Below are positions 1 to 64,000 of a stretch of DNA of 64,000 nt, piece after piece; positions within the stretch are counted from its first letter, which is position 1, and each line of letters opens with the position of its first letter. A model generated the notes under the pieces. That model was given only the letters and a program-made list of their open reading frames with translations. It did not search any database and had not been told where the DNA came from. The position numbers were made by a program, and so were the translations under genes. The stretch covers positions 1 to 64,000 of the forward strand of contig JABWBO010000002.1 in assembly GCA_013360465.1 (NCBI GenBank), written 5' to 3'. Origin of the DNA: Anaerolineae bacterium. Its GTDB lineage: Bacteria > Chloroflexota > Anaerolineae > Aggregatilineales > Phototrophicaceae.

Positions 1-361
1 TTCTGCTCAAGCGTTTCCCGGTTGGCTGGCATAGCGCTTCACTTTCTACTTGGTGATGCTTTAGCCTATATCATTTTGCACTAACTTGAAATGCACCCTC
101 CTACAGTGCTGATCGCCAATGACCAGCATGACGACCGCCTGGCAGGCACGATCTTTGCAGGAAAACGAGTCGGACTGGACATCATCGGCGTCGTCGCGCT
201 AATGGGGTGGGGTGAACCATCGAGCGCCGGAGGACCGCCAATCACAGCGGTCCTCCGGCTTGAAGATGCCATTATGACCGCCGCCGAGGGTGGTGTTCTT
301 CCGGCAGGGCAGGCGGCGCTGCTAAGCGATTGGCTGAACGCCGGCGGGCAGCGCTCTGCTG
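1..361. other. Intergenic stretch with inverted repeats, no convincing gene
   Basis: I see no supportable gene here. Short ORFs exist on both strands (91-393 plus, 81-272 minus), but neither has a ribosome binding site or a recognisable motif. A perfect 13-bp GC-rich inverted repeat pairs 226-238 with 247-259 around an 8-nt loop. A second 7-bp repeat pairs 316-322 with 348-354. Neither is followed by a T-run in the lepA direction, so an intrinsic terminator is not clear. The segment lies just downstream of lepA on the minus strand. Confidence 0.5.
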
Positions 362-2164
362 CTACTCTTCATCCAGGCTCAAGAGCGCCATGAAAGCCTC
401 CTGAGGGACCTCAACAGCGCCGATCATCTTCATACGCTTCTTGCCTTTTTTCTGCTTCTCCAGCAGCTTTTTCTTGCGCGTAACATCGCCTCCATAACAT
501 TTAGCCAGCACATCTTTGCGGAGGGCTTTGACATCGGCGCGCGATATGACCTTCTTGCCAACCGCTGCCTGAATAGGGACAGCAAACATCTGGCGAGGGA
601 TCAAATCCTTTAGCTTGCTGACCAGCTTCTGCCCCTTGTGGTAGGAGTCATCCTGGTGGACGATGATCGCCAGCGCATCGACCGGATCACCATTGACCAG
701 GATATCGAGCTTGACCAGATTGCCGGCGCGATAGGAGTCGAAACTGTAGTCGAGGCTGGCATACCCGCGCGTGATGCTCTTGAGTCGATCGTAGAAATCG
801 ACGATCAATTCGGACAGCGGCAGCTTATAGGTGATCACGACGCGAGTTTTGTCCAGATACTCCATGTTGACGTATTCGCCGCGCTTTTTGATCACCATGT
901 CCATCAGCGCGCCGATGTACTCTTCGGGCGTGTAGATCAGTATCTTCATCCAAGGCTCGCGCACCTCCTCGATCGTGTTGGGATCGGGCAGGAAAGCCGG
1001 GCTGTCGATAGTGGTGTGCGAGCCGTCGCGCATCACAATTTCATACTCGACGCTGGGCGCTGTTGCCAGGATATCGAGATCGTACTCGCGCTCCAGGCGC
1101 TCCTGGATGATTTCCATGTGGAAAAGTCCGAGGAAGCCGACGCGGAAGCCGAAATTAAGCGCCTGTGAAGTCTCCGGCTCGAAGATGAGCGAGGCATCAT
1201 TGAGCTGAAGTTTTTCCAGGGCGTCGCGCAGTTCACCGTAGTCATCGTTGTCGGTCGGATAGAAGCCGGCGAAGACCATCGGCTTGACCTGAGCATAGCC
1301 GGGAACAGGCGTTTCTGCGCCGCCGACGGCGACCGTAATGGTATCGCCAACACGGCATTCGCGCACCGATTTGAAGCCCGTAGCCACATAGCCCACTTCA
1401 CCGACCGTCAGCGATTCAACGGGGCGCATGCTGGGACTGAAGGTTCCAATCTCGACCGGTTCGAATCGCGCGTCCGTCGCCATAAGGCGAAGCATCGAGC
1501 GAGGAGTCAGGTCCCCGTCCACCACGCGGACGTAAGCGACAACGCCCTTGTAAGCGTCATAGTGGGAGTCGAACACGAGCGCCCGCAGCGGAGATTCCGT
1601 TCGTCCTTTTGGCGGAGGAACACGCTGCACCACCGCTTCCAGAACATCCTGGATGCCGATACCCTGTTTGGCGGAAATGCGCAGGATATCCTCGGCGGGA
1701 ATGCCGATGAGGTTTTCTACTTCCTGTGAAACCTCATCGGGACGGGCAGCAGGGAGATCGATCTTGTTGATGACCGGGATGATCTCCAAGTCCTGTTCCA
1801 TCGCCAGATAGAGATTGGCGAGAGTTTGCGCCTCTATGCCCTGGCTGGCATCAACCACCAGCACCGCGCCTTCGCATGCTTGCAGCGCTCGGCTCACCTC
1901 ATAGCTGAAATCAACATGACCGGGAGTATCGATCAGGTTAACTTCGTACTGACTGCCATCAATAGCGGTATACTGCATGCGGACTGCCGACGCTTTGATC
2001 GTAACACCGCGCTCACGCTCCAAGTCCATGCTGTCGAGAAGCTGAGCCTGCATATCACGCTCGGCAACCGTATTGGTGAACTGAAGCAACCGATCTGCCA
2101 AGGTACTCTTGCCGTGATCGATATGAGCGATGATGCAGAAATTGCGAATGTGGTCTTGTTTCAT
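362..2164 (-). CDS. lepA: Elongation factor 4 (LepA), back-translocating ribosomal GTPase
   Basis: LepA is a ribosome-bound GTPase related to EF-G that acts during elongation and ribosome biogenesis. The P-loop AHIDHGKS lies within the first 20 residues, followed by the G3 motif DTPGH and the G4 motif NKID. The C-terminal third carries the LepA-specific domain ending in a Lys-rich tail. With the ATG at 2164 the product is 600 aa, the usual family length. The frame stays open upstream, but those 44 codons have no LepA character. It lies 86 bp downstream of tlyA on the same strand and is probably the last gene of that operon. Identification is secure. Confidence 0.97.
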
Positions 2165-2250
2165 AAGCTGCCGAAGGGTTCTTTGTCTCTTGATTTGAAG
2201 CGCCGAGTATATCAGATGCGATGCGCTTGTAGAACGGCGGCGAAGCGCGG

Positions 2251-3027
2251 TCAGAGTACAGCGTCGATCAGCGATTCGACAGACTGAAGGCTGCAATCAT
2301 TATTCCACCCCAGCCAGGCAAGGAATTCGATATTGCCCGCCGGACCTTTGAGGGGTGACCGGATCAACCCGCAAGGGAGAAACCCGATTTCGACCGCGAA
2401 GTCGAGGGTCTGCGCCAGGACCTGACGATGCACTTCGCGATCTTGCACAACCCCGCCTTTAGCAACGTCGCGCCGCCCGGCTTCAAACTGTGGTTTGACC
2501 AGCGGGACGACATCGGCAGACGAGGCAAGCCAACCCTGAATGACAGGGAGCAGCAGACGCAAAGAGATGAACGAAGCATCGATGACCACACAGTCGATGT
2601 TTTCGGGCAGCGCTTCGACAAAACGGGCGTTGGTACGCTCCATCACAACGACGCGAGGGTCTTCGCGAAGCGCATAAGCAAGATGCCCATAGCCTACATC
2701 GAGAGCATACACCCGCGATGCCCCGTTTTGCAGCAGGCAATCGGTGAAGCCGCCTGTACTTGCGCCGACATCGGCGCAGACTCGCCCGGCGACTTTCAGC
2801 GGAAATGACTCAAGCGCCGCCGCCAGCTTTTCGCCGCCCCGGCTGACATAGCGCGGTCTGGCGCGCAGCACTATCTCCACATCGGCAGCGAGCAGCGTGC
2901 CCGGCTTATCGACGACAGCGCCATTCACCAGAATCTCGCCCGCCATGATGTAAGCCCTGGCTTTATCCTGATTTGGCGCAAGACCACGATTCAGCAGCAG
3001 CGCATCCAGGCGTTGTTTTCCAGACAT
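2251..3027 (-). CDS. tlyA: TlyA-family rRNA 2'-O-methyltransferase (hemolysin A type)
   Basis: This 258-aa protein matches the TlyA family, which 2'-O-methylates cytidines in 16S and/or 23S rRNA using SAM. An N-terminal S4 RNA-binding domain covers about residues 4-60. It is followed by the hallmark YVSRGGEKL and a Rossmann methyltransferase fold with the SAM loop [14 protein letters not shown]. Later motifs DASFISLR and [10 protein letters not shown] are typical of the family. The ATG at 3027 is preceded by GAGGA five bases upstream. It sits 13 bp after the protease-like gene and ahead of lepA, which places two ribosome-related genes at the end of a membrane-protein operon. Which rRNA is modified cannot be read from sequence. 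Confidence 0.93.
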
Positions 3028-3040
3028 GTGTTCCTCAGGA

Positions 3041-5323
3041 TCAACCAGGTGTCAGGAAAACAGGGATATTGAGCGGCGGCGTATCCGCAGCAACTTCTAA
3101 ACCATCGGCGCTGACGGGGAGATACCCATCAGCGATGATGAACACGCTGTAGGGTGCGGATGGCTGAAGAAGACGACCGAGGATGAAATGTCCCTCAAGA
3201 TCGGTCGTCGTCAGCGAAAAAACCTGCTCCTGTTCCCAACGCTCAGTGAAGTCTTCGACGTTGAAGAGTTCACTAATCACTATCACCGTCGCACCAGACA
3301 CGCCTGCGCCAGTCTCCATATCCAGCACCTGTCCGCGCATCTGTACACCGGATGCCTGAGCAAGGCGATCAATCGGAAGCTGACCTATGCCGATACGCGC
3401 ATTCGCCCTGGCAAAGACCAGGCGGTTGATCACCAGCTCGATCCCGTACGTGCCATCGGGCAGCCCTCCTGGTGAGGAGAGCTGCATCAGAAAGTTCTCA
3501 CCGTTCTCTGCCGTCGACCAGGGAGCGGTCTGCTCGTAGAACGGCTCGCCATCGACCATCCAGCGTAGCGTCCAAAGGGTGCCTGGGCGAATGCGATTCC
3601 AGTTGAAGAAGGCGTATATGGTCTCCGTACCCGCGCCAAAGGAAGTCAGGGGCGGGGCTGTACGGGCATCTTCCAGGTTAGCGGCGGTGGTGAAGCGCGT
3701 ATTTTCGAAGATACGGGCAAAATCGCCGACCGGGTCCCCTGCAAGGGTGAAGTCCGAAGTAGAGGCCAGGCGAAACCCCTGACCGGTATCCAGATAGAGT
3801 TCGAGTCGATAGGAGCCGGGCAGCAATCCCGCCGGGTCTTGAATACGAATCGTCTTGGTGCCGGACTCGCCATCCGACCAGTCCAGCGTCTCGCGCAGCA
3901 CCTCCGTCCCCTCGTAGTACCAGATCGACGCCCAACGCAGACCGGGCGTCATGCCCCGAAAGACGAAGCGAGCACTGGCAATCGTCCCGGTAGGCAGGAC
4001 GTAGCCGACGCCAACCACGCCGCCGCTGGTGTTTTCGATGCCGAAGGCGATATCGCTGAATGTCGGTTGAGCCTCGGTGCCGCCGCCGATGAGCAGACGC
4101 GCGCTGTCCGCAACCACGCCGTCGATCAGCAGCGTGAAGTCATAGATTCCATTGGACCAGGACTGACCACTGCTACCCAGATACCAGAGACCATTGATTC
4201 CGCCGCTCCAGCGAACAGGCGGGAGGCTGAACGTGGCGTTGACCACGCCGCCATTGGAGACACGCAGCTCGTAGACGGTCTCCGGGGTCATGTTGGTGTA
4301 ATTGAAGAAGAGATAGACACTTTCGGTGCCGGCGGGCAGTGTTCTCACTACGGAAGCTGGCATGCCTGCTTCATTGACCGTTGGGGAAAAAAACAAGCGT
4401 GAGAAGGTCGGCTCGCCAGAGACCGACGTCCGCGAGGGTGTCTGTACTGCTTGAAACTGGAGTTCCAGCCGCAGCGAAGCGGCGCGAAAGAGCGGTCTGG
4501 CGAACCGAGAGGGGCGCAGCACGTTGGTTGAACCGCCCACCGGCACACAGCGGTCCTGGGAATTGATGACGCTGTCCTGGTTGGTGTCCTGCAAGGAAAG
4601 GCAGCGGGTTTCCGGCGATATTCCGAGAACAGGCGCGGTCGCGGGCACGCCAACGAGCTGTCCAACCTGGTTATATGCACCGCCGCCCGTCATCGCCCCT
4701 TCAAGACTGATGCTTGTCTTGATCCAAGCCCGATCTCCTCCGCTGGGTTCCGCACCAAAGCCGGTCAAGGTGGTGCGCGTAGTCTGGACCCCTGAGTTGC
4801 CAATATCGGGATAGCCGAAGACCACCAAAGTTTCGTCTAACTGCAATTCGTCCGAATCGGCAAGCTCGACAAAGGGTAGAGAAAGAGAAGTGGGGTCGAT
4901 GAGACGCCCGTCAATCTGACGGTCAATCTGTACCAGAGCCAGGTCCAGACCATCGTCCGACTGGACGATTTGCGCTCGATAGGTGGGGATCGGGGGCGCA
5001 TCCGCTTCCGAACCTATGGCGATAATCAAATCGTTACCGGGGCAGCCCTCGCCGGAAACGGCAGCGTGGGCATTGGTGATAATCAAGCCGGTACGGGTCA
5101 CAAGCGTTCCGCTTGCGGCACAGGTGATGATGGGTACCGAGGCGTTTACGTCAACCTGCATGACAAATACGGTTGCGCGACGAATACGGTCCTCGTCGAA
5201 TCCGAGAGTTTGAGCCTGTCCGCGCTGCGTGCCAGAGATGACTATGAGGGCGATCCCCACAAGAAGGAGTCGCAGTCCGACACGAATGAGCGAAGCAGGT
5301 CCAGAACTAGAAGACCAGTGCAT
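3041..5323 (-). CDS. Secreted trypsin-like protein with Thr at the nucleophile position, three Ig-like repeats and a CarboxypepD_reg-like tail
   Basis: The 760-aa product has a signal segment (residues 13-38) followed by a trypsin-like domain with His86 (NAHA) and Asp127 (LDLAL). The position expected for the GNSGG serine reads MTGGG, which puts Thr212 there. It may be a Thr variant or a catalytically dead homologue. An EF-hand-like calcium loop (Asp246, Asn248, Asp250, Asp257) follows. Three divergent repeats of about 110 residues lie near 306-414, 421-528 and 540-647. The last 100 residues resemble a carboxypeptidase regulatory-like beta-sandwich. The ATG at 5323 has AGAGG seven bases upstream and overlaps the previous gene by 17 nt. 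Export is probable and the substrate unknown. Confidence 0.8.
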   Translation of the reverse strand: MHWSSSSGPASLIRVGLRLLLVGIALIVISGTQRGQAQTLGFDEDRIRRATVFVMQVDVNASVPIITCAASGTLVTRTGLIITNAHAAVSGEGCPGNDLIIAIGSEADAPPIPTYRAQIVQSDDGLDLALVQIDRQIDGRLIDPTSLSLPFVELADSDELQLDETLVVFGYPDIGNSGVQTTRTTLTGFGAEPSGGDRAWIKTSISLEGAMTGGGAYNQVGQLVGVPATAPVLGISPETRCLSLQDTNQDSVINSQDRCVPVGGSTNVLRPSRFARPLFRAASLRLELQFQAVQTPSRTSVSGEPTFSRLFFSPTVNEAGMPASVVRTLPAGTESVYLFFNYTNMTPETVYELRVSNGGVVNATFSLPPVRWSGGINGLWYLGSSGQSWSNGIYDFTLLIDGVVADSARLLIGGGTEAQPTFSDIAFGIENTSGGVVGVGYVLPTGTIASARFVFRGMTPGLRWASIWYYEGTEVLRETLDWSDGESGTKTIRIQDPAGLLPGSYRLELYLDTGQGFRLASTSDFTLAGDPVGDFARIFENTRFTTAANLEDARTAPPLTSFGAGTETIYAFFNWNRIRPGTLWTLRWMVDGEPFYEQTAPWSTAENGENFLMQLSSPGGLPDGTYGIELVINRLVFARANARIGIGQLPIDRLAQASGVQMRGQVLDMETGAGVSGATVIVISELFNVEDFTERWEQEQVFSLTTTDLEGHFILGRLLQPSAPYSVFIIADGYLPVSADGLEVAADTPPLNIPVFLTPG

Positions 5324-5903
5324 CGAGGAACCTCTGAAATGCCACATAATTCCGATCAAATGAGTCCACATCGGAAAGGAAGGTGATGATGATCGCCTGC
5401 CCACGCTGAATGACGATGATGTCTACACCAGCGACAATGCGAGGAAGCTGCGAAAGAAACGGATCGTCATCCGTTGAAGCATAGGCATACTCAACTGCCA
5501 GCGCTTCCTGCTCGTTGGAGAGAACGATCTGACTGCGCGAAAGAATCTGGTAGGCAGACAGCTGCGAACGGCGCAGCGTCAGCAGATCGACCGCATTGCG
5601 CGCCGATGCAGTTGAGGCGAGTGGTTCGGTGGCGACCTGAAAGGTTGTTTTGAAGGAGGGTGCTGTCATATCACGTACGCGGAAGACGTAATCCCCTTCG
5701 GAGTCCAGCAGCCACCCCTGCGGGTAGAAAGCACGGATGCCCGCCTGACTGTTACTGTACTGGACCACAGCGTTGAGAGATGACTCGCGCAGGTTGATGC
5801 CGATCAAGATGCTTAGGACGGCGTAGATCAGGACGAAATAGTGCCCCCAGCGCTGTCGCTGGGTGACTCCGGCGCGTTCAGGAGCGACTTCGAGCAGGCT
5901 CAT
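5307..5903 (-). CDS. Membrane-anchored PsbP/DUF1795-like protein
   Basis: This 198-aa protein has one N-terminal membrane segment (about residues 22-38) and an outward-facing domain. That domain contains the string AFYPQGW typical of PsbP/DUF1795-like folds, which I recognise only by general resemblance. No catalytic motif is visible. Its ATG overlaps the stop of the PrsW-like gene by one base (TGATG). Its own stop lies 17 nt inside the protease-like gene, so the three are very probably translated together. The context suggests a helper or substrate of the neighbouring protease-like and PrsW-like proteins, which is inference only. Confidence 0.7.
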   Translation of the reverse strand: MSLLEVAPERAGVTQRQRWGHYFVLIYAVLSILIGINLRESSLNAVVQYSNSQAGIRAFYPQGWLLDSEGDYVFRVRDMTAPSFKTTFQVATEPLASTASARNAVDLLTLRRSQLSAYQILSRSQIVLSNEQEALAVEYAYASTDDDPFLSQLPRIVAGVDIIVIQRGQAIIITFLSDVDSFDRNYVAFQRFLDALVF

Positions 5904-6829
5904 CAGCGCGCATCCTCTGCACGCTGCCGATCCTGCTCACGACGTTCGGCAGCGCCATAGAGAAAGAGGGTAACCAGCACTGAAACGAGCAGCACAGCCG
6001 CCGAGAATCCGAGACCGAAAATGGGACGGGCAAGTGAACCGCGCACCGAAAACGCTGCATTGACCAAACCAGAAGTGAGCGGTTGCGCAAAGCCCGTGAC
6101 CAGAGCGCCGAGCGCTACCGTAACAGTCATGAAGAACGGCGTTGGATGATTGAAGCGCGTTTCCGCCAATCCCAGGCTGACAAAAAGACTGGCGGCTACG
6201 TTGATAGCGATGTTCTCGAAGATGCGTAGTGCGGCAATATCGAGATTGAGCGCAGGATTGTCGAGAATGAAGGCGATGTTCTGCATGGTTCCAAAGGCTA
6301 TCGCCGCAGCCACTGCATAGGCGACGGCGTCTGCGCGAATGCGAAGATGTTCACGCCAGATCGAATAGCGAAGGACCAGATATTTCGCCACTTCCTGTAC
6401 GATACCAAGCGAAAAAGTGTAACCAAGGATACGGTTGATTGCGCTTTCGTGTGGCAACCAGCCGTGCGGATTGAGGAAGTCATTGAGAAACGGCAAAGCG
6501 ATACCATTGGCGACCAGGGCGGTCAAAATCAGCACGAAGAACAACCGCTGACGCGGTTGAGCGACACGGCGTTCTGGAAGCACAGACAGCAGAAGCCATA
6601 ACCCGACCGGCAGCACAACGAGGATACCGCTGATGACTATTGAGAGTGCGGCGGGAATCCTCAAGCCCAGAAAGGCAACTGCTACGAACACAGATGCAAC
6701 CGCAACACCCAAGAAGATCATTTCGACGATCAAGCTCCGCCAGACCCGGCGATAGGGGTAGACCTCCTGCTCAGTCTTGATTGGATTCAGCAACCGTCCG
6801 CGATACCCCGCCATGTCGGTCTCGAACAT
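5903..6829 (-). CDS. PrsW-like polytopic membrane protein with altered active-site motifs
   Basis: The 308-aa product has about eight hydrophobic segments. Its centre resembles PrsW/CPBP-type intramembrane proteases: QEVAK (145-149) stands where PrsW has EExxK, and FGTMQN (179-184) stands where PrsW has a Glu-Asn pair. The first Glu of each motif is therefore Gln here, and I find no clear downstream metal-binding His. It could be an inactive PrsW homologue or a separate family. It is the first gene of a minus-strand operon. A TATAAT-like -10 box for this strand lies at 6858-6863. The ATG at 6829 has a close AAGGA; the ATG at 6814 is an alternative. Confidence 0.65.
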   Translation of the reverse strand: MFETDMAGYRGRLLNPIKTEQEVYPYRRVWRSLIVEMIFLGVAVASVFVAVAFLGLRIPAALSIVISGILVVLPVGLWLLLSVLPERRVAQPRQRLFFVLILTALVANGIALPFLNDFLNPHGWLPHESAINRILGYTFSLGIVQEVAKYLVLRYSIWREHLRIRADAVAYAVAAAIAFGTMQNIAFILDNPALNLDIAALRIFENIAINVAASLFVSLGLAETRFNHPTPFFMTVTVALGALVTGFAQPLTSGLVNAAFSVRGSLARPIFGLGFSAAVLLVSVLVTLFLYGAAERREQDRQRAEDAR

Positions 6830-6856
6830 ATCCTTATCTACGGTTCAAAACACGGC

Positions 6857-6863
6857 TATTATA
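6857..6863. promoter_or_regulatory. Divergent -10 boxes between the PrsW-like operon and the ABC operon
   Basis: The 71-bp gap between two divergent genes contains one A/T-rich block that reads as TATTAT on the plus strand (6857-6862) and TATAAT on the minus strand (6858-6863). Neither has a good -35 partner. Overlapping back-to-back promoters are plausible but unproven. Confidence 0.4.
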
Positions 6864-6900
6864 CAGGCTCGCACAATGCAAACGGGGGAAGAATCGAAGC

Positions 6901-8511
6901 ATGTTTTTTTTTCATCGGTTTCGGGTATCGACCGTCGCAATGTTGGCGCTGGTGATAGTACTTTGTGGGATCCCTGAAGCGGCTTCTTCTCAGATAGGCG
7001 GAGACCGGATTGTTTATGGATTGACCTTCCAGCCCAGCGGATTCGACCCACACATTCACGCCTCATCCGAATTAGGCATCCCACTGCGCAGCATCTACGA
7101 TACGCTGGTCTATCGGGACCCGACTACGCAAACCTTCGTGCCCGGACTGGCATCCAACTGGACGATCTCGTCAGACGGCAGGGAGTATACCTTCACACTG
7201 AAGCCTGGGGTGACTTTCCACGATGGAACACCGTTCAACGCAGCCGCAGTCGGGGCTAATCTAGATCGAATTACGAACCCTGCAACCGGATCACAGAAAG
7301 CACTGTTCCTGCTGGGTAATTACGCAGGCTACACGATTGTTGATGACCTTACCCTGCGAATCACGCTGAGTGAACCGTACAGTCCGCTGCTGGACAGCCT
7401 CAGCCAGGTCTATCTGGGAATCGCTAGCCCCAGCGCCCTGGCAATGTACTCGAACGAACGCTACCAGTTTCACCAGGTCGGCACGGGACCGTTCGTCTTT
7501 GTGGAATATGTGCCCGGGGATCGCCTGGTGCTGCGGCGAAACCCCAACTATGCCTGGGGTCCCGTATTCTATGCGCAGACGGGACTGGCTGGAATCGATG
7601 AGATTGAGTTTCGTTTCTTCACCGACCCCGCCGCACGCGCTCTCGCCCTGGAAGGTGGCGAGTCTGATGTGATGGGGGAACTTCTGCCGCTGGACGCTAG
7701 GACGCTTAGCGCCTCCAGTACATCTGCCGCTGTTGAACCAGTGACAATTCCTGGTCAGCCTCTGCAATTTATCATGAATACCGCGCAATTTCCGACGGAC
7801 GAACTGGTGGTTCGGCAGGCGCTGATCGTTGGCGCAGACCGCGAAGCGATCATTGATGCCATTTTCCAGCGCTTCTCACCCGTCGCCTGGGGTCCTTTGT
7901 CTTCGGCGACGCCGTACTACAACGCTGATCTCGAAGGCGCATATAGTTTTGACCCGGCGGCGGCGCGCGACGCGCTCGCCTCCATCGGCTACGTAGACGG
8001 CAATAACGATGGGATAGCAGAGCGAGACGGCGCGGAACTCGAGATCAGAATGATTGCGCCGACCTGGGGGTTGATCCCGGAGACGGCACAGCTCCTGGAA
8101 GCCCAGTGGCGCGACATTGGCATCAGAACCTCTATCGTACAGGTGCCCAGCCGAACCGCTTTGCTCGAGGAGGTGGCGACAGGAGCCTACAACCTGGTCG
8201 CCTGGTACGAGTTTGGAGCCGATCCGGTCATCCTGAACCGGTATTTCACCAGCAGCGGCGACCTGAACTGGACTCGATTCAACTCATCGGAACTCGATGG
8301 GCTGCTGGCAGAAGCGGCTCGGCAGTCTGACGACAACGCCAGGCGAAGCCTCTACTATCAGTCGCAGCTGCAAATCATGGAACAAGCTCTGATACTGCCC
8401 ATCCGTGACTACGTCAACCTGAATGGCTATCGTCGAAGCCTGAGCGAGATCAGCTTCGACGCTTATGGGTGGTTTCCGCTGCTGCCGAATTTTGTATTGA
8501 GCGGGAACTAG
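6901..8511 (+). CDS. ABC transporter substrate-binding protein, peptide/nickel (SBP_bac_5) family
   Basis: This 536-aa exported protein binds a solute, probably a peptide or small metal or sugar complex, for the two permeases that follow. A signal sequence covers residues 1-30 and the mature part begins near GGDRIVYGL. Family features include the early FDPH segment, the TFTLKPGVTFHDGTPFNA motif and a C-terminal IRDYVNLNGYR block. The ATG at 6901 is preceded by GGGGGAA about 11 bases upstream. The longer reading from 6781 would run antisense through the neighbouring gene. The permease starts 20 bp downstream. The substrate cannot be inferred. Confidence 0.93.
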   Translation: MFFFHRFRVSTVAMLALVIVLCGIPEAASSQIGGDRIVYGLTFQPSGFDPHIHASSELGIPLRSIYDTLVYRDPTTQTFVPGLASNWTISSDGREYTFTLKPGVTFHDGTPFNAAAVGANLDRITNPATGSQKALFLLGNYAGYTIVDDLTLRITLSEPYSPLLDSLSQVYLGIASPSALAMYSNERYQFHQVGTGPFVFVEYVPGDRLVLRRNPNYAWGPVFYAQTGLAGIDEIEFRFFTDPAARALALEGGESDVMGELLPLDARTLSASSTSAAVEPVTIPGQPLQFIMNTAQFPTDELVVRQALIVGADREAIIDAIFQRFSPVAWGPLSSATPYYNADLEGAYSFDPAAARDALASIGYVDGNNDGIAERDGAELEIRMIAPTWGLIPETAQLLEAQWRDIGIRTSIVQVPSRTALLEEVATGAYNLVAWYEFGADPVILNRYFTSSGDLNWTRFNSSELDGLLAEAARQSDDNARRSLYYQSQLQIMEQALILPIRDYVNLNGYRRSLSEISFDAYGWFPLLPNFVLSGN

Positions 8512-8531
8512 CGGCGGGCGATTCACCCATT

Positions 8532-9449
8532 ATGCGCAGCGCACTACGTGGACTAGTCCGGGCATTCGGAACCCTGCTGCTTGCGGCAAGCCTGGCTTTC
8601 TTCGCGCTGCGCACCGTACCGGGCGATGCTATCACCGCACAACTCCGCGAGAGCGGCGCAAGCGATCAGATGATCGCCGAGCGACGCGCAAGCCTTGGCT
8701 TAGATTTGCCTATGCTGGCGCAATACGGCACGTATCTGCTCGGACTGCTGCGCGCCGATCTGGGGGTATCGCTGCTGGACGGACGCAGCATTACAGAAAT
8801 TATCGGAGAGCAGGCGCCAGCCACCATCAGCCTGGCTGGTTCTGCACTTCTGGTGGCGATAGTCCTGGGAATCATACTGGGTGGGTCCGCTGCTCTGCCC
8901 GGCGCTGTGCGGGGTCCGGCGCGCACTGTGATTGCCATCGGTCTGAGTACGCCGATCTACGTTACAGGAATGATCGCCATCATGATCTTCGCAACCTGGC
9001 TCGGATGGCTGCCGGGCAGCGGGGCAGGGCGACTGGAGCAACTGCTGCTGCCTGCGACAGTGCTGGGGTTCCACACCGCTGCGCCAATTGCTCAGGTCGT
9101 GCAAGCAGCACTTTCACGGACACTGGGCGAATCGTTCATCGTCACGGCGCGAGGCAAGGGGTTACCTTCGCATTCCATTCTGATCGGACATGCGCTGCGG
9201 GCGGCGATGCCGCCGATCATCGCTGTAATCGGGCTTGAAGCCGGATTTCTGCTCGGTGGAACGGTCATCACAGAGACGGTGTTCTCACGTCCCGGTATTG
9301 GGCGCATCCTGATCGATGCTTCGCTGAGACAGGACTACCCGGTCGTCCAGGGCGCGGTCCTGTGGAGTACCCTCTCTTACATCGCGTTGAGCAGCATCGG
9401 AGATATGATCGCCTCTCTCGTCGATCCGCGTCTCAGGGACGAAGGCTGA
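8532..9449 (+). CDS. ABC transporter permease, DppB type
   Basis: This 305-aa inner-membrane permease is of the oligopeptide/nickel type. It opens with a membrane helix and the family-typical RTVPGDA segment near residue 25. About six membrane segments follow, with the EAA-type cytoplasmic loop near FIVTARGKGLPSHSILIGH, which contacts the ATPase. The start at 8532 keeps the normal DppB N-terminus; the frame extends 21 codons upstream into the binding-protein gene without family character. The second permease begins 2 bp after its stop. No ATPase gene is nearby. Confidence 0.93.
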   Translation: MRSALRGLVRAFGTLLLAASLAFFALRTVPGDAITAQLRESGASDQMIAERRASLGLDLPMLAQYGTYLLGLLRADLGVSLLDGRSITEIIGEQAPATISLAGSALLVAIVLGIILGGSAALPGAVRGPARTVIAIGLSTPIYVTGMIAIMIFATWLGWLPGSGAGRLEQLLLPATVLGFHTAAPIAQVVQAALSRTLGESFIVTARGKGLPSHSILIGHALRAAMPPIIAVIGLEAGFLLGGTVITETVFSRPGIGRILIDASLRQDYPVVQGAVLWSTLSYIALSSIGDMIASLVDPRLRDEG

Positions 9450-9451
9450 AC

Positions 9452-10252
9452 ATGACCCGTATGAGGCGGTTTGGCGTTTCCTTATTCGCCACAGCGGCGG
9501 TACTGCTCATCCTGTTCGCACCGCTGCTGTCTTCGGTTGATCCGCTGGAGGTCAACACTGACGATCAACTCGCTCCGCCAGGGCTGGCACATCCATTCGG
9601 CACGGACCTGCTGGGGCGGGACGTACTCGGTCGATTTCTGCACGGAGGTCAGCGAACTTTGGCGACGGCAACCGCTTCAGTCGCGCTGGCAGCGTGCTGT
9701 GCGCTGATTCTGCGTCTCGCCGCGCTCGCTGCGAGTAGGCACGGGCTAGGCGACGATCTGCTGAACATCGCTACCCAGGCGCTGCTTGCGGTTCCTGGAC
9801 TGGCTCTGGCGCTCACAGCCACCACCGTCGTCGGGCGCGGAGATACGGCTGTCGTGGTCGCCGCCGGGATCACCCAGATCGCGCCGCTGCTGCGGACCGC
9901 GTATGCCGCCGAGCAACAGGCGCGACTCACGGCGTATGTAGAAGCGGCGCGAAGTCTTGGGGCGAGTCCTGCTCACATCTGGCGCTGGCACATTGCCCCG
10001 GCGATGCTTCCCGTCACAGCCGCAGGACTCGGCAATGCCTTTGCTCAAACTATCCTTGTGACATCAACCCTGGGTTTTCTGGGGTTTGGCGGTGAAATCA
10101 GCGCGCCAGAGTGGGGAAGAATGCTCTACGAAGGACGCCAGGTCCTGCGCGTCGCGCCCTGGGTCTCTCTAGCGCCCGCATTCGGCATCACCATACTCAT
10201 ATACTTTATGAATCACCTGCTGCGACGGCTGGCGGTTAATCCAGCCGAATAA
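9452..10252 (+). CDS. ABC transporter permease, DppC type
   Basis: The 266-aa partner permease carries an N-terminal helix, the conserved PFGTDLLGRDVLGR segment (HPFGTD at about residue 48) and the EAA loop YVEAARSLGASPAHIWRWH, followed by the LGFLGFG and PEWGRML motifs typical of DppC. The ATG at 9452 lies 2 bp after the DppB-type gene. The 3' end overlaps the convergent isopentenyl phosphate kinase gene by 17 nt. A complete importer would need two ATPases (or one shared), which are not encoded within this window beside it. Confidence 0.93.
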   Translation: MTRMRRFGVSLFATAAVLLILFAPLLSSVDPLEVNTDDQLAPPGLAHPFGTDLLGRDVLGRFLHGGQRTLATATASVALAACCALILRLAALAASRHGLGDDLLNIATQALLAVPGLALALTATTVVGRGDTAVVVAAGITQIAPLLRTAYAAEQQARLTAYVEAARSLGASPAHIWRWHIAPAMLPVTAAGLGNAFAQTILVTSTLGFLGFGGEISAPEWGRMLYEGRQVLRVAPWVSLAPAFGITILIYFMNHLLRRLAVNPAE

Positions 10253-11027
10253 GGGTGCCATGCGCTTCGCGCCCAGTCAGTACGGCAGCGATCTGCGCAG
10301 GGTTCCCGCCCATGATACGGATCGACAGACGCGGCACAGTGGAGACAAGATTCAGCATGTGGCGCACTTTTGCCGCCATGCCGCCGGTCACATCTGTCCC
10401 GGCGGAACCTCCAAGTGCTGCCTCGATTTGTGGCAGTAAGGCGGGGGTAATCACCGGGATGATCGCACCAGTTTGATCGAACACGCCATCAACATCGCCC
10501 AGCAGGAGAATTTCGTCGACGGGGAGATGACGCGCAAGATAGAAGAAGACGGTTTCGGTCGAGATAATCGTGCCGCCACGCTGGTCATCCAGGCTTACAT
10601 CCCCATAGACGAGCGGGACAAGCTGGTGTTCGAGCGCAGCGCGAATAGGCTGGAGCGCCATGTCGACAATTTCGCCGCCAGTGCTGCGTGCCGAAGCAGA
10701 CGGCTGGATTCGCCATACGGGCATCCCCTGGGCGCGCAACGTAGCGCTGACCAAACCATTGAGTTCAGCAGCGGCAGCAGCTACATGGGCAAAACCTCGC
10801 CAATCCTCCAACGAACACACCCCCTGCATGGTGCCGTAGCGCTGCGCGGCGACATGCCCGAAGGAGCCGCTACCATGTCCAATCAAGAGACGGATCATGG
10901 GATCGTCGTCCAGCGCTGTACGTAATACTGAGCCGACAGATGCGACCGCCGATCCATGATAGGTGTTGGCAACCTGCTTGTTGGTGATTAAAGAGCCGCC
11001 GAGTTTGATGAACAGAAGGCGGGTCAT
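10236..11027 (-). CDS. ipk: Isopentenyl phosphate kinase
   Basis: This 263-aa kinase of the amino-acid kinase superfamily would convert isopentenyl phosphate plus ATP to isopentenyl diphosphate. The N-terminal KLGGSLITNK and the HGSGSFGH motif are typical; His58 aligns with the catalytic His of archaeal IPK. Later motifs GDVDGVF and TDVTGGMAAK complete the nucleotide and substrate sites. Its start overlaps the mevalonate kinase stop by 4 nt (ATGA), so the two are co-translated. With the divergent decarboxylase it forms an alternative mevalonate route. A gamma-glutamyl or acetylglutamate kinase assignment is unlikely because of the His motif and context. Confidence 0.9.
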   Translation of the reverse strand: MTRLLFIKLGGSLITNKQVANTYHGSAVASVGSVLRTALDDDPMIRLLIGHGSGSFGHVAAQRYGTMQGVCSLEDWRGFAHVAAAAAELNGLVSATLRAQGMPVWRIQPSASARSTGGEIVDMALQPIRAALEHQLVPLVYGDVSLDDQRGGTIISTETVFFYLARHLPVDEILLLGDVDGVFDQTGAIIPVITPALLPQIEAALGGSAGTDVTGGMAAKVRHMLNLVSTVPRLSIRIMGGNPAQIAAVLTGREAHGTLIRLD

Positions 11028-11953
11028 GTGATCTCCGTAGCGATAACACGCGCTGCCCCCGCATGGTGGAGAGAAGCGGCAATTTGCTCGGTGGTGTGCG
11101 GTTCTACGAGGGCGATCATGATCCCGCCTCGTCCCCCGCCCGACATCTTTGCACCTGACGCGCCGGCGCGAAGGGCTGCATCCACCAGGCGATCCAGTTC
11201 CGGGGATGATACCGTCAATTTGCGGAGTAGCTGATGATTCTCGATCATCAGCGCGCCGAGCTGATCTGGCGTTCCTTGCTCGATGTGACTACGGGCAGCA
11301 GCAACGATTCTGCGTACGGTCTCGAAATGCGCTGTTACCTCCTGAGGGTCTTGCTTTAGCAAACCCCAGACTCCCGATACTGCGTCACGGGTCAGAGATG
11401 GACGTCCGGTATCGCCAATCAGAAGGTGGATCGGCGCGCCGACTCTGAGGGGCATCGGTTCCTGTCCGCGAACGAAGTAAACTGGTTTCTCGTAGACGAT
11501 CACCGTGTTGTCGATACCGCTGGGCGTCCCGTGATGAAGTCTCTCGACTTCGTAGACCAGTCGATTGAGTGTTTCGCTATCCATGGGCGCATTGAGGGCA
11601 GCGCAAAGTGCGCGAGCGACCGCAGCAGAAACCGCCGCGCCGCTGCCCATACCGCTGGCGATCGGTATATCGGAATGAACGTGGATTGCGAGGTTTGGCA
11701 TCCCACAGCTCACCTCTCGCAGCACCAGATGAACAATTTTCGTCAGAGCATTGTCCACTTCGGCAGCGCCCAAACCAACCGGCAGCGACTCTGCGAAGCC
11801 CGGGGCGTGAAGACGAACACCTTCGCCAACACCCGGAACCGCCTCGGCGTAGGCACGAAGCGACGACACGGGAGCGGCGAGCGCCGGAACCCCGTGTACC
11901 ACAGCGTGTTCGCCAAAGAGGATAACCTTTGCCGGAGCGCTGCCCAACGCCAT
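11024..11953 (-). CDS. mvk: Mevalonate kinase (GHMP family)
   Basis: The 309-aa GHMP kinase phosphorylates mevalonate to mevalonate 5-phosphate. Motif 1 reads APAKVILFGEHAVVHG from residue 6 of the chosen start. The glycine-rich ATP loop is GMGSGAAVSAAVARAL, and the C-terminal motif is KMSGGGRGG. The ATG at 11953 gives the canonical short N-terminus; upstream in-frame codons run into the divergent promoter region. It overlaps ipk by 4 nt. A minus-strand TATAAT at 11993-11998 may be its -10 box, with a poor -35. Galactokinase and phosphomevalonate kinase are less likely because the GEHAVVHG form is typical of mevalonate kinase. Confidence 0.92.
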   Translation of the reverse strand: MALGSAPAKVILFGEHAVVHGVPALAAPVSSLRAYAEAVPGVGEGVRLHAPGFAESLPVGLGAAEVDNALTKIVHLVLREVSCGMPNLAIHVHSDIPIASGMGSGAAVSAAVARALCAALNAPMDSETLNRLVYEVERLHHGTPSGIDNTVIVYEKPVYFVRGQEPMPLRVGAPIHLLIGDTGRPSLTRDAVSGVWGLLKQDPQEVTAHFETVRRIVAAARSHIEQGTPDQLGALMIENHQLLRKLTVSSPELDRLVDAALRAGASGAKMSGGGRGGIMIALVEPHTTEQIAASLHHAGAARVIATEIT

Positions 11954-12066
11954 GATAGTGAAAGCCTTCTCTGTGCAGCGTGTACTCCGGGGATTATATC
12001 GATGACAGCGCATCCTGTATACTGAAGGGGTTCGCAAACGATGAGTCAGAAGAGGCACAAAGATCT

Positions 12067-13050
12067 ATGGCGGTAGGCACTGCACACGCTCAGGCACACC
12101 CAAACATTGCGCTGATCAAGTATTGGGGTAACCGAGACGAACGTCTGCGCCTTCCTGCGAACTCCTCGCTAAGCTTCAACCTCAGCGGTCTTCAGACTAC
12201 AACTCAAGTCACCTGGATCGAAGACAAGTCCGGAGATAGCCTGATCCTAAATGGCAGGGAAGCCCGCACAGATGAGCTGTCACGTGTCATTCGACATCTG
12301 GACATGCTACGCAGCCACCTTGGCATTCGCGGATATGCGCACGTGGAGTCGGGGAATAATTTTCCAACCGGAACAGGTATCGCATCCTCAGCATCCGCGT
12401 TTGCGGCACTGACTGCGGCGGCGACCAGCGCGGCAGGACTTCACCTTGATGAGCGAACTCTCACGACTCTCGCTCGGCTGGGATCGGGTTCGGCGGCACG
12501 TTCCATTCCCGCCGGGTTTGTGGAATGGCATGCCTCAGATGCGCACGAGGACTCCTATGCGGAAAGCATCGCGCCAGCCGATCATTGGACGCTGATTGAC
12601 GTGATCGCCATTGTCAGTACGAGCCATAAGGCGGTCGGATCGACAGCGGGACATGCCTCCGCTGCGACAAGCGACCTGCAGAACGCGCGAGTCGCGGGAG
12701 CGGAACGTCGGCTGACACAGTGCAGGAGTGCGGTGCTGACGCGCGACTTCGCGGCGCTGGCTGAAGTTGTCGAAGAAGACAGTAATTTAATGCACGCTGT
12801 CATGATGACGAGTCGTCCTCCGCTGTTCTACTGGCTGCCAGCCACGCTGGCGATCATGGCGGCTGTGCGGCGTTGGCGTACAGAAGGGCTGCAGGTGTGT
12901 TACACGCTTGACGCCGGACCCAATATACACTGCATTTGTGGTCCGGAAGCTGCTGCCGAAGTAAGGAATCGCCTGCAATCCATCTCTGGTGTAGTGGATA
13001 TTCGCTCTGCTCCACCTGGGGGTGGAGTGACGATAGAACGCCTCGCATAA
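12067..13050 (+). CDS. mvaD: Mevalonate-phosphate decarboxylase (MDD-like, probably monophosphate-specific)
   Basis: The 327-aa GHMP-fold protein belongs to the diphosphomevalonate decarboxylase family. It shows PNIALIKYWG (12-21), the ATP loop GTGIASSASAFAAL, the GSGSAARS motif with the expected catalytic Arg145, and Asp282 in LDAGPN, the expected catalytic Asp. The usual KYWGK motif reads KYWGN, so the second Lys, which lies at the substrate phosphate end in this family, is Asn22. Because ipk and mvk are adjacent and no phosphomevalonate kinase is seen, I infer decarboxylation of mevalonate 5-phosphate to isopentenyl phosphate. Classical diphosphomevalonate decarboxylase remains possible. 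The ATG at 12067 begins the conserved part. Confidence 0.85.
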   Translation: MAVGTAHAQAHPNIALIKYWGNRDERLRLPANSSLSFNLSGLQTTTQVTWIEDKSGDSLILNGREARTDELSRVIRHLDMLRSHLGIRGYAHVESGNNFPTGTGIASSASAFAALTAAATSAAGLHLDERTLTTLARLGSGSAARSIPAGFVEWHASDAHEDSYAESIAPADHWTLIDVIAIVSTSHKAVGSTAGHASAATSDLQNARVAGAERRLTQCRSAVLTRDFAALAEVVEEDSNLMHAVMMTSRPPLFYWLPATLAIMAAVRRWRTEGLQVCYTLDAGPNIHCICGPEAAAEVRNRLQSISGVVDIRSAPPGGGVTIERLA

Positions 13051-13062
13051 GCATATCGTCGT

Positions 13063-13091
13063 TTGTTGCAGGCTGTACTCGGTCCTATAAT
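13063..13091 (+). promoter_or_regulatory. Sigma70-type promoter for the site-2 protease gene
   Basis: TTGTTG (13063-13068) and TATAAT (13086-13091) are separated by 17 bp. An imperfect 8-bp stem (13094-13101 with 13112-13119) follows immediately and would form in the 5' leader. The promoter lies 66 bp before the ATG at 13157. Confidence 0.65.
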
Positions 13092-13156
13092 CTGATCAGC
13101 CTTTCTGTGAGGGCTGGTCACTCAACCGTTCAAAGAGCAACCGGCAGGGTCGCCTA

Positions 13157-14599
13157 ATGTTTGAATTTCTCCTGGGTAACGATCTGCTATCGGCTGTCAT
13201 CGCATTTGTGCTGGTGCTGATTCCGGCAGTACTGATTCATGAACTGGGGCATTTCGCCGCAGCAAAACTCGTCGGAATCACGATTCTGGAGTTCGGCATC
13301 GGCATGCCGCCGAGGATGCTGAAGCTTTTTAGTGCAGGTGGAACGGATTACACGTTGAACTGGCTGCCGCTGGGTGGCTTCGTGCGTCCGCTGGGTGAAG
13401 ACATGGTTCGCCAGGTTGGCGATGAGGCGCTGGAGGCAGATCGAAAGACTGCCATCGAGCGAGGATTCAAGACAACACTTTCGGTCAATGAAGCTAAACC
13501 ATTGGCACGCATCTTCTTTCTGGCAGGTGGCGCGCTGATGAATTTCCTGTTGGCGATTGTCTTGTTCATGATTATCGGCATGATGGGCATTCCACAAATC
13601 GGCGATGGACTGGTCAGCGTGATTGCGCTTGATTCAGGGTCAACCCTGGCAGACAACGGACTCATGGTAGGCGACGTGATCGCAAGTGTCGACGGCGCAA
13701 CCTTTGAGATAGGCAGAGACCTGGTAGATGCCCTGCTTACCGGAGAAAACCCCGTTGCGCTTGAGGTCTATCGCACAAATGTCGAGACTGGCATAGAGGA
13801 AACGATGTCGTTGACCTGGCAGGGTGGCGCAGCAAACAGTGATGTCGCAGCCCATCCGATTGTCGTGGAAGTCTCTTCCGGCTCTCCCGCAGAGAGCGCA
13901 GGGCTGCGCGTCGATGACCTGGTGATCGCTTTCAACGGTTCCCCGGTGGCAAACGTCGCAGACCTGCAGACAGGCACGCTGGAACATCTGGACAAGGAGA
14001 TCACGCTGACGATTCTGCGCGACGATGTCCGCCTGGATGTCGCGCTGACACCCCGCAGCGATCCGCCGGCAGGAGAGGGCGCAATTGGTGTCACCATCGC
14101 TGAGGCAGAGCGAAGCGACAGGTTAGGGATGACCTTTCAAGAGGGGCTACAAACCGTATTGAAACCCCTTTCCCTGGGTGAATCGCTGCAATATAGCCTC
14201 GAGCGGGTTGGGAATGTGTTTTCGACGATTGCCGCAATTCCTGGGCAGCTACTGTCCGGCACCGCCGATCCAGAATCACTGCGCGTGACAAGCCCGTTGG
14301 GGATCAGCCAGGTTGGAGGATTCTTCCTTCAAGAGAGTATTGAGCGTAATCAACCGGGGATCATCCTCGAATTCATGGCGCTCATCAGCATTGCGCTGGG
14401 ACTGACGAATTTGTTGCCCATCCCGGCGCTGGATGGTGGGCGCATCCTGTTCGTCCTGATCGAGGTGCTGCGCGGTCGCCCGATTGCCCCTGAGCGAGAG
14501 GGAATGGTGCATCTCGTAGGCTTAGCCCTACTACTTTCTTTGATGGTCGTCGTCCTGTTGAACGACATTGCCAACCCTCTCACCAATCTTTTGCGCTAA
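13157..14599 (+). CDS. rseP: Site-2 protease, RseP/M50 family, with two PDZ domains
   Basis: This 480-aa intramembrane zinc metalloprotease cleaves membrane-embedded substrates such as anti-sigma factors. The zinc-binding HELGH lies in the first hydrophobic segment near residue 29. The second active-site segment, LLPIPALDGGRIL, lies near the C-terminus and supplies the Asp ligand. Two PDZ-like domains lie between, around residues 150-200 and 230-310. The family normally has one or two. It has its own promoter, and the HEAT-repeat gene follows after 18 bp. No anti-sigma factor gene is visible nearby, so its substrate is unknown. Confidence 0.93.
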   Translation: MFEFLLGNDLLSAVIAFVLVLIPAVLIHELGHFAAAKLVGITILEFGIGMPPRMLKLFSAGGTDYTLNWLPLGGFVRPLGEDMVRQVGDEALEADRKTAIERGFKTTLSVNEAKPLARIFFLAGGALMNFLLAIVLFMIIGMMGIPQIGDGLVSVIALDSGSTLADNGLMVGDVIASVDGATFEIGRDLVDALLTGENPVALEVYRTNVETGIEETMSLTWQGGAANSDVAAHPIVVEVSSGSPAESAGLRVDDLVIAFNGSPVANVADLQTGTLEHLDKEITLTILRDDVRLDVALTPRSDPPAGEGAIGVTIAEAERSDRLGMTFQEGLQTVLKPLSLGESLQYSLERVGNVFSTIAAIPGQLLSGTADPESLRVTSPLGISQVGGFFLQESIERNQPGIILEFMALISIALGLTNLLPIPALDGGRILFVLIEVLRGRPIAPEREGMVHLVGLALLLSLMVVVLLNDIANPLTNLLR

Positions 14600-14617
14600 C
14601 CTGGAGCCAAATGCGCA

Positions 14618-15625
14618 ATGACAACTTCCAAACCACATCCATTCCTGGACGATCCCAACAGCGACCGTCCAGTACCCGTCGATTTTGACGCCCTCGTCAA
14701 AGCCCTGCTGGATGAGGAATCTGCCAGCGGCGTTGTCAACCCAACGCTCTATTATGGTCTTTCGGCGCTTGACGAGAAGAAGGCTGCCCAGCTCAAGGCA
14801 ATCTGGGACGGTCTTGACGATGATTATCGCCTGCGAATCATTGAGGCACTCACCGAGGCGAGCGAGACCAACTTCGAACTCGATTACGAGGTCATTGGTA
14901 AGATGGCGCTCTATGACGAAGCCAGTGGGGTGCGTACCGCCGCTATCGATCTGTTGTGGGAAAACAACTCACTGGAGTACATGCGTCACCTCATGATCAT
15001 GGCGACCGACGATGTAAGCGCGCAAGTTCGGGCCGCCGCCGCGAGTGGGTTGGGGCGATTCGTCTATGCCGGAGAAGTAGGCGAACTGCCGATCAACGAG
15101 ACTAACAAAGCGCAGGAACTCGCCCACACGATCTTTCGGAATGAGCGAGAGGATGTCGATGTCCGACGCCGGGCGCTAGAATCGCTCTCCAATTCCAGCA
15201 ACGACAATGTCGAACCTTCTATTCGAGACGCCTATGCTGATGCCGATCGCCGGCTGAATATCAGCGCGCTCTACGCTATGGGGCGCTCTTGCGATGAGGA
15301 ATGGGCAGACATCGTACTGCAGGAGATCGACAGCCAAGATGACGAGATTCGTTATGAAGCAGCGCGGGCTGCCGGAGAGCTGGAGATTCGGGAAGCAGTA
15401 CCGGCGCTGAGCCAACTTGCGCTCGGCAGCGACCGCGAGATTCAAGAAGTCACCATCTGGTCGCTGGGCGAAATTGGCGGCGAGGCGGCGCTGCGAACCC
15501 TTAATCATCTTCTGAAGCGCGCGGTAAAACGGAAGGACACGGAGATGGTTGATGCGCTCGAAGAAGCGATTGCAAATGCGTCGCTGTCGAGCGGGGCACT
15601 CTACATGCTCGATTTCAGCGATTGA
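14618..15625 (+). CDS. HEAT-repeat protein
   Basis: The 335-aa acidic cytosolic protein contains PBS-lyase/HEAT-type alpha-helical repeats. Examples are VSAQVRAAAASGLGRF, VDVRRRALESLSN, DEIRYEAARAAGELE and REIQEVTIWSLGEIGG, about 35-50 residues apart. Such repeats act as protein-binding scaffolds, and no enzymatic motif is present. It lies 18 bp after the site-2 protease gene and is likely co-transcribed with it. A strong bidirectional terminator follows. The function is unknown; a partner role for the protease is only suggested by position. Confidence 0.8.
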   Translation: MTTSKPHPFLDDPNSDRPVPVDFDALVKALLDEESASGVVNPTLYYGLSALDEKKAAQLKAIWDGLDDDYRLRIIEALTEASETNFELDYEVIGKMALYDEASGVRTAAIDLLWENNSLEYMRHLMIMATDDVSAQVRAAAASGLGRFVYAGEVGELPINETNKAQELAHTIFRNEREDVDVRRRALESLSNSSNDNVEPSIRDAYADADRRLNISALYAMGRSCDEEWADIVLQEIDSQDDEIRYEAARAAGELEIREAVPALSQLALGSDREIQEVTIWSLGEIGGEAALRTLNHLLKRAVKRKDTEMVDALEEAIANASLSSGALYMLDFSD

Positions 15626-15640
15626 TAAGTTCACGGCACA

Positions 15641-15688
15641 GGATCGAAAAGACCCGCCCAACTGAGTGGCGGCAGGTCTTTTCGATCC
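15641..15688. terminator. Bidirectional intrinsic terminator
   Basis: A perfect 14-bp inverted repeat (15641-15654 with 15675-15688) surrounds a partly pairing loop. The outer part of each arm includes AAAA/TTTT, so both strands end the stem in a T-rich run. It lies between the convergent HEAT-repeat gene and the SCP2-like gene and can serve both. Confidence 0.8.
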
Positions 15689-15703
15689 TAGCTGGTCGCA
15701 AGG

Positions 15704-16030
15704 TCAGGACAGCAGCGGCATGAGCTTCAGCGCCAGTCCTGTGTCACCCTGAATCTTAATCTTACCCATCATGAATGCCTGCATGGGGTTGATCGCGCCG
15801 CTGATCATGCTGGCGAAGTCATCAGCAGATGCCCGCACGGTCATCTTCGGGTTTTCAGATGCACCGGAACCCACTTCCATTTTGCCATCAGCGATCTTCA
15901 TCCAATAAGCACCACCATTATCGCCAGAAAGGTCAAATTGAACGACGGCGTTCAAGCCCTCGGCTTTGGCGGCGTCAAAACGCTGCAAAATACCATTGAA
16001 GATACCGGCGATTTCTTCACGCGATGCCAT
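15704..16030 (-). CDS. SCP2 sterol-transfer domain protein
   Basis: This 108-aa single-domain protein matches the SCP2 lipid-binding fold. It shows VVQFDLSGDNGGAYWMKI, then KMTVRASADDFASMISG, then the conserved INPMQAFMMGKIKIQGDTGLALKL that closes the domain. Stand-alone SCP2 proteins bind hydrophobic ligands and the physiological ligand is unknown. The ATG at 16030 is preceded by GAGGAG seven bases upstream, better than the possible start 30 bp further out. It is monocistronic, ending at the shared terminator. Confidence 0.88.
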   Translation of the reverse strand: MASREEIAGIFNGILQRFDAAKAEGLNAVVQFDLSGDNGGAYWMKIADGKMEVGSGASENPKMTVRASADDFASMISGAINPMQAFMMGKIKIQGDTGLALKLMPLLS

Positions 16031-16196
16031 ATGATTGCTCCTCAAAATGCGACCTGACACGTCGTCCGTCGCAGACGGATGTTGAAAACTTGCAGGTAGT
16101 ATACAATCAAATAGTGAGCTTTACGATGAGTTCAGGGCGCGTTGACCGTCTCAGCACCGGCATACCGTTGATCGTCGCGGACGGCAGCACAGGAAT

Positions 16197-17771
16197 ATGG
16201 AGCTTTCAATAGGGCGGCGGCACAGGGTTCTTTGTTTGCTGCTGGCATCAGTATGCTTGGTGGCGACCGGTTGCGCGCTGGGAATGCATTCCGAGCGTGT
16301 CATCGTTATCACTGCAACCTTCCTGCCAGGCATCCCTGAATCAGCGGCGTCAGCTACGCCATCCCCGTTTCTGCAGGGTACACCAACACTGGCGTCTCGA
16401 TCCACCCTATCACCAGAAACAATTCAACAACGCTCGCAACCGTATGTCGTCCAGCCTGGCGACACGCTCACAGGAATAGCGGAGCGGTTCGCTGTTCCCG
16501 CAGAGATGATCATCAGTGAGAACAATCTGGAGAATCCCGATCTGCTTGCAGTCGGTCAGATCCTGCACATGCCCAATATCCCGGAAGTACCCGGCAGCGC
16601 GTTTCATATCCTTCCCGATAACCGCCTCGTGCGGGGACCCGGCAGCAAGACATTTGGCATCAGCGCGTTTGTCGCGGGGCAACCCGGCTACATCCGCGAT
16701 GCTGCCGAGATCGTCGATGGCAGATTCATGACTGCCGACGCAATCATTACGCGGGTAGCGTTGGAGTACAGCGTCGATCCCCGCCTCCTTCTGACGCTTC
16801 TTGAATTCAAGGGTTCCTGGCTCACGTCGCGCGAGATCAGCCAGGATTCTATCGATTATCCCCTCGGCGCTCCGCCGTCCTCAGCAGGATTCGACCGCAA
16901 AGGACTCTACCGACAACTCACCTGGGCGGCAGACAATCTCAATCGTGGATACTATGGCTGGCAGCAGTCCGCCGTGACACGGCTGCAAACGACGGATGTC
17001 GTAGGGGTCACGCTCCCGCCGATGCTCAACCCGGGAACTGTTGGAGTTCAATATCTCCTCAGTCTCACTGCTGACCTTGAGACATGGCGCTGGCAGGTTA
17101 GCTCAGATGGCTTGTATGCAACTTACATGCGATTGTTTGGAGATCCATTTCGCGAGGTCGTTGAACCGGTCGTCCCTTTGAATTTGGTTCAGCCAGATCT
17201 CGTACTGCCATTTCCACCAGGACAGGTTTGGTACTTCACTGGCGGACCTCATGGAGGTTGGGGAAGCGGAAGCGCCTGGGCAGCGGTCGATTTTGCGCCA
17301 CCGGACGACCTGACGAATAAAGCGACTGCGTGTTATGTCTCCGATTACTTCGCGACTGCGGCTGCGGCGGGCGTAATCGCCCGAAGTTCGGATGGATCGG
17401 TCGTGCTGGATCTGGATGGAGATGGTGACGAGGCAACCGGATGGACTCTGCTCTATTTGCACATCGCCACAGCAGATAGAATCACCGAAGGGGCACCTGC
17501 TCGTATCGGCGATGTCATCGGGCGGGCATCATGTGAGGGGGGGTACTCCACGGGCACGCATCTTCACATCGCCCGGCGTTATAACGGCGAGTGGATTCCG
17601 ACGATGTGCCCCTTATGCAAACCGGAGTATTCGCGCCCGCCTCTGGTGATGGGAGGATGGGGCTTTGAAGGGCTACCGGGACAAGAATATCAGGGCGCGA
17701 TGGCTAACGGAGGGCAGCGCCGGGTCGCTGAGCAAGGCAGAAATATCGCCGATAATCAGATATCATGGTGA
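16197..17771 (+). CDS. LysM and M23-peptidase-domain lipoprotein
   Basis: The 524-aa envelope protein starts with a hydrophobic signal ending in a lipobox-like ATGC (Cys26), so it is probably lipid-anchored. A LysM peptidoglycan-binding domain covers about residues 82-125 (YVVQPGDTLTGIAERF). A middle region of unknown fold follows. The C-terminal part resembles M23 endopeptidases: GPHGGWG with a downstream VDF provides the first His and Asp, and GTHLHIA provides the HxH pair. It probably cuts peptidoglycan cross-links or binds them. The AGGA just before the ATG is unusually close. The next gene overlaps its stop by 7 nt. Confidence 0.85.
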   Translation: MELSIGRRHRVLCLLLASVCLVATGCALGMHSERVIVITATFLPGIPESAASATPSPFLQGTPTLASRSTLSPETIQQRSQPYVVQPGDTLTGIAERFAVPAEMIISENNLENPDLLAVGQILHMPNIPEVPGSAFHILPDNRLVRGPGSKTFGISAFVAGQPGYIRDAAEIVDGRFMTADAIITRVALEYSVDPRLLLTLLEFKGSWLTSREISQDSIDYPLGAPPSSAGFDRKGLYRQLTWAADNLNRGYYGWQQSAVTRLQTTDVVGVTLPPMLNPGTVGVQYLLSLTADLETWRWQVSSDGLYATYMRLFGDPFREVVEPVVPLNLVQPDLVLPFPPGQVWYFTGGPHGGWGSGSAWAAVDFAPPDDLTNKATACYVSDYFATAAAAGVIARSSDGSVVLDLDGDGDEATGWTLLYLHIATADRITEGAPARIGDVIGRASCEGGYSTGTHLHIARRYNGEWIPTMCPLCKPEYSRPPLVMGGWGFEGLPGQEYQGAMANGGQRRVAEQGRNIADNQISW

Positions 17772-18565
17772 CAAGTATGGCACCCATCAAACTGACTAGA
17801 CGAGGTCTCGGCATTGCCGCAACCTGCCTTGTTGTGACCTTCTTCATGGTTGGCGGAAACCTGGAGGTAGGTGAGGCGCAGGAAGCAAGTGCAACGCCCG
17901 CAATCGTCGATCTTGCTCCCCTGGTGGCAACAACTTCCGCCGCCGACCAGGGGGTGCTGGCGACAGCAACACCGCCACCAACGGCGACGAGCCTTGTTCG
18001 CTTAGAAGCACGCGATTTCGCCAACGTCCGCGCAGAACCCAACACGGATTCTGCTCAGATCGGCACAATTCGTCAGGGGGAGACCTATACCGTCATCGCA
18101 CGATACGTCTCCTGGATTCAGTTTCAATTTCCATCTTCGCCCAGTGGTCGCGGGTGGGTGTATGGAGAACTGGTCAACGTGACAGGTGATTTACTGTCAG
18201 TGCCGGAGATCGACCCATTTGCCCAGTCTGCTGCCGACACTTCGGCAGGAGTCTTGGAGGAAGACGCGACTCTCGCCATCCTTGTCCAGACGCCAGGCAG
18301 TGTTCTGACCGCAACCGTTCAGTCCGGGTTCTCTAACTCACTGGAATCCGCCAACGTGGTGGAGCAGGCAACGGCGATGCCGACTTTTACGTACCCACCT
18401 GGAATCATCGCCCCGGCGGCAACATTGACTGACTCCACGAGCCAGACAACCACGGCAGACGGCAGTCAGCCATCCCGTACGGGAACACCGCCAATCATCC
18501 CGATTATCGTGCTTGGGGGGCTTGGGCTCCTTGGCTTAGGGATCAGTTCATTACGTAGAGGATGA
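17765..18565 (+). CDS. Membrane-anchored SH3-domain protein
   Basis: The 266-aa protein has an N-terminal signal (about residues 15-35) and a Thr/Pro-rich stretch. One bacterial SH3 domain covers about residues 78-140, with NVRAEPNTDSAQIG followed by GRGWVYGELV. A low-complexity linker leads to a C-terminal membrane helix with RRG at the end, like a sortase-independent anchor. SH3 domains of this type often bind cell-wall peptides. It overlaps the LysM/M23 gene by 7 nt, so the two are probably made together and may act together on the wall. No enzymatic motif is seen. Confidence 0.8.
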   Translation: MVTSMAPIKLTRRGLGIAATCLVVTFFMVGGNLEVGEAQEASATPAIVDLAPLVATTSAADQGVLATATPPPTATSLVRLEARDFANVRAEPNTDSAQIGTIRQGETYTVIARYVSWIQFQFPSSPSGRGWVYGELVNVTGDLLSVPEIDPFAQSAADTSAGVLEEDATLAILVQTPGSVLTATVQSGFSNSLESANVVEQATAMPTFTYPPGIIAPAATLTDSTSQTTTADGSQPSRTGTPPIIPIIVLGGLGLLGLGISSLRRG

Positions 18566-18570
18566 GGCGG

Positions 18571-18611
18571 ATTCAGGAAGGGCGATGATGGCACGATCAC
18601 CCTTCCTGAAT
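18571..18611. terminator. Bidirectional intrinsic terminator
   Basis: A near-perfect inverted repeat (18571-18582 with 18600-18611) lies between the convergent SH3-protein and Fe-S carrier genes. The stem is stable, but there is no long T-run on the plus side, so termination strength is uncertain. Confidence 0.6.
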
Positions 18612-18630
18612 CAGATGCTCTGGTTTGAGT

Positions 18631-19059
18631 CTAGTGGCTGCAGCTGCCGCACCCGCAGGAGGAATCATCGCTGCTATCTTGTGCTGTCTTGAAAGAGTTT
18701 CCGCAGCCACACGCGGAAACCGCGTTCGGATTCTCGATACGGAAACCACCGCCCATCAGGCTGTCAACGTAGTCGATACATGCTCCCTGAAGATACATCA
18801 AACTGGTCGGGTCAACGACCAACCGAACACCCGATCCCGCCTCCAAGACAGCATCGAAATCCTTCGCTTCAGGTTCAAACGCCATGCCATACTGAAGACC
18901 AGAGCAACCACCACCCGCCACAAAGACGCGCAGCGCATAGTCGGGGATCTGGCGCTGATCGAGAAGCGTTCGGATCATCGCTGTTGCCGCCGGGGTAACT
19001 GTGAGGGTCGCTTCTTCAGTAGTCGTCACGTCCATTGTGGTGGGAGGATTGATCGCCAT
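18631..19059 (-). CDS. A-type Fe-S cluster carrier (HesB/IscA/SufA family) with Cys-rich tail
   Basis: The 142-aa protein carries Fe-S clusters to target apoproteins. The three family cysteines are present: Cys52 in GGGCSG, and Cys117 and Cys119 in ACGCG. Two further features are unusual. There is an N-terminal extension of about 18 residues, and a C-terminal tail adds CGCGSC followed by SH (Cys135, 137, 140 and His142), doubling the thiol count. The ATG at 19059 has AAAGGA eight bases upstream. It lies directly downstream of a SufR-like regulator and has its own strong promoter. The exact subtype (IscA, SufA or ErpA) cannot be fixed. Confidence 0.92.
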   Translation of the reverse strand: MAINPPTTMDVTTTEEATLTVTPAATAMIRTLLDQRQIPDYALRVFVAGGGCSGLQYGMAFEPEAKDFDAVLEAGSGVRLVVDPTSLMYLQGACIDYVDSLMGGGFRIENPNAVSACGCGNSFKTAQDSSDDSSCGCGSCSH

Positions 19060-19101
19060 GTTGCATTCCTTTAATTCGTATCTCGCATGTCGTTCTTGGG
19101 A

Positions 19102-19131
19102 ATTATAGCATCAAGGCAGAAATCACGTCAA
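19102..19131 (-). promoter_or_regulatory. Sigma70-type promoter for the Fe-S carrier gene
   Basis: On the minus strand TTGACG (19126-19131) and TATAAT (19102-19107) are 18 bp apart, 43 bp before the ATG. A perfect 5-bp palindrome with A/T centre, GTGAT-AAAA-ATCAC (19146-19159), lies 14 bp upstream of the -35 box and overlaps the stop of the regulator gene. It is a candidate regulator site. Confidence 0.7.
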
Positions 19132-19155
19132 TAAAGCTGAATCTGGTGATAAAAA

Positions 19156-19821
19156 TCACTCCTGGACGAGTCGACCGCCGTTTTCTGCCGGAAGGTAGTA
19201 GGAGCAACGTTCATCGCCCTGGACGACTGATTCAGTACGTCGCGGGACAACACCAAGAAGCACGCTCACCAGGCGCATATCCATCGAACACAGCGCCTCA
19301 TCGAGTACCGCCATCTGGTGATAAGGACAGTTGGACGTGTGGAGCAAATACCCGCCATCTTTGGCGCACTCCCAGAAAGCATCATAGCCATGTTCGTTCA
19401 GATGATCGACAACCAGATCCAGACGCTGCTCAAAACTTGAATCTGGCAGCAATAGATCACCGGCAAGATGATCGGCGACCCCTTCCAGGATGACATTGAC
19501 ACCATCGTCTGGTAGATGCAGGCGAATTTGCTGGAGGAGTCCCGATGCCAGTCGTTCGAAGTTATTGGGAAAGAACACCCTGGCTTTTTCGGTGAGCGTG
19601 TAGACATGCTGAGGGCGTCCGGGACTGTTACGTCTGCGCAGCTCAGGGCAGTCGATCAGCTCTTCCTGTTGCAGAAGTTTGAGATGGTGGCGAACAGTAA
19701 CAGCCGTGATGGTCCCGCGGCGGCGCTGGAGTTCGTCAACAATATCGTCTACGGTGACCTGCCCACGTCGCTTGATGATTTCAAGAATGAGGCGGCGAGT
19801 TTCTTGCATCGAGAATGCCAT
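19156..19821 (-). CDS. sufR: SufR-like Fe-S-sensing transcriptional regulator
   Basis: The 221-aa protein has an N-terminal winged helix-turn-helix (about residues 6-80; VTVRHHLKLLQ is the recognition part) of the DeoR/MarR-like type. The C-terminal sensor has four cysteines: Cys152, Cys165, Cys178 and Cys206, spaced x12, x12 and x27. Cyanobacterial SufR has a very similar cysteine series, binds a 4Fe-4S cluster there and represses suf genes. The gene lies 97 bp upstream of an A-type Fe-S carrier on the same strand, which supports the call. No sufBCDS genes are in the window. An unrelated Cys-containing regulator is possible but less likely. Confidence 0.8.
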   Translation of the reverse strand: MAFSMQETRRLILEIIKRRGQVTVDDIVDELQRRRGTITAVTVRHHLKLLQQEELIDCPELRRRNSPGRPQHVYTLTEKARVFFPNNFERLASGLLQQIRLHLPDDGVNVILEGVADHLAGDLLLPDSSFEQRLDLVVDHLNEHGYDAFWECAKDGGYLLHTSNCPYHQMAVLDEALCSMDMRLVSVLLGVVPRRTESVVQGDERCSYYLPAENGGRLVQE

Positions 19822-19835
19822 TGGCTAAGTCTCAT

Positions 19836-19881
19836 CTACATCATAAAAATTAGTGTAGCATCCGGCAAATAGAGATGTCAA
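19836..19881 (-). promoter_or_regulatory. sufR promoter with overlapping inverted repeat
   Basis: On the minus strand TTGACA (19876-19881) and TACACT (19852-19857) are 18 bp apart. An inverted repeat CTACA/TGTAG (19836-19840 with 19854-19858) overlaps the -10 box and the likely start point. Its core ATAAAAAT is shared with the palindrome upstream of the Fe-S carrier gene, which suggests autoregulation. Confidence 0.6.
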
Positions 19882-19909
19882 TTTCACCGCGATTCGAGAA
19901 GCGCTGTTA

Positions 19910-19938
19910 TTGACTGACGCTGGGGCGCATGTTAGGCT
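19910..19938 (+). promoter_or_regulatory. Candidate promoter for pheA
   Basis: TTGACT (19910-19915) and TAGGCT (19933-19938) are 17 bp apart and lie 34 bp before the GTG start of pheA. The -35 is good and the -10 weak. Confidence 0.45.
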
Positions 19939-19971
19939 TACTCTCTATTCGTAGGCTACAGGGGAAAGAAT

Positions 19972-20811
19972 GTGACCACGACAGTCGCCTTTCAGGGTAT
20001 TCCTGGCGCGTATTCTGAACAGGCGGTTCGACAGCACTTTGGCGATGCCGCGACCGGACACTCATGCCCCACCTTGAGCGCATTGTTTGAAACTCTTGCC
20101 CGGCGCGAAGTGAAATATGGCATGCTACCAGTTGAAAATGCACTTGCCGGCGCAGTGAGCCAAGCCTACGAGCTGCTGATGGATTCCGATCTACGCATCC
20201 AGGCAGAAGTGATTGTACACGTTCATCACATGCTTCTTGTGCCGAAGGGGGTGCGGTTGGAAGATGTGAAGCGCGTCCGGTCTCACCCGCAGGCTCTAGC
20301 ACAGTGCGATCAGTTCATTCGACGGCATAAGCTGGAACCAACCCCGTGGTACGATACCAGCGGTTCAGCTCATGATCTTGGGCAAGATCCCGGCGATGGA
20401 CGCACTGCCGCAATCGCCAGCGAACTCGCAGGGGAGCTATACGGGCTAGATATTCTTGCGCGAAACATCGAGGATGCAGCGTTCAACTTCACACGCTTCT
20501 TTCTTATTGGCGATGATGACCCGCACCCTGGGGAGTACAACAAGACCTCACTGGTCTTCGCTACACGCAACCGCCCCGCAGCGCTCTACGAATGCCTTGG
20601 AGAATTCGCTCAGCGAGGGCTTAACCTGACCAAGATCGAGTCTCGACCACGACGAAATCGACCATGGGAGCCGGTGTTCTTCCTGGATTTCGAAGGACAT
20701 TGGCATGATCCCGTCTGTCAGGAGGCGTTGGCACGGCTTCTTCAGCGCGCCTCATTTGTCAAGATGCTGGGATCGTATCCAGCTATAAAAGCCAATTGGG
20801 TAGGAATCTAG
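19972..20811 (+). CDS. pheA: Prephenate dehydratase with ACT domain
   Basis: The 279-aa enzyme converts prephenate to phenylpyruvate in phenylalanine synthesis. The catalytic domain begins VAFQGIPGAYSEQA and contains the invariant TRF motif (NFTRFFLIG). A C-terminal ACT domain with KIESRP provides the phenylalanine-binding regulatory site. No chorismate mutase domain is fused. The start is GTG at 19972 with AGGGGAA six bases upstream; the overlapping ATG two bases earlier runs straight into TGA. The asd gene begins 3 bp after its stop, so the two are co-transcribed. Confidence 0.96.
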   Translation: MTTTVAFQGIPGAYSEQAVRQHFGDAATGHSCPTLSALFETLARREVKYGMLPVENALAGAVSQAYELLMDSDLRIQAEVIVHVHHMLLVPKGVRLEDVKRVRSHPQALAQCDQFIRRHKLEPTPWYDTSGSAHDLGQDPGDGRTAAIASELAGELYGLDILARNIEDAAFNFTRFFLIGDDDPHPGEYNKTSLVFATRNRPAALYECLGEFAQRGLNLTKIESRPRRNRPWEPVFFLDFEGHWHDPVCQEALARLLQRASFVKMLGSYPAIKANWVGI

Positions 20812-20814
20812 ACC

Positions 20815-21903
20815 ATGCACAAACTCAAAGTTGCCGTCTTGGGTGCAACAGGAGCAGTTGGACAGCGTTTCATTCAACTGCTAGAGGAACACCCCTGGTT
20901 TGTAGTCAATGAAGTCATTGGATCTGGTCGCAGCGCAGGGCATCCTTACGGCGAGATCACCAACTGGGTTCTCGACGGTGAAATACCCCATTCGATTCGT
21001 CATCTGATCGTCAAACCTCTTGATGCCGAGCTAGAATCGCCGCTCGTGTTTTCAGCCTTGCCGAAGGAAGCAGCTGCCCGTGAGATGGAGTTAGCAGAGG
21101 CGGGGCATATCGTCTGCACCAATGCATCGCTGAACAGGATGGTCGAGGATGTACCGCTCCTGCTTCCAGAAGCAAATGCCGACCATATCCGGCTGATCGA
21201 CGTGCAAAGGCGCAATCGGGGCTGGAAGACGGGCGCGGTCGTGGCAAACTCCAACTGCACCGCCATGCCGGTGGTGATGGCTCTCGCGCCGCTGCGTCAG
21301 TTCGGCGTGCGCCGCTGTCATATGGTCAGCGCTCAAGCTATCAGCGGAGCAGGGCATCCAGGTGTGGCATCGCTGGACATTCTCGACAACATGATTCCGT
21401 ACATTGGTGGTGAAGAGGAAAAACTGGAGACGGAACCCCTGAAGATGCTTGGTTCTTTTGTGGATAACCACATTGAATGGCTCAACTCCATTATGGGCGC
21501 ATCCTGCAATCGTGCTCCGGTAATCGATGGGCATCTCATCAACATCTCGGTTGATCTCGCGACGCAACCCAGCCATGAAGCGATCATTGATGCCTGGGAT
21601 AACTTCCGCGGTCCATATCCTGTTGGAACACTGCCCAGCGCACCACAGAAACCGGTCATGTACCTGCGGCACGCAGACCGCCCGCAGACGAGACGTGACC
21701 GCATGAACGGCAACGGCATGTCCACATCTGTGGGCCGCCTGAGACTCTGCCCGCTGTTGGGTTATAAGTTCGTAGCGCTTTCACACAATACCATTCGTGG
21801 TGCAGCAGGGTGCAGCATCCTCAATGCGGAGCTTCTCGCCGTTGAAGGCTATATCTCTGCATTCGACCCTCAGCGACTCGTCACGGAGAAGCTGGCACTG
21901 TAG
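20815..21903 (+). CDS. asd: Aspartate-semialdehyde dehydrogenase, archaeal/fungal-type
   Basis: The 362-aa enzyme reduces aspartyl phosphate to aspartate semialdehyde for lysine, threonine and methionine synthesis. The N-terminal dinucleotide motif is GATGAVGQRF. The catalytic cysteine is Cys148 in NSNCTAMP, and SGAGHPG follows near residue 180. The order and length fit the long branch of the family found in archaea, fungi and some bacteria rather than the enterobacterial form. It begins 3 bp after pheA. It precedes sqdB by 37 bp, and its product could feed the DapL-like aminotransferase far downstream. Confidence 0.95.
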   Translation: MHKLKVAVLGATGAVGQRFIQLLEEHPWFVVNEVIGSGRSAGHPYGEITNWVLDGEIPHSIRHLIVKPLDAELESPLVFSALPKEAAAREMELAEAGHIVCTNASLNRMVEDVPLLLPEANADHIRLIDVQRRNRGWKTGAVVANSNCTAMPVVMALAPLRQFGVRRCHMVSAQAISGAGHPGVASLDILDNMIPYIGGEEEKLETEPLKMLGSFVDNHIEWLNSIMGASCNRAPVIDGHLINISVDLATQPSHEAIIDAWDNFRGPYPVGTLPSAPQKPVMYLRHADRPQTRRDRMNGNGMSTSVGRLRLCPLLGYKFVALSHNTIRGAAGCSILNAELLAVEGYISAFDPQRLVTEKLAL

Positions 21904-21940
21904 CAAGATTCACCTCACTCTGTATAAGTTGGAGGACTAC

Positions 21941-23149
21941 ATGAAAGTCTTCATCGCCGGGATCGACGGATACCTGGGTTGGTCACTGGCGCAATATCTC
22001 ACCGCGCGCGGACATGAAGTCGCTGGGACTGACAAGTTTCTGCGGCGAGCTTGGGTTGAAGAGCTTGGTAGCGTAAGTGCCCTGCCTGTTTTCAGCATAG
22101 AAGAGAGGCTGACAGCATTTCGCGCAAGATTCGGCAAATCGCTGATCTTCCGCGAGGGTGATTTGCTCGACTACGAATTCGTTCGTGGTTTCCTTGAAGA
22201 GTTTCAACCGGAGGCGATTGTCCACCTGGCTGAGATGCCCTCTGCGCCATACTCTATGATCGACCAGGTCCATGCCGCTTTCACACACAGCAACAACGTC
22301 ATTGGCAGCCTGAACATCCTTTGGGCGATGCGAGAAGTGTGTCCAGATGCACACCTCGTCAAGCTTGGGACGATGGGGGAATATGGCACACCGAATGTTG
22401 ATATTCCAGAAGGCTTTTTCGAGCTGGAGTATCGCGGGCGAAAAGATCGCCTGCCATTTCCTCGTCAACCCGGCAGCTTCTATCATCTGACCAAGGTCCA
22501 TGACACCCACAATACGATTTTTGCCTGCCGGGTGTGGGGACTGCGATCAACGGATATCATGCAAGGGGTGGTGTTCGGCACGCGCATTGATGAAATGGGC
22601 GATGACCCGCATTTATCAACACGCCTGGACTTTGACCAGTGCTTTGGTACCGCCATCAATCGTTTTTGCTGTCAGGCTGTGATTGGACACCCACTGACGC
22701 TGTACGGTCGAGGAGGGCAGACCAGAGGATTCCTGCCGCTGCGTGATTCAATGCAGTGCCTGACCCTTGCCATCGAGAATCCGCCTAAGCCAGGCGAGTA
22801 TCGCGTCTTCAACCAGTTCGAAGAGTGCTACACTATCGAGGAGCTTGCTTTCAAAGTCAAAGAAGCGGGCGATAGGGCAGGACTTTCAGTCGATATCCTG
22901 CACTACGACAATCCTCGCAAGGAACTCGAAGCGCACTACTACCACCCAGATCGGCAGAACCTGATCGATCTGGGCTACAAGCCCACCCACGATGTTGTTG
23001 CAGAAATGCAGATCATGCTCCGAGATCTGATACCTCACCAGGCAAGAATCATGCACAAGCGAGAGATTCTCGTCCCGGATATTCGTTGGGATGGCACACG
23101 CCGCCGCTCTCTTGTCATTCAACAAACTGCTGAGACCTTCAAACCATAG
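21941..23149 (+). CDS. sqdB: UDP-sulfoquinovose synthase (SQD1/SqdB)
   Basis: This 402-aa short-chain dehydrogenase-type enzyme converts UDP-glucose and sulfite to UDP-sulfoquinovose for the sulfolipid SQDG. The NAD motif GIDGYLGW starts at residue 7. The catalytic triad is Thr144 (GTMGEYG), Tyr181 and Lys185 (SFYHLTK). These correspond one residue off to the Thr, Tyr and Lys known in plant SQD1. Diagnostic stretches DIMQGVVFGT and GGQTRGFLPLRDSMQC are present. GGAGG lies six bases before the ATG at 21941. No sulfolipid glycosyltransferase (SqdX/SQD2) is adjacent. An S-layer glycan role, as for Agl3 of archaea, is an alternative end use. Confidence 0.92.
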   Translation: MKVFIAGIDGYLGWSLAQYLTARGHEVAGTDKFLRRAWVEELGSVSALPVFSIEERLTAFRARFGKSLIFREGDLLDYEFVRGFLEEFQPEAIVHLAEMPSAPYSMIDQVHAAFTHSNNVIGSLNILWAMREVCPDAHLVKLGTMGEYGTPNVDIPEGFFELEYRGRKDRLPFPRQPGSFYHLTKVHDTHNTIFACRVWGLRSTDIMQGVVFGTRIDEMGDDPHLSTRLDFDQCFGTAINRFCCQAVIGHPLTLYGRGGQTRGFLPLRDSMQCLTLAIENPPKPGEYRVFNQFEECYTIEELAFKVKEAGDRAGLSVDILHYDNPRKELEAHYYHPDRQNLIDLGYKPTHDVVAEMQIMLRDLIPHQARIMHKREILVPDIRWDGTRRRSLVIQQTAETFKP

Positions 23150-23160
23150 ATGAATGGATC

Positions 23161-24471
23161 ATGGTTCAGTATCTGAAGCTAAACGAACTCTCCAATGCAC
23201 GGCTCGTTCAGATTCTTCGACGTGCCGAGACAGATATTCGGGATCTACTTCCTCGCGCGCAGGAAGTGATTGATAAGGTGCGAACTGAAGGTGATCGGGC
23301 GGTCGTTGAGTATGCGCGGCAGTTCGACTGTCGCGACTTCGAAGCACCCATGCTGCGCGCCGGCGAAGCCGATTTCGCCGAAGCGCGCGCAGCACTGGAG
23401 CCGGATGTTATCGACGCGATACGTCAAGCGCACACCAATATTGAGCGATACCATCGAGAACAGATGCCCGAACCCATGTGGTTCTCCGAAGTCCGCCCTG
23501 GGATTCTGGCGGGCGAAAAGGTCACGCCCATCACGAGTGTCGGACTCTATGTGCCCAGGGGAAAAGGGGCGTTTCCGTCAGTAATGCTCATGCTGGCGAC
23601 ACCCGCAAAAGTAGCCGGTGTAGAAGATGTCGTGGTCGTTTCGCCGCCTGCGCCGAACGGGAAGGCAGATGCCGCATCGCTCGTCGCAGCTGAGATCTGT
23701 GGTATCAGCGATGTGTACGTTGTAGGTGGCATGCAGGCGGTTGCAGCGCTTGCCTATGGCACTGAGACCATTCCAAAGGTTCAGAAGATCATCGGACCCG
23801 GAAGCAGCTACGTCTCCGCAGCGAAGCGCCTGCTGTATGGAGTTGTGGATGTGGGCTTGCCAGCGGGTCCCAGCGAGTCGATCATTTTGACTGATGAGGC
23901 AGTCGATCCGCGTCTCGCAGCGCTCGATTTGCTCGTTGAGGCGGAGCATGGTCCAGACTCTGCGGCACTCCTTGTCACTCACAGCGAGAAGGTCGCACAA
24001 GGCGTGCTGGAAGCATTGCCCGAATACATCGCAGAACTCCCGGAGTGGCGACGTCAGTTCGTAGAGCGCGTTCTCTCCAATTATGGCGGCGTTATGCTCA
24101 CTGGTTCTCTGGATCAATCTATCGACTTCGTGAACCGCTATGCCCCAGAACATCTGGAAATTCTGACCACCGATCCTTTCATCACGCTTATGAGGATTCG
24201 CAATGCGGGCGAGATCCTACTGGGCAACTACACGCCGATACCAACCGCTAACTACTGCCTAGGCTTAAATGCGATTCTGCCCACTGGCGGCTTTGCGCGC
24301 TCATTCTCCGCCGTCGGTGTGTGGGATTTCCTTAAGCGATCAGGCGTCGGATATCTCTCTCGCGAAGGTTACATGGAACTTCAAGGGATCACTACGAGAC
24401 TGGCTGATTATGAAGGTTTCCCTGCTCATGCGCTTGCGATTCGCAAACGCAACGATATCCTGGACATATGA
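23161..24471 (+). CDS. hisD: Histidinol dehydrogenase
   Basis: The 436-aa enzyme carries out the last two oxidations of histidine synthesis (histidinol to histidine). It shows the NAD-site block PRGKGAFPSVMLMLATPAK cut by family-typical residues, the GPGSSYV segment, the zinc-site LLVEAEHGPDSAA and the YAPEHLEI motif. The length is normal. It lies 11 bp after sqdB and its stop overlaps the kinase-like gene by 4 nt. hisG and hisZ lie nearby on the opposite strand, so histidine genes here are split between two transcripts. Confidence 0.96.
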   Translation: MVQYLKLNELSNARLVQILRRAETDIRDLLPRAQEVIDKVRTEGDRAVVEYARQFDCRDFEAPMLRAGEADFAEARAALEPDVIDAIRQAHTNIERYHREQMPEPMWFSEVRPGILAGEKVTPITSVGLYVPRGKGAFPSVMLMLATPAKVAGVEDVVVVSPPAPNGKADAASLVAAEICGISDVYVVGGMQAVAALAYGTETIPKVQKIIGPGSSYVSAAKRLLYGVVDVGLPAGPSESIILTDEAVDPRLAALDLLVEAEHGPDSAALLVTHSEKVAQGVLEALPEYIAELPEWRRQFVERVLSNYGGVMLTGSLDQSIDFVNRYAPEHLEILTTDPFITLMRIRNAGEILLGNYTPIPTANYCLGLNAILPTGGFARSFSAVGVWDFLKRSGVGYLSREGYMELQGITTRLADYEGFPAHALAIRKRNDILDI

Positions 24472-25712
24472 GCCACAGTGACCTCCTAAGTGAGGTGCAG
24501 GCACTTCAGTTCACGAACAAACGGGCAGCGGAACAGCTGCTCGTTCCGTTCATACGCGAGACATTCGGGCTACCAGTACGAGATGTACTGCTGCGTCCCC
24601 TGGCAGTGTCGCTCAATTCCTTCAATGGCTACTTAACGCTCGATGACCACGAGCAGTTGTTCTTCAAGACGCACATCGAAGCGGACAACGTCATTGATGA
24701 ATACTACAATGCAGAACTCCTGTCGGGGGTTGGATATCCTGTTCTGCAGCCGCTGTATGCGTCACAGGAGTCGGGACGGCAATTCCTGATCTACCCCGTC
24801 ATAAACTGCCCATCAGTGTTCGATGCCGCATGGGATATTGAGATCGGTAAAGCGGCATTCGACGTATCGCTCCAAGCGGCGCAGAACAGGACGGATGACG
24901 CTCTGCTGCAAATCTACGAGAAAACGCTGCATGAACAGACGCCCGCGCAAGCATCGTCTGCGCCGATACACCAGCTCTTCTATCACCGCCTTACAGGTGG
25001 ACGACTAGCGAGGTTCTATGGTGAGGAATCCGTAATCAGATGGGCAGGTGAAGCCATCTCTCTTGAGGAAGTCCGCAAGGCGCACTGGGTAGTCAACGGC
25101 AGAACGTATAATGATAGTCTGGACGATCTCATAGAACGGGCGATCAGGCTGCTTCATCCTGGTCAGGGCGGACCTGCGGTCGTCGGTCATGGGGATGCCC
25201 ACAACGGGAATCTTTTCTACTGCCCAGCGGAACCGCTTCTGACATATTTTGATCCCGCCTTTGCGGGCACGCACCATCCGCTGCTTGATCTTGTCAAGCC
25301 GATTTTTCACAACGTTTTTGCGATGTGGATGTATTTCCCGTCTGTGATTGACAAAAACCTGCACCTGGAGATGAAGCGTCACGGGAACACATGGATTGTC
25401 GCGCACGACTACACGCCGCACCCCATCAGAGATATGTTTCTGGAAAGCAAGGTAAAGCGCGTTTTGACACCCCTACTTAAGCTCCTTCACGAACGCGGAG
25501 CGCTTCGCAAAGACTGGCGACCCTATCTGAAGAGTGCGCTAATGTGCTGTCCATTCCTAACGATGAACCTGGCAGATGCCAACCGCTTTTCTGAACGGAT
25601 TGCACTCCTAGGGCTGGCATGGACAATAGAAGCGGGATCAAGCCCCGTAGTAGGCAGCATGAATCGAATCGACTTGACGCTGGAGCAGGCGTTCACTGAC
25701 GCAATGCGTTAA
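24468..25712 (+). CDS. APH-like phosphotransferase of unknown substrate
   Basis: The 414-aa protein has the kinase-like fold of the aminoglycoside/choline phosphotransferase superfamily. The catalytic loop reads GHGDAHNGNLF near residue 240, and the metal-binding part is YFDPAFAG about 15 residues later. The N-terminal lobe has a FFKTHIE segment that could supply the ATP-binding Lys. It starts inside hisD (ATGA overlap), so it is translated with the histidine gene. Antibiotic resistance is not implied. A small-molecule or sugar substrate is equally possible. A short inverted repeat follows its stop. Confidence 0.75.
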   Translation: MSHSDLLSEVQALQFTNKRAAEQLLVPFIRETFGLPVRDVLLRPLAVSLNSFNGYLTLDDHEQLFFKTHIEADNVIDEYYNAELLSGVGYPVLQPLYASQESGRQFLIYPVINCPSVFDAAWDIEIGKAAFDVSLQAAQNRTDDALLQIYEKTLHEQTPAQASSAPIHQLFYHRLTGGRLARFYGEESVIRWAGEAISLEEVRKAHWVVNGRTYNDSLDDLIERAIRLLHPGQGGPAVVGHGDAHNGNLFYCPAEPLLTYFDPAFAGTHHPLLDLVKPIFHNVFAMWMYFPSVIDKNLHLEMKRHGNTWIVAHDYTPHPIRDMFLESKVKRVLTPLLKLLHERGALRKDWRPYLKSALMCCPFLTMNLADANRFSERIALLGLAWTIEAGSSPVVGSMNRIDLTLEQAFTDAMR

Positions 25713-25713
25713 G

Positions 25714-25730
25714 TCCGCACAACGTGCGGA
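25714..25730. terminator. Short inverted repeat between convergent genes
   Basis: A 7-bp perfect stem (25714-25720 with 25724-25730) with a 3-nt loop lies in the 25-bp gap between the convergent kinase-like gene and hisG. No T-run follows, so it is only a weak terminator candidate. Confidence 0.35.
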
Positions 25731-25737
25731 AGGGCGA

Positions 25738-26739
25738 TCACTGATCCAGAACATCCTGGAGCATCTGGTATGTTGGTGAACAATCCATAAAGGCATAACG
25801 TACAGGAGACACTGTTGTCTGGACACCTCCTACAGCGCGAAGGTAATCCACAGCAGGCAGCAAATCACGATTGGAAATAATCAGCGTGACGGTATACCAC
25901 CACGGATCGCTTCCGTAAATCGGGGCAATCGTGGGTCCCTGTAGCCCTCGCGTAACGGGGTTCTGCATAATACGCTGCGCAATGACTTCGGCGCTCTCTC
26001 CCCGAATATTGCAGGTAAGCTGAATGTAGCGTTTCCCTTGCAGTGCAGCATCAACATATTCCAAGAGTAACCGCGTAACATCACGCTGTGCTGTTGAGTT
26101 CTTGAGCGCGGCATGATTCCCAATCAGACAAGCCTGTGACTCGAGGAGGGTCCCGTCGTCCAGAGGTTTTAAGTGATTCTCACGGAGGGTCGTTCCGGTC
26201 TGTGTGAGGTCAATAATGACATCCGCATAGCCAATAGTCGGCGCCGCCTCGATCGCTCCTTCGGCATTGACCAGCGAAAACTGGTGAATGCCATGCTCGT
26301 AAAGGAACTTGCGAGCGAGGCGAGTGAATTTTGTCGCGACACGGAGGTTGCGCCCGTGCTGTTCACGCATGTCGTGTGCAACCTCTGCCAGATCAATTAC
26401 GCTGGTCACATCAATCCAGGACTCGGGCACAGCTACTATGAGTTTGCACTGCCCATAATGGAGATCATCATGAATAACGACGACCTCATTAAAGGGCTGC
26501 TCTTTCACAACATCCAGTCCGGTGATCCCTAGTTGGGCAGTGCCATCTGCCACCTTATAGAGAACATCGTTTACCCGCTGGAACAGTACAGCAATTGACG
26601 GCAGCGCACTTATGACGCCCGTATACTGACGCGGATTTGGTTTGTCCACCCGAAGTCCACAGTCTGCCAGAAAACCGAGTGTCGGATCAGCAAGCGCGCC
26701 CTTGCTCGGCAGCGCCAGGGTCACAGTGTCAATCGTCAT
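25738..26739 (-). CDS. hisG: ATP phosphoribosyltransferase, long form (HisG with regulatory domain)
   Basis: The 333-aa enzyme joins ATP and PRPP, the first step of histidine synthesis. The phosphoribosyltransferase part begins LALPSKGAL and includes DLTQTGTTLRENHL, the PRPP-binding loop region. After about residue 235 there is a C-terminal extension (KRYIQLTCNIRG through PIYGSDPWW to VGGVQTTV) that matches the ACT-like histidine-binding domain of the long HisG form. The ATG at 26739 gives the canonical N-terminus. It overlaps hisZ by 11 nt. A long HisG should not need HisZ, which makes the pair notable. Confidence 0.92.
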   Translation of the reverse strand: MTIDTVTLALPSKGALADPTLGFLADCGLRVDKPNPRQYTGVISALPSIAVLFQRVNDVLYKVADGTAQLGITGLDVVKEQPFNEVVVIHDDLHYGQCKLIVAVPESWIDVTSVIDLAEVAHDMREQHGRNLRVATKFTRLARKFLYEHGIHQFSLVNAEGAIEAAPTIGYADVIIDLTQTGTTLRENHLKPLDDGTLLESQACLIGNHAALKNSTAQRDVTRLLLEYVDAALQGKRYIQLTCNIRGESAEVIAQRIMQNPVTRGLQGPTIAPIYGSDPWWYTVTLIISNRDLLPAVDYLRAVGGVQTTVSPVRYAFMDCSPTYQMLQDVLDQ

Positions 26740-28093
26740 GAAGCTGTCCTTCTTCGGCAAGTTCGAGTACATCCGCCAATCTTGCCATGGAATACTTCTC
26801 ACCTTTGCATCGCAGCGTACCATCACCTTCGGCAATGACGCCGGGCATCCGCGCATCTCCAGCAGTACGTTCTTTGAAGATCACGGAACAGCCCGCTGCG
26901 CGCATTTCCGATGCCCACCATACAGCCGTCTTCGCAGAATCTTCGTCGAGCCAAAGCGTGACCGGATTGGTGCTTGATCCGTCTGCAAGGGCGGATTGGC
27001 GGATAATGTTTTCCATATAGAACGCAATCCCCACAGCCGGAGCATGCACGCCTCCCAGCAGGCGTGCCAGTTCGTTGTACCGTCCGCCGCCGGCAATGAG
27101 TCCTCCTGTCATACCGCGAAACTCAAATACGATGTCGGTGTAGTAGTTCCAGTCCCGCGCAAGCAAGGGATGAACTTCAATTTGTTGGGGTGACTGATCA
27201 TAGGATTTCACCAATTCGATCAGGGATTCGATCTGATCAAGCGCTCGATGAGCGGTCGCCTGATGGTCTAAAAGACCAGCGCGAACCACTTGAGGAGCAT
27301 TCGGGTTCGACCTATCAATCTCCTGCAGGTACTCAAGCTGATCGAGAGCCTGAACAACCTGTCCTCGAAGCGCTGCACGCTCCGATTTTCGCTTGAGTCG
27401 CCTGAGAATATCCTCGCGCGATCTTCCAGCAAATGATGTCTCAGACTCTAGAAGCGCCGTTAGTTCGCCGCTGTTTTTCTGGACGAAATCGCTTTCGATG
27501 CTCCGGATCGCTGACAGCTTATCGAAGCGTTCCAGAACAAACGCTTTTCCGTCAGTTGTGAGATGGTGAAGATGATCTAGCACGAATTGTGCAGTTCGGG
27601 GATCAAGTTCATAAGATTCGAGCAGCCCGCGCAGGAATTGGACGCTTCCTATCGCCAGTCGGATGTCGTTACATCCTGCTGCATGTAGCCCGGCGCAGCC
27701 AAGCACAATAACCTCGGCGTCGGCAAGCCAGCTTCCCCAACCGATAAGCTCTGCGCCGACACTATATCGCTGATAGACGTCCGCCGAGTCCAGCGAGTCT
27801 TCGAAAACGCTGCCAGCGAACTGCCACCTTGCAATGGACGCCATCCCTGGTGACTGCATCTCCGCATAGGCTTTGGCTGCTGTGGCAGTGAATTCGGGAC
27901 GGAGTGCCAACTGCCGTCCGAAGCGCTCAAAGGTGAAGAGCCGTTGAATAAACTGATCGCCGGCTTTCGTCAGAAACAGATCGGCCGGCTGAAGTATCTG
28001 TGTCTCCAGCCGTTGGTAACCGAATCGGTCGATCTCCGCCTGCACCGCTTCAATCAGGCGAAACATTTGTACTTGAGAGTTGATGTACGGCAC
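26729..28093 (-). CDS. hisZ: HisZ-like regulatory subunit (histidyl-tRNA synthetase paralogue)
   Basis: The 454-aa protein resembles the class II core of histidyl-tRNA synthetase. It has GYQRLETQILQPADLFL, ALRPEFTA (motif 2 region) and a GGGRYNEL loop near motif 3. The HisRS signatures are altered: the LVRGLDYYTG-type loop reads LLARDWNYYTD. That points to a HisZ rather than an active synthetase. The N-terminus is short, starting at GTG 28093 with AGAGG nine bases upstream and an in-frame stop just before. A C-terminal domain of about 90 residues may be a remnant of the anticodon-binding domain. It overlaps hisG by 11 nt. Confidence 0.8.
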   Translation of the reverse strand: MPYINSQVQMFRLIEAVQAEIDRFGYQRLETQILQPADLFLTKAGDQFIQRLFTFERFGRQLALRPEFTATAAKAYAEMQSPGMASIARWQFAGSVFEDSLDSADVYQRYSVGAELIGWGSWLADAEVIVLGCAGLHAAGCNDIRLAIGSVQFLRGLLESYELDPRTAQFVLDHLHHLTTDGKAFVLERFDKLSAIRSIESDFVQKNSGELTALLESETSFAGRSREDILRRLKRKSERAALRGQVVQALDQLEYLQEIDRSNPNAPQVVRAGLLDHQATAHRALDQIESLIELVKSYDQSPQQIEVHPLLARDWNYYTDIVFEFRGMTGGLIAGGGRYNELARLLGGVHAPAVGIAFYMENIIRQSALADGSSTNPVTLWLDEDSAKTAVWWASEMRAAGCSVIFKERTAGDARMPGVIAEGDGTLRCKGEKYSMARLADVLELAEEGQLHDD

Positions 28094-28187
28094 GTCGAAT
28101 TGCCTCTATTCACGGCGGGGTGGTTCAGTCGACGCGCAGATGATAGCGTTCTTCCGGTTGGCATCCTAGATGGAGTTAGGCTCAACC

Positions 28188-29219
28188 CTATTGATATTGC
28201 CCGGAACTAAATACATACACTGCCGCACCGATGTCACCGGGCACCGTGAGATCAATTTCAGAATCAGCCCATTGATAAAGCCAGGCGGAGTCGGTAATTG
28301 AGAGATTTACACAACCGTGACTGTGGCGATAGCCAAACCCATCATGCCAGTATGTCCCGTGAAGCCCAATATCGCCATCGAAATACATGGTCCAAGGCAC
28401 TTCTTCAAGGTAGTAGAAGTCCGGCTGCCCATGTGCGCCACTCATTACCGTTCTGGGGTACCTTACGTAGATATGAAATAAGCCCTCATTCGTGGGCCAG
28501 TCTGTCAGTCCTGAAGACACGAGCGTCGCAAACACCGCTCGATCTCCTTCATAGGCGATTACCACTTGTTCGTATAGATCGACGCTCACCCACTTATGAG
28601 TATCGATTTCGGGTGCGCGCTCGATTGGGAGGGCGCGCGCTATCAGACGCTGTTCTATCCACTGGGCGTCGCCTACCTGATACCAGTTCCAACCGTCAAC
28701 CGCTACCGTGGCGTAGAGGTTCACTACAGTGTAGCGAAGCAGCGCGAGATCACCTTCCACTGGCTCAGCGCCAGGTGTGCGGCTTGGGACCGTGTTCACG
28801 AGAATCCAGCCGAGCGCGTAGGGCAGCGGAGTATCCGGGAGAAGGATGCCGGCGAAACGCGAAGGCTGAGTGTCACGTAGATAATTGCTTAGCACCCATT
28901 GACCCACATTAATCTGTGTCCAACCAGCCTGGCTATCCAGGGCGGTCACGAAGTTGAATCCAATATCGATCGTGTTAACGGCTGTTCCGTTGGGCGCATC
29001 GTAGACCACGACGCTCTCCACAACTCGCTCATAGCGCCGGTCATAGAGTAAGAATTCATTGGCAGCGAGCTGTTCAACCTGGGGGTTCGGGTAGGCGCTG
29101 ATGGCTTCTGTAGAGAGTCCGCAAGGGTCACAGGGATGTTCGTTGGCTTTGGATGCACGAACGGCAACACTAAGCGAGAGCGCGATGACGGTCAGAACTG
29201 TAAGTCGCCAAACAGACAT
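28188..29219 (-). CDS. L,D-transpeptidase (YkuD/ErfK family)
   Basis: The 343-aa exported enzyme would form 3-3 cross-links in peptidoglycan or attach proteins to it. A signal peptide covers about residues 1-27. The middle holds two SH3-like segments (for example VVNLYATVAVDGWNWYQV). The catalytic domain near the C-terminus has the full HxxxHSHGCVNL signature with the active-site Cys, plus the upstream GLHGTYW His. The ATG at 29219 has GGGGTG six bases upstream and is preferred to the GTG nine bases earlier. Its promoter is in the gap to the next gene. It lies 94 bp before hisZ on the same strand. Confidence 0.9.
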   Translation of the reverse strand: MSVWRLTVLTVIALSLSVAVRASKANEHPCDPCGLSTEAISAYPNPQVEQLAANEFLLYDRRYERVVESVVVYDAPNGTAVNTIDIGFNFVTALDSQAGWTQINVGQWVLSNYLRDTQPSRFAGILLPDTPLPYALGWILVNTVPSRTPGAEPVEGDLALLRYTVVNLYATVAVDGWNWYQVGDAQWIEQRLIARALPIERAPEIDTHKWVSVDLYEQVVIAYEGDRAVFATLVSSGLTDWPTNEGLFHIYVRYPRTVMSGAHGQPDFYYLEEVPWTMYFDGDIGLHGTYWHDGFGYRHSHGCVNLSITDSAWLYQWADSEIDLTVPGDIGAAVYVFSSGQYQ

Positions 29220-29260
29220 TTTCTTCACCCCGAGTTTGCAGACCGATATTCAATGTCTCC

Positions 29261-29290
29261 TGTATAACACTTCTCACAAATATCGTTCAA
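29261..29290 (-). promoter_or_regulatory. Promoter for the L,D-transpeptidase gene
   Basis: On the minus strand TTGAAC (29285-29290) and TATACA (29261-29266) are 18 bp apart, 41 bp before the ATG at 29219. On the opposite strand a TATACT at 29396-29401 could be the -10 box of the divergent SH3-protein gene, but it has no good -35. Confidence 0.5.
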
Positions 29291-29496
29291 GTCGCCTGTA
29301 CCTACGCCTGTCCGACGCGATGCGCACCACTGATCGCCGACTTCACAACGCGCCGCTCAATTGCTGAAGACTGGGCGAAAAGTCCGATTTTCGCTTATAC
29401 TCTAGCAATGAGGTTAGCATGTGCAACGACGACAGACAGCGTGGTCATCGGCGCATTTTCGTATGTCCGTGTTCGACCGACAGCAGGGGGAATAAG

Positions 29497-30447
29497 ATGG
29501 CTCCTCGTCCCAAGCACCTAGTGCTTATTCTAATTGGCTTTATCCTCGTGTTCCTTTCCGTCAGCCCCATGGCTTTCGCGGCAGACCGCCAGCAGGCACA
29601 GCTGGCGATACCGATTCTAGTGGTCAACACCAGTTTCCTCAACGTTCGCAGCGGTGATGGTCCACAATACTCAGTTGTGGCAACCGTAGTGGGCGGAACT
29701 GAACTTCCCGCGCTGGCAATGAATCGTGCGGGAACCTGGTATCTGGTTTCAACGCCGGTAGGAAATGGCTGGGTAGATGTTTCCTTCACTCTTCCGCGCG
29801 GTGACTTTCGGTTTGTGCCCGTAGTAGATGTGGAATCTCCGGTACAAATCACGGGAGAAACCCCACTCTCTATTGGGCTGCTAAATGCGTCGTCTCCTGT
29901 AGCATCCGTGACAACGCGCATTGTATCTCGTGAATACGCACGACTGAACGTTGTTTCTGTCAATCTTCGGGGACAACCGGAAGATGGCGGTGTTGTTGTC
30001 ACCACGCTTTATCGTGACGACAATACCGAATATCCCGTCGTTGGACGAACGTTCGATAAGCAATTCATTCTATGGGCGGCAATTGTCGTTCCAAATTTCG
30101 GAACTGGCTGGGTTGAAAGTGCTAAACTCAGTACCCGGACTGTCGAAGAATCCGTTGTAGCCGATACCGACTCTGGCGGCAACACCACCGGCATTCCGGT
30201 GCCTCAGCTCGATGCCCCCATCATCGTTGTCAACACCAGCTATCAGAACATTCGTACCGGGCCAGGCGGGCAATACGCAATCATTCTGAGCGTGCCAGGC
30301 GGCACCATTTTCTATCCGGTTGGCATCACTGAGGACCTTACCTGGTACCTGGTTAGCGGGGATTTCGGCTTTGGTTGGATATCAAGTGAGTTTGTCCTGT
30401 TCCGGGGTGAATTTCGCAACATGCCAATTCTGCGAGACTTGTACTAG
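29497..30447 (+). CDS. Exported protein with SH3-type repeats
   Basis: The 316-aa protein has a signal peptide (hydrophobic residues about 8-26, then AFAADR). Bacterial SH3-type domains follow. The first (VVNTSFLNVRSGDGPQYSVV) and the last (VVNTSYQNIRTGPGGQYAII) are clearly related, each followed by a GNGWVD or GFGWIS motif and a RGEFR/RGDFR closing strand. A third, weaker SH3-like unit (LNVVSVNLRG to GTGWVE) lies between. The ATG at 29497 has AGGGGGA six bases upstream. No enzyme domain is present. The role is probably wall or polymer binding, which is inference. Confidence 0.8.
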   Translation: MAPRPKHLVLILIGFILVFLSVSPMAFAADRQQAQLAIPILVVNTSFLNVRSGDGPQYSVVATVVGGTELPALAMNRAGTWYLVSTPVGNGWVDVSFTLPRGDFRFVPVVDVESPVQITGETPLSIGLLNASSPVASVTTRIVSREYARLNVVSVNLRGQPEDGGVVVTTLYRDDNTEYPVVGRTFDKQFILWAAIVVPNFGTGWVESAKLSTRTVEESVVADTDSGGNTTGIPVPQLDAPIIVVNTSYQNIRTGPGGQYAIILSVPGGTIFYPVGITEDLTWYLVSGDFGFGWISSEFVLFRGEFRNMPILRDLY

Positions 30448-30504
30448 AATTCTCGCTGGTCGAATCGAGCAGTTGAACAACAGCAATGGAGAAAACGTTT
30501 AGCC

Positions 30505-30867
30505 ATGCATATCGCCTACGTCGAGGACAATTTAGGGAACGTTGCGTTGGTCGAGCGCATCTGTCAGATGACGAACGACACACTGGTAACGTTTGGAGAC
30601 GCTGATTCCGCACTCGCTGAGATTCTGCCGGAAAGCGCTGATCTCATCCTGATGGATCTGCATCTCGGAGGACGCAGTATGGATGGTCTTCAGCTAACTC
30701 GATTGCTTCGGCAGAAGGGTATCAGCTCGCCTATTGTCGCTATCACCGCGTTTGACTCCATGGGGTTTGCGGATCAGTATCTCGAAGCCGGTTGCAATGA
30801 GTATGTTGTGAAACCAGTATCAGTCAATGACATGATCCGACTGCTTAATGAGTATCGCGGTCAGTAG
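30505..30867 (+). CDS. Single-domain response regulator (CheY-like receiver)
   Basis: The 120-aa protein is a bare receiver domain. It has the acidic pair Glu7-Asp8 (YVEDN), the phosphoacceptor Asp51 (LMDLHL), the switch position ITA and the conserved Lys in VVKPVS. No output domain follows, so it must signal by protein contact, as CheY or Spo0F do. No kinase gene is adjacent. It lies 57 bp after the SH3-protein gene and is followed by an intrinsic terminator, so the two may share a transcript. Its partner could be one of the kinases elsewhere in the window or outside it. Confidence 0.92.
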   Translation: MHIAYVEDNLGNVALVERICQMTNDTLVTFGDADSALAEILPESADLILMDLHLGGRSMDGLQLTRLLRQKGISSPIVAITAFDSMGFADQYLEAGCNEYVVKPVSVNDMIRLLNEYRGQ

Positions 30868-30892
30868 ATCGCGCTGGATCGATGTCAGCAAG

Positions 30893-30921
30893 CGCCGCTG
30901 TCTAGAGACGCGGCGTTTTTG
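30893..30921 (+). terminator. Intrinsic terminator after the response regulator
   Basis: A 6-bp GC stem (30893-30898 with 30910-30915) is followed directly by a run of five T and a further T-rich stretch. It ends the SH3-protein and response-regulator transcript. Confidence 0.8.
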
Positions 30922-31029
30922 TTTGCCACCTGTTTCACAGCGGATGGGTGACGATCTACCATCGCATGACCTATCGGATGGTAAAGTCATGATCGAATTC
31001 GCCGCCAAGGTCTTGGGGAGATAGTGTTC

Positions 31030-32322
31030 ATGCGCGCTACCTGGTTGCCACTATCTTGGTGTCTTCTTCTGACAATTCTGCTGGTTGCTGTTCCGGTGCA
31101 TCTTGGTGCTCAGGAGAGCGATGGCAGCACCTCGTCCGACTCGCCGTATGTAATCGAATATCCTGATGAGATTCCTCCTCCTATGCCAATGGCTGACGAA
31201 GGCATCTATGATATTCTCAACATCCTTCTGCTGGGCAGTGACACCGAGAATCCTCGCAACGCCGGCAGAACAGATGTCCTTTTGATCGCCTCGATTAACC
31301 GAACCACCAATACCGTCTCATTTTTGTCTCTCCCGCGCGATCTTTATGTCTATATCCCAGGAGAGCGCGTCTACCGGATCAACAGCGCTTATGGCTTTGG
31401 TCAGCGGCGAGATGGTGGCGGTGCGGAACTGATATCTGAGACCATCCGCTACAATCTCGGCATTGAAATCGACTACTACGCGAGGGTCGACTTCGGCGAG
31501 TTTCGTACCATCATCGATGCGCTAGGCGGTGTCGACATCACAGTCGATTGTCTGATAGAAGACTGGAAGCTTAAGGATCCAGACGCCGATCCTTCGGTTG
31601 AGGAGAACTGGGAGATTTTCACACTGCCTGTCGGACTCTACCACATGGACGGCGAGCTTGCGCTTTGGTATGCCAGAAGTCGGCGTACAACCAGCGATTT
31701 TGACCGTGGGCGCCGGCATCAGGCGCTCTTACGGGCGATTTGGCGACGTGTTCGGGAACTAGGGTTGATTCAACAAGCAGCAGAGCTTTGGGCACAGGTA
31801 AGCAGTATTGTCGAAACCGATATTGATGTTCAGGATGTTATTGGGCTGCTTCCTCTTGCAGCATCCCTGGATAATTATCATCTACGTTCATTCGTCTTTC
31901 GCCAGAATCAGGAGGTGACCGGGTGGGTGTCGCCAGAGGGATCAAGCGTACTCGTTCCAAACCGTGAGTTGATAGCGTCACTAATTGAAGCACTGTATCT
32001 TCCCAGTCCAATCCGCACGCTCGTCGAAGAAACGCCGCGTGTACTGATAGTCAACGCCAGCGGCTATCGGGCGCTTGCGCTGGTTGCGGCAGATAGGCTT
32101 GCATGGGAAGGCTATTCGGTGACCATATCTTCAGAGATGATACCGTACCAGGATCGTACAAATCTGACGGACTTGACCGGCAGGACAAAGGGCAACATGG
32201 TTCGTACTTTGCAGTCGGTGCTGCGCCTTGATGAAGGACAGATGGAATTCGCGCCCGATGGCGAGCGCCAATATGACTATATACTCACGCTTGGAGCAGA
32301 CTTTTCGGCTTGTGGACGATGA
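31030..32322 (+). CDS. LytR-CpsA-Psr (LCP) family cell-wall polymer ligase
   Basis: The 430-aa membrane-anchored protein attaches glycopolymers to peptidoglycan from lipid carriers. An N-terminal helix is followed by the LCP domain: LLLGSDTENPRNAGRTDVLL, FLSLPRDLYVYIPG, the ALGGVDI motif, and YARSRRTTSDFDRGRRHQ with the conserved Arg residues. A C-terminal LytR_C-like segment (VLIVNASGYRALA) follows. I chose the ATG at 31030, nine bases after GGGGAG, over the GTG six bases earlier. The neighbouring genes for SH3 proteins and L,D-transpeptidase support a wall role. Confidence 0.93.
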   Translation: MRATWLPLSWCLLLTILLVAVPVHLGAQESDGSTSSDSPYVIEYPDEIPPPMPMADEGIYDILNILLLGSDTENPRNAGRTDVLLIASINRTTNTVSFLSLPRDLYVYIPGERVYRINSAYGFGQRRDGGGAELISETIRYNLGIEIDYYARVDFGEFRTIIDALGGVDITVDCLIEDWKLKDPDADPSVEENWEIFTLPVGLYHMDGELALWYARSRRTTSDFDRGRRHQALLRAIWRRVRELGLIQQAAELWAQVSSIVETDIDVQDVIGLLPLAASLDNYHLRSFVFRQNQEVTGWVSPEGSSVLVPNRELIASLIEALYLPSPIRTLVEETPRVLIVNASGYRALALVAADRLAWEGYSVTISSEMIPYQDRTNLTDLTGRTKGNMVRTLQSVLRLDEGQMEFAPDGERQYDYILTLGADFSACGR

Positions 32323-32331
32323 CTTCGTAGT

Positions 32332-32958
32332 CTAGTCGAGCAAGATAGGTAAGACTTTGCCCGACGAAAGCTGAGTCATAGATTCGATAAGCGCTGCTCC
32401 CAATGATGCGGGCACACAAAAGTGTACGGATACGTTTGTTCCGAATGTTTGGTCTGTTATGACCGCAGAGTATGCTTCCAGAAGTCTGATCGTTAGCTCA
32501 TATAGGGAGTAGGGCAGGTCCACTGCGTAGCTCGACCACCTCAGCTTTTTCGTCAGTGGAAGGGCGGCGATGACCTCTCGCGCTGCCGTACCATAGGCTC
32601 GACTGAGTCCCCCTGTTCCTAATTTAGCGCCACCAAAGTATCTCGTAGTGACAACAACAATGTCTCCGATGTCACTGCCACGAACAACTGCGAGTGTTGG
32701 CGGACCGCTCGTACCCGATGGCTCGCCATCATCGCTCATACCTTCAACTGTCGATGTGCCGTGACCGACACGGAATGCGTAAACATGGTGATCTGCATCC
32801 GGCATCTCATGGCGAACCCTCTGAATGAACGTCTTGGCGGCATCAACTGTGTCTGCAAAACCCGCTGTAGTGATAAAACGAGATTTCAGCACAATCGTTT
32901 CGATGCGGATGGTGGCGCTGGGAACGCTGTAACCCTCGCTAATCATTTCAGCGATCAA
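32332..32958 (-). CDS. yigZ: YigZ/IMPACT family protein
   Basis: The 208-aa protein has the IMPACT N-terminal domain. Signature stretches are ADHHVYAFRVG, the glycine/proline loop DDGEPSGTSGPP, and VVVTTRYFGGAKLGTGGLSRAYG. The C-terminal domain of about 70 residues is of the DUF1949 type. Homologues bind nucleic acid or ribosomes and affect translation under stress, and the exact role is unsettled. The start overlaps the stop of the upstream ATPase gene by 4 nt (ATGA), so they form a two-gene operon. The plus-strand LCP gene converges on its end with a 9-bp gap. Confidence 0.92.
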   Translation of the reverse strand: MIAEMISEGYSVPSATIRIETIVLKSRFITTAGFADTVDAAKTFIQRVRHEMPDADHHVYAFRVGHGTSTVEGMSDDGEPSGTSGPPTLAVVRGSDIGDIVVVTTRYFGGAKLGTGGLSRAYGTAAREVIAALPLTKKLRWSSYAVDLPYSLYELTIRLLEAYSAVITDQTFGTNVSVHFCVPASLGAALIESMTQLSSGKVLPILLD

Positions 32959-34064
32959 CGAGAAGCGCTGTGCAGGAGATGAAGCCTGAAAACCGGCGGT
33001 TCAATAGACAATGACTGCCCCTGACGATCTATCCGCAGCAGCTTTTTCTGCACAAGCATTGCGACGGCGTCCTCAGTGTCGTTGTTGACAGAGTATGGCA
33101 ACACACGCGCCACTGCCAGTAGAACCACTTTCTCGGAATCGTTCAGTCCTTCCCAAATCGTCTCGCATTCAAGCCTGATTGATTTACGTTGATAGAGGAT
33201 AGCAGCCATGTCTTCGGCTGTATCCACCACCGAAATCTGCCCACTTTCCAGGACCCCGCAACCAGCGCGCAGCAGCCCGGCAAATCGTCCAGTGGCTTCG
33301 ATCAATGCTTGCTTTGTATTTTCGGAAAGGGCACGCGAACCTTGAGCGGCGAGGCTGCCGAGCATCTGCTGAGCGTCCTGCAAATTGTAGGGACCAATAT
33401 AGCGCACATGATCGTTGAACAGCTCGAGGAATGGCTCCAGGGCGAGCGTGTTGAGTTCCATGCGAGCAGCGAGCGCTGGGAGCGGAGACCGAGAGAAGGT
33501 GAGGTAACTAAGCTGCGATTTATGGGTATCCCGTAGTCCGCGAAGAGTCTGGAAGAACTTGGCAGGGAGTCGAAGTAGCGATTCCTCGAACTCATCAAGT
33601 AGAAATGTGACTCTGAACCCGCGACGCAGATAGTAGGATAGGGCAAGTTCGAAATAGCGCAGCCCCAGCGGGGCATACAGTGGATTGCGACCATCCTGGA
33701 TCGCTTGGTAGGCATCGAAGAACTGGCGAGCTTCAGACGCATCCAACTCCTGGAAGGGGTAAAATGCCATGAACAGCCGGTGCAGTAGCAGTTCATAACC
33801 CGACCAGCACCGTTCTGCGTCGTTCGTATTGTCACCAAGTGGTGCCAGCATATTGGCATCGACGTTGATCAACCGAGTCAGACGGGAAGCCTCGTCGCCG
33901 AGATAATGGGCAAGAACAGCGGGGCTAAGCAAGTGCGCAATGAGATTTGACTTGCCAACGCTGCCAACTCCGACAATTGAGCAGGAAGTTGAGCTGCTCA
34001 CTCGACTGAGGATATAGGCAACGTCTTCCTTGCGGAAATCCAGCGAGTACTGCCTCTGCGTCAT
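32955..34064 (-). CDS. P-loop ATPase of unknown role
   Basis: The 369-aa protein is an AAA/STAND-like ATPase. It has a Walker A GVGSVGKS at residues 32-39 and a Walker B FLLDEFE with Asp157 and Glu158. A winged-helix-like region follows in the C-terminal third (about 275-365). The layout is like the ORC/Cdc6-type or archaeal-type ATPase-wHTH proteins. I chose the ATG at 34064 because AGGA lies five bases upstream; the longer frame needs a GTG at 34148. It overlaps yigZ by 4 nt. The substrate and partner are unknown. DNA or protein remodelling is a guess. Confidence 0.75.
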   Translation of the reverse strand: MTQRQYSLDFRKEDVAYILSRVSSSTSCSIVGVGSVGKSNLIAHLLSPAVLAHYLGDEASRLTRLINVDANMLAPLGDNTNDAERCWSGYELLLHRLFMAFYPFQELDASEARQFFDAYQAIQDGRNPLYAPLGLRYFELALSYYLRRGFRVTFLLDEFEESLLRLPAKFFQTLRGLRDTHKSQLSYLTFSRSPLPALAARMELNTLALEPFLELFNDHVRYIGPYNLQDAQQMLGSLAAQGSRALSENTKQALIEATGRFAGLLRAGCGVLESGQISVVDTAEDMAAILYQRKSIRLECETIWEGLNDSEKVVLLAVARVLPYSVNNDTEDAVAMLVQKKLLRIDRQGQSLSIEPPVFRLHLLHSASR

Positions 34065-34178
34065 GTTGTCCTGGTCCAACTTGAAATCGACGGGGTTGAC
34101 CCGTCCTGAATACGATGCAAGAATGAAATGTCCGATTGATCTTCCCACAACTATAGCGCCGAATGGAGTCTGAAGACA

Positions 34179-34907
34179 GTGACCGATTTGGATTCGATGT
34201 CACGTCCGCGTGAGTATCGTTACCTGGATGGCATTACTGCATTGTTCGTGACAGTCCTGCTGCTGAGCAATCTTTTGAGCAGCGCTAAGGTCATCGATCT
34301 TGGCATGAGCCTGGGACCCATTGCGCTCGTGTTTGATGCAGGTACGTTGGTATTCCCCATTTCGTACATTTTTGGTGATATTCTGACCGAGATTTACGGC
34401 TATCACAGATCTCGCCGGGTAATCTGGATTGGGTTTACAGCATCGGCGCTAATGGTATTCTTCGTTTGGCTCGCGGGCAAGTTGCCTGGTGAGCAGTCAT
34501 GGGAACAGGCGATTGGGCAGGGTACGTATGATGCCGTCCTGGGCGGCATCACCGGACTCGTCGCCGCTAGCCTTGCCGCGTATTTCCTCGGAGAATTTAG
34601 CAATAGTTACGTGCTAGCCAAGATGAAGGTCGCCTCGCAGGGACGTTACTTATGGATGCGCACTATAGGAAGCACGCTCGTCGGTCAAGCTGTTGATACG
34701 GTCGCCTTCTTCCTCATTGCAACATCACTGGGCGTATTCTCAGTAGATTTGCTCGCATCTCTGATACTCACAAACTACCTCCTTAAAGTCGGAGTCGAGA
34801 TCATCCTCACGCCACTCACAGTCAGACTCATCAACCTTCTAAAGCACGCCGAGAATGAAGATCACTACGACAGAGAAACAAACTTCAACCCCTTTAGGAT
34901 TCGATGA
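34179..34907 (+). CDS. yhhQ: Queuosine precursor transporter (YhhQ/DUF165 family)
   Basis: The 242-aa protein has about six membrane helices. It matches the family that imports queuine or pre-queuosine bases: DAGTLVFPISYIFGDILTEIYGY is cut here by typical spacing, and the C-terminal half has TNYLLKVGVEIILTPLT. The start may be GTG 34179 with GGAG ten bases upstream, or ATG 34197 with a closer GGA. It is divergent from the ATPase gene. A tRNA-guanine transglycosylase gene would be its functional partner but is not in the window. Confidence 0.9.
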   Translation: MTDLDSMSRPREYRYLDGITALFVTVLLLSNLLSSAKVIDLGMSLGPIALVFDAGTLVFPISYIFGDILTEIYGYHRSRRVIWIGFTASALMVFFVWLAGKLPGEQSWEQAIGQGTYDAVLGGITGLVAASLAAYFLGEFSNSYVLAKMKVASQGRYLWMRTIGSTLVGQAVDTVAFFLIATSLGVFSVDLLASLILTNYLLKVGVEIILTPLTVRLINLLKHAENEDHYDRETNFNPFRIR

Positions 34908-34993
34908 CGATCCCACCTGTGGATGCTTCCTGTACAAGCGAATTACTCTATGATAAGAGACATTATCACGAGTAAGTTCACCACGAGAAGCGC

Positions 34994-36112
34994 TCATACT
35001 GCACGCAGCGTGAGCGCACTCGTTTTCCAGCCCGCCTGGATGCGGATTACGGTTTCATCCCATGAACGGACGCCGCTTGTTGCATCAGCAGCTTCGACGT
35101 TATGGGCACCAACCGCACACATCATTTGGGTGCAGACCTCCAGGCTTTCACCTCGGATAATGGATAACAACAGCGCCCCATAAGCAGAATCGCCTGCGCC
35201 GGTTGTGCCCACAACGTCCACCAGGAACGCCGGATGGAATTGTTCGGATTCGGGCGCGATATTGACATGACCGATGCGCTTAAAGATTCGCCGCATGCGT
35301 TGGGCAGAACCGCTCTTCAGATATACTCCATACTCGCCGAGTTTGAACCCCACCAATGCGCAGTTACCCATTGCAAGCAGCTCGTCTGCCAAGTCGCGCA
35401 GGTACGAAAGTGTTGCGAACTCATGCCACGCTCGCCGCATTGTCTTCTGTTGCTCGGGATGCACCATAAAAAGAGCTTCTTCGATACTTGGTACAAAGAC
35501 GTCCACGTTGGGAAGTACACGTTCCAGTATCCGATGCCAGTTTGCGTGACCACTCTCGGAGGATGGATCAGGAAGAGACATGTCAAGAGAGGTAATTACA
35601 CCCGCTTGATGGACTTTGCGAAATATCTCTACCAGCTCATCGCCATCCTTTGCATACATACGGGGCAAAATGGGTGGGTAGCCGAGATGGAAGATCTTTG
35701 CATGGTCCACCATTGCATAATCAACATCCAAGCTGCCAAACAGCGCGTTGGTGCCAGTACAGTGCAAGAAAACGCGATCTATCTTCTCGGGAGAAAGAAC
35801 GATGGTGTATGAACTCTCCTGCCCTTCTCGAACGCGAATGAATCGAGTCAGACTGGAATCGCGCTTTTCCAGAAATGCAATTATCATCTGACCAAGTAAA
35901 TCACTACCGACATTAGACATCAGCGCCACATTTGCGCCCAGTCGATGTAAAGCAAGTCCGGTGTTTGAGACCGCCCCGCCTGTGGAGATTCCGAGTGGAC
36001 CTACTTCTGAGAGCTTTCCTGGAGATGCCAGAGCTTGGGCATCCACGTGATCCATCTTCGGCAGAAGATCCAGGCAAAGGTGTCCACAAACAACAATATC
36101 TACTGAGTTCAT
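34994..36112 (-). CDS. PfkB-family carbohydrate kinase, probable fructokinase
   Basis: The 372-aa kinase belongs to the ribokinase/PfkB family. It has the N-terminal GGAVSNTGLALHRLGA motif and the C-terminal catalytic loop VGTTGAGDSAYGALL with its Asp base. Sugar specificity is not evident from sequence. It is divergent from amylosucrase, which releases fructose from sucrose, so fructose is the likeliest substrate. An insertion around residues 215-285 makes the protein longer than typical fructokinases of about 310 residues. Adenosine or ribose kinase activity cannot be excluded. Confidence 0.85.
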   Translation of the reverse strand: MNSVDIVVCGHLCLDLLPKMDHVDAQALASPGKLSEVGPLGISTGGAVSNTGLALHRLGANVALMSNVGSDLLGQMIIAFLEKRDSSLTRFIRVREGQESSYTIVLSPEKIDRVFLHCTGTNALFGSLDVDYAMVDHAKIFHLGYPPILPRMYAKDGDELVEIFRKVHQAGVITSLDMSLPDPSSESGHANWHRILERVLPNVDVFVPSIEEALFMVHPEQQKTMRRAWHEFATLSYLRDLADELLAMGNCALVGFKLGEYGVYLKSGSAQRMRRIFKRIGHVNIAPESEQFHPAFLVDVVGTTGAGDSAYGALLLSIIRGESLEVCTQMMCAVGAHNVEAADATSGVRSWDETVIRIQAGWKTSALTLRAV

Positions 36113-36261
36113 TTTTGAGCAGCTACCCTACGACAATGTTGAACTTGCCATAATTGTGGCTCACCGATGGCTAATTTTCGCCTAAATATCTTGGTTTGCC
36201 AACTGTTTTAATCCGAGTGCCGGAATGCGCTTCGCGTATCTGCCCGCCTCTACCGATTTCC

Positions 36262-36394
36262 ATGAAAAGGAGCAACAATTAATGGGCGTTAGCCGGTACC
36301 ACAGGTCAAAATGAACCACTGCCATTCTCACGGAACGGACGTAATCGCAGCAGCACTTCTCCCGTCTCGGTCGCCAATGGAGTCTACAGAATGA
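36262..36394 (+). promoter_or_regulatory. Chain of three short overlapping ORFs before amylosucrase
   Basis: Three tiny frames follow each other with stop/start overlaps: 36262-36282 (6 codons), 36282-36314 (10 codons, TAATG overlap) and 36311-36394 (27 codons, ATGA overlap). The last stop overlaps the amylosucrase ATG at 36391 (ATGA). The second frame has AAAAGGAG ten bases upstream. They may be leader peptides for translational coupling, or chance. The rest of the 278-bp gap between the divergent genes shows no clear promoter. Confidence 0.3.
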
Positions 36395-38337
36395 GCGATA
36401 ACCCCGCTTGGTTCTCCGACGAGTCCGTCATAGCGCTTGAGCGAATTCGCCCCCTACTGGATGCGGCACTAGAAACAGATTCCGACCGCGCGAGATTCTT
36501 CAAACGTCTAGAGGCGCTCTTTCCGACTATCTTCGAGATGTTCTTGAACCTCTACGGTTGGCGTTACGACTGCCATTACCATTTGGAACGGACGCTTGTT
36601 GAGTTGGCACATGCCTTTCGGCACAGATCGACCGCGTTACGTATTGTCGACGAAGGCAGGGAATCGAATCCTGGTTGGTTCACTGGCGAACAAATGGTGG
36701 GCGCAGTCTGCTATGTCGATCTCTTTGCCCGGGATCTTCCGGGGCTTCGTTCTCAACTGCCCTATCTGAAGGAGCTTGGTGTTACTTACTTGCATCTAAT
36801 GCCTTTGTTTAAGTCGCCGGAGACAAACAGTGATGGCGGCTACGCGGTAAGTAGCTTCCGAGAGGTGGATCCGCGCATTGGTACTATGAAGGAATTGGAG
36901 GATCTAGCCGGTGAGTTTCGAGCGCACGGCATCAGCATCGTCGTGGACTTTGTGTTCAATCACACATCCGATGAACACGAATGGGCGAAGCGCGCGCTTC
37001 AAGGTGACAAACGATATCAGGCTTACTATCGAATGTTCGATGATCGCTCGATGCCCGATGCCTATGAGCCGCAGCTGCGCGAGATTTTTCCAGACCAGTC
37101 GCCTGGCAGCTTCTCGTTTCGCCCAGAAATCAACAAGTGGGTCTGGACAACCTTCAACAGCTTTCAATGGGATCTCAACTACGCCAACCCGGAAGTCTTC
37201 CGGGCAATGCTTGCCGAAATGCTTTTCCTCGCAAACCGAGGCGCAGATGTACTTCGACTTGATGCTGTTCCGTTTGTATGGAAAGAGCCAGGGACAAACT
37301 GCGAAAACCTGCCAGGGGTCCATTGGATTTTGCGAGCCTTCAACGCACTAACCCGCGTTGCGGCACCCGGGTTGTTGTTCAAGTCCGAGGCAATTGTCCA
37401 TCCACGAGATGTACGCAGCTACATGACTACTGACAAATGCCAGATATCGTACAACCCAATTCTCATGAGCCATCTGTGGGATGCCCTGGCAACCCGTGAA
37501 ATATTTATGATGCGCCATGCGATGCAACATCGATTTGCACTTCCAGACGGGTGTACATGGGTCAATTACGTTCGTTCCCACGATGACATCGGATGGGGCT
37601 TTGCGGACGAAGATGCAGCAAGCGTCGGGATCAACGGGCGAGATCACCGATACTTCCTCAACCAGTACTACATTGGCAGATTCACTGGGAGTTTTGCACG
37701 CGGAATGCCGTTCAACTACAACCCCCGTACCCAGGACATGCGTATTTCTGGAACAACTGCTTCGCTGGCAGGATTGGAACGCGCTATTCAATCAGGCGAT
37801 GTCACCGAGATGTCTCATTCGATTCGCCGCATACTACTCGTGTACGGCGTTGTACTCAGCATCGGTGGAATACCCCTTCTCTATCTGGGCGATGAGCTGG
37901 CAACGCTCAATGACTACAGCTTTCAAGAAGATTTGGGCAAGGCTGGCGATAGCCGTTGGATTCATCGTCCCGCCTTTTCAGTTGAACGCTGGACACGCAG
38001 AGACGATAAATCCACACCTGAAGGAGCCGTGTACCAAAGCCTGCTGAAAATGATCCGCGCCCGAACAAGGACACCTGCCTTTGCCGGGGCAGACACGGAT
38101 TTCTTCGATGTGTACAACAAGCATATCTTCGCATATCTTCGGTCAGGAGCCGTTCTGGTGCTGGCGAACTTCTCGGAGTATGACCAAACCGTCGCTGCTG
38201 ATGCTCTGCTCAGCATCCAACCAAATCTAGCAGACGGCGCCCATGATTTGATTGCAGATCAACCGATATCCCTTACCACCGATCTCGCTATTCCGGGGTA
38301 CGGATTGCTCTGGCTAGATGCCCGAAAGCGTGAGTGA
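36391..38337 (+). CDS. ams: Amylosucrase (GH13_4)
   Basis: The 648-aa enzyme makes alpha-1,4-glucan from sucrose and releases fructose, with no nucleotide sugar needed. The nucleophile Asp291 (VLRLDAV), acid/base Glu333 (KSEAIVHP) and stabiliser Asp398 (RSHDD) are each five positions after the Asp286, Glu328 and Asp393 of the Neisseria polysaccharea enzyme. The N-terminal helical domain of about 95 residues is present, and VFNHTSDEHEWA is intact. The ATG at 36391 has GGAG eight bases upstream. A trehalose synthase or sucrose hydrolase of the same subfamily is less likely on overall fit. It converges on the methylase gene with a 1-bp gap. Confidence 0.9.
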   Translation: MSDNPAWFSDESVIALERIRPLLDAALETDSDRARFFKRLEALFPTIFEMFLNLYGWRYDCHYHLERTLVELAHAFRHRSTALRIVDEGRESNPGWFTGEQMVGAVCYVDLFARDLPGLRSQLPYLKELGVTYLHLMPLFKSPETNSDGGYAVSSFREVDPRIGTMKELEDLAGEFRAHGISIVVDFVFNHTSDEHEWAKRALQGDKRYQAYYRMFDDRSMPDAYEPQLREIFPDQSPGSFSFRPEINKWVWTTFNSFQWDLNYANPEVFRAMLAEMLFLANRGADVLRLDAVPFVWKEPGTNCENLPGVHWILRAFNALTRVAAPGLLFKSEAIVHPRDVRSYMTTDKCQISYNPILMSHLWDALATREIFMMRHAMQHRFALPDGCTWVNYVRSHDDIGWGFADEDAASVGINGRDHRYFLNQYYIGRFTGSFARGMPFNYNPRTQDMRISGTTASLAGLERAIQSGDVTEMSHSIRRILLVYGVVLSIGGIPLLYLGDELATLNDYSFQEDLGKAGDSRWIHRPAFSVERWTRRDDKSTPEGAVYQSLLKMIRARTRTPAFAGADTDFFDVYNKHIFAYLRSGAVLVLANFSEYDQTVAADALLSIQPNLADGAHDLIADQPISLTTDLAIPGYGLLWLDARKRE

Positions 38338-38338
38338 G

Positions 38339-39391
38339 CTAAACTCGACGCAGGACATACAGCCGTGGATGAATTCCACGAAGCGTAATCGGAAGCTCGC
38401 GCTCCAGCGCCCAATCAGGCGTTTCCTGCAGAACCGCCTGCATCAAGCGCTTTTCATGAGTGAGTACTGTGAATTTTGTAGACAACTTTGAGACTCGAGC
38501 AGCTTCTCGAAACAATGCCGGATACAGCGACACATTGGCACTGTGCGATCCTACAAGATGTCCAAAGGGCAAATCTGCGCAAAGCGCCTCGAAAGAATTG
38601 TCATCAAAAGGCATAGCACGTACATCAGCCAAAACATAGTGTATCTGACTGCGGATTTTTGCGTTCGTGGCATTGATCAAAGCGCAAGAGATATTCACGG
38701 CGTCGACGTCAACAGCAACAACCTGACAACTGGCATCTCTTAAGGCGTGTTCAACTGCAATACTCCCAGAACCACACATAAGATTGCAGAGCATCCCAGC
38801 ATCGGGACAAGACAAGAGGCTCATCGCGTACGCTACAGTTCCGTTCAAGGCACCTGGCATATCGCAATGCCTCCATGCTCGTGTAGCAAGCGGGCGCGAA
38901 GTCAGGCGAACAAGGGTCTCCCATGCCCTTGCATCCGATGTTCGGCGAATGCGGAGAAGCAAGTCTCCCGATTCGTCATCGTGCTTTAAGCCTAACTCGT
39001 TGGTAATGGCTGATTTCAGCCGGTTCATGACCGCACTATCGGAGCCGGCAGCGGCGAGATGAAACGTATTGAACTCGCGAAGCTTCGAGCCATCGAGCAT
39101 GGAACGAAGTTGAGTGAGCAACCGACGAAAGTGCTGGTTGCCCAACAACGCCTTTGGTCGAGGGATATCGTGCCGAATCACTGAGTGAACCGATTGCACA
39201 GACTTCAAACGTCCCACACAAGCGACGTCAGAAGCTGCAAAGCGAATTTCACTCGGACCAGTTTCAAGAACCACAGCCCTAGAGCCGAATACGCTCCTGA
39301 TTTCGCGCTCGGCAACTTCGCCAAGCCCAGGAACGAGTTCAGCTATCAGGTTGAAATCAAACGATTCAGATTGCTTCGAAGCTTTTGGCAT
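38339..39391 (-). CDS. THUMP-domain RNA guanine-N2 methyltransferase (Trm14/TrmN type)
   Basis: The 350-aa protein joins an N-terminal THUMP-like RNA-binding region (about residues 60-165) to a Rossmann methyltransferase. The SAM loop is NLMCGSGSIAVEHAL and the catalytic motif IV is ADLPFG, near residue 272. The N/D-P/L-P-F form is typical of RNA m2G methylases. Related Thermus and archaeal enzymes methylate tRNA G6. A 16S or 23S rRNA substrate is possible. It lies directly downstream of tRNA genes but beyond a terminator, so co-transcription is doubtful. Confidence 0.82.
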   Translation of the reverse strand: MPKASKQSESFDFNLIAELVPGLGEVAEREIRSVFGSRAVVLETGPSEIRFAASDVACVGRLKSVQSVHSVIRHDIPRPKALLGNQHFRRLLTQLRSMLDGSKLREFNTFHLAAAGSDSAVMNRLKSAITNELGLKHDDESGDLLLRIRRTSDARAWETLVRLTSRPLATRAWRHCDMPGALNGTVAYAMSLLSCPDAGMLCNLMCGSGSIAVEHALRDASCQVVAVDVDAVNISCALINATNAKIRSQIHYVLADVRAMPFDDNSFEALCADLPFGHLVGSHSANVSLYPALFREAARVSKLSTKFTVLTHEKRLMQAVLQETPDWALERELPITLRGIHPRLYVLRRV

Positions 39392-39434
39392 GCAAGTGCA
39401 GATAGAGAATCAGAATGGAACTTCAAGATAAAAC

Positions 39435-39485
39435 AGACAAACCCAACTAGCCCTGAGGCGCGTACGGGTTTGTCTGAAGTGGCAC
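39435..39485 (-). terminator. Intrinsic terminator of the tRNA-Glu/tRNA-Arg transcript
   Basis: A perfect 10-bp inverted repeat (39435-39444 with 39476-39485) lies six bases beyond the tRNA-Glu 3' end. On the minus strand it is followed by GTTTTA. Confidence 0.75.
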
Positions 39486-39490
39486 AAGTG

Positions 39491-39563
39491 TGCCCCATAG
39501 GGGATTCGAACCCCTGTTTTGGCCTTGAGAGGGCCACGTCCTAGGCCTCTAGACGAATGGGGC
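39491..39563 (-). tRNA. tRNA-Glu (anticodon CTC)
   Basis: A complete cloverleaf can be folded. The acceptor GCCCCAT pairs with ATGGGGC and the T-arm holds GTTCGAATC. The anticodon stem TGGCC/GGCCA encloses loop CTCTCAA, giving anticodon CTC for codon GAG. No CCA is encoded. It follows tRNA-Arg by 60 bp on the same strand, and both probably come from one precursor. Confidence 0.95.
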
Positions 39564-39623
39564 AGAGATCTGAAATGTTACCAGGACCATCCAGGCAAAT
39601 CAAGCCGCAAGCCATTACCCCGT

Positions 39624-39696
39624 TGCGCCCAGAGGGATTCGAACCCCCGACCGATGGTTCCGAAGACCATTGCTCTATCCACTGAGCTATGAGCGC
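39624..39696 (-). tRNA. tRNA-Arg (anticodon TCG)
   Basis: The acceptor GCGCTCA pairs with TGGGCGC (one G-U), the D-arm is GCTC/GAGC and the T-loop is TTCGAAT. The anticodon stem ATGGT/ACCAT encloses loop CTTCGGA, giving anticodon TCG for codon CGA. CCA is not encoded. It is the first gene of the pair and has a consensus-like promoter 16 bp upstream. Confidence 0.95.
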
Positions 39697-39711
39697 ATAA
39701 CCATCAACACG

Positions 39712-39740
39712 ATTGTATTTGCCGGATCATTTCTGGTCAA
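39712..39740 (-). promoter_or_regulatory. Promoter of the tRNA-Arg/tRNA-Glu pair
   Basis: On the minus strand TTGACC (39735-39740) and TACAAT (39712-39717) are 17 bp apart. The -35 box overlaps the stop codon region of the STAND regulator gene, so the tRNA promoter is embedded in its 3' end. Confidence 0.75.
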
Positions 39741-42112
39741 CCGGCAACTCTACGCTCAAATGTCGCACGGTTATGCTTGCTTACTTGAAGCCCTATTACG
39801 TCGCCCAGCTGTCCCTGAATTGTCTCTGCCTGCGTGAGCAGTTCATTTGCCTCTACAAACTTGCCGCGTTCAACAAGGATCGCTGCAAGATTGGACTTCG
39901 CGCGGGCAATGCTGAATTGATCTTCCAGACGTTGTGCGCATAACAACGCCTCCGCGAGGTAGCGATTTGCGATTTCCATCATCCCTAGGCGCGCGCGGCA
40001 TCTTCCTATTATCGTACAGCCACGTATACGGAGCTGAAAATCGTGCTTGGCGGCAGCAAGAGCTTGCTCTGCGAGCCGCAATGACATTCGGTAATCCCCT
40101 ATCAAGTAACAAGCTTCTGCGAGCATCGCCTGCACAAGAGGGTCGGCACGAAGATGACGAAGTAACTGGAATGCCGTGCGTCCGTCATTCTGATCAATGG
40201 CAATTTGAGCAGAAACAAGAGACAGTCGATGGCGGAACACAGCATCTTCTACCGCAAACAATGATTGTGACGCGCGTCGCAAGAGGTTCTGAGCCCATGA
40301 GTAGCTCCCCTGCAAGGCGAGTGTCTGCGCCCATTCCACCAGTGCGACTGCCTGATCCCGAAAACTGCCTTCTCGACCACAGTCCAAGACCGTTCTAGAC
40401 AGCAGATCGGCGGCGGACGATACATCACCCAACCGGCGTAGCGAAACGGCATGCGCAATTTGGAGATATGGGTCGGCTGTTGGCTGGAGATGCCACAGAA
40501 ACTCCAGAACCCTTATCCACTCTGCTGCGTCCAGGGAATCGCGCCGCTCTTCCCAGATCGCCCTCGCCCACCGCAACAGGACGTCAATAGGAAGAGATAT
40601 CCCATTTCCATCAGCAATCTCCAGGATTATACCTGGCAGCAGCGGGTTGGAGACCTCTTCTTGGAAGATGGAGACTATCTCGCTAACTACTTGCCTGACG
40701 AGACCTGGCGTGCTGTAACTTCGCTTGACAAAAAGCCTTGCAGCTTCCAGTAATACATAGCAGTCTGCCTGAATTCGATGAGCGAGCATTTGCGACACCA
40801 GATTATTGATCGCATCCGCTGACAATGCACTACTCCGCATCGAGCGAACATCACCTAGGCAGGTCTGCCGCCTACCCGCTAGAGCCAGCAGACACCAGAG
40901 CCGGCGTGTAGCATCATCCTGGCGATTAAAGGTATGAGCAAGCATCTGGAGGACAACATCATGTTCAAGCGAATGCCAGTCCAGATCATCCCATCTTGCT
41001 GCGGCAACGCGAAGAGCTAGCGGATGCCCTCCGAAAGCCGAAAACAACTCATCACTCACTACCGCAGACAATTCGGCATCGGCGACGCCTCGAATGTTTA
41101 GAACATCCTCAACAACCTCCCTTGCGGAAACGCGATCGAGCGCCGGAATTTGAACATGGTGGGTCACTGTCTCCGGCAGAGCGACAAGTTCATCCGAAAC
41201 AATGATCACAATGGCGTCAACAAGTTCCTTGAGCAGATCATTGAATACAGCGCCCACCCGGCACAAGGAAGCAGAGTCATCGATGACGATAACGGTCTTG
41301 TACACCGAAAGAATCTGACGCAACTCGCTGGGCACGTCTTCGACACACACGTTCGCCGCGATTGCACGTCGTAACTCCGCCACCGAATCGTGCTGAGAAA
41401 CCCAAATGACCCGTTGAACATCAGAAGTCGCTATCAGACGTGCTACGAGATGCTCCGCTACAGATGATTTCCCGATTCCTGCGATCCCGGTGATCAGAAT
41501 ATGCGCGATGGGCGATGAGACACAATGCGTGAACAATCCCCTGATAAGGTCCTCTCTGCCGAAAAGCCTCGTTCTCCCCCGGGTCGGAAGTGCGATTATC
41601 AGACGGCGATAACGTTGCTCAATGCGCGTCTCGTGCTCAAGCTCAATCAGCTCGCGCGTGAGCAATTTGATACCCAGGTTAACATAACGTCTCAGCGTGC
41701 GCTCATCTACACCGTATGCCTGAGCAAGCGTTTCTACACTGAAGCTTGGCGTTGCCTGAACATACCGGTGGAATAACACGCTCCAGGCGACTAGCGGGAG
41801 AGCGGCTGCCTGGCTGTCCGCGAGTACAGCAGCCATTACTTGATCGAGAGTTGCTTCATCTGCAACTGGGCGCAGCTTGTGATTGAGTCGAAATTCGTCC
41901 AACTTTCTTGTGATGATGGACAGAAGTATCTTGTGCAGGGCGTATTCACTGGCAAATTCTGAAGGAGGGAAATCGGGGGATGCGATTGCGGCATCAACAA
42001 GCTGCAGATGAAGAAGCCCTTCGTATCGCGATCCATCTGACGACGCGAATACCAGGGCGTTCAGCGCCGCGGCTACTGCCTCTCGCGTAATGTACAATTC
42101 ACCATGTGGCAT
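39737..42112 (-). CDS. STAND-type NTPase regulator with HTH and TPR repeats
   Basis: The 791-aa protein has four parts. An N-terminal region of about 120 residues has no known motif. A helix-turn-helix lies at about 124-155 (ETLAQAYGVDERTLRRYV). The NB-ARC/NACHT-type NTPase has Walker A GIAGIGKSS (209-217) and Walker B VIVIDD (Asp278, Asp279). The C-terminal half consists of TPR-like helical repeats. Such signal-transduction ATPases switch on ligand binding. The target genes and ligand are unknown. It overlaps the unknown 263-aa gene by 14 nt, and through that gene it is linked to smpB and the S41 protease. A defence role is possible but unsupported. Confidence 0.85.
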   Translation of the reverse strand: MPHGELYITREAVAAALNALVFASSDGSRYEGLLHLQLVDAAIASPDFPPSEFASEYALHKILLSIITRKLDEFRLNHKLRPVADEATLDQVMAAVLADSQAAALPLVAWSVLFHRYVQATPSFSVETLAQAYGVDERTLRRYVNLGIKLLTRELIELEHETRIEQRYRRLIIALPTRGRTRLFGREDLIRGLFTHCVSSPIAHILITGIAGIGKSSVAEHLVARLIATSDVQRVIWVSQHDSVAELRRAIAANVCVEDVPSELRQILSVYKTVIVIDDSASLCRVGAVFNDLLKELVDAIVIIVSDELVALPETVTHHVQIPALDRVSAREVVEDVLNIRGVADAELSAVVSDELFSAFGGHPLALRVAAARWDDLDWHSLEHDVVLQMLAHTFNRQDDATRRLWCLLALAGRRQTCLGDVRSMRSSALSADAINNLVSQMLAHRIQADCYVLLEAARLFVKRSYSTPGLVRQVVSEIVSIFQEEVSNPLLPGIILEIADGNGISLPIDVLLRWARAIWEERRDSLDAAEWIRVLEFLWHLQPTADPYLQIAHAVSLRRLGDVSSAADLLSRTVLDCGREGSFRDQAVALVEWAQTLALQGSYSWAQNLLRRASQSLFAVEDAVFRHRLSLVSAQIAIDQNDGRTAFQLLRHLRADPLVQAMLAEACYLIGDYRMSLRLAEQALAAAKHDFQLRIRGCTIIGRCRARLGMMEIANRYLAEALLCAQRLEDQFSIARAKSNLAAILVERGKFVEANELLTQAETIQGQLGDVIGLQVSKHNRATFERRVAG

Positions 42113-42890
42113 CGGGAAAAGTCATCACTCCTGTATTTACCCCAATGCGCTTGTACATGTGAAATCCTGTGAAGGGATACCCAAGAATGCCGTCGTGAAT
42201 TGCCCATGACCGCCCACGAACCGTCTTCCATGCGGTGTCATTCCGAAATGGTGTTAATCCGGAAAGCTTGCCGTTGAGCGTTCCTCCTGGGCGAAACTCA
42301 CGGTCGATAGCGCGCATCTCCTGCAATCCACGGACATAGGAAAAACCATAGCGTTCAAACACGATTGCATTGTGATACGACAGCGGTTCGATGAAGAATA
42401 GATCATGAGACATTCGCTGGACAAAGGATTCAAACATGGGCACAAGCTGTCGAAAGACCCTCAAGCCTGCCCTTACCTGCCCTGGCGCAAGCCCGGCGCG
42501 CATGGCTGCTATTTCGGCAGGCACATTTCGTGATGTAGTCCCTAATTGCGTCCTGTTGCCATCCGGGTCAATATCCGTGTTGAAACGTGGCGCGTCTGGG
42601 TCATTGATGACGACTAGAAGTACAAGGAGTTGGTTGTTAAATGTATCTGCCATGTTGAGGTAAAACATCGGATCAGGATCGTGTGCCTGTCGGCGAATCT
42701 CGATTTCTAGCGCGCGACTGCCCTCGGGAGCACGTATCTTCACAACCGAAAGCCGTTCGAAAGTAAGCGCTTCAGGATCAATCCCATATTTCACTAACAG
42801 CCAGTCTGGAACCAGCATCCGATATACGGCATATTTTTCTTCCGGCGGCAGTGCATTGATACCGCGTATCGAGCTTGGGAAGCTGATCAT
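42099..42890 (-). CDS. Conserved-looking protein of unknown function
   Basis: I do not recognise this 263-aa protein. It is soluble, with no signal or membrane segment. Distinct strings are NDPDAPRFNTD, RNVPAEIAAMRAGLAPGQ, FFIEPLSYHNAIVFERYGF and RGRSWAIHDGILGYPF. Several His, Asp and Arg residues could form a metal or phosphate site. The NAIVFERYGF part recalls the end of GNAT acetyltransferases, but the acetyl-CoA loop is absent. It overlaps smpB by 4 nt and the STAND gene by 14 nt, so it is made in the same operon. Confidence 0.75.
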   Translation of the reverse strand: MISFPSSIRGINALPPEEKYAVYRMLVPDWLLVKYGIDPEALTFERLSVVKIRAPEGSRALEIEIRRQAHDPDPMFYLNMADTFNNQLLVLLVVINDPDAPRFNTDIDPDGNRTQLGTTSRNVPAEIAAMRAGLAPGQVRAGLRVFRQLVPMFESFVQRMSHDLFFIEPLSYHNAIVFERYGFSYVRGLQEMRAIDREFRPGGTLNGKLSGLTPFRNDTAWKTVRGRSWAIHDGILGYPFTGFHMYKRIGVNTGVMTFPDATW

Positions 42891-43363
42891 TCTCGATCTC
42901 GCCCCTTCAGTGCCTGTCGGATTTGACGTTCACTTTCGCGTTTTGCTTCATCGGCGCGCTTATCATAGAGTTTCTTGCCCTTTGCCAGGGCTATCTCAAT
43001 TTTGGCGCGACCTCGCTGTAGAAAAACCATCGTCGGAATCGCTGTGTATCCGCGTTCACGCATACGCGTGATGATCTGTGCGATCTCCTTTCGGCGTAAC
43101 AGGAGCTTGCGTGGGCGCAATGGATCTGAGAGCCCATAAATACCCGCTTGCTCATACACCTTGATGTGAACGTTCATCAGCCAGAGTTCACCTTCCCGTT
43201 CCTGAACGAATCCATCCTGCAGATTGATGTTGTGCGCGCGGATGGACTTAATTTCAGGACCTGTCAACACCAGCCCCGCCTGAAATGTGCGCTCTAGATG
43301 GTAGTCATGCGAGGCGCGTCGATTGCGGCTTACAACTTTGATAGCATCTTGCTCTTCATTCAT
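42887..43363 (-). CDS. smpB: SmpB, tmRNA-binding protein for trans-translation
   Basis: The 158-aa protein binds tmRNA and brings it to stalled ribosomes. It begins with the typical NRRASHDYHLERTFQAG, followed by GPEIKSIRAHNINLQDGF, VHIKVYEQAG and RPRKLLLRRKEI, and ends with the basic tail KGKKLYDKR. The length is usual. It overlaps the S41 protease gene by 4 nt on one side and the unknown gene by 4 nt on the other. No tmRNA (ssrA) is found in the window. Confidence 0.97.
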   Translation of the reverse strand: MNEEQDAIKVVSRNRRASHDYHLERTFQAGLVLTGPEIKSIRAHNINLQDGFVQEREGELWLMNVHIKVYEQAGIYGLSDPLRPRKLLLRRKEIAQIITRMRERGYTAIPTMVFLQRGRAKIEIALAKGKKLYDKRADEAKRESERQIRQALKGRDRE

Positions 43364-44604
43364 GATGATGCGCTTTCAGCACGAAACTGCGATCTGAAAT
43401 ACTGTATTGCAGCGGAAAGCTGCTCGTCACGATCATCTAAATCGTCTACCGGAAGATCTGGTTCGAGTCCAACAGCATCGAGTACACTTCGCGATGGCGT
43501 GAACCACTCACCGGACGTTACGTGCAGGGAAGATTGGTCCGAAAGAGGGAAAATCTGTTGCACCGTCCCCTTCCCATAGGTGTGATGACCAATCAATAGC
43601 GCGCGACCATTGTCGCGCAGTGCCCCTGCTACAAGCTCGGCGCCACTGGCAGTGCCGCCATCAACCAGTATCATTAGAGGTGATTCGATCCATGCCCCAC
43701 CTGAAGATGCGGTGTACGAGGTTTCACCAGACGGTTCCAACTGAAAAACGATGACTCCCGAGTCTAGAAACTCATCCGCAACTTCAATTGATTCCTGAAG
43801 GAGTCCTCCGGCGTTTCCGCGAAGGTCAAGTACGACGGCGAAGACAAGAGAGGTTCGCAATTCACCAAGCGCTTCTCTGAGTTCTTCAGGGGTCCTGCTT
43901 GTGAAACGCAGTATCTTGACATAGCCAAGCCCCTGCCCCTCGGGAATAACATGCCAAATCACCGACGGCACGTTGATCACGTCATAGAGAATGAAGACCG
44001 TCTGCAAGTTCGTGTCGGGGTGTTCGACGGTTATCTCCACCCCATTTCCCGTCTTGACCTCCCCCCTCATCAGTTGATCAACGCTGTCAAGGGAAAGGCT
44101 TGTGTCAACTGTCTGCCCGTTGACCTCAACGAGTACGTCTCCATTGAGGATGCCCGCTTGGCTTGCGGGGCTATCAGAAAACGGGAACAACACGAACGCG
44201 CCCTCGGCGGTCCTTGATACCTGTACGCCGATACCACCGTAGGTTCCCGCCAGAACATCGGACTCACTTGCAGCGACGGGTGGCTCGATGAAGAAGGTAT
44301 ACCGGTCATTGAGCGTCGCTAACATTCCGCGGATGGCGCCATATTCACGCACAGACGGCACAGGTTGGTCTCGAAGATAATGGCGATCTAGAAGCGCCTG
44401 AACTTCACTCAGCAAGCGATAGGGGGCACTTTCCTGTAAACTCACCCCATGCGGCGTATCTGCCTCAAATATGTCTCGGACGAAGAAACCGGCAAAGAAC
44501 ACAAGCGCCAAGCCTAGTCCAATAATTACACCCAGGAGGATCGAGCGGGAGACTGATACGAATCGCTGTTGCATTGAGTACACATTCATAGTTATGATGA
44601 CCAT
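43360..44604 (-). CDS. Carboxyl-terminal processing protease, S41 family
   Basis: The 414-aa periplasm- or outside-facing serine protease trims C-termini. It has an N-terminal anchor (about residues 20-45) and a PDZ domain (about 118-195; GGIGVQV and DSPASQAGILNGDVLVEVNG). The S41 catalytic domain has the nucleophile in DGGTASGAEL and the general-base Lys in YGKGTVQQ, both in the expected arrangement. The start at 44604 may be replaced by ATG 44589 or 44574. It overlaps smpB by 4 nt and heads the operon with smpB, the unknown protein and the STAND regulator. Confidence 0.93.
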   Translation of the reverse strand: MVIITMNVYSMQQRFVSVSRSILLGVIIGLGLALVFFAGFFVRDIFEADTPHGVSLQESAPYRLLSEVQALLDRHYLRDQPVPSVREYGAIRGMLATLNDRYTFFIEPPVAASESDVLAGTYGGIGVQVSRTAEGAFVLFPFSDSPASQAGILNGDVLVEVNGQTVDTSLSLDSVDQLMRGEVKTGNGVEITVEHPDTNLQTVFILYDVINVPSVIWHVIPEGQGLGYVKILRFTSRTPEELREALGELRTSLVFAVVLDLRGNAGGLLQESIEVADEFLDSGVIVFQLEPSGETSYTASSGGAWIESPLMILVDGGTASGAELVAGALRDNGRALLIGHHTYGKGTVQQIFPLSDQSSLHVTSGEWFTPSRSVLDAVGLEPDLPVDDLDDRDEQLSAAIQYFRSQFRAESASS

Positions 44605-44676
44605 GTGAGCGCGACGTCATTGTATCATCTCGCAAGAAGATCGCTTAGGTGTGAGTGAGGACTCCGAACCTATCTC

Positions 44677-46314
44677 ATGACTCGCCAAACCAAGTCTGAT
44701 AGTGACAAGCCTCTGGTTCTCGTCGTTGATGATGAGATCAATACGACGGTAATGCTTCAGTATATTTTTGAGCGTGAAGGCTTCCGGGTAGAACGGGTCA
44801 CCGATGGTGTTCTTGCCATCGAAGCCGCCGAGGCACTGCATCCAGATCTCGTTTTGCTCGACATCCTACTTCCGCGCATGAATGGATTTGAGGTACTTGC
44901 GCGGCTGAAAGCCTCACCCATCACTGAACATATTCCCACCATCCTCATCACCGCGAATCTGCGCGAGCCTTCAGATGTTGCTCAGGGGCTTGATCTTGGC
45001 GCAGACGATTACCTGCAAAAACCTTTCGCCCCTCAAGAACTACTGGCGCGGGTCCAAAGCAAACTGCGCGCAAGACAGCTTGAGGAAAAATTGAGGCGTC
45101 GAAGCCGAGAACTGGAGTTCCTCCTCGCGGCATCTGAAAGATTGGGACGCCATCTACAGCGGGAGGAAGTTCTCAACGCAGCGATTGAGCTTGCACGCGA
45201 ACTAGTGACTGGAGATTTCTTTCTTGTTCAGCTAGTTGACGACAACGGCAACATGCTTGGAAGCGTCTCTTGGGCTTCCACTGATGAAAATTCGATACCT
45301 GAATACGTTGTGGATATCCAGCAGTGGCTCAAGTGTGAGCAGCAGTCTTCAGTCTGGATGGCTGACCCTCAGTACCCACCACGCAGTGTCCGCTATTACA
45401 ATGGCATGTGTGGCGTGATCCAAAGCAATAACCAGATAATAGGTGTTTTGGCTGTAGCAAGCCGAAGATCAGAATACACTAAAGACCAGTCCCGTCTGCT
45501 CGTAGGACTGGGGCGACATGTGGCGATGGCATTGCGCAATGCAGAGTACTACCAGCTTCAGAAACTCTACACACAAGAGCTAGAGTCAACAGTTCTGGCG
45601 AGGACTACGGAACTGGTGGAAGCGCAGCGATTGCTGACGCGAAACGAGAAGCTCGCAGCGATTGGACATCTTGCAGCGAGTATTGCTCACGAAATCAACA
45701 ACCCTCTCATGCCGATCGGGCTTCTTCTAGAGCAGTTTGAGGAGGGGCTTCGTTCGACTGAGCATCCGATAGACCTTGATGATCTGCAAGTCGTCCGTGA
45801 AAACGTCTTGCGTATTCAACGAATTGTCCGCAGCTTGTTAGATTTCGCCCGCCAAGATATCGAATTGCGTATTCTCGATGTGGGACAGCTTCTCGAATCA
45901 GTACAGAAGCTCAATCAGCACAGTTTCGAGATGGAGCGCAAGAAACTCAGCAGCAGCGTTGAAAAGAACCTGCAGGTCTACGGAAGCAAAGACCAACTTG
46001 AAGCAGTCTTCATGAATCTTGCACTGAATGCCCAGGCGGCGCTTGGGCTGGGGGGAAGACTTAACATCCAGGCGCGCGCTCAAGGAGACAAGATCGTCAT
46101 CTTGTTCGAGGACAACGGACACGGAATACCACAGGAAAATATCGACCGCATTTTCGACCCATTCTTTTCGACTAAACAGAATGGATCTGGTCTTGGACTA
46201 TTCGTATGCTACGGAGTGATAGAGGGGCATCATGGGACAATAGGCGTTGAAAGTGAAGTAGGCAAAGGCACCCGCTTTACCATTTGCCTACCTCGTCCAG
46301 GGGCTTCTGGTTAG
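44677..46314 (+). CDS. Hybrid sensor: receiver-GAF-histidine kinase
   Basis: The 545-aa cytosolic protein starts with a receiver domain (Asp62 as phosphoacceptor in LLDILLPRMNG). A coiled segment (about 128-150) and a GAF-like sensor domain (about 155-290) follow. The HisKA has phosphoacceptor His338 (ASIAHEINNP), and the HATPase_c has DNGHGIP and GSGLGLFV. There is no membrane segment, so the signal comes from another kinase through the N-terminal receiver and from a GAF ligand. It has no adjacent response regulator and is divergent from the S41 protease gene. Its 3' end is 10 bp from the convergent TPR gene. Confidence 0.92.
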   Translation: MTRQTKSDSDKPLVLVVDDEINTTVMLQYIFEREGFRVERVTDGVLAIEAAEALHPDLVLLDILLPRMNGFEVLARLKASPITEHIPTILITANLREPSDVAQGLDLGADDYLQKPFAPQELLARVQSKLRARQLEEKLRRRSRELEFLLAASERLGRHLQREEVLNAAIELARELVTGDFFLVQLVDDNGNMLGSVSWASTDENSIPEYVVDIQQWLKCEQQSSVWMADPQYPPRSVRYYNGMCGVIQSNNQIIGVLAVASRRSEYTKDQSRLLVGLGRHVAMALRNAEYYQLQKLYTQELESTVLARTTELVEAQRLLTRNEKLAAIGHLAASIAHEINNPLMPIGLLLEQFEEGLRSTEHPIDLDDLQVVRENVLRIQRIVRSLLDFARQDIELRILDVGQLLESVQKLNQHSFEMERKKLSSSVEKNLQVYGSKDQLEAVFMNLALNAQAALGLGGRLNIQARAQGDKIVILFEDNGHGIPQENIDRIFDPFFSTKQNGSGLGLFVCYGVIEGHHGTIGVESEVGKGTRFTICLPRPGASG

Positions 46315-46324
46315 CCAAGTTGTC

Positions 46325-47416
46325 CTAGCGAATCGCAGTCCATTGCGCAGCGTACTCCTCTGACGTAAGTCCACCAGACGCATAGGCTATGGCAGTATCT
46401 CGAAGAGTTGACACGGTCACAAGAGAGGTGCCATCCTCACAGTTGACGAGTCTCGTTCCCACCGCGGTCGCCGTATCGGGAGCAGCATCGGCAACCCCGG
46501 CAAGCGCCTGCATTACGGCGGGGAGCAGCGTGCGAGCTTCGCGTCCAGGGGAAGAACACACATTCGCAACCATAACTATTCCCGTCCCAAGCTCCTCCAG
46601 GCTAATCGCATTTGGAGCGAGACGGAAGTCCGCCAAGGCATCGCGAACCTCGGCAGCAACGGTTCCGGAGTTCTGTGTGTCGAGTACATCTGGGGTCACT
46701 TCGTTCGTAGCATCTGCAGGCGGTGTCGAAATCGACTCCTCAGTCGTCTCAGTAGTTGCCTCGGCTATCGTCAATGTCTCGGGGATTGACGTATCCTGAG
46801 CAACAATTGAAGGTGGAGTTTCTGTTGTATTGTCCACGACTGATGTAGCCTCAACGGTCAATGTCGGCACTGAATCAGCAGGAGACGGATTCAAGAGCAG
46901 GAAGACGAGGACAAGAGACGCTGCAACCACACCTAAGATCACCAGTGTTCCACCCATGGATCGACGAGGTGCAGCGCGCTGGGACGACTCAGCGATCGGG
47001 CGACTTACATCGTACTGCGGAACGGCGGGTGTGCTTCGCTGAATTGGTTCTGGCAAACGTGATGGGGTTTCAGGCATGCTGAGCGGAACCGGCGGCAGAG
47101 ATTCGCCATCCAGCGAAGCGGAATCGTCCCCCAGTGTAAGTGCTTCGCGTTCTTGACCTTCGGAGGGAAACTCTATATTCATCAGGTCTTGAATTTCGGC
47201 TGCGCCGGGGTAGTCTGGCGCAATACGCAAAACTTCCCCGAGTGCGCGCCGTGCCTCAGCAGGATCACTCACTGCATGAAGATATATCCACCAGGCATCC
47301 GCGTTATCCGGGGCAGCCTCAAGGACCGGTTTCAGAATTTCAACAGCATCCTCGACTCGCCCACCCTCAACGTGCTCGAAGGCTTTACTGAGTTTCGACT
47401 GAATATCGTCACTCAT
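46325..47416 (-). CDS. TPR membrane protein with outward Thr/Ser-rich linker
   Basis: The 363-aa protein has N-terminal TPR-like helices (about residues 1-80; HVEGGRVEDAVEILKPVLEAAP). A Pro/Ser-rich linker leads to one membrane helix (about 155-175), then a Thr/Glu-rich low-complexity stretch and a C-terminal domain of about 110 residues with two Cys (VCSSPG and VNCEDG) that may pair outside. The domain is not recognised. The start ATG at 47416 is followed by MSDDIQSKL. It converges with the hybrid kinase gene. Function is unknown. Confidence 0.75.
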   Translation of the reverse strand: MSDDIQSKLSKAFEHVEGGRVEDAVEILKPVLEAAPDNADAWWIYLHAVSDPAEARRALGEVLRIAPDYPGAAEIQDLMNIEFPSEGQEREALTLGDDSASLDGESLPPVPLSMPETPSRLPEPIQRSTPAVPQYDVSRPIAESSQRAAPRRSMGGTLVILGVVAASLVLVFLLLNPSPADSVPTLTVEATSVVDNTTETPPSIVAQDTSIPETLTIAEATTETTEESISTPPADATNEVTPDVLDTQNSGTVAAEVRDALADFRLAPNAISLEELGTGIVMVANVCSSPGREARTLLPAVMQALAGVADAAPDTATAVGTRLVNCEDGTSLVTVSTLRDTAIAYASGGLTSEEYAAQWTAIR

Positions 47417-47504
47417 GCGTGCATTTCCCCTTCAGAATGCGCGAGAATTACGTGGAGTGTACAACAAGGCAAACGCCCTTGCAACAAATATGTATGTAGA
47501 AAAA

Positions 47505-47536
47505 GTAGAGCCGCTGTGGCACCACAGCGGCTCTAC
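47505..47536 (-). terminator. Strong intrinsic terminator of tRNA-Leu
   Basis: A perfect 15-bp stem (47505-47519 with 47522-47536) is followed on the minus strand by five T. It lies 11 bp beyond the 3' end of tRNA-Leu and ahead of the TPR membrane protein gene. Confidence 0.9.
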
Positions 47537-47547
47537 AGTGATATCGA

Positions 47548-47629
47548 TGCCTCGGAAAGGATTTGAACCTTCACGCCTTGCGGCACACACCCCTCAAGCG
47601 TGCGCGTCTGCCAGTTCCGCCACCGAGGC
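47548..47629 (-). tRNA. tRNA-Leu (anticodon GAG)
   Basis: A class II tRNA of 82 nt with the long variable arm expected for leucine. The acceptor GCCTCGG pairs with CCGAGGC, and the T-loop is TTCAAAT. Anticodon stem CACGC/GTGTG encloses loop TTGAGGG, giving anticodon GAG for codon CTC. CCA is not encoded. It has its own promoter and terminator. Confidence 0.95.
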
Positions 47630-47642
47630 AATACAGTGGACG

Positions 47643-47670
47643 ATTATACGCTCATCGGCGCGCATGTCAA
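47643..47670 (-). promoter_or_regulatory. Consensus promoter of tRNA-Leu
   Basis: On the minus strand a perfect TTGACA (47665-47670) and a perfect TATAAT (47643-47648) are separated by 16 bp, 14 bp before the tRNA 5' end. Confidence 0.85.
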
Positions 47671-47741
47671 TCCTATGTCGCTCATCAGACATGGTATCAT
47701 GGTGGACGACAGGCATAATCCCGACGAATCACGGAAGACAG

Positions 47742-48734
47742 ATGAAACTTCGAATTGTAGTTGACGCGATGGGCAGTGATCACTGCCCCTCCCCAGATGT
47801 TGCCGGTGCAGTACTCGCCGCCAGGGAGTACGGTGACACTATTCTGCTGGTTGGCGAAGAATCCCAGGTACGCCCCGAAATTGATAAACACGATATCCGA
47901 GGCTTATCCCTCGAGATTGTCCACGCCCGCGATGTCATAAAGATGATGGACAAACCAAGCCAGGTGGGTAAAGAGAAACCGGAATCTTCGATGTACATCG
48001 GCATGAGGCTTGTGCAGGACGGTCTGGCAGATGCCTTTGTTACTGCCGGAAACACAGGCGCAGCGCTAAGCATTGCTACCCTTTACGCGCTCCGCCGCAT
48101 TCCAGGGGTGAGACGTCCAGCCCTAACTGGCATCATTCGAACAGGCGACGTAGCGCTGACTTTGCTGGACGTTGGCGCAAATGCGGACTCAAAGCCAGAC
48201 TGGATCGCTCAGTTTGCCCTGATGGGTGAAATTTACGCGCGGCTTTCCCTCAAAATACAGCGTCCTCGGGTCGGACTTCTGTCCAATGGAGAAGAAGAAG
48301 GCAAAGGTAACGAGTTGGTGCGGACAGCGGCTGAACTCGTGCGGGCACTTCCAATCAACTTCGTTGGAAATGTTGAACCGAAGGATCTGTTAAGTGGCGG
48401 GGCGGATGTCGTTGTCACCGATGGTTTCGTGGGCAACATCACCCTGAAAACTCTTGAAGCGGCGACTCGGACAATGGGAGACCTGATTCGTGCAGAGATC
48501 ACCCGTTCCCCCTTAACTGCTCTCGGGGGGATTCTGGCACGTCCCGCATTTCGCCGTGTCTATAAACAGGTTGATCCATTCGAGATTGGCGGCGCGCCTC
48601 TTTTGGGAATCAACGGTGTTGTAATTATCGGTCATGGCAGGTCAAACCAGATTGCCATCAAGAACGCCGTTGGGCAAGCGCGAAAAGCAGTCCTCGGTAA
48701 GGTCGTCGATGCCATCGCATCTGGTTTGCGTTAA
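47742..48734 (+). CDS. plsX: Phosphate acyltransferase PlsX
   Basis: The 330-aa enzyme converts acyl-ACP and phosphate to acyl phosphate for phospholipid synthesis. It begins IVVDAMGSDHCPSPDVAGA, a family hallmark, and contains TAGNTGAALS, LLDVGANAD, LLSNGEEEGKGN, TDGFVGNITLKT and the closing GRSNQIAIKNAV. The ATG at 47742 has GGAAG five bases upstream; the frame is open far upstream but through the tRNA-Leu gene, so the long form is not real. fabF follows 53 bp downstream, linking phospholipid and fatty-acid synthesis. Confidence 0.97.
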   Translation: MKLRIVVDAMGSDHCPSPDVAGAVLAAREYGDTILLVGEESQVRPEIDKHDIRGLSLEIVHARDVIKMMDKPSQVGKEKPESSMYIGMRLVQDGLADAFVTAGNTGAALSIATLYALRRIPGVRRPALTGIIRTGDVALTLLDVGANADSKPDWIAQFALMGEIYARLSLKIQRPRVGLLSNGEEEGKGNELVRTAAELVRALPINFVGNVEPKDLLSGGADVVVTDGFVGNITLKTLEAATRTMGDLIRAEITRSPLTALGGILARPAFRRVYKQVDPFEIGGAPLLGINGVVIIGHGRSNQIAIKNAVGQARKAVLGKVVDAIASGLR

Positions 48735-48754
48735 GTAACTCATTGAGAGGAGGA

Positions 48755-48776
48755 GACGGCACAGTCTAGTGCCGTC
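48755..48776 (+). promoter_or_regulatory. Hairpin between plsX and fabF
   Basis: A perfect 8-bp stem (48755-48762 with 48769-48776) with a 6-nt loop ends 11 bases before the fabF ATG. No T-run follows. It would sit beside the fabF ribosome binding site and could affect translation or stabilise a processed end. Confidence 0.4.
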
Positions 48777-48787
48777 GGAACTAGACG

Positions 48788-50050
48788 ATGGATCTACTTC
48801 GTAATGGTCGTCATCGTGTCGTTATCACCGGTATGGGTGCGGTGACGGCTTTGGGTGACGTGAAATCGTTATGGCAAGGGCTTAAAGCCGGCAAGTCAGG
48901 AATCCGCAGGATTGAGACGATCAATATAGAGCATGTCCCGGTCAAGATCGGCGGTGAAGTGCGAGGCTTTGACCCTACAGTATATATCGAGCCAAAAGAA
49001 GCCCGTCGCATGGGCAGGGCATCGCATTTCGCGGTAGCGGCAGCCGCTATGGCAACCGAGGACGCAAATTTCACGAAAGGCGACATTGAGCGCGAGGGAG
49101 AGCGCGTGGGTGTCGTGATTGGCACAACTTTGGGTGCCCACGAAATGGCGGAGCAGAATACGTTCAAGTACAAGACGTCAGGTTTTCGCAAGCCTAACCC
49201 TCTCACGCTGATCAATTCCCTCCCGAATATGCCCGGACACTATGTGAGCCGGTTCTTCCGTGCATTGGGACCTCTTCTCGCGCCATCCACGGCATGTGCA
49301 TCGGGGACACAGTCCGTCGGCGAGGCGAGCTACATCATTCGCGAAGGGCGCGCCGATGTCGTCATCACTGGCGGTGTAGAAGCGGTGCTTCAGGACTATG
49401 CTATCGCGGGATTCGAAGCCATGGATGCGCTGGCGACCGGCTACAATGATGATCCCGGACGAGCAAGTCGCCCTTTCGACAAGAATCGATCTGGTTTCGT
49501 GTTCAGCGAAGGATGCGCAGTGTTTGTGATCGAAAGTCTATCCCATGCCCTCAAGCGCGGAGCGCGCATCTACGCTGAGGTACTCGGACACGCGTCGTCG
49601 TCTGATGCATACCACATTGCCGCCCTTGAACCGTCTGGCGCCGGCGCGCTGCGTTCTATGAAATGGGCGCTTGAAGACTCCTACGTCAATACTGATGAGA
49701 TTCAGTACATCAACGCTCATGGGACGTCAACCCAGGCGAACGATGCTATGGAAACACTGGCAATCAAACGGTTGTTCGGCGAGCAGGCCTATAACATCCC
49801 CATCAGCTCGACGAAGAGCATGATTGGTCATGCTCTCGGGGCATCTGGTGCAATCGAGATTGTCGCCTGTGTCATGAGTCTGGTGGATGGGTTTTTGCAT
49901 CCCACAATCAACTACGAAACACCAGATCCGGAGTGCGATCTCGATTATGTTCCTAATGTAGGACGTGAGGTCAAGAACCTCAGGCGAATCATGTCCAACT
50001 CGTTTGGCTTGGGTGGACAGAACGCGACGATAATCCTGGGCGCAATCTAG
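48788..50050 (+). CDS. fabF: Beta-ketoacyl-ACP synthase II (FabF)
   Basis: The 420-aa condensing enzyme extends fatty acyl-ACP with malonyl-ACP. The active-site Cys170 lies in STACASGTQ, and the two catalytic histidines are in INAHGTSTQ and IGHALGASGA. The GVVIGTTLG and FGLGGQNA segments are typical. Length fits FabF rather than FabH. It follows plsX in the same direction, and no acyl-carrier-protein gene lies beside it. A long inverted repeat after the stop separates it from the TPR gene. Confidence 0.95.
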   Translation: MDLLRNGRHRVVITGMGAVTALGDVKSLWQGLKAGKSGIRRIETINIEHVPVKIGGEVRGFDPTVYIEPKEARRMGRASHFAVAAAAMATEDANFTKGDIEREGERVGVVIGTTLGAHEMAEQNTFKYKTSGFRKPNPLTLINSLPNMPGHYVSRFFRALGPLLAPSTACASGTQSVGEASYIIREGRADVVITGGVEAVLQDYAIAGFEAMDALATGYNDDPGRASRPFDKNRSGFVFSEGCAVFVIESLSHALKRGARIYAEVLGHASSSDAYHIAALEPSGAGALRSMKWALEDSYVNTDEIQYINAHGTSTQANDAMETLAIKRLFGEQAYNIPISSTKSMIGHALGASGAIEIVACVMSLVDGFLHPTINYETPDPECDLDYVPNVGREVKNLRRIMSNSFGLGGQNATIILGAI

Positions 50051-50086
50051 GTCACTTCTCGCGCAGGACAATCCTATTTCGGCACG

Positions 50087-50138
50087 CGAAGGACGCGCGG
50101 TTGTTTCTCGATTGAAGAGAAGCAGCGCGCGTCCTTCG
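50087..50138 (+). terminator. Long inverted repeat after fabF
   Basis: A 13-bp perfect GC-rich stem (50087-50099 with 50126-50138) encloses a 26-nt loop that can itself pair (TTCTC with GAGAA). No T-run follows directly. A TATAAT at 50143-50148 just downstream may be the -10 box of the TPR gene, with no good -35. Confidence 0.55.
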
Positions 50139-50173
50139 GCGCTATAATCCTATTGTAATCCATCGGTTGATCA

Positions 50174-51424
50174 GTGTCGGCAGGCGCGGTGAATACAATA
50201 GAGCTTCTCTTCTCTAGGCGAGATTATAAAGGCGCAGAGGTGCAGATTGCCCGCGCGCTTCGTTCTAACCTGAACACCGATGAGCGCGTACACCTTCTTT
50301 TGATGCGAGCCCGCGTTCGCCTCAAGACCGGGCGTATCGATGAGGCGCTGCTAGATCTTGGCAAAGTACAAAGCCTGAACAGCAAGTGTTTCGAACAACC
50401 TCAGGTGCTTGAACTCCTTGCAGACTGCCACCTTGCTCGATTTGAGCTAGCGACAGTTGGTTTTGCCGACCGTTCCGATACTGACAAGGCTCGGCATCTC
50501 TACGGGCGCATCCTTGCCGATCATCCGAACTACAACAATATCGGATGGATTCAGTATCAACTGGGACGCGTTCTTCTCACGGAATATCGCAGCGAAGAAG
50601 CGACAAACTGCTTTCATGCGGCACTCCTTGAGGCGAGTGATGTAGCCGCCCTAACCGCCTACTGCTACGAACGACTCGGCTTCATCGATTTCTATGAACT
50701 CAGACAAATCGATCGGGCATTACAGTTCTTTGCCAAAGCGGTTGACACCTACCCTGTATCAGAGGACCCATACTGGCTAGTGCAGGTGCATGTATTGCGG
50801 AGTCGCGCCCTCAGGGAAGCAAGACGCATCGACGAGGCAGTGTCTGCTGCGCGTACAGCTGTTGAAATCGCCTTGACTATCGAGTCCCGGCGCGGGTTGG
50901 CTGATGCCCTGCTTAGCATTTCGGAGACTCTTTCACCGCTGGTAGATCATGAACGGGAGACAATTCATTTCCTGCTGCAGTTCGTGCAGATCAGCAGAAA
51001 GCCACCCGGCATCGATGTGACATGGGCACGGGTGCATGAAATGTTGGGCGACGCCTACTACCGAACTGGTCAGCATGCGAGTGCCTTGGCGGCATACGAA
51101 GCCGCGCTAAACTACAATCCATACTCTCCGTGGAAAATGTCGTTGTACTATCGGCTCGCCAAAAGCGCCTATCAGGTTGGCGAGTTCAGGCGCGCGCTCC
51201 AGGCATTAGAACGTCTCGTACGTGACGCCGAATCAGAGGATGAGGCGATTCGCGACCACCGTATTTTTTTCTTGATGGGAAACAGCTTGTATGCACTTAG
51301 CCGCTTTGAGGAGGCCGTCTCCTCCTACGAAAAAGCACTTACGTTAGCCGATGAAGACAATCCGGACACTCAACAAATGCGGCACTATTTACGAATCGCT
51401 ACGGGTTTCTCCCGTCATGTATAA
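50174..51424 (+). CDS. TPR-repeat protein
   Basis: The 416-aa soluble protein consists of tetratricopeptide helices from end to end. Clear units include ALRSNLNTDERVHLLLMRA, NIGWIQYQLGRVLL and the C-terminal FLMGNSLYALSRFEEAVSSYEKAL. No enzyme domain or signal peptide is seen. The start GTG at 50174 has no clear ribosome binding site; a second GTG at 50189 is an alternative. It lies 33 bp before trmFO in the same direction. TPR proteins mediate assembly of other proteins, and its partner is unknown. Confidence 0.8.
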   Translation: MSAGAVNTIELLFSRRDYKGAEVQIARALRSNLNTDERVHLLLMRARVRLKTGRIDEALLDLGKVQSLNSKCFEQPQVLELLADCHLARFELATVGFADRSDTDKARHLYGRILADHPNYNNIGWIQYQLGRVLLTEYRSEEATNCFHAALLEASDVAALTAYCYERLGFIDFYELRQIDRALQFFAKAVDTYPVSEDPYWLVQVHVLRSRALREARRIDEAVSAARTAVEIALTIESRRGLADALLSISETLSPLVDHERETIHFLLQFVQISRKPPGIDVTWARVHEMLGDAYYRTGQHASALAAYEAALNYNPYSPWKMSLYYRLAKSAYQVGEFRRALQALERLVRDAESEDEAIRDHRIFFLMGNSLYALSRFEEAVSSYEKALTLADEDNPDTQQMRHYLRIATGFSRHV

Positions 51425-51457
51425 TGTGTCGCTGGCTAGAGGTTATTCGAGGCTGAT

Positions 51458-52822
51458 ATGAGTCTCTCTGTCACTGTAGTGGGCGGCGGGCTAGCAGGGA
51501 GTGAAGCAGCGTGGCAGCTCGCTCAGCGTGGCTATACTGTGAAGTTGTACGAAATGCGTCCCCACTCCCAGACTGGAGCGCATACTTCTGGACGCCTTGC
51601 CGAGCTAGTATGCTCAAACTCGTTCGGTTCGCAGCTTTCAGACCGCGCTACGGGGCTTCTCAAAATCGAGTTGCATATGTTGAGATGCCATCTCATCGAG
51701 TGCGCCGAGCGTTCTTCGGTACCCGCCGGCGGCGCACTGGCAGTCGACCGGGATGTTTTTTCAACACTGGTCACGCAGACCGTGACGCAACACCCCCTTA
51801 TCACGCTCATCCGTGAAGAAGTCAGAGCTATTCCCGACGGACCAGTCATTATTGCCTCAGGACCATTGACTTCTGAAGCGTTAACAAAGGCAATTGGTAC
51901 TCAGACCGGTTCAGAACACCTCTATTTCTACGATGCGCTCGCCCCAATTGTCACCGCTGAAAGTATTAATTTGGACATTGCTTTTCGTGCCAGTCGCTAC
52001 GGCCGAGGAGAAAACAGTCAAGGCGACTATATCAATTGCCCTATGAGTCGCGAAGAATATGAGCGATTTGTTGATGCCATTCTAAACGCAGAGAAGATCG
52101 AACTGCGCGCTTTTGAGGCAGAAGATGAGCAGTTCTTCGAGGGCTGCTTACCCATTGAGCAGATTGCCTCACGCGGGCGCGATTCCCTGGCTTTTGGTCC
52201 TATGCGTCCCGTCGGACTTATCGATCCGAGAACCGGACAGCGTCCCTACGCGATTGTTCAGCTTCGTCAGGACAATCTTGCCGGAACGCTCTATAACCTG
52301 GTCGGTTTTCAGACGAACATCCGCTGGGGGGATCAACAGCGAATCCTGCGCATGGTTCCTGGTCTCGAAAACGCCGAGTTTGTCCGTCTAGGGCAGATGC
52401 ATCGAAATACGTTCATCAATTCCCCCACCCTGCTCGAACCCTGGCTGGCGCTGAAGGGGCATCCCTCTCTGTTTTTCGCCGGACAGATCGCTGGCGTCGA
52501 AGGATACATGGGGAATGTCGCAACCGGGTTGGTAGCAGCATTGAATCTGGCAAGGCATCTGGAAGAGCGCCCGCCCTGGGTGCTTCCGCCTACCACGATG
52601 CTCGGCGCGCTTTGCAACTATGTTGCGTTCAGCGAACCTCGGTATTTTCAGCCAATGAAGGCGAATTTTGGAATACTGCCTCCACTTACCATTGCTGTGA
52701 AAGACAAGAGGTTGCGCTACCAGGCTTACGTCGAGCGAGCGCTGAAGGATTTGCGCAGCGCCCTAAGCGAGTTCGAAGTGGAAGACCGCTTGTTTAGCCA
52801 ATCTTCGGAGACCTTCCAATGA
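51458..52822 (+). CDS. trmFO: TrmFO, folate/FAD-dependent tRNA U54 methyltransferase
   Basis: The 454-aa flavoprotein makes m5U54 in the T-loop of tRNAs using methylene-tetrahydrofolate. It shows the FAD motif [13 protein letters not shown] at residue 7, [13 protein letters not shown], the LVCSNSFGS motif with its Cys, and the later [21 protein letters not shown] lies seven bases before the ATG at 51458. It overlaps the M28-type gene by 4 nt. The paralogous GidA lacks the EMRP and CSNSFGS features. Confidence 0.97.
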
Positions 52823-53895
52823 GTTATCGAAGTGTTCGAATTATCCTGGTATTGATTCTGATGTGCGCACTGATCGTGTCTGGCATCCGTGCGCAGGACA
52901 ATTTGCCAACCCCGTTCTTTGATGGCGAAAATGCGCTCTCCCACGTGGCGAACCATGTGAATGTTGGACCGAGACCCACAGCAACAATTGGCAATATTGC
53001 CGCCGGAAACCAGATTATCGCTTACCTCACTGGCTTAGGATGGCAAACGTCTGAAGACTGGCACGTGATCGGTTTTGGCGATCAGTCTGAGCTTTCACCG
53101 GAAGCACTGATCACCCTTGAGGCATGGCAGCCCGCCCATATTGGACAGCTCCTCGTCAACCATTTTGCTGAGAACACTCAGGCTGTAAGCGTTGACCCTC
53201 TCATCATACCCGTAAGGAATCTTGTTGCCAGTTACGGGTCCGGCAGCACCATTATCATCGGCGCGCACTATGACTCGCGCATCTTCTCCGACAAAGACCC
53301 TGATGAATCAAAGCGTCGCCTTCCGATGCCTGGGGCGAACGATGGCGGCAGCGGCGTGGGTGTTCTTCTTGAACTTGGCAGAGTCTTGAGCGAGTATTAC
53401 ACTCCCAATCAGGAAATCAGGTTTGTGTTCTTTGACGCCGAGGATAACGGACGTATTGAACCATTCCCCAGCCTCATCCCTTCTACAAGCGGCTATTTGG
53501 TCGGGTCAATGCTCTACGCAAGTCGGCTCGATCTCAATTCGGAGGATATCGAGTACATGCTGCTTGTCGATCTTGTTGGAGAGATCGATCAGGAGTTCCC
53601 GATCGAGGGCTATTCAGCGCAGTCGGCACCGGAAATCGTTGAAGGGATATGGACAGCAGCCGCTGAGTTGGGTTACTCAGCCCAGTTCCCCAACCGAGTT
53701 AGGGGGTCAATTACAGATGATCATGTGCCGTTCCTGCAACGGGGTATCAGAGCGGTCGACATCATCGATCTGGATTATGCTCATTGGGACACGAGCGAGG
53801 ATACGCTCGACAAGATCGACCCGCAAAGCCTGGAACGAGTGGGACAGGTGCTGGAAATCTATCTCGAACGTACGGGCGCAATCACCCGCAAATGA
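52819..53895 (+). CDS. Exported M28-family peptidase or glutaminyl cyclase-like protein
   Basis: The 358-aa protein has a signal peptide (about residues 8-26) and a zinc-dependent M28 fold. Ligand motifs are [33 protein letters not shown] and the C-terminal [18 protein letters not shown] with TSED. This pattern, especially the HVPF and TSED parts, is closest to glutaminyl-peptide cyclotransferase and related M28 peptidases. It could be an aminopeptidase or an N-terminal pyroglutamate-forming enzyme. It overlaps trmFO by 4 nt, so it is co-translated without an obvious functional link. Confidence 0.85.
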
Positions 53896-53914
53896 TTTGC
53901 GGAAAGGATGAGCC

Positions 53915-55087
53915 ATGCCTGCTCCGGCATCTCGCTTAGGCGCTTTGCCGCCCTATCCATTTGCCACTCTTAACCAACGCGTTCGCGAACTCAATGCGGC
54001 GGGGCACAATGTATTGAACATCGATATCGGAAATCCCGATATGCCGCCGCCCGATTGTGTCGTTAGCGCACTGGAGAGATCGGCGAGTGATCCTCGGCAT
54101 CATGGATATTCGGGGTACAAGGGCACCGCGATATTTCGGGAGGCAGTTGCGCGATATTACGCGCGTCGATTTGATATCCACATCGATCCCGAAACCCAGG
54201 TACTGCCGCTCCTGGGCAGCAAAGAGGGTATCGTAAATTTGACACTGGCGTATGTGGATCGCGGAGACAGCGTTCTTGTCCCCGATATCGGCTACCCCGC
54301 CTACTCTCTCGGCGCCTATCTGGCAGGTGCAAGCGTTAGCTTCGTGCCTGTTCGAGCGGAACACGGCTTCCGCATGGATCTATCCGAGCTGGAACATCTG
54401 GTTTCGGGGCGAACCAAAATAATGTGGGTTAACTTTCCGAACAACCCAACTGGCGCGGTCTGCGATGGAGACCACTACCAGGAGCTGGTCAATTTCTGCC
54501 GCCGTCATGACGTTCTCCTGGCATCGGATAACCCCTATGTTGATGTCACCTATGATGAATTCTCCGCAGGAAGTGTCTTGCAAGCAGATGGAGCGTTCGA
54601 TACCGCCGTGGAGTTCATCTCCTTCTCAAAGACCTACAACATGGCGGGATGGCGGCTTGGAGCGGCAGTTGGTTCTGCGCGAGTACTTCAAAACCTCTTA
54701 ACCATCAAGAGTAACGTCGATAGTGGTCACTTCGAGGCCATCTACGATGCCGGCATTTCAGCCATCGACCACACGCCGCAGTCCTGGATAAATGCTCGAA
54801 ATGCAACCTACCAACGTCGCCGTGATCTCATCATCGACGCTCTCCCGCACATTGGGCTTGTCGCGCAGAGACCGCTAGGATCGCTTTATATTTGGGCAAA
54901 GGTTGTCGAAGGAGATGGAACCAGCTACGCGGAGCAGGCGTTGACTGAGGCGTACGTTTCGCTGGCACCAGGCGCAATCTACGGTCCGGGCGGCGTGCCG
55001 TATGTGCGAATGAGCGTAGCCATCCCTGACCAATCGTTGGATCAAGCCTTGAGTCGACTGAAAGCGTGGTATGCGGGAAGACACTGA
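53915..55087 (+). CDS. Class I/II aminotransferase, LL-diaminopimelate aminotransferase-like
   Basis: The 390-aa PLP enzyme has the fold-type I layout. It shows NIDIGNPDMPPP near the N-terminus, YSGYKGTAIFREAVARYY, NFPNNPTGAV, and the Schiff-base Lys in SFSKTYNMAGWR. The GNPD and YSGYKG features match DapL-like and aspartate-type enzymes. Substrate cannot be fixed; lysine synthesis (LL-DAP) is possible given asd in the window. The ATG at 53915 has AAGGATGAG just upstream. It overlaps hflX by 17 nt. Confidence 0.88.
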   Translation: MPAPASRLGALPPYPFATLNQRVRELNAAGHNVLNIDIGNPDMPPPDCVVSALERSASDPRHHGYSGYKGTAIFREAVARYYARRFDIHIDPETQVLPLLGSKEGIVNLTLAYVDRGDSVLVPDIGYPAYSLGAYLAGASVSFVPVRAEHGFRMDLSELEHLVSGRTKIMWVNFPNNPTGAVCDGDHYQELVNFCRRHDVLLASDNPYVDVTYDEFSAGSVLQADGAFDTAVEFISFSKTYNMAGWRLGAAVGSARVLQNLLTIKSNVDSGHFEAIYDAGISAIDHTPQSWINARNATYQRRRDLIIDALPHIGLVAQRPLGSLYIWAKVVEGDGTSYAEQALTEAYVSLAPGAIYGPGGVPYVRMSVAIPDQSLDQALSRLKAWYAGRH

Positions 55088-56417
55088 TCTGACCCCTGAA
55101 TCTGAACAAGAGGATCTGAGAACGATCATTCGCCCACCAGAAAGGGCGTTTCTCGTTGGTATTGGAGTTCGGGGTAGCCGTCCCCTCCTGTCGGTTGCAG
55201 AGTCGCTGGAAGAGTTGAACCTGCTGGCGGATACGGCGGGCATGAATGTCGTTGGGCAAACCTACCAAAACCTGAATGCAGTTGACCCATCGACCATGGT
55301 CGGCTCCGGTAAGGTCGATGAAATCAAAGCGTCTCTACTTGCTGTAGGCGCTCAGGTCATCATCTTCGATGATGAGTTGTCGCCTCGTCACCAACGTGAG
55401 CTTGAGAAACGCCTTGGCGAGGCGGTGAAAGTACTGGATCGATCCGCGTTGATCCTCGACATTTTTGCCCAACACGCCCGCACCCGCGAGGGAACACTGC
55501 AGGTCGAACTTGCGCAATATGAATATCGCCTGCCCCGCTTGACACGACAGTGGACCCATCTGGCGAGACAATCTGGCGGCGGATCAGGACGCAGCGGCGG
55601 CGGCGGCGTTGGATTGCGCGGACCCGGCGAAACCCAACTTGAGGTAGATCGTCGCGAAATACGTCGGAAGATCAGCAAGCTCAAAGAAGATCTCGAACAC
55701 GTGCGTTCGCATCGCGGTCGTCATCGTTCGCAGCGCGACAGAGCCAATGTGCCGCTGATTGCGCTCGTTGGATATACCAATGCGGGTAAATCAACGCTCC
55801 TTCGCGCGCTGACGGGGGCAGACGTGTATGTTGCAAATCAGCTTTTTGCCACTCTGGACACAACCACACGACGGATTCAACTCCCCTCCGGACGTTTGGC
55901 GCTGATTTCCGACACGGTCGGCTTTATTCAGAAACTTCCAACGACGCTCATTGCTGCATTCAAGGCAACCCTGGAGGAAATCGGCGAAGCGGATGTACTG
56001 CTTGAGGTTGCCGATGTTAATCATTCGAGCGTTTCCCAGCACATTGAGACGGTAGAAGATACTCTCGCCGAAATTGACGTGCCTCCTGTGCCGCGCATTC
56101 TCGTATGGAACAAAATGGATCGCTATGGAGCCGACGCACCGCCGCCAGTCGAAGAGGCGTCGCGCTATGCCTCGGTCGTTCCGATATCGGCGGCGACTGG
56201 TCAAGGGCTTGACAGGCTGCTAGAAGCGATTGAAACCGCACTTTCAGCGTCGTTGTACACTCTGAAGCTGCATTTCCCGTACGATCGAGGCGATCTGGTT
56301 GCCATGCTTCATGAACAAGCATCGGTTGAGGATCAGCAGCATACTGAGGATGGCATTGACATCACTGCGCGGATGTCAGCCGCCCTTTACGAACGATTGA
56401 AGGACTACCGGGTGTAG
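55071..56417 (+). CDS. hflX: Ribosome-associated GTPase HflX
   Basis: The 448-aa GTPase splits stalled or stress-hibernating ribosomes. The N-terminal domain has the ELNLLADTAGMNVVG region and a glycine-rich linker (GGGSGRSGGGG) leading to GPGETQLEVDRR. The G domain has G1 GYTNAGKS, G3 DTVGF and G4 NKMD. The linker glycine stretch is typical of HflX. The start ATG at 55071 lies 17 nt inside the aminotransferase gene. The next gene begins 4 bp after its stop, so it is mid-operon. Confidence 0.96.
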   Translation: MREDTDLTPESEQEDLRTIIRPPERAFLVGIGVRGSRPLLSVAESLEELNLLADTAGMNVVGQTYQNLNAVDPSTMVGSGKVDEIKASLLAVGAQVIIFDDELSPRHQRELEKRLGEAVKVLDRSALILDIFAQHARTREGTLQVELAQYEYRLPRLTRQWTHLARQSGGGSGRSGGGGVGLRGPGETQLEVDRREIRRKISKLKEDLEHVRSHRGRHRSQRDRANVPLIALVGYTNAGKSTLLRALTGADVYVANQLFATLDTTTRRIQLPSGRLALISDTVGFIQKLPTTLIAAFKATLEEIGEADVLLEVADVNHSSVSQHIETVEDTLAEIDVPPVPRILVWNKMDRYGADAPPPVEEASRYASVVPISAATGQGLDRLLEAIETALSASLYTLKLHFPYDRGDLVAMLHEQASVEDQQHTEDGIDITARMSAALYERLKDYRV

Positions 56418-56421
56418 ATCG

Positions 56422-56670
56422 ATGTTCAAATGGTTTGATCGTTCCCCTATCATCGCTAGGTTGCTTGAACGGACGTCTGGATCTTTGGCTCGACAGCGAG
56501 GACTCCCGATAGTCATCGGGGTGGTGCTGATTGCCATCAGTTTCGTAATCCAACTGATCAATTTCGGCTTCCAATCGCAGTTGCTCGACATACTTTGGTC
56601 TGTAACACATCATCTTGGACTGCTCATCGCCTTTATCGGTATTCTCATGGTTGAACCACTCGGACGATGA
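56422..56670 (+). CDS. Small two-helix membrane protein
   Basis: The 82-aa protein has a basic N-terminus and two hydrophobic segments (about residues 29-47 and 57-77). There are no known motifs. The ATG follows the hflX stop by 4 bp, and its stop overlaps the GNAT gene by 4 nt (ATGA). That packing and the even hydrophobic pattern support a real gene. Function is unknown. Confidence 0.7.
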   Translation: MFKWFDRSPIIARLLERTSGSLARQRGLPIVIGVVLIAISFVIQLINFGFQSQLLDILWSVTHHLGLLIAFIGILMVEPLGR

Positions 56671-57476
56671 GCGCTCGTATTCGCTATGCTGAGCTAAACA
56701 CCACAGAAGAGTTCGAGCTTGCTACCGACGTGGAAATCGGTGTTTGGGGTTTAAGTCCTCGTGATGCCGTACCGCCCAACCTTTTTCGCGCAGCAACCCA
56801 TAACGGAGGGGTCCTAATCGGCGCATACCTGGATGAAGTGCTTGTCGGAATTGCATTCGCTTTAGCTGCACACCGTGACGAGCATCCGATTTTGTGGTCA
56901 CACATGGCTGGGGTGTTGCCGCAATATCAGGGTCAGGGCATAGGCGAAGGTCTTAAGTATGCGCAGCGCAGCTGGGCAATAAGTCGTGGTATCCATGAAA
57001 TCCGCTGGACGTTCGATCCCCTCCAGCGTGGCAATGCGAACTTCAATCTGGCTCGTCTGGGTGCAATCGCCGATACCTACTTCATCAATCATTATGGCAC
57101 CATGACTGACTCGATCAACGCAGGAATGCCGTCAGATCGAATAGAGGCGTGTTGGCGATTGCTGGAGTCGCCATTCAGCGCCAGCGAAGGTTTCATTGCG
57201 TCATTACCCTACGCATTGACCCACGACGATGAATCTCGACCGGTGATTCGCAGTATTGGCGAACAGGAGTTCACGCTTGCTGAGATACCGGCGGATCTGC
57301 GAACACTTCGCATCGAAAACCCTACTCTTCTGCTCGAATGGCGGATGGCGCTTCGCCAAGTGCTGTCAGAGGCTTTTGCCCTAGGGTATATCGCTGCGAC
57401 CTTCGTTCGAATATCGCAGACCAGATGTGAGGCATATCTCCTAAAAAGGTTACTAACCCCCGATTCTTCGTTATAA
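56667..57476 (+). CDS. GNAT-family acetyltransferase
   Basis: The 269-aa protein has a GNAT acetyltransferase fold. The acetyl-CoA loop is GVLPQYQGQGIGEGLK (about residues 88-103; QGQGIG is the core), preceded by strands HPILWSHM. The C-terminal 120 residues form an additional domain. It resembles the uncharacterised COG3375-type acetyltransferases. The substrate is unknown. It overlaps the small membrane protein gene by 4 nt, and its 3' end holds the candidate -10 box of the ABC operon. Confidence 0.82.
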   Translation: MSARIRYAELNTTEEFELATDVEIGVWGLSPRDAVPPNLFRAATHNGGVLIGAYLDEVLVGIAFALAAHRDEHPILWSHMAGVLPQYQGQGIGEGLKYAQRSWAISRGIHEIRWTFDPLQRGNANFNLARLGAIADTYFINHYGTMTDSINAGMPSDRIEACWRLLESPFSASEGFIASLPYALTHDDESRPVIRSIGEQEFTLAEIPADLRTLRIENPTLLLEWRMALRQVLSEAFALGYIAATFVRISQTRCEAYLLKRLLTPDSSL

Positions 57477-57522
57477 TTTGGGTGGTGATGTGAGCGCGTC
57501 AGGCACATCAGGTTCGCGCTCA
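57472..57522 (+). promoter_or_regulatory. Candidate promoter and leader hairpin of the amino-acid ABC operon
   Basis: A perfect TATAAT (57472-57477) has only a weak -35 upstream. A perfect 8-bp stem, TGAGCGCG with CGCGCTCA (57491-57498 with 57515-57522), follows in the 5' leader of the binding-protein gene. It could be an operator or an RNA structure. Confidence 0.45.
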
Positions 57523-57563
57523 ATTCAAATCTCATTCGGATTTCCAGGAAGGAACAGTGAACA

Positions 57564-59018
57564 ATGCTGAGGCGTCTCTTGGTGCTGGCATTACTGCTGC
57601 TGGTAAGCCCCACCCTGTTGCTTGCACAGGACGATCTACCTGATCTTGGGGGACGTGAAATCACGGTCGCAGTTGAAAATGCGTACCCGCCGTACAATTT
57701 CATTAACGAGGCTGGCGAAGCGGTTGGGTGGGATTACAACACATTCAACGATATTTGTGGGTTGATCAATTGCCTGCCTGTCTACGTTGAAACCGCATGG
57801 GATGGAATGCTTGTCGCTGTGGCTTCTGGAGAGTTCGATGTTGCGGCAGACGGCATCACCTACACGGAAGAGCGCGACGAGTCGGTTGATTTCTCGATGC
57901 TTTACCAGGCTTATGATGAGACTTTGCTCGTGCGCGCCGACGAAGCGCGGTTCAGCACCGTCGAACAGCTGCTTGCTCTTGGCGAATTCGTCGTCGGGAC
58001 TCAGGTTGGAACAACCAATGAAATCACTGCCCACGAGGTGTTTGGGCAGGACAATGTGCGCTCGTATGACGTGTTCGGAGCAGCAGTAGAAGCTCTCGTG
58101 AACGGCGACATCGATGCTGTGGTTGTGGACCGCCCTGCCGCAGAAGGCTATATTGAAGCGCGCGGTGACATGATGACGTTGGAAGAATCTCTCTCTGGTA
58201 TTCAGGGTTTGGCATTTGCTTTCCCACCCGGCAGCGATCTTGTTGAACCCATCAACGCGGCGATGTCTGCACTGCAGGAAAGCGGGCGATGGGATAAAAT
58301 CTACCGGCGCTGGTTCGAGCAGTCGGAGCTGGTCGATCTCGGCGGACGAGAGATCACGATTGCGGTCGAAAATGCCTATCCGCCCTATAACTTCGTCAAT
58401 GAAGCCGGTGAGAAAGTTGGATGGGACTACGACACTTTCGACGAGATGTGCCGCCGCCTGAATTGTGTGCCAGTTTATGTTGAGACCGCCTGGGATGGGA
58501 TGTTGATCGCCATCGCTGCTGGTGAGTACGATGTCGCCGCGGACGGCATCACATACACCGAAGAACGCGATGAGTCGGTCGATTTCTCGATGCTCTATCA
58601 GGCTTATGATGAGACACTGCTCGTGCGAACTGATGAAACCCGTTTCACAACTTCCGCCGAACTCATAAGCCTCGACAGCCATGTCGTCGGAACCCAGGTC
58701 GGTACGACTAACGAGATCACCGCTCACGAAATCTTCGGACAGGACAATGTGCGATCCTATGACGTTTTCGGTGCAGCGGTTGAGGCGCTTCTGAATGGCG
58801 ATATTGACGCTGTTGTCGTGGATCGCCCTGCGGCAGAGGGATATATCGCAGAGAATAGCAGCCTGATGACCGTTGAGGAATCGTTGTCCGGCATTCAGGG
58901 GTTGGCGTTTGCCTTCCCGCCCGGCAGTGATCTCGTTGAACCCATCAATATGGCGATGGAGTCAATGATTGCTGACGGTACGTGGGATGATATCTACGCT
59001 GCATGGTTTGGGAACTAG
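57564..59018 (+). CDS. Tandem-duplicated substrate-binding protein (SBP_bac_3, amino-acid type)
   Basis: The 484-aa exported protein consists of a signal peptide (1-21) and two nearly complete periplasmic-binding domains, residues 27-257 and 258-484. By eye the two copies agree at about 80% of positions; both have AVENAYPPYNF, DVAADGITYTEERDESVDF and GIQGLAFAFPPGSDL. Related proteins of this family normally have one such domain of about 230-260 aa. The ligand is likely a polar amino acid. AGGAAGGA lies about 11 bases before the ATG. The permease and ATPase follow after a terminator. Whether both sites bind ligand cannot be told. Confidence 0.92.
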   Translation: MLRRLLVLALLLLVSPTLLLAQDDLPDLGGREITVAVENAYPPYNFINEAGEAVGWDYNTFNDICGLINCLPVYVETAWDGMLVAVASGEFDVAADGITYTEERDESVDFSMLYQAYDETLLVRADEARFSTVEQLLALGEFVVGTQVGTTNEITAHEVFGQDNVRSYDVFGAAVEALVNGDIDAVVVDRPAAEGYIEARGDMMTLEESLSGIQGLAFAFPPGSDLVEPINAAMSALQESGRWDKIYRRWFEQSELVDLGGREITIAVENAYPPYNFVNEAGEKVGWDYDTFDEMCRRLNCVPVYVETAWDGMLIAIAAGEYDVAADGITYTEERDESVDFSMLYQAYDETLLVRTDETRFTTSAELISLDSHVVGTQVGTTNEITAHEIFGQDNVRSYDVFGAAVEALLNGDIDAVVVDRPAAEGYIAENSSLMTVEESLSGIQGLAFAFPPGSDLVEPINMAMESMIADGTWDDIYAAWFGN

Positions 59019-59036
59019 CGTCAGCACCCGCTCCGG

Positions 59037-59070
59037 CGCGCACCAAAGACATGTCTTTGGTGCGCGTTTT
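59037..59070 (+). terminator. Intrinsic terminator between binding protein and permease genes
   Basis: A perfect 15-bp self-complementary palindrome (59037-59066) is followed by TTTT and further T. It lies 18 bp after the binding-protein stop and 28 bp before the permease, and could make the binding protein more abundant than the membrane parts. Confidence 0.85.
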
Positions 59071-59098
59071 GTTTATTGTGTCGCCAAGGTGAGCATCG

Positions 59099-59989
59099 AT
59101 GTCCATTTCATCACAAGACCCTAGTTCTCCCCGTCAATTCATTGACGTTCGCAAATTCACAACACAAATCGTTCGTCACCGTTCCTGGTTCGTGTCGTTT
59201 ATCGTTCTCGATATCCTGGTCGTCATGGCAATCACCAGCGACCCAATCCTGATCGAGACCTGGAACTACATCGTCCCCGGCATTGCCGTTACCATTCAGA
59301 TCGCCATCGTGTCGTTTATCCTCGCGACCATTGTCGGACTCGTCACCGCATTAGGGAGGATTTCGAGCAACAGCCTTATATACAACTCGTCGACTCTATA
59401 CGTTGAGTTGTTTCGCGGACTTCCCTTGCTGGTGATCATCCTCATCTTTTCGTTTGTGATCACACCAGCGTTGATCGATTTTGTCACTACTATTCCGTTT
59501 CTCGACGATCTACTACAGCACCTTGTTGGCATCCCCGAAGATCGTATCGCCACGACGTTGCTTCGGACTCGTGATATTGAGGAAACGACTCGCATCATTT
59601 TCGCCTTCGCGCTGACCTATGGCGCATTCATGTCCGAAGTCTTTCGAGCTGGTATTGAGAGCATCGGACGTGGGCAAATGGAAGCAGCACGATCACTCGG
59701 TATGACCTACACCCAGGCGATGCGTTACGTGATTCTCCCTCAGGCAGTACGCAACGTTTTGCCCGCTATGGCGAACAACTTCGTTCTCCTGCTCAAGGAC
59801 ACGTCCTTGGCATCGGTCGTCGCCGTCCCAGAGATCTCCCACCTCACCCGTCAGTATTCCAGTAACCGTTTCCGCTATCCACAGGGGTTACTAATCCTTT
59901 CGTTCATCTACGCAAACCTGACCATCATCATGTCGATGGGTGTTTACTGGCTTGAATCCCGGTTGAAAACAGACAAACGAGAAGATTAG
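59099..59989 (+). CDS. ABC transporter permease, polar amino acid type
   Basis: The 296-aa permease of the HisM/GlnP family has an N-terminal cytosolic stretch and about five membrane helices. The EAA loop reads [23 protein letters not shown] near residue 200 and contacts the ATPase. The [14 protein letters not shown] segment that follows is typical. An insertion (about residues 125-165) contains a short polar region. AAGGTGAG lies six bases before the ATG at 59099. The ATPase gene begins 1 bp after its stop. A single permease gene suggests a homodimer. Confidence 0.93.
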
Positions 59990-59990
59990 C

Positions 59991-60740
59991 ATGACAGAAC
60001 CCAAGCAACCGATCATCCAAATTCGCAATGCCAGTAAGCGGTTTCGAAATGTCCTGGCTCTGAATAATGTCAACCTGGACATTCACGCCGGACAGGTCGT
60101 CGTGATCATTGGACCCAGCGGTTCAGGGAAAAGCACCCTCCTCCGTTGCATCAACCGTCTGGAGGTCCTCGATGAGGGCGATATCTGGGTCGATGGCATG
60201 CAGCTTGACCATTCCGCGACAAATATCAATCGTATTCGCGAGGAAGTTGGGATGGTTTTCCAGCAGTTCAATCTTTTCCCCAACCTGACAGTGTTGCAGA
60301 ACGTGATGCTTGCGCAGCAAATTGTGCGCAAACGCTCGAAAGATGCGGCTGAGAGAACTGCACGGGGTCTGCTGGAGAAAGTTGGCATACCGGAAAAAGC
60401 GGATGTCTTTCCACCTAAGTTGTCTGGCGGGCAGCAGCAGCGTGTGGCTATTGCGCGCGCCCTCGCAATGAACCCCAAGATCATGCTGTTTGACGAACCA
60501 ACATCGGCACTTGATCCGGAGATGATCAAAGAAGTTCTGGATGTGATGCTCGACCTTGCCAAAGAAGGCATTACGATGGTGGTTGTTACGCACGAGATGG
60601 GATTCGCCCGGGCTGCAGCGAATCGCATTATTTTCATGGATCAAGGGGAGAAACTGGAAGACACCACGCCAGAAGGACTTTTCGAAAGTCCAGAAAGCCA
60701 GCGTCTTCAGCAGTTTCTCAGCAAGATACTATCCCACTAG
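59991..60740 (+). CDS. ABC transporter ATPase, GlnQ/HisP type
   Basis: The 249-aa ATPase energises amino-acid uptake. It has Walker [10 protein letters not shown], the Q-loop FQQFNLFPN, the signature [15 protein letters not shown], Walker [15 protein letters not shown] and the switch His in VTHEMGFA. The length and GLFESPES tail are typical of polar amino-acid importers. It starts 1 bp after the permease gene and overlaps the convergent beta-propeller gene by 12 nt. Confidence 0.96.
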
Positions 60741-61778
60741 CGATACCCAGTATATATCTGGGCTGAACATCTCGTGTACGTACAACCGGAGATCGGGCGT
60801 AACTACCAACCCTGCCAGCGGAGCGGCAAGGTCAGTGTAAAGGACGATTTCAACCTGTTCGTTTGTGCATCCGCCGCTGCTTTGGCACATGCGCGGATCG
60901 ACCCTGCCGACTACGCCACGAGTTCCCAGGGCATATGCGAAATACAGATAGCCATCTGTTCCCATTTGGATGCCAGTCGTATTTTGCAGTCCACTGACCA
61001 GCATTTGGGCGATCGCGTCGCTGCGTTCGAAGGTTCCGTCAAGGAGTGCGTTTAGCGGATACCATTCGATCGCGCGGCGGGTGCTTCCTGTATTGGCGAT
61101 ATAAATGGTGTCGTCTGCGATTAGGATACCAGCTGGCGCCGCCAGATCATCAATTAGCACAGCGCTGTCACCATTGCGGCTCACGACATTGAGGGTGTTG
61201 CCGAGCAGATTGGTTACTAGAAAACGAGACTCATCAAGTGCTGCGATTCCCCATGGACCGCGCAGCCCTTCGGCAATCGTTCTGACACCGTTACGGGTGA
61301 CCTGAGTCAGCGAATTCGCGTCGTAATCCGGCACCCACAACGTTGTGCCGCTCACAGCCTCCTCGACAAGAAGGCTGTGAGCGTTGCGAATGCCGTAGAT
61401 GTAGGTGCGCGTCTGACCGGTAGTGTCATCTATTTCGTAGACAGTTCCATCACCCGTACACGCCGTAAAGAGCTTGTCCCCAAACCAACCGATTCCATTT
61501 GGACGCTGGACGTTTGCGGTCAGGCGAATGAGGTCGGACTGGGTGAATGGGAGTGTCGCCGCACTCGGTGTCTGCACAACGGAAGGAACCGCGGTGATGT
61601 CAGTTGAGAGCGCCGGCGTTTTGCTGGGCGCAGCAGTCGGTGTCGGTTCTCCCTGTCCAACCGCCAGGTACATACCGATTTCTGAGAGGAAAACAGCAGC
61701 GACCGTGCCCCTAACGAGAAAGTTCCTGAACTGCCGCTGTGACCGATACGCCCGCTGTCGAAGCAGGGAGAGAGACAA
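60729..61778 (-). CDS. Membrane-anchored NHL/beta-propeller-like protein
   Basis: The protein (about 349 aa with this start) has an N-terminal membrane segment, a Thr/Pro-rich linker ([10 protein letters not shown]), and a domain of repeated blades such as [38 protein letters not shown] and [18 protein letters not shown]. That pattern resembles NHL or SMP-30-like beta-propellers. No catalytic site is evident. The start is uncertain: TTG 61778 gives a full anchor, TTG 61841 is longer, and ATG 61673 lies within the membrane segment. It overlaps the histidine kinase gene by about 68 nt, which hints at translational coupling. Confidence 0.75.
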
Positions 61779-63606
61779 AGAACGTAGTACCCTTACCTTG
61801 AGATGATTCAAACCAGACTTCCCCTCGATGGTTTTCCACAATTGCTTTCACAAGACTCAGCCCTAAACCCGATCCGTTGACATGTTCCATGCCTTTTGGG
61901 CTGGCACGGTAGAAACGATCAAAGATAAATGGTTGATGTTCTTGTGCTATTCCGACGCCGGTATCGGCAATCTCAAACACGATGCGATCAGCGCTGCGCG
62001 TGACATCTACACGCACAGCCCCTCCCGCCGGCGTAAACTTGATCGCGTTCTCGCCGAGGTTTACCAGCGCGCGTTCTAGCTGTCCGGCATCGCCGAGTAC
62101 TTCCAAGTACTCCATGCTCTGAGAAATCTCAACCCTTAGATCGATATGATTGTCCTTCGCCTGTTCCGCAAGCTCATCCCGAAGGCGACTAAGCAACTCA
62201 TCTACCGGTACAGGTGACAAGCGAAGCTTACCTTCGCGAATCTTCTCAAGGTCCAGGACGCCGCGAATGATTCGGGTCATCCGGCGAAGTTGTTTGTCGA
62301 TTACATCGATGAACTCCAGCGCGCCCAGCCGCCCTTCTTCCATCAAGTCATCTCTGAGGAGGTCGAGATACGCCATCGATGCCTGCAACGGATTCTTAAG
62401 ATCATGACTCGCCATGCGAAGCATCTCGTTCTTGAGGCGATCAAGCTCTTGCTGGTGTTCAAACAACCGCTGGTAGATGATAGCGACAGCAATCTGCGTC
62501 GCCAACATCTCTAGCATATGCTTGTCTTCATCGCGAAACAGCCGTCCTTGGCGCGCCGAGACAACCATCAGGACACCGAGAGCTTCGTCGGCATGTATGA
62601 TGGGCGTACAAATCACCGATCCAAAAGTCTCTCTTGCGAAAGGAAAGTCGTCGTATCCACGCCACTCTCTTCCGTAATTATCAACATGAATGGTGCGCCG
62701 CGTAGTCAGCGCGATGGCAGCCATTCCAGAATCAGACTTATTGCTTGTCCGCTCGTCTATCTGTGGGAGTCGCCATGAGTAGATGAGTTTCGGCCCATGC
62801 CCAGACGAAACGTAGATCCCGGCGCCGTCTGCGCGGAGAAGCGACGCCGCATAGCGAACGATCTTGTCAAGCTGCGTATCGAGAGACTCCTGGTTGGCGA
62901 TTGCCGCACTGACTGTACGGAAAGTTTCTACCTGAGATGTTCGATCCGCAAGTGGGCGAATGATCTCCTGTTTGATCAATGCGAAGCTGATGAGCAGTGA
63001 CGCCAGCGCCCCCAGGTTGTTCGCGATGACCCACAGACCTAGTTCTGGATTCACAAAAGCAGAAAGCTGCGCGAAAACCAGCAGCAGCAGCCCAATTTGC
63101 AGCATTCGGGATCGAACCGATCGCCTGCTGCGCCACAGAAGAACCAGCGTGCCACCGCCAAAAAGAAGAGAAAACAGCACCAGTAAGGGCTGCTCCCGAT
63201 AGTTCAGCGGTAGATCCATCAAGATAGCGTCAGTTGACCCGGCAAGGAGTGCCAGTCGGTAAGCAGCAATAGTCAGCACGGTCATGACCGCTAGACCGCG
63301 AAGCCTGCGCGTATAGGCTCTTACGATGACAACGGTAAGCGAAAACCCGGAGACGCTGGCGCCAATGAACCCAAGATCAAGTGCCATTCGAGCAACGCGC
63401 GTCACATCTGGGGGCATTTCGGCAAGTGCCGCTGCCTGAACGATCAGAGCGCTGCTGTTCCAAATGATGACAAAGGCAAGAAAAATGCCCAGGAACTGGT
63501 TGATTTCACGACGAAAGTCGCTCCACAGCATGACAATGAGAAATGCCAGCGCCAATGGAGCCGCCACCGCGTTGATGATCAGGCTGGCTGGGGCGCTGTC
63601 GATCAC
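61711..63606 (-). CDS. 7TM-type sensor histidine kinase with GAF domain
   Basis: The 631-aa kinase starts with about seven membrane helices (residues 1-230), like the His_kinase_N 7TM sensors. A GAF-like domain (about 245-385) follows. The HisKA phosphoacceptor His is in MASHDLKNPLQ near residue 405, and HATPase_c has NLGENAIKFT, DTGVGI and GSGLGLSL. The start is GTG at 63606, seven bases after GGGGAA; the open frame upstream runs into the response regulator gene. The regulator ends 28 bp before it, so the two form a two-component pair. Confidence 0.9.
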   Translation of the reverse strand: MIDSAPASLIINAVAAPLALAFLIVMLWSDFRREINQFLGIFLAFVIIWNSSALIVQAAALAEMPPDVTRVARMALDLGFIGASVSGFSLTVVIVRAYTRRLRGLAVMTVLTIAAYRLALLAGSTDAILMDLPLNYREQPLLVLFSLLFGGGTLVLLWRSRRSVRSRMLQIGLLLLVFAQLSAFVNPELGLWVIANNLGALASLLISFALIKQEIIRPLADRTSQVETFRTVSAAIANQESLDTQLDKIVRYAASLLRADGAGIYVSSGHGPKLIYSWRLPQIDERTSNKSDSGMAAIALTTRRTIHVDNYGREWRGYDDFPFARETFGSVICTPIIHADEALGVLMVVSARQGRLFRDEDKHMLEMLATQIAVAIIYQRLFEHQQELDRLKNEMLRMASHDLKNPLQASMAYLDLLRDDLMEEGRLGALEFIDVIDKQLRRMTRIIRGVLDLEKIREGKLRLSPVPVDELLSRLRDELAEQAKDNHIDLRVEISQSMEYLEVLGDAGQLERALVNLGENAIKFTPAGGAVRVDVTRSADRIVFEIADTGVGIAQEHQPFIFDRFYRASPKGMEHVNGSGLGLSLVKAIVENHRGEVWFESSQGKGTTFFVSLPASTAGVSVTAAVQELSR

Positions 63607-63634
63607 TAGAACTTCCCCTACTCTTTGACGAGCT

Positions 63635-64000
63635 TCAAGTAAGGTTGCTGCTGATTTGCTTCTCGAATCGATAGCCGATCCGATGTTCCGTGAGGATGTA
63701 AACGGGGTTTGCTGCGTCGCGTTCAATCTTGCGGCGAAGCTGGCTGATGTATACGCGAGGATAATATATATCGTCGATGTACTCTCTGCCCCACACCTGT
63801 TCAAGAAGGTCGCGCTGGGATACGACCCGTCCAGCGTTCTCCATCAATACCGCCAGCAGCTTAAACTCCGTAGGCGTAAGATGTACCCGTATCGACTGCA
63901 CATGCACTGTTCGGCGATGCAAATCAACGTTCAGGTAACCATCGTCATATTGTTGTTCGCTTTCCGCTGTGGAAAGAATAGAGCGCCGGCGCAGCGCGTG
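63635..64000 (-). CDS. OmpR/PhoB-type response regulator (partial, DNA-binding domain)
   Basis: The frame is open to the window edge. It encodes the C-terminal winged-helix domain: HLTPTEFKLLAVLMENAGRV is the trans-activation part, with LLEQVWGREY and the recognition helix VYISQLRRKIE. The last residues before the edge read HALRRRS, the usual linker from a receiver domain that must lie beyond 64000. Translation from a TTG inside would drop the receiver and is unlikely. It is paired with the downstream histidine kinase. The target genes are unknown. Confidence 0.9.
   Translation of the reverse strand, partial: HALRRRSILSTAESEQQYDDGYLNVDLHRRTVHVQSIRVHLTPTEFKLLAVLMENAGRVVSQRDLLEQVWGREYIDDIYYPRVYISQLRRKIERDAANPVYILTEHRIGYRFEKQISSNLT

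Follow-up and report, generated by a model that had tools for sequence, protein, structure and literature searches.

Downstream of a mevalonate kinase, two kinds of decarboxylase are known, one acting on mevalonate 5-phosphate and the other on its diphosphate, and the locus described here raises the question of which substrate its decarboxylase uses. The locus lies in the first 64,000 nucleotides (hereafter the window) of contig JABWBO010000002.1 of the Anaerolineae bacterium assembly GCA_013360465.1. We put a probability of about 95% on the reading that the locus serves an Anaerolineae-like bacterium in a mevalonate pathway of the alternative form (haloarchaea/Chloroflexota type), in which the decarboxylase acts on mevalonate 5-phosphate and isopentenyl phosphate kinase (IPK) follows. 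Gene content, active-site residues, co-occurrence in genomes and homology to a solved enzyme with bound mevalonate 5-phosphate carry this reading.

Organization of the locus

The genes and the region between them are as follows:

10236-11027, minus strand: IPK, 263 amino acids; NF040647 158.2 bits, cut-off 120
11024-11953, minus strand: mevalonate kinase, ATG start at 11953; TIGR00549 238.5 bits, cut-off 163
11954-12066, no strand: intergenic region between the divergent genes, 113 bp, from the sequence
12067-13050, plus strand: predicted mevalonate 5-phosphate decarboxylase, Anaerolinea type, 327 amino acids; PF22700 and PF18376

All three genes exceed curated family cut-offs, and the arrangement described in the first-pass annotation, with the two kinase genes divergent from a decarboxylase like mevalonate diphosphate decarboxylase (MDD), was found as described. 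The mevalonate kinase gene overlaps the start of the IPK gene by 4 bp. In the mechanical list of open reading frames, longer GTG-started frames of the mevalonate kinase and the decarboxylase overlap each other, while the ATG starts leave the 113-bp gap, and in an alignment the ATG at 12067 is in line with the start of a solved homologue of 61% identity. The gap holds a single promoter-like match (minus strand, 12021-11993), which is no more than chance predicts, and the idea of regulatory signals between the divergent genes was dropped on that ground. The upstream neighbour of the cluster is a peptide-type ABC transporter, and a PDZ-containing site-2 protease of family M50 and a HEAT-repeat protein lie 3′ of the decarboxylase.

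The IPK resembles the solved IPKs 3ll9 and 3k4o. Aligned with the invariant set of Dellas et al. (2013; PMC3857490), it has 11 of the 11 residues, namely the catalytic His58 together with K8, G10, G11, K17, G52, P138, G142, D212, T214 and G215. The mevalonate kinase scores just 35 bits with the phosphomevalonate kinase (PMK) model, for which the cut-off is 165.7.

The divergent layout recurs in 17 other loci (16 named loci and genome G240, the other member of the window's family), and in 17 of 17 a gene that by sequence resemblance would encode a UbiA-like prenyltransferase lies between the mevalonate kinase and the decarboxylase (around 6930-8000 in L041-L053, L056, L057 and L059; 7502-8425 in L185). 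The window has no UbiA-like gene at this place; a copy of 64% identity is found on contig C145 of the genome. Elsewhere in the window, at 25738-28093, a protein like histidyl-tRNA synthetase, possibly HisZ, adjoins a HisG that carries a C-terminal domain. A HisG extended in this way is usually of the long form, which works without HisZ.

Residues and closest relatives of the decarboxylase

With the start at ATG 12067, residues 18-22 of the decarboxylase read KYWGN, so that Asn22 stands where the first-pass annotation had seen the second lysine of KYWGK replaced; the catalytic Arg145 and Asp282, said there to be kept, are both present, as are Arg28 and His196. Among proteins of solved structure 6n0x/6n0y comes closest to it (318 residues aligned at 61% identity, E 4.9e-115). 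PMC9254496 describes 6n0x as the Anaerolinea thermophila phosphomevalonate decarboxylase (PMD; AthPMD) with bound mevalonate 5-phosphate, and reports, citing Thomas et al. (2019, ACS Chem Biol 14:1767), that PMD specificity was changed by mutagenesis into DMD specificity, that of the classical enzyme. According to the PDB sequences the wild-type AthPMD (6n0x/6n0y) also has KYWGN, and 6n0z is a variant with KYWGK (Asn to Lys) and with His changed to Met at window position 196. As position 22 is changed in 6n0z and the wild type carries KYWGN, the earlier suggestion that Asn in place of Lys fits a loss of diphosphate recognition has already been tested in the closest relative, and it agrees with the published Anaerolinea work.

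When the two proteins are compared, the window decarboxylase and AthPMD share KYWGN, Arg at 28, His at 196 and the catalytic Arg and Asp, and differ by ordinary sequence divergence only. By its close homology to this solved, mevalonate-5-phosphate-bound enzyme the window decarboxylase would be of the same kind, and we infer that it prefers the monophosphate. Asn22, Arg28 and His196 would together replace the Lys/Ile/Met set of classical MDD at the phosphate end of the substrate, and would go with monophosphate recognition.

Classical bacterial MDDs (Staphylococcus aureus 2hk2 and Enterococcus 5v2l) have the same fold family, the catalytic Arg and Asp and two serines at 140 and 142, but they are 38-40% identical to the window enzyme and have Lys at 22, Ile at 28 and Met at 196. 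Where a classical MDD would have Lys in KYWGK and a PMK in the same genome, we find Asn22 and no PMK.

The first-pass annotation referred to Roseiflexus and haloarchaea. The pathway it described, from mevalonate 5-phosphate to isopentenyl phosphate and on through IPK, stands, but Roseiflexus is not the right model: its subtype has Leu at 22 and falls in a clade apart, so that Anaerolinea serves as the closest model. The mevalonate phosphate decarboxylase of Roseiflexus castenholzii (residue signature in Dellas et al., 2013; PMC3857490) is like the window enzyme in its proposed reaction, its IPK pathway and the Arg at the position of Arg28. It differs in having Leu in place of the window's Asn22, Ala in place of Ser140 and Thr in place of Ser192. 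Of the signature Leu22, Arg28, Ala140 and Thr192, then, only Arg28 is shared. A Roseiflexus-like group of Chloroflexota sequences matches that signature in our alignment, with KYHGL, Ala140 and Thr at 192; its members score about 125-163 bits, those of the window's group about 320-507. In a quick tree with two classical sequences only, the two groups form separate clades. The alignment of the KYWGK position across types, proposed at the first pass, thus gives Asn22 as a rule in the Anaerolinea type, Leu (KYHGL) in the Roseiflexus type and Lys in the classical enzymes.

Pathway genes in the whole genome

The genome comprises 5.9 Mb in 256 contigs and is 97% complete. It contains five genes with a GHMP N-terminal domain, encoding the mevalonate kinase, the decarboxylase, a homoserine kinase, a homoserine-kinase-like protein and a galactokinase. 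Neither this census nor the PMK model revealed a PMK, whether in the window or elsewhere in the genome at its 97% completeness. This bears out on the genome scale its reported absence from the sequence, and a hidden PMK was rejected on this basis.

HMG-CoA reductase and an archaeal-type HMG-CoA synthase (TIGR00748) adjoin each other on contig C154; a search with PF01154 had suggested that the synthase was absent, and the TIGR00748 match beside the reductase overturned this. The contig that holds the window also encodes a type-2 isopentenyl diphosphate (IPP) isomerase (IDI-2), about 15 kb past the window. Dxr was not found in the genome, and a MEP pathway operating alongside was rejected on that account. 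The genome has both the upper pathway and the alternative lower one, together with the isomerase, and lacks the other known routes.

The flux in the cell would then run as follows. Mevalonate kinase would form mevalonate 5-phosphate; the decarboxylase would use ATP to phosphorylate its 3-hydroxyl, after which phosphate and CO2 would be eliminated to give isopentenyl phosphate; IPK would add the second phosphate to give IPP; and the type-2 isomerase would convert IPP into DMAPP.

Distribution among Chloroflexota

A member of the decarboxylase family was found in 88 of 400 Chloroflexota genomes. IPK exceeded its cut-off in all 80 family-bearing genomes tested and PMK in none of them. No control genome passed the cut-off of the PMK model either, so that the model is a weak detector alone and the GHMP census is the stronger test.

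We aligned 170 Chloroflexota family hits, taken from family-bearing genomes and 80 further named Chloroflexota loci (174 rows in all). None of the 170 has Lys at position 22, which is confined to the two classical reference sequences, and the commonest set, Asn22/Arg28/His196, occurs in 108 of the 174 rows. Asn22 is the rule in the window's clade and no peculiarity of this genome.

Other sets of residues occur as well. One subclade within the Anaerolinea type combines Met at 196 with Leu, Met or Phe at 22 in place of His and Asn (L022, L025, L030, L063, L093, L104 and L109); the catalytic Arg is present in all of them, and the three from whole genomes (L022, L025 and L030) have IPK and no PMK. 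We considered co-variation of positions 22 and 196 as a sign of repeated switching and rejected it, as the Chloroflexota Met196 sequences cluster on the tree and leave too few independent pairs. It is possible, at somewhat less than even odds, that monophosphate specificity has been built in more than one way in Chloroflexota decarboxylases, and that position 22 need only be something other than Lys. The sets would then be Asn22/Arg28/His196 (window and Anaerolinea), Leu22/Arg28/Ala140/Thr192 (Roseiflexus type), Gln22/Thr28, and Met196 with Leu, Met or Phe22. They may be separate losses or may descend from a PMD ancestor, the quick tree with its two classical sequences being compatible with both.

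Four genomes (L141-L144; two of family f25 and one of f61, where KYHGL is usual) carry a KYWGV or KYWGM decarboxylase of the window's group, which suggests gene replacement by transfer. In L132 a second piece of the decarboxylase family (G192:C46:52402-53021) lies at a contig end with both strands read over about 600 bases, and looks like an inverted-repeat assembly artefact.

Alternative readings

The decarboxylase could instead be a classical MDD whose partner PMK was missed. The equivalog model for the diphosphate enzyme, TIGR01240, gives it 250.7 bits (cut-off 171), and a genome that is 97% complete leaves some room for a missing gene. Against this stand the five GHMP genes with no PMK among them, the 80 related genomes that all have IPK and show no PMK above cut-off, the lack of Lys22 in any of the 170 Chloroflexota hits, and a closest solved homologue that is a PMD. 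We therefore consider a classical MDD very unlikely. A Thermoplasma-type 3-kinase, which would phosphorylate the 3-hydroxyl of mevalonate or mevalonate 5-phosphate without decarboxylation, seems to us more improbable still. Thermoplasma-type kinases do belong to the same superfamily as the decarboxylases. However, the models for the 3-kinase and the bisphosphate decarboxylase, which have cut-offs of 440 and 560, give only about 38 bits, and the catalytic Asp282 is present, the absence of this Asp being tied to loss of decarboxylation in PMC9254496. The same paper has IPK as the last enzyme of the archaeal route as well, in which phosphomevalonate dehydratase (AcnX) would feed IPK and the decarboxylase would do something else. 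There is next to no chance of this here, as the genome holds only a partial AcnX match of 20.4 bits (cut-off 31.5), the frame of which is about as large as an ordinary protein of the aconitase family, and the decarboxylase is full-length with catalytic Arg145 and Asp282.

We favor the reading in which a mevalonate 5-phosphate decarboxylase and IPK work without PMK, as first proposed from the sequence, and support for it now comes from the genome as a whole, from 80 related genomes and from the solved homologue of 61% identity. The enzyme itself is ordinary, its type being known and characterised structurally, and the first interpretation was right in substance and already known.

Implications for annotation and for the family

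On the family model alone the window decarboxylase would be called a diphosphomevalonate decarboxylase. The NCBI phosphomevalonate decarboxylase model, NF040704, gives it 182.7 bits, far below the cut-off of 475. This miss and the TIGR01240 pass both go back to the training of the models, which used haloarchaeal and classical sequences. Automatic annotation of 12067-13050 probably gives the wrong substrate, with NF040704 below its cut-off and the diphosphomevalonate model above. We point out that this is a problem for Anaerolinea-type enzymes as a class: the NCBI model that they pass names them diphosphomevalonate decarboxylase, and the NCBI phosphomevalonate decarboxylase model misses them altogether. 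Beyond annotation, the finding of IPK in all 80 family-bearing genomes and of PMK above cut-off in none confirms the alternative pathway as the rule in mevalonate-using Chloroflexota.

Follow-up and report, generated by a model that had tools for sequence, protein, structure and literature searches.

According to three papers (PMC8305728, PMC2923632, PMC3896937), HisZ pairs with the short form of HisG, and the long form goes without HisZ. The first of these also states that the distribution of HisZ and of the HisG forms has not been analysed in depth. No description of a long HisG with a HisZ partner was found in the open-licence literature. The window analysed here, which is the whole 64,000-nucleotide stretch of contig JABWBO010000002.1 from an Anaerolineae bacterium (GCA_013360465.1), contains a locus of that kind: a long hisG gene beside a HisZ-like gene, which we call ZL. 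A sequence-only reading of the window had described the HisG as a 333-residue protein with a C-terminal ACT-like domain, and the overlapping upstream gene as encoding a HisRS-like protein with altered synthetase motifs.

The locus and its long-form HisG

The features of the pair and of its HisG are as follows.

26729..28093, minus strand: ZL, HisZ-like gene, 454 aa (GTG start 28093, stop 26729), a regulatory candidate of the HisRS fold
25738..26739, minus strand: hisG, long-form ATP phosphoribosyltransferase, 333 aa (ATG at 26739)
26729..26739, minus strand: overlap of the ZL stop and the hisG start, 11 bp, from the sequence
25804..26028, minus strand: HisG residues 238-312, C-terminal ACT-like regulatory domain, from family models and predicted secondary structure
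25819..25821, minus strand: HisG Gln307, equivalent to C. glutamicum Ala270 (a histidine contact according to PMC3896937); Gly in the main ZL-less clade

ZL is upstream of hisG, as had been proposed, in the sense of the minus strand, although in coordinates it takes the higher numbers. The 11-bp overlap with hisG likely reflects translational coupling; overlaps recur in 34 of 48 related loci, with a median of 4 bp. On the other strand, hisD (23161-24471, assigned by family models) adjoins the pair. An Rfam scan of the window returned two tRNAs and no leader RNA near the ZL-hisG pair. The genome holds a single copy of hisG, and a complete HisS with intact motifs is encoded on a separate contig (C97), so that the partner of HisG is not the only HisS.

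The window HisG is the long form with a complete ACT-type C-terminal domain. It passes both family models, Pfam HisG_C with 31.9 bits (cut-off 23.5) and TIGR03455 with 44.3 bits (cut-off 40.05). Its AlphaFold2 model (pLDDT 94.9, pTM 0.90) contains a strand-helix-strand-strand-helix-strand unit at residues 238-312, which is the regulatory fold that the earlier reading had wished to see predicted. Along its whole length the model matches long-form structures, Medicago 6czm most closely (Z 33.4, 328 residues, rmsd 2.7) and the histidine-bound M. tuberculosis enzyme 5lhu with Z 25.1. By sequence, too, the nearest solved relative is a plant protein, Medicago HISN1 (239 bits). Because the ACT domain is real, hisG is single and a separate HisS is present on C97, the original observation of a long HisG beside a HisRS-like gene was right, and neither of the refuting outcomes named in the earlier reading came about.

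According to PMC3896937, C. glutamicum HisG contacts histidine through residues 215, 231, 235, 250 and 270. The window HisG has the residues usual for its group at four of the five equivalent positions (N244, L266, T270 and I287), and the fifth is Gln307 rather than Gly or Ala. Some of the ACT-site position numbers given below are M. tuberculosis HisG residue numbers. The counts for this site and the HisG tree cover loci with a classified ZL state and a hisG of at least 310 aa that is not cut by a contig end, loci of unclassified state being counted apart; from the tree, L131 and near-identical rows were also removed (164 to 111 rows). Among 123 ZL-bearing rows, Asn is kept in 112, Leu in 104, Gly in 118 and Thr in 102, and four of the five contact positions are kept in most ZL-bearing genomes. 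One genus changed three contacts, and regulation may therefore have moved to ZL in some lineages. In the rows shown of the genus g6, a member of the window's family, Gly replaces the Thr238 equivalent and Ser, Thr or Ala the Leu234 equivalent, and the ACT site of this genus has therefore probably ceased to work, whether ZL is present or not. Strongly diverged HisG C-terminal domains were also found in two genomes, G178 and G022.

The position equivalent to Ala270 is polar or bulky in 116 of the 123 ZL-bearing rows and Gly in 35 of 42 ZL-less rows; the seven exceptions among the latter are the six g6 genomes that lost ZL, together with L131, a locus at a contig end. In the HisG tree the ZL-less rows with Gly form one clade, leaving only three independent pairs for any association between this position and ZL. 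Moreover, the residue did not revert in g6 after the loss of ZL. We considered this position as a sign that sensing was transferred to ZL and gave it little weight, given the few branches and the absence of reversion in g6.

Residues, fold and phylogeny of ZL

Three features of the window ZL are needed for the comparison with HisRS.

27800..27802, minus strand: ZL Glu98, replacing the motif-2 Arg of HisRS, from the alignment
27008..27010, minus strand: ZL Asn362, replacing the motif-3 Arg of HisRS, from the alignment
27386..27424, minus strand: ZL residues 224-236, insertion motif R....I..R...K, private to ZL, from the alignment

The residue names Glu83, Gln127, Glu131, Arg259 and Tyr264 follow E. 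coli HisRS numbering. The window ZL combines a HisRS fold with the loss of synthetase residues: besides Glu98 and Asn362, it carries Ser111 at the Gln127 equivalent, in line with the altered motifs reported earlier. Across 40 ZL proteins, the motif-2 Arg is missing from 12 and Gln127 from 21, and the motif-3 Arg is present in only 22. The core of the histidine pocket is mostly kept, with equivalents of Glu83, Glu131 and Tyr264 in 40 of 40 and of Arg259 in 38. Since ZL of the window lineage is without Gln127 and the motif-2 Arg, the pocket may be altered there. The Pfam HGTP_anticodon domain is absent from the window ZL, which retains a shortened C-terminal remnant, and is present in the HisS of the same genome. 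Early-branching ZL proteins, such as that of Coleofasciculus, retain all tested synthetase residues and the anticodon-binding domain, and some of them may therefore still be synthetases. ZL can be seen as a HisRS caught at several stages of catalytic-residue loss. The insertion R....I..R...K, whose four positions are occupied in 39, 34, 35 and 37 of the 40 proteins, is found in neither HisS nor canonical HisZ. dN/dS of ZL is 0.07-0.24 in the 11 of 12 close pairs whose dS is usable; these values indicate a working protein that evolves faster than HisG.

The best NCBIfam models for the window protein are hisZ TIGR00443 (151 bits, cut-off 271.65) and hisS TIGR00442 (137 bits, cut-off 286.75), and both scores are far below the cut-offs. 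Of eight other ZL proteins, five pass TIGR00443 (274.1, 280.1, 274.4, 294 and 272.3) and three fail (265, 245 and 260.6), while both canonical HisZ proteins tested pass. Several ZL exceed the curated hisS cut-off, with 313.5 bits in Trichodesmium and 368 in Coleofasciculus. The AlphaFold2 model of the window ZL (pLDDT 88.6) is nearest to Bacillus halodurans HisZ 3od1 (Z 33.1, 353 residues, rmsd 4.1). The next in rank are HisRS structures, at Z 31.5 and below, so close behind that the fold alone cannot decide between HisZ and HisRS.

The trees separate ZL from both families. In a 53-row tree, ZL lies on one side of a well-supported branch (99/93), apart from HisS and HisZ. In an 84-row tree, all 40 ZL rows form one clade (100/99), separate from the 25 HisZ of short-HisG genomes of Chloroflexota and cyanobacteria (100/99 and 99/98), with HisS placed between the two groups. 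It should be noted that HisZ in this larger tree does not include those of Firmicutes, Proteobacteria and Thermotoga, and that L023, cut by a contig end, was excluded from the trees. An origin of ZL from HisRS independent of HisZ agrees with this topology, yet a single clade of ZL and canonical HisZ is not rejected by the AU test (p 0.37), and we did not adopt an independent origin on these grounds.

Distribution of the pair and HisG surface changes upon loss of ZL

In the class to which the window belongs, 145 of 199 genomes have a HisG match, 62 of them strong for the long type, and ZL is linked to hisG in 12 of these 62. Canonical HisZ differs: its 30 best-scoring loci in the class are all followed downstream by a short hisG (30 of 30). 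Within the window's family (98 genomes), ZL occurs in 78, long HisG in 85 and both in 76; by their coordinates the two genes are neighbours on a single contig in 72 of the 76, and in the other four they are on different contigs. Nine family genomes have HisG without ZL. Three of these have partial or contig-edge hisG matches; the remaining six belong to g6, and in them the region upstream of hisG is present and ZL is absent.

The pair extends well beyond this family. Of 400 genomes sampled from the phylum, 111 carry ZL, and their scores (at least 198.9 bits) stand well clear of the others (at most 134.1); a long HisG lies within the same few kb at 27 of the 30 best ZL loci. In a collection of named genomes, ZL accompanies 71 of the best 80 HisG loci, which were found by HisG similarity; ZL-HisG loci include those of Okeania, Trichodesmium, Hydrocoleum, Limnofasciculus, Coleofasciculus, Prochloron, a Chloroflexaceae and relatives of Sphaerobacter. 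Twenty-four genomes of this collection each have one HisG (24/24); 22 of them have ZL and 23 a separate HisS. The linkage is not absolute: in three genomes, two of them Herpetosiphon, ZL lies away from hisG. A HisG match was obtained in 67 of 146 cyanobacterial genomes, and of these Trichodesmium alone has the window type of long HisG; another long match is present in G442, and in the other 65 the match covers little or nothing beyond the catalytic part. This scattered distribution suggests that ZL and HisG reached cyanobacteria by transfer, as a pair. A plasmid search with a cyanobacterial ZL returned HisS, one HisZ record and other distant matches, none above 60% identity. The pair contradicts the rule that restricts HisZ to short HisG, and the exception covers a phylum as well as cyanobacteria of global importance such as Trichodesmium.

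HisG was compared between genomes with and without ZL, and one segment of the catalytic half stands out.

26371..26433, minus strand: HisG residues 103-123, candidate ZL docking patch, with Tyr147 at 26299-26301, from sequence comparisons

In the first comparison, 69 HisG from ZL-bearing genomes (g6 excluded) were set against 28 ZL-less long HisG. The most different positions include 109, 119, 122, 123 and 147 in the catalytic half, where the ZL-bearing enzymes share a fixed pattern, as well as 242, 307 and 321, which fall within the ACT domain or beyond it. With g6 included, Asp110 is found in 79 of 79 ZL-bearing HisG versus 11 of 29 ZL-less ones, and position 109 is hydrophobic in all 79 and mostly Asp, Thr, Glu or Ser in the ZL-less group. 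The second comparison was made within g6, between 28 ZL-bearing and 6 ZL-less HisG, over 183 positions conserved in the former. Here the commonest departures in ZL-less HisG are at 16, 109, 147 and 155 (four of six each), and changes fall at 109, 120, 122 and 147, which had been marked independently as ZL-specific.

The test that we prefer uses positions ranked by the first comparison alone, in which g6 was left out. At the top 18 conserved positions of this ranking, the six ZL-less g6 rows show 13 departures. In 2000 random draws of the same size from ZL-bearing relatives the number averages 0.66 and never exceeds 3, and six ZL-bearing rows chosen for their divergence give 2; HisG therefore relaxes at ZL-specific positions after the loss of ZL. 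Elsewhere the ZL-less rows do not diverge to an unusual degree, with 26 departures outside the ranked set versus 57 in the six divergent rows. The Fisher p-values of this test treat the rows as independent although they are related, and the six losses probably represent only two to four events. An earlier patch score over 103-123 and 143-152, chosen after both comparisons had been seen, gave 17 departures against a random mean of 0.87. ACT-domain positions 307, 242 and 321 are unrelaxed in ZL-less g6, so the signal is confined to the catalytic-half patch, where it is strong, and does not extend to the ACT domain. Relaxation of this patch is the behaviour expected of a docking surface, and its residues could also be constrained by something besides ZL. 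The segment at about 107-128, a candidate docking helix, is an insertion largely missing from short HisG. The ZL-less members of g6 offer a natural control for how a regulator is lost.

Proposed role of ZL and comparison with known systems

Taken together, these findings lead us to think that ZL is probably a HisRS paralogue without catalytic activity, serving as a regulatory subunit that docks on the co-encoded long HisG and conveys histidine levels to it; the pair would then be a third architecture of ATP phosphoribosyltransferase. The overlapping translation would keep ZL made in step with HisG. ZL would dock on the catalytic half of HisG (domain II, at about 103-123 and 147), perhaps by means of the basic helix in its insertion (about 224-240), and would pass the histidine level to the HisG active site, as HisZ does on short HisG. 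The data show that ZL is inherited together with and linked to hisG, that it is under purifying selection, that synthetase residues were lost with most of the histidine pocket retained, and that changes on the HisG surface follow the loss of ZL; we infer physical docking, the binding of histidine by ZL, the direction of its effect and the stoichiometry of the complex. Since the fold of the ACT domain is intact, there may be two histidine sensors in the enzyme, and in lineages whose ACT sensor looks degraded ZL would be the sole one. If ZL regulates, this would be one enzyme with two histidine sensors of unrelated origin. The earlier suggestion of a doubly regulated enzyme is compatible with the contacts kept in most ZL-bearing genomes, although one genus has changed three of them.

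A different role for ZL, as another histidyl-tRNA synthetase or as a HisRS paralogue with a tRNA-related function that travels with hisG (for example for co-expression under histidine shortage), is unlikely in our view. The complete catalytic residues and anticodon-binding domain of early-branching ZL, and the scores of several ZL above the hisS cut-off, are what this reading would predict. The window lineage, however, has lost both motif arginines, Gln127 and the Pfam anticodon domain while ZL stays under purifying selection, a full HisS is encoded elsewhere in the genome, and HisG surface changes track the loss of ZL. This last point, together with the conserved linkage to hisG, disfavours the other role that the sequence-only reading had listed among its options. 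That reading had also offered a transitional state, and a relic in which HisG is shifting from long to short, or back, with one regulator redundant, appears improbable to us. The degraded ACT contacts of g6, the diverged C-terminal domains of G178 and G022 and the six losses of ZL in g6 would suit such decay, but the pair is found in Chloroflexota, in relatives of Sphaerobacter and in cyanobacteria, the ACT-site Asn, Leu, Gly and Thr are kept in the large majority of ZL-bearing rows, and dN/dS of ZL is 0.07-0.24. We read the pairing as an established arrangement; a transition is not supported.

Least probable, we think, is that ZL is simply a divergent HisZ acting on the catalytic core, with the ACT domain as a passive passenger. 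Its top fold match is indeed a HisZ, 3od1, and a joint clade with canonical HisZ survives the AU test. Against this stand the well-supported separation of ZL from the HisZ of short-HisG genomes and its private insertion motif, an ACT domain that is conserved and not drifting in most lineages, and a candidate docking helix that is an insertion absent from short HisG.

Returning to ZL as a regulatory subunit, we tentatively raise a wider form of the third architecture, one that we would not yet call likely: a hexamer-type long HisG with a ZL recruited independently of HisZ, docked through a domain-II segment that short HisG does not have, and with two sensors (ACT and ZL). Such an architecture would be old in Chloroflexota, would have reached Trichodesmium and related cyanobacteria as a pair, and may go unnoticed in databases where it is labelled hisS or hisZ.

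The closest described systems are the complexes of HisZ with short HisG from Lactococcus lactis (1z7m), Thermotoga maritima (1usy), Psychrobacter arcticus (5m8h) and Acinetobacter baumannii (8oy0). As in these, a partner of HisRS fold is encoded with hisG, synthetase residues are gone, the core of the histidine pocket is kept and hisS lies elsewhere. In contrast to them, the window HisG is long with its own ACT domain, ZL forms a separate clade with a private motif, and the candidate docking segment is largely missing from their HisG. Measured against HisZ as it is defined, the window protein scores below the model cut-off, its partner is not short and its place in the tree is a different one. 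The HisZ of Geobacter and Pelobacter, as described in PMC2923632, is likewise a HisRS paralogue in histidine synthesis that possibly kept its anticodon domain, as early ZL did, but it is paired with a short hisG. With the long HisG enzymes of E. coli (1h3d), M. tuberculosis (5lhu) and Campylobacter (4yb6), the window HisG shares the catalytic domains and the C-terminal ACT-like domain, matching over the full length; those enzymes are described, in the papers cited, as working without HisZ, whereas the window hisG is linked to a HisRS paralogue. Plant HISN1 (Medicago 6czl/6czm) is the closest solved relative of the window HisG by both sequence and fold, yet in the HisG tree it falls with the long HisG of Chloroflexota that lack ZL, and its residue at the Gln307 position is Gly.

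Naming of hisZL products and irregular hisZL-hisG loci

We found that the product of hisZL, the HisRS-like gene paired with hisG, exceeded the curated NCBIfam hisS cut-off at four loci (L174:1297-2943, L178:1835-3382, L187, and L277), which come from Trichodesmium, Coleofasciculus, a Chloroflexaceae, and a genome of g6, a genus in the family of the window. Because of these scores, databases may name these four proteins histidine--tRNA ligase.

At locus L143, from a record titled Pleurocapsa minor GSE-CHR-MK-17-07R, the hisZL-hisG pair resembles the Anaerolineae pairs, and its HisG is 60% identical to the window HisG, raising a possibility that the bin is wrongly labeled or a mixture. In G220, a genome from the window's genus, two pairs were found, one each on contigs C345 and C198, reflecting either a second organism within the bin or a genuine duplication. 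At L089:2829-3883 and L180:3471-4525, hisG is split into two overlapping frames of 252 and 131 aa, either by a frameshift between the catalytic and ACT parts or by an assembly error. The frame sizes are identical at both loci, which may represent a single genome.

Other genes in the window

A UDP-sulfoquinovose-synthase-like gene, scoring 537 bits and thus slightly below the cut-off of 575, is adjoined by two genes, and Rfam identified a closely spaced tRNA gene pair.

20815-21903, aspartate-semialdehyde dehydrogenase
21797-23149, + strand, UDP-sulfoquinovose-synthase-like gene
23161-24471, hisD
39491-39563 and 39624-39696, - strand, tRNA genes

Long HisG in genomes lacking hisZL

Six g6 genomes (L294-L298 and L068) lack hisZL, and the ACT histidine site of their long HisG is degraded. 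Their ATP phosphoribosyltransferase may operate without feedback control.

In the HisG tree, whose sole long form from plants, fungi or Proteobacteria was the Medicago row, the HISN1 enzyme of this plant was placed inside the long HisG of hisZL-less Chloroflexota (SH-aLRT 97). This nesting hints at a bacterial origin of the plant enzyme, near that group.
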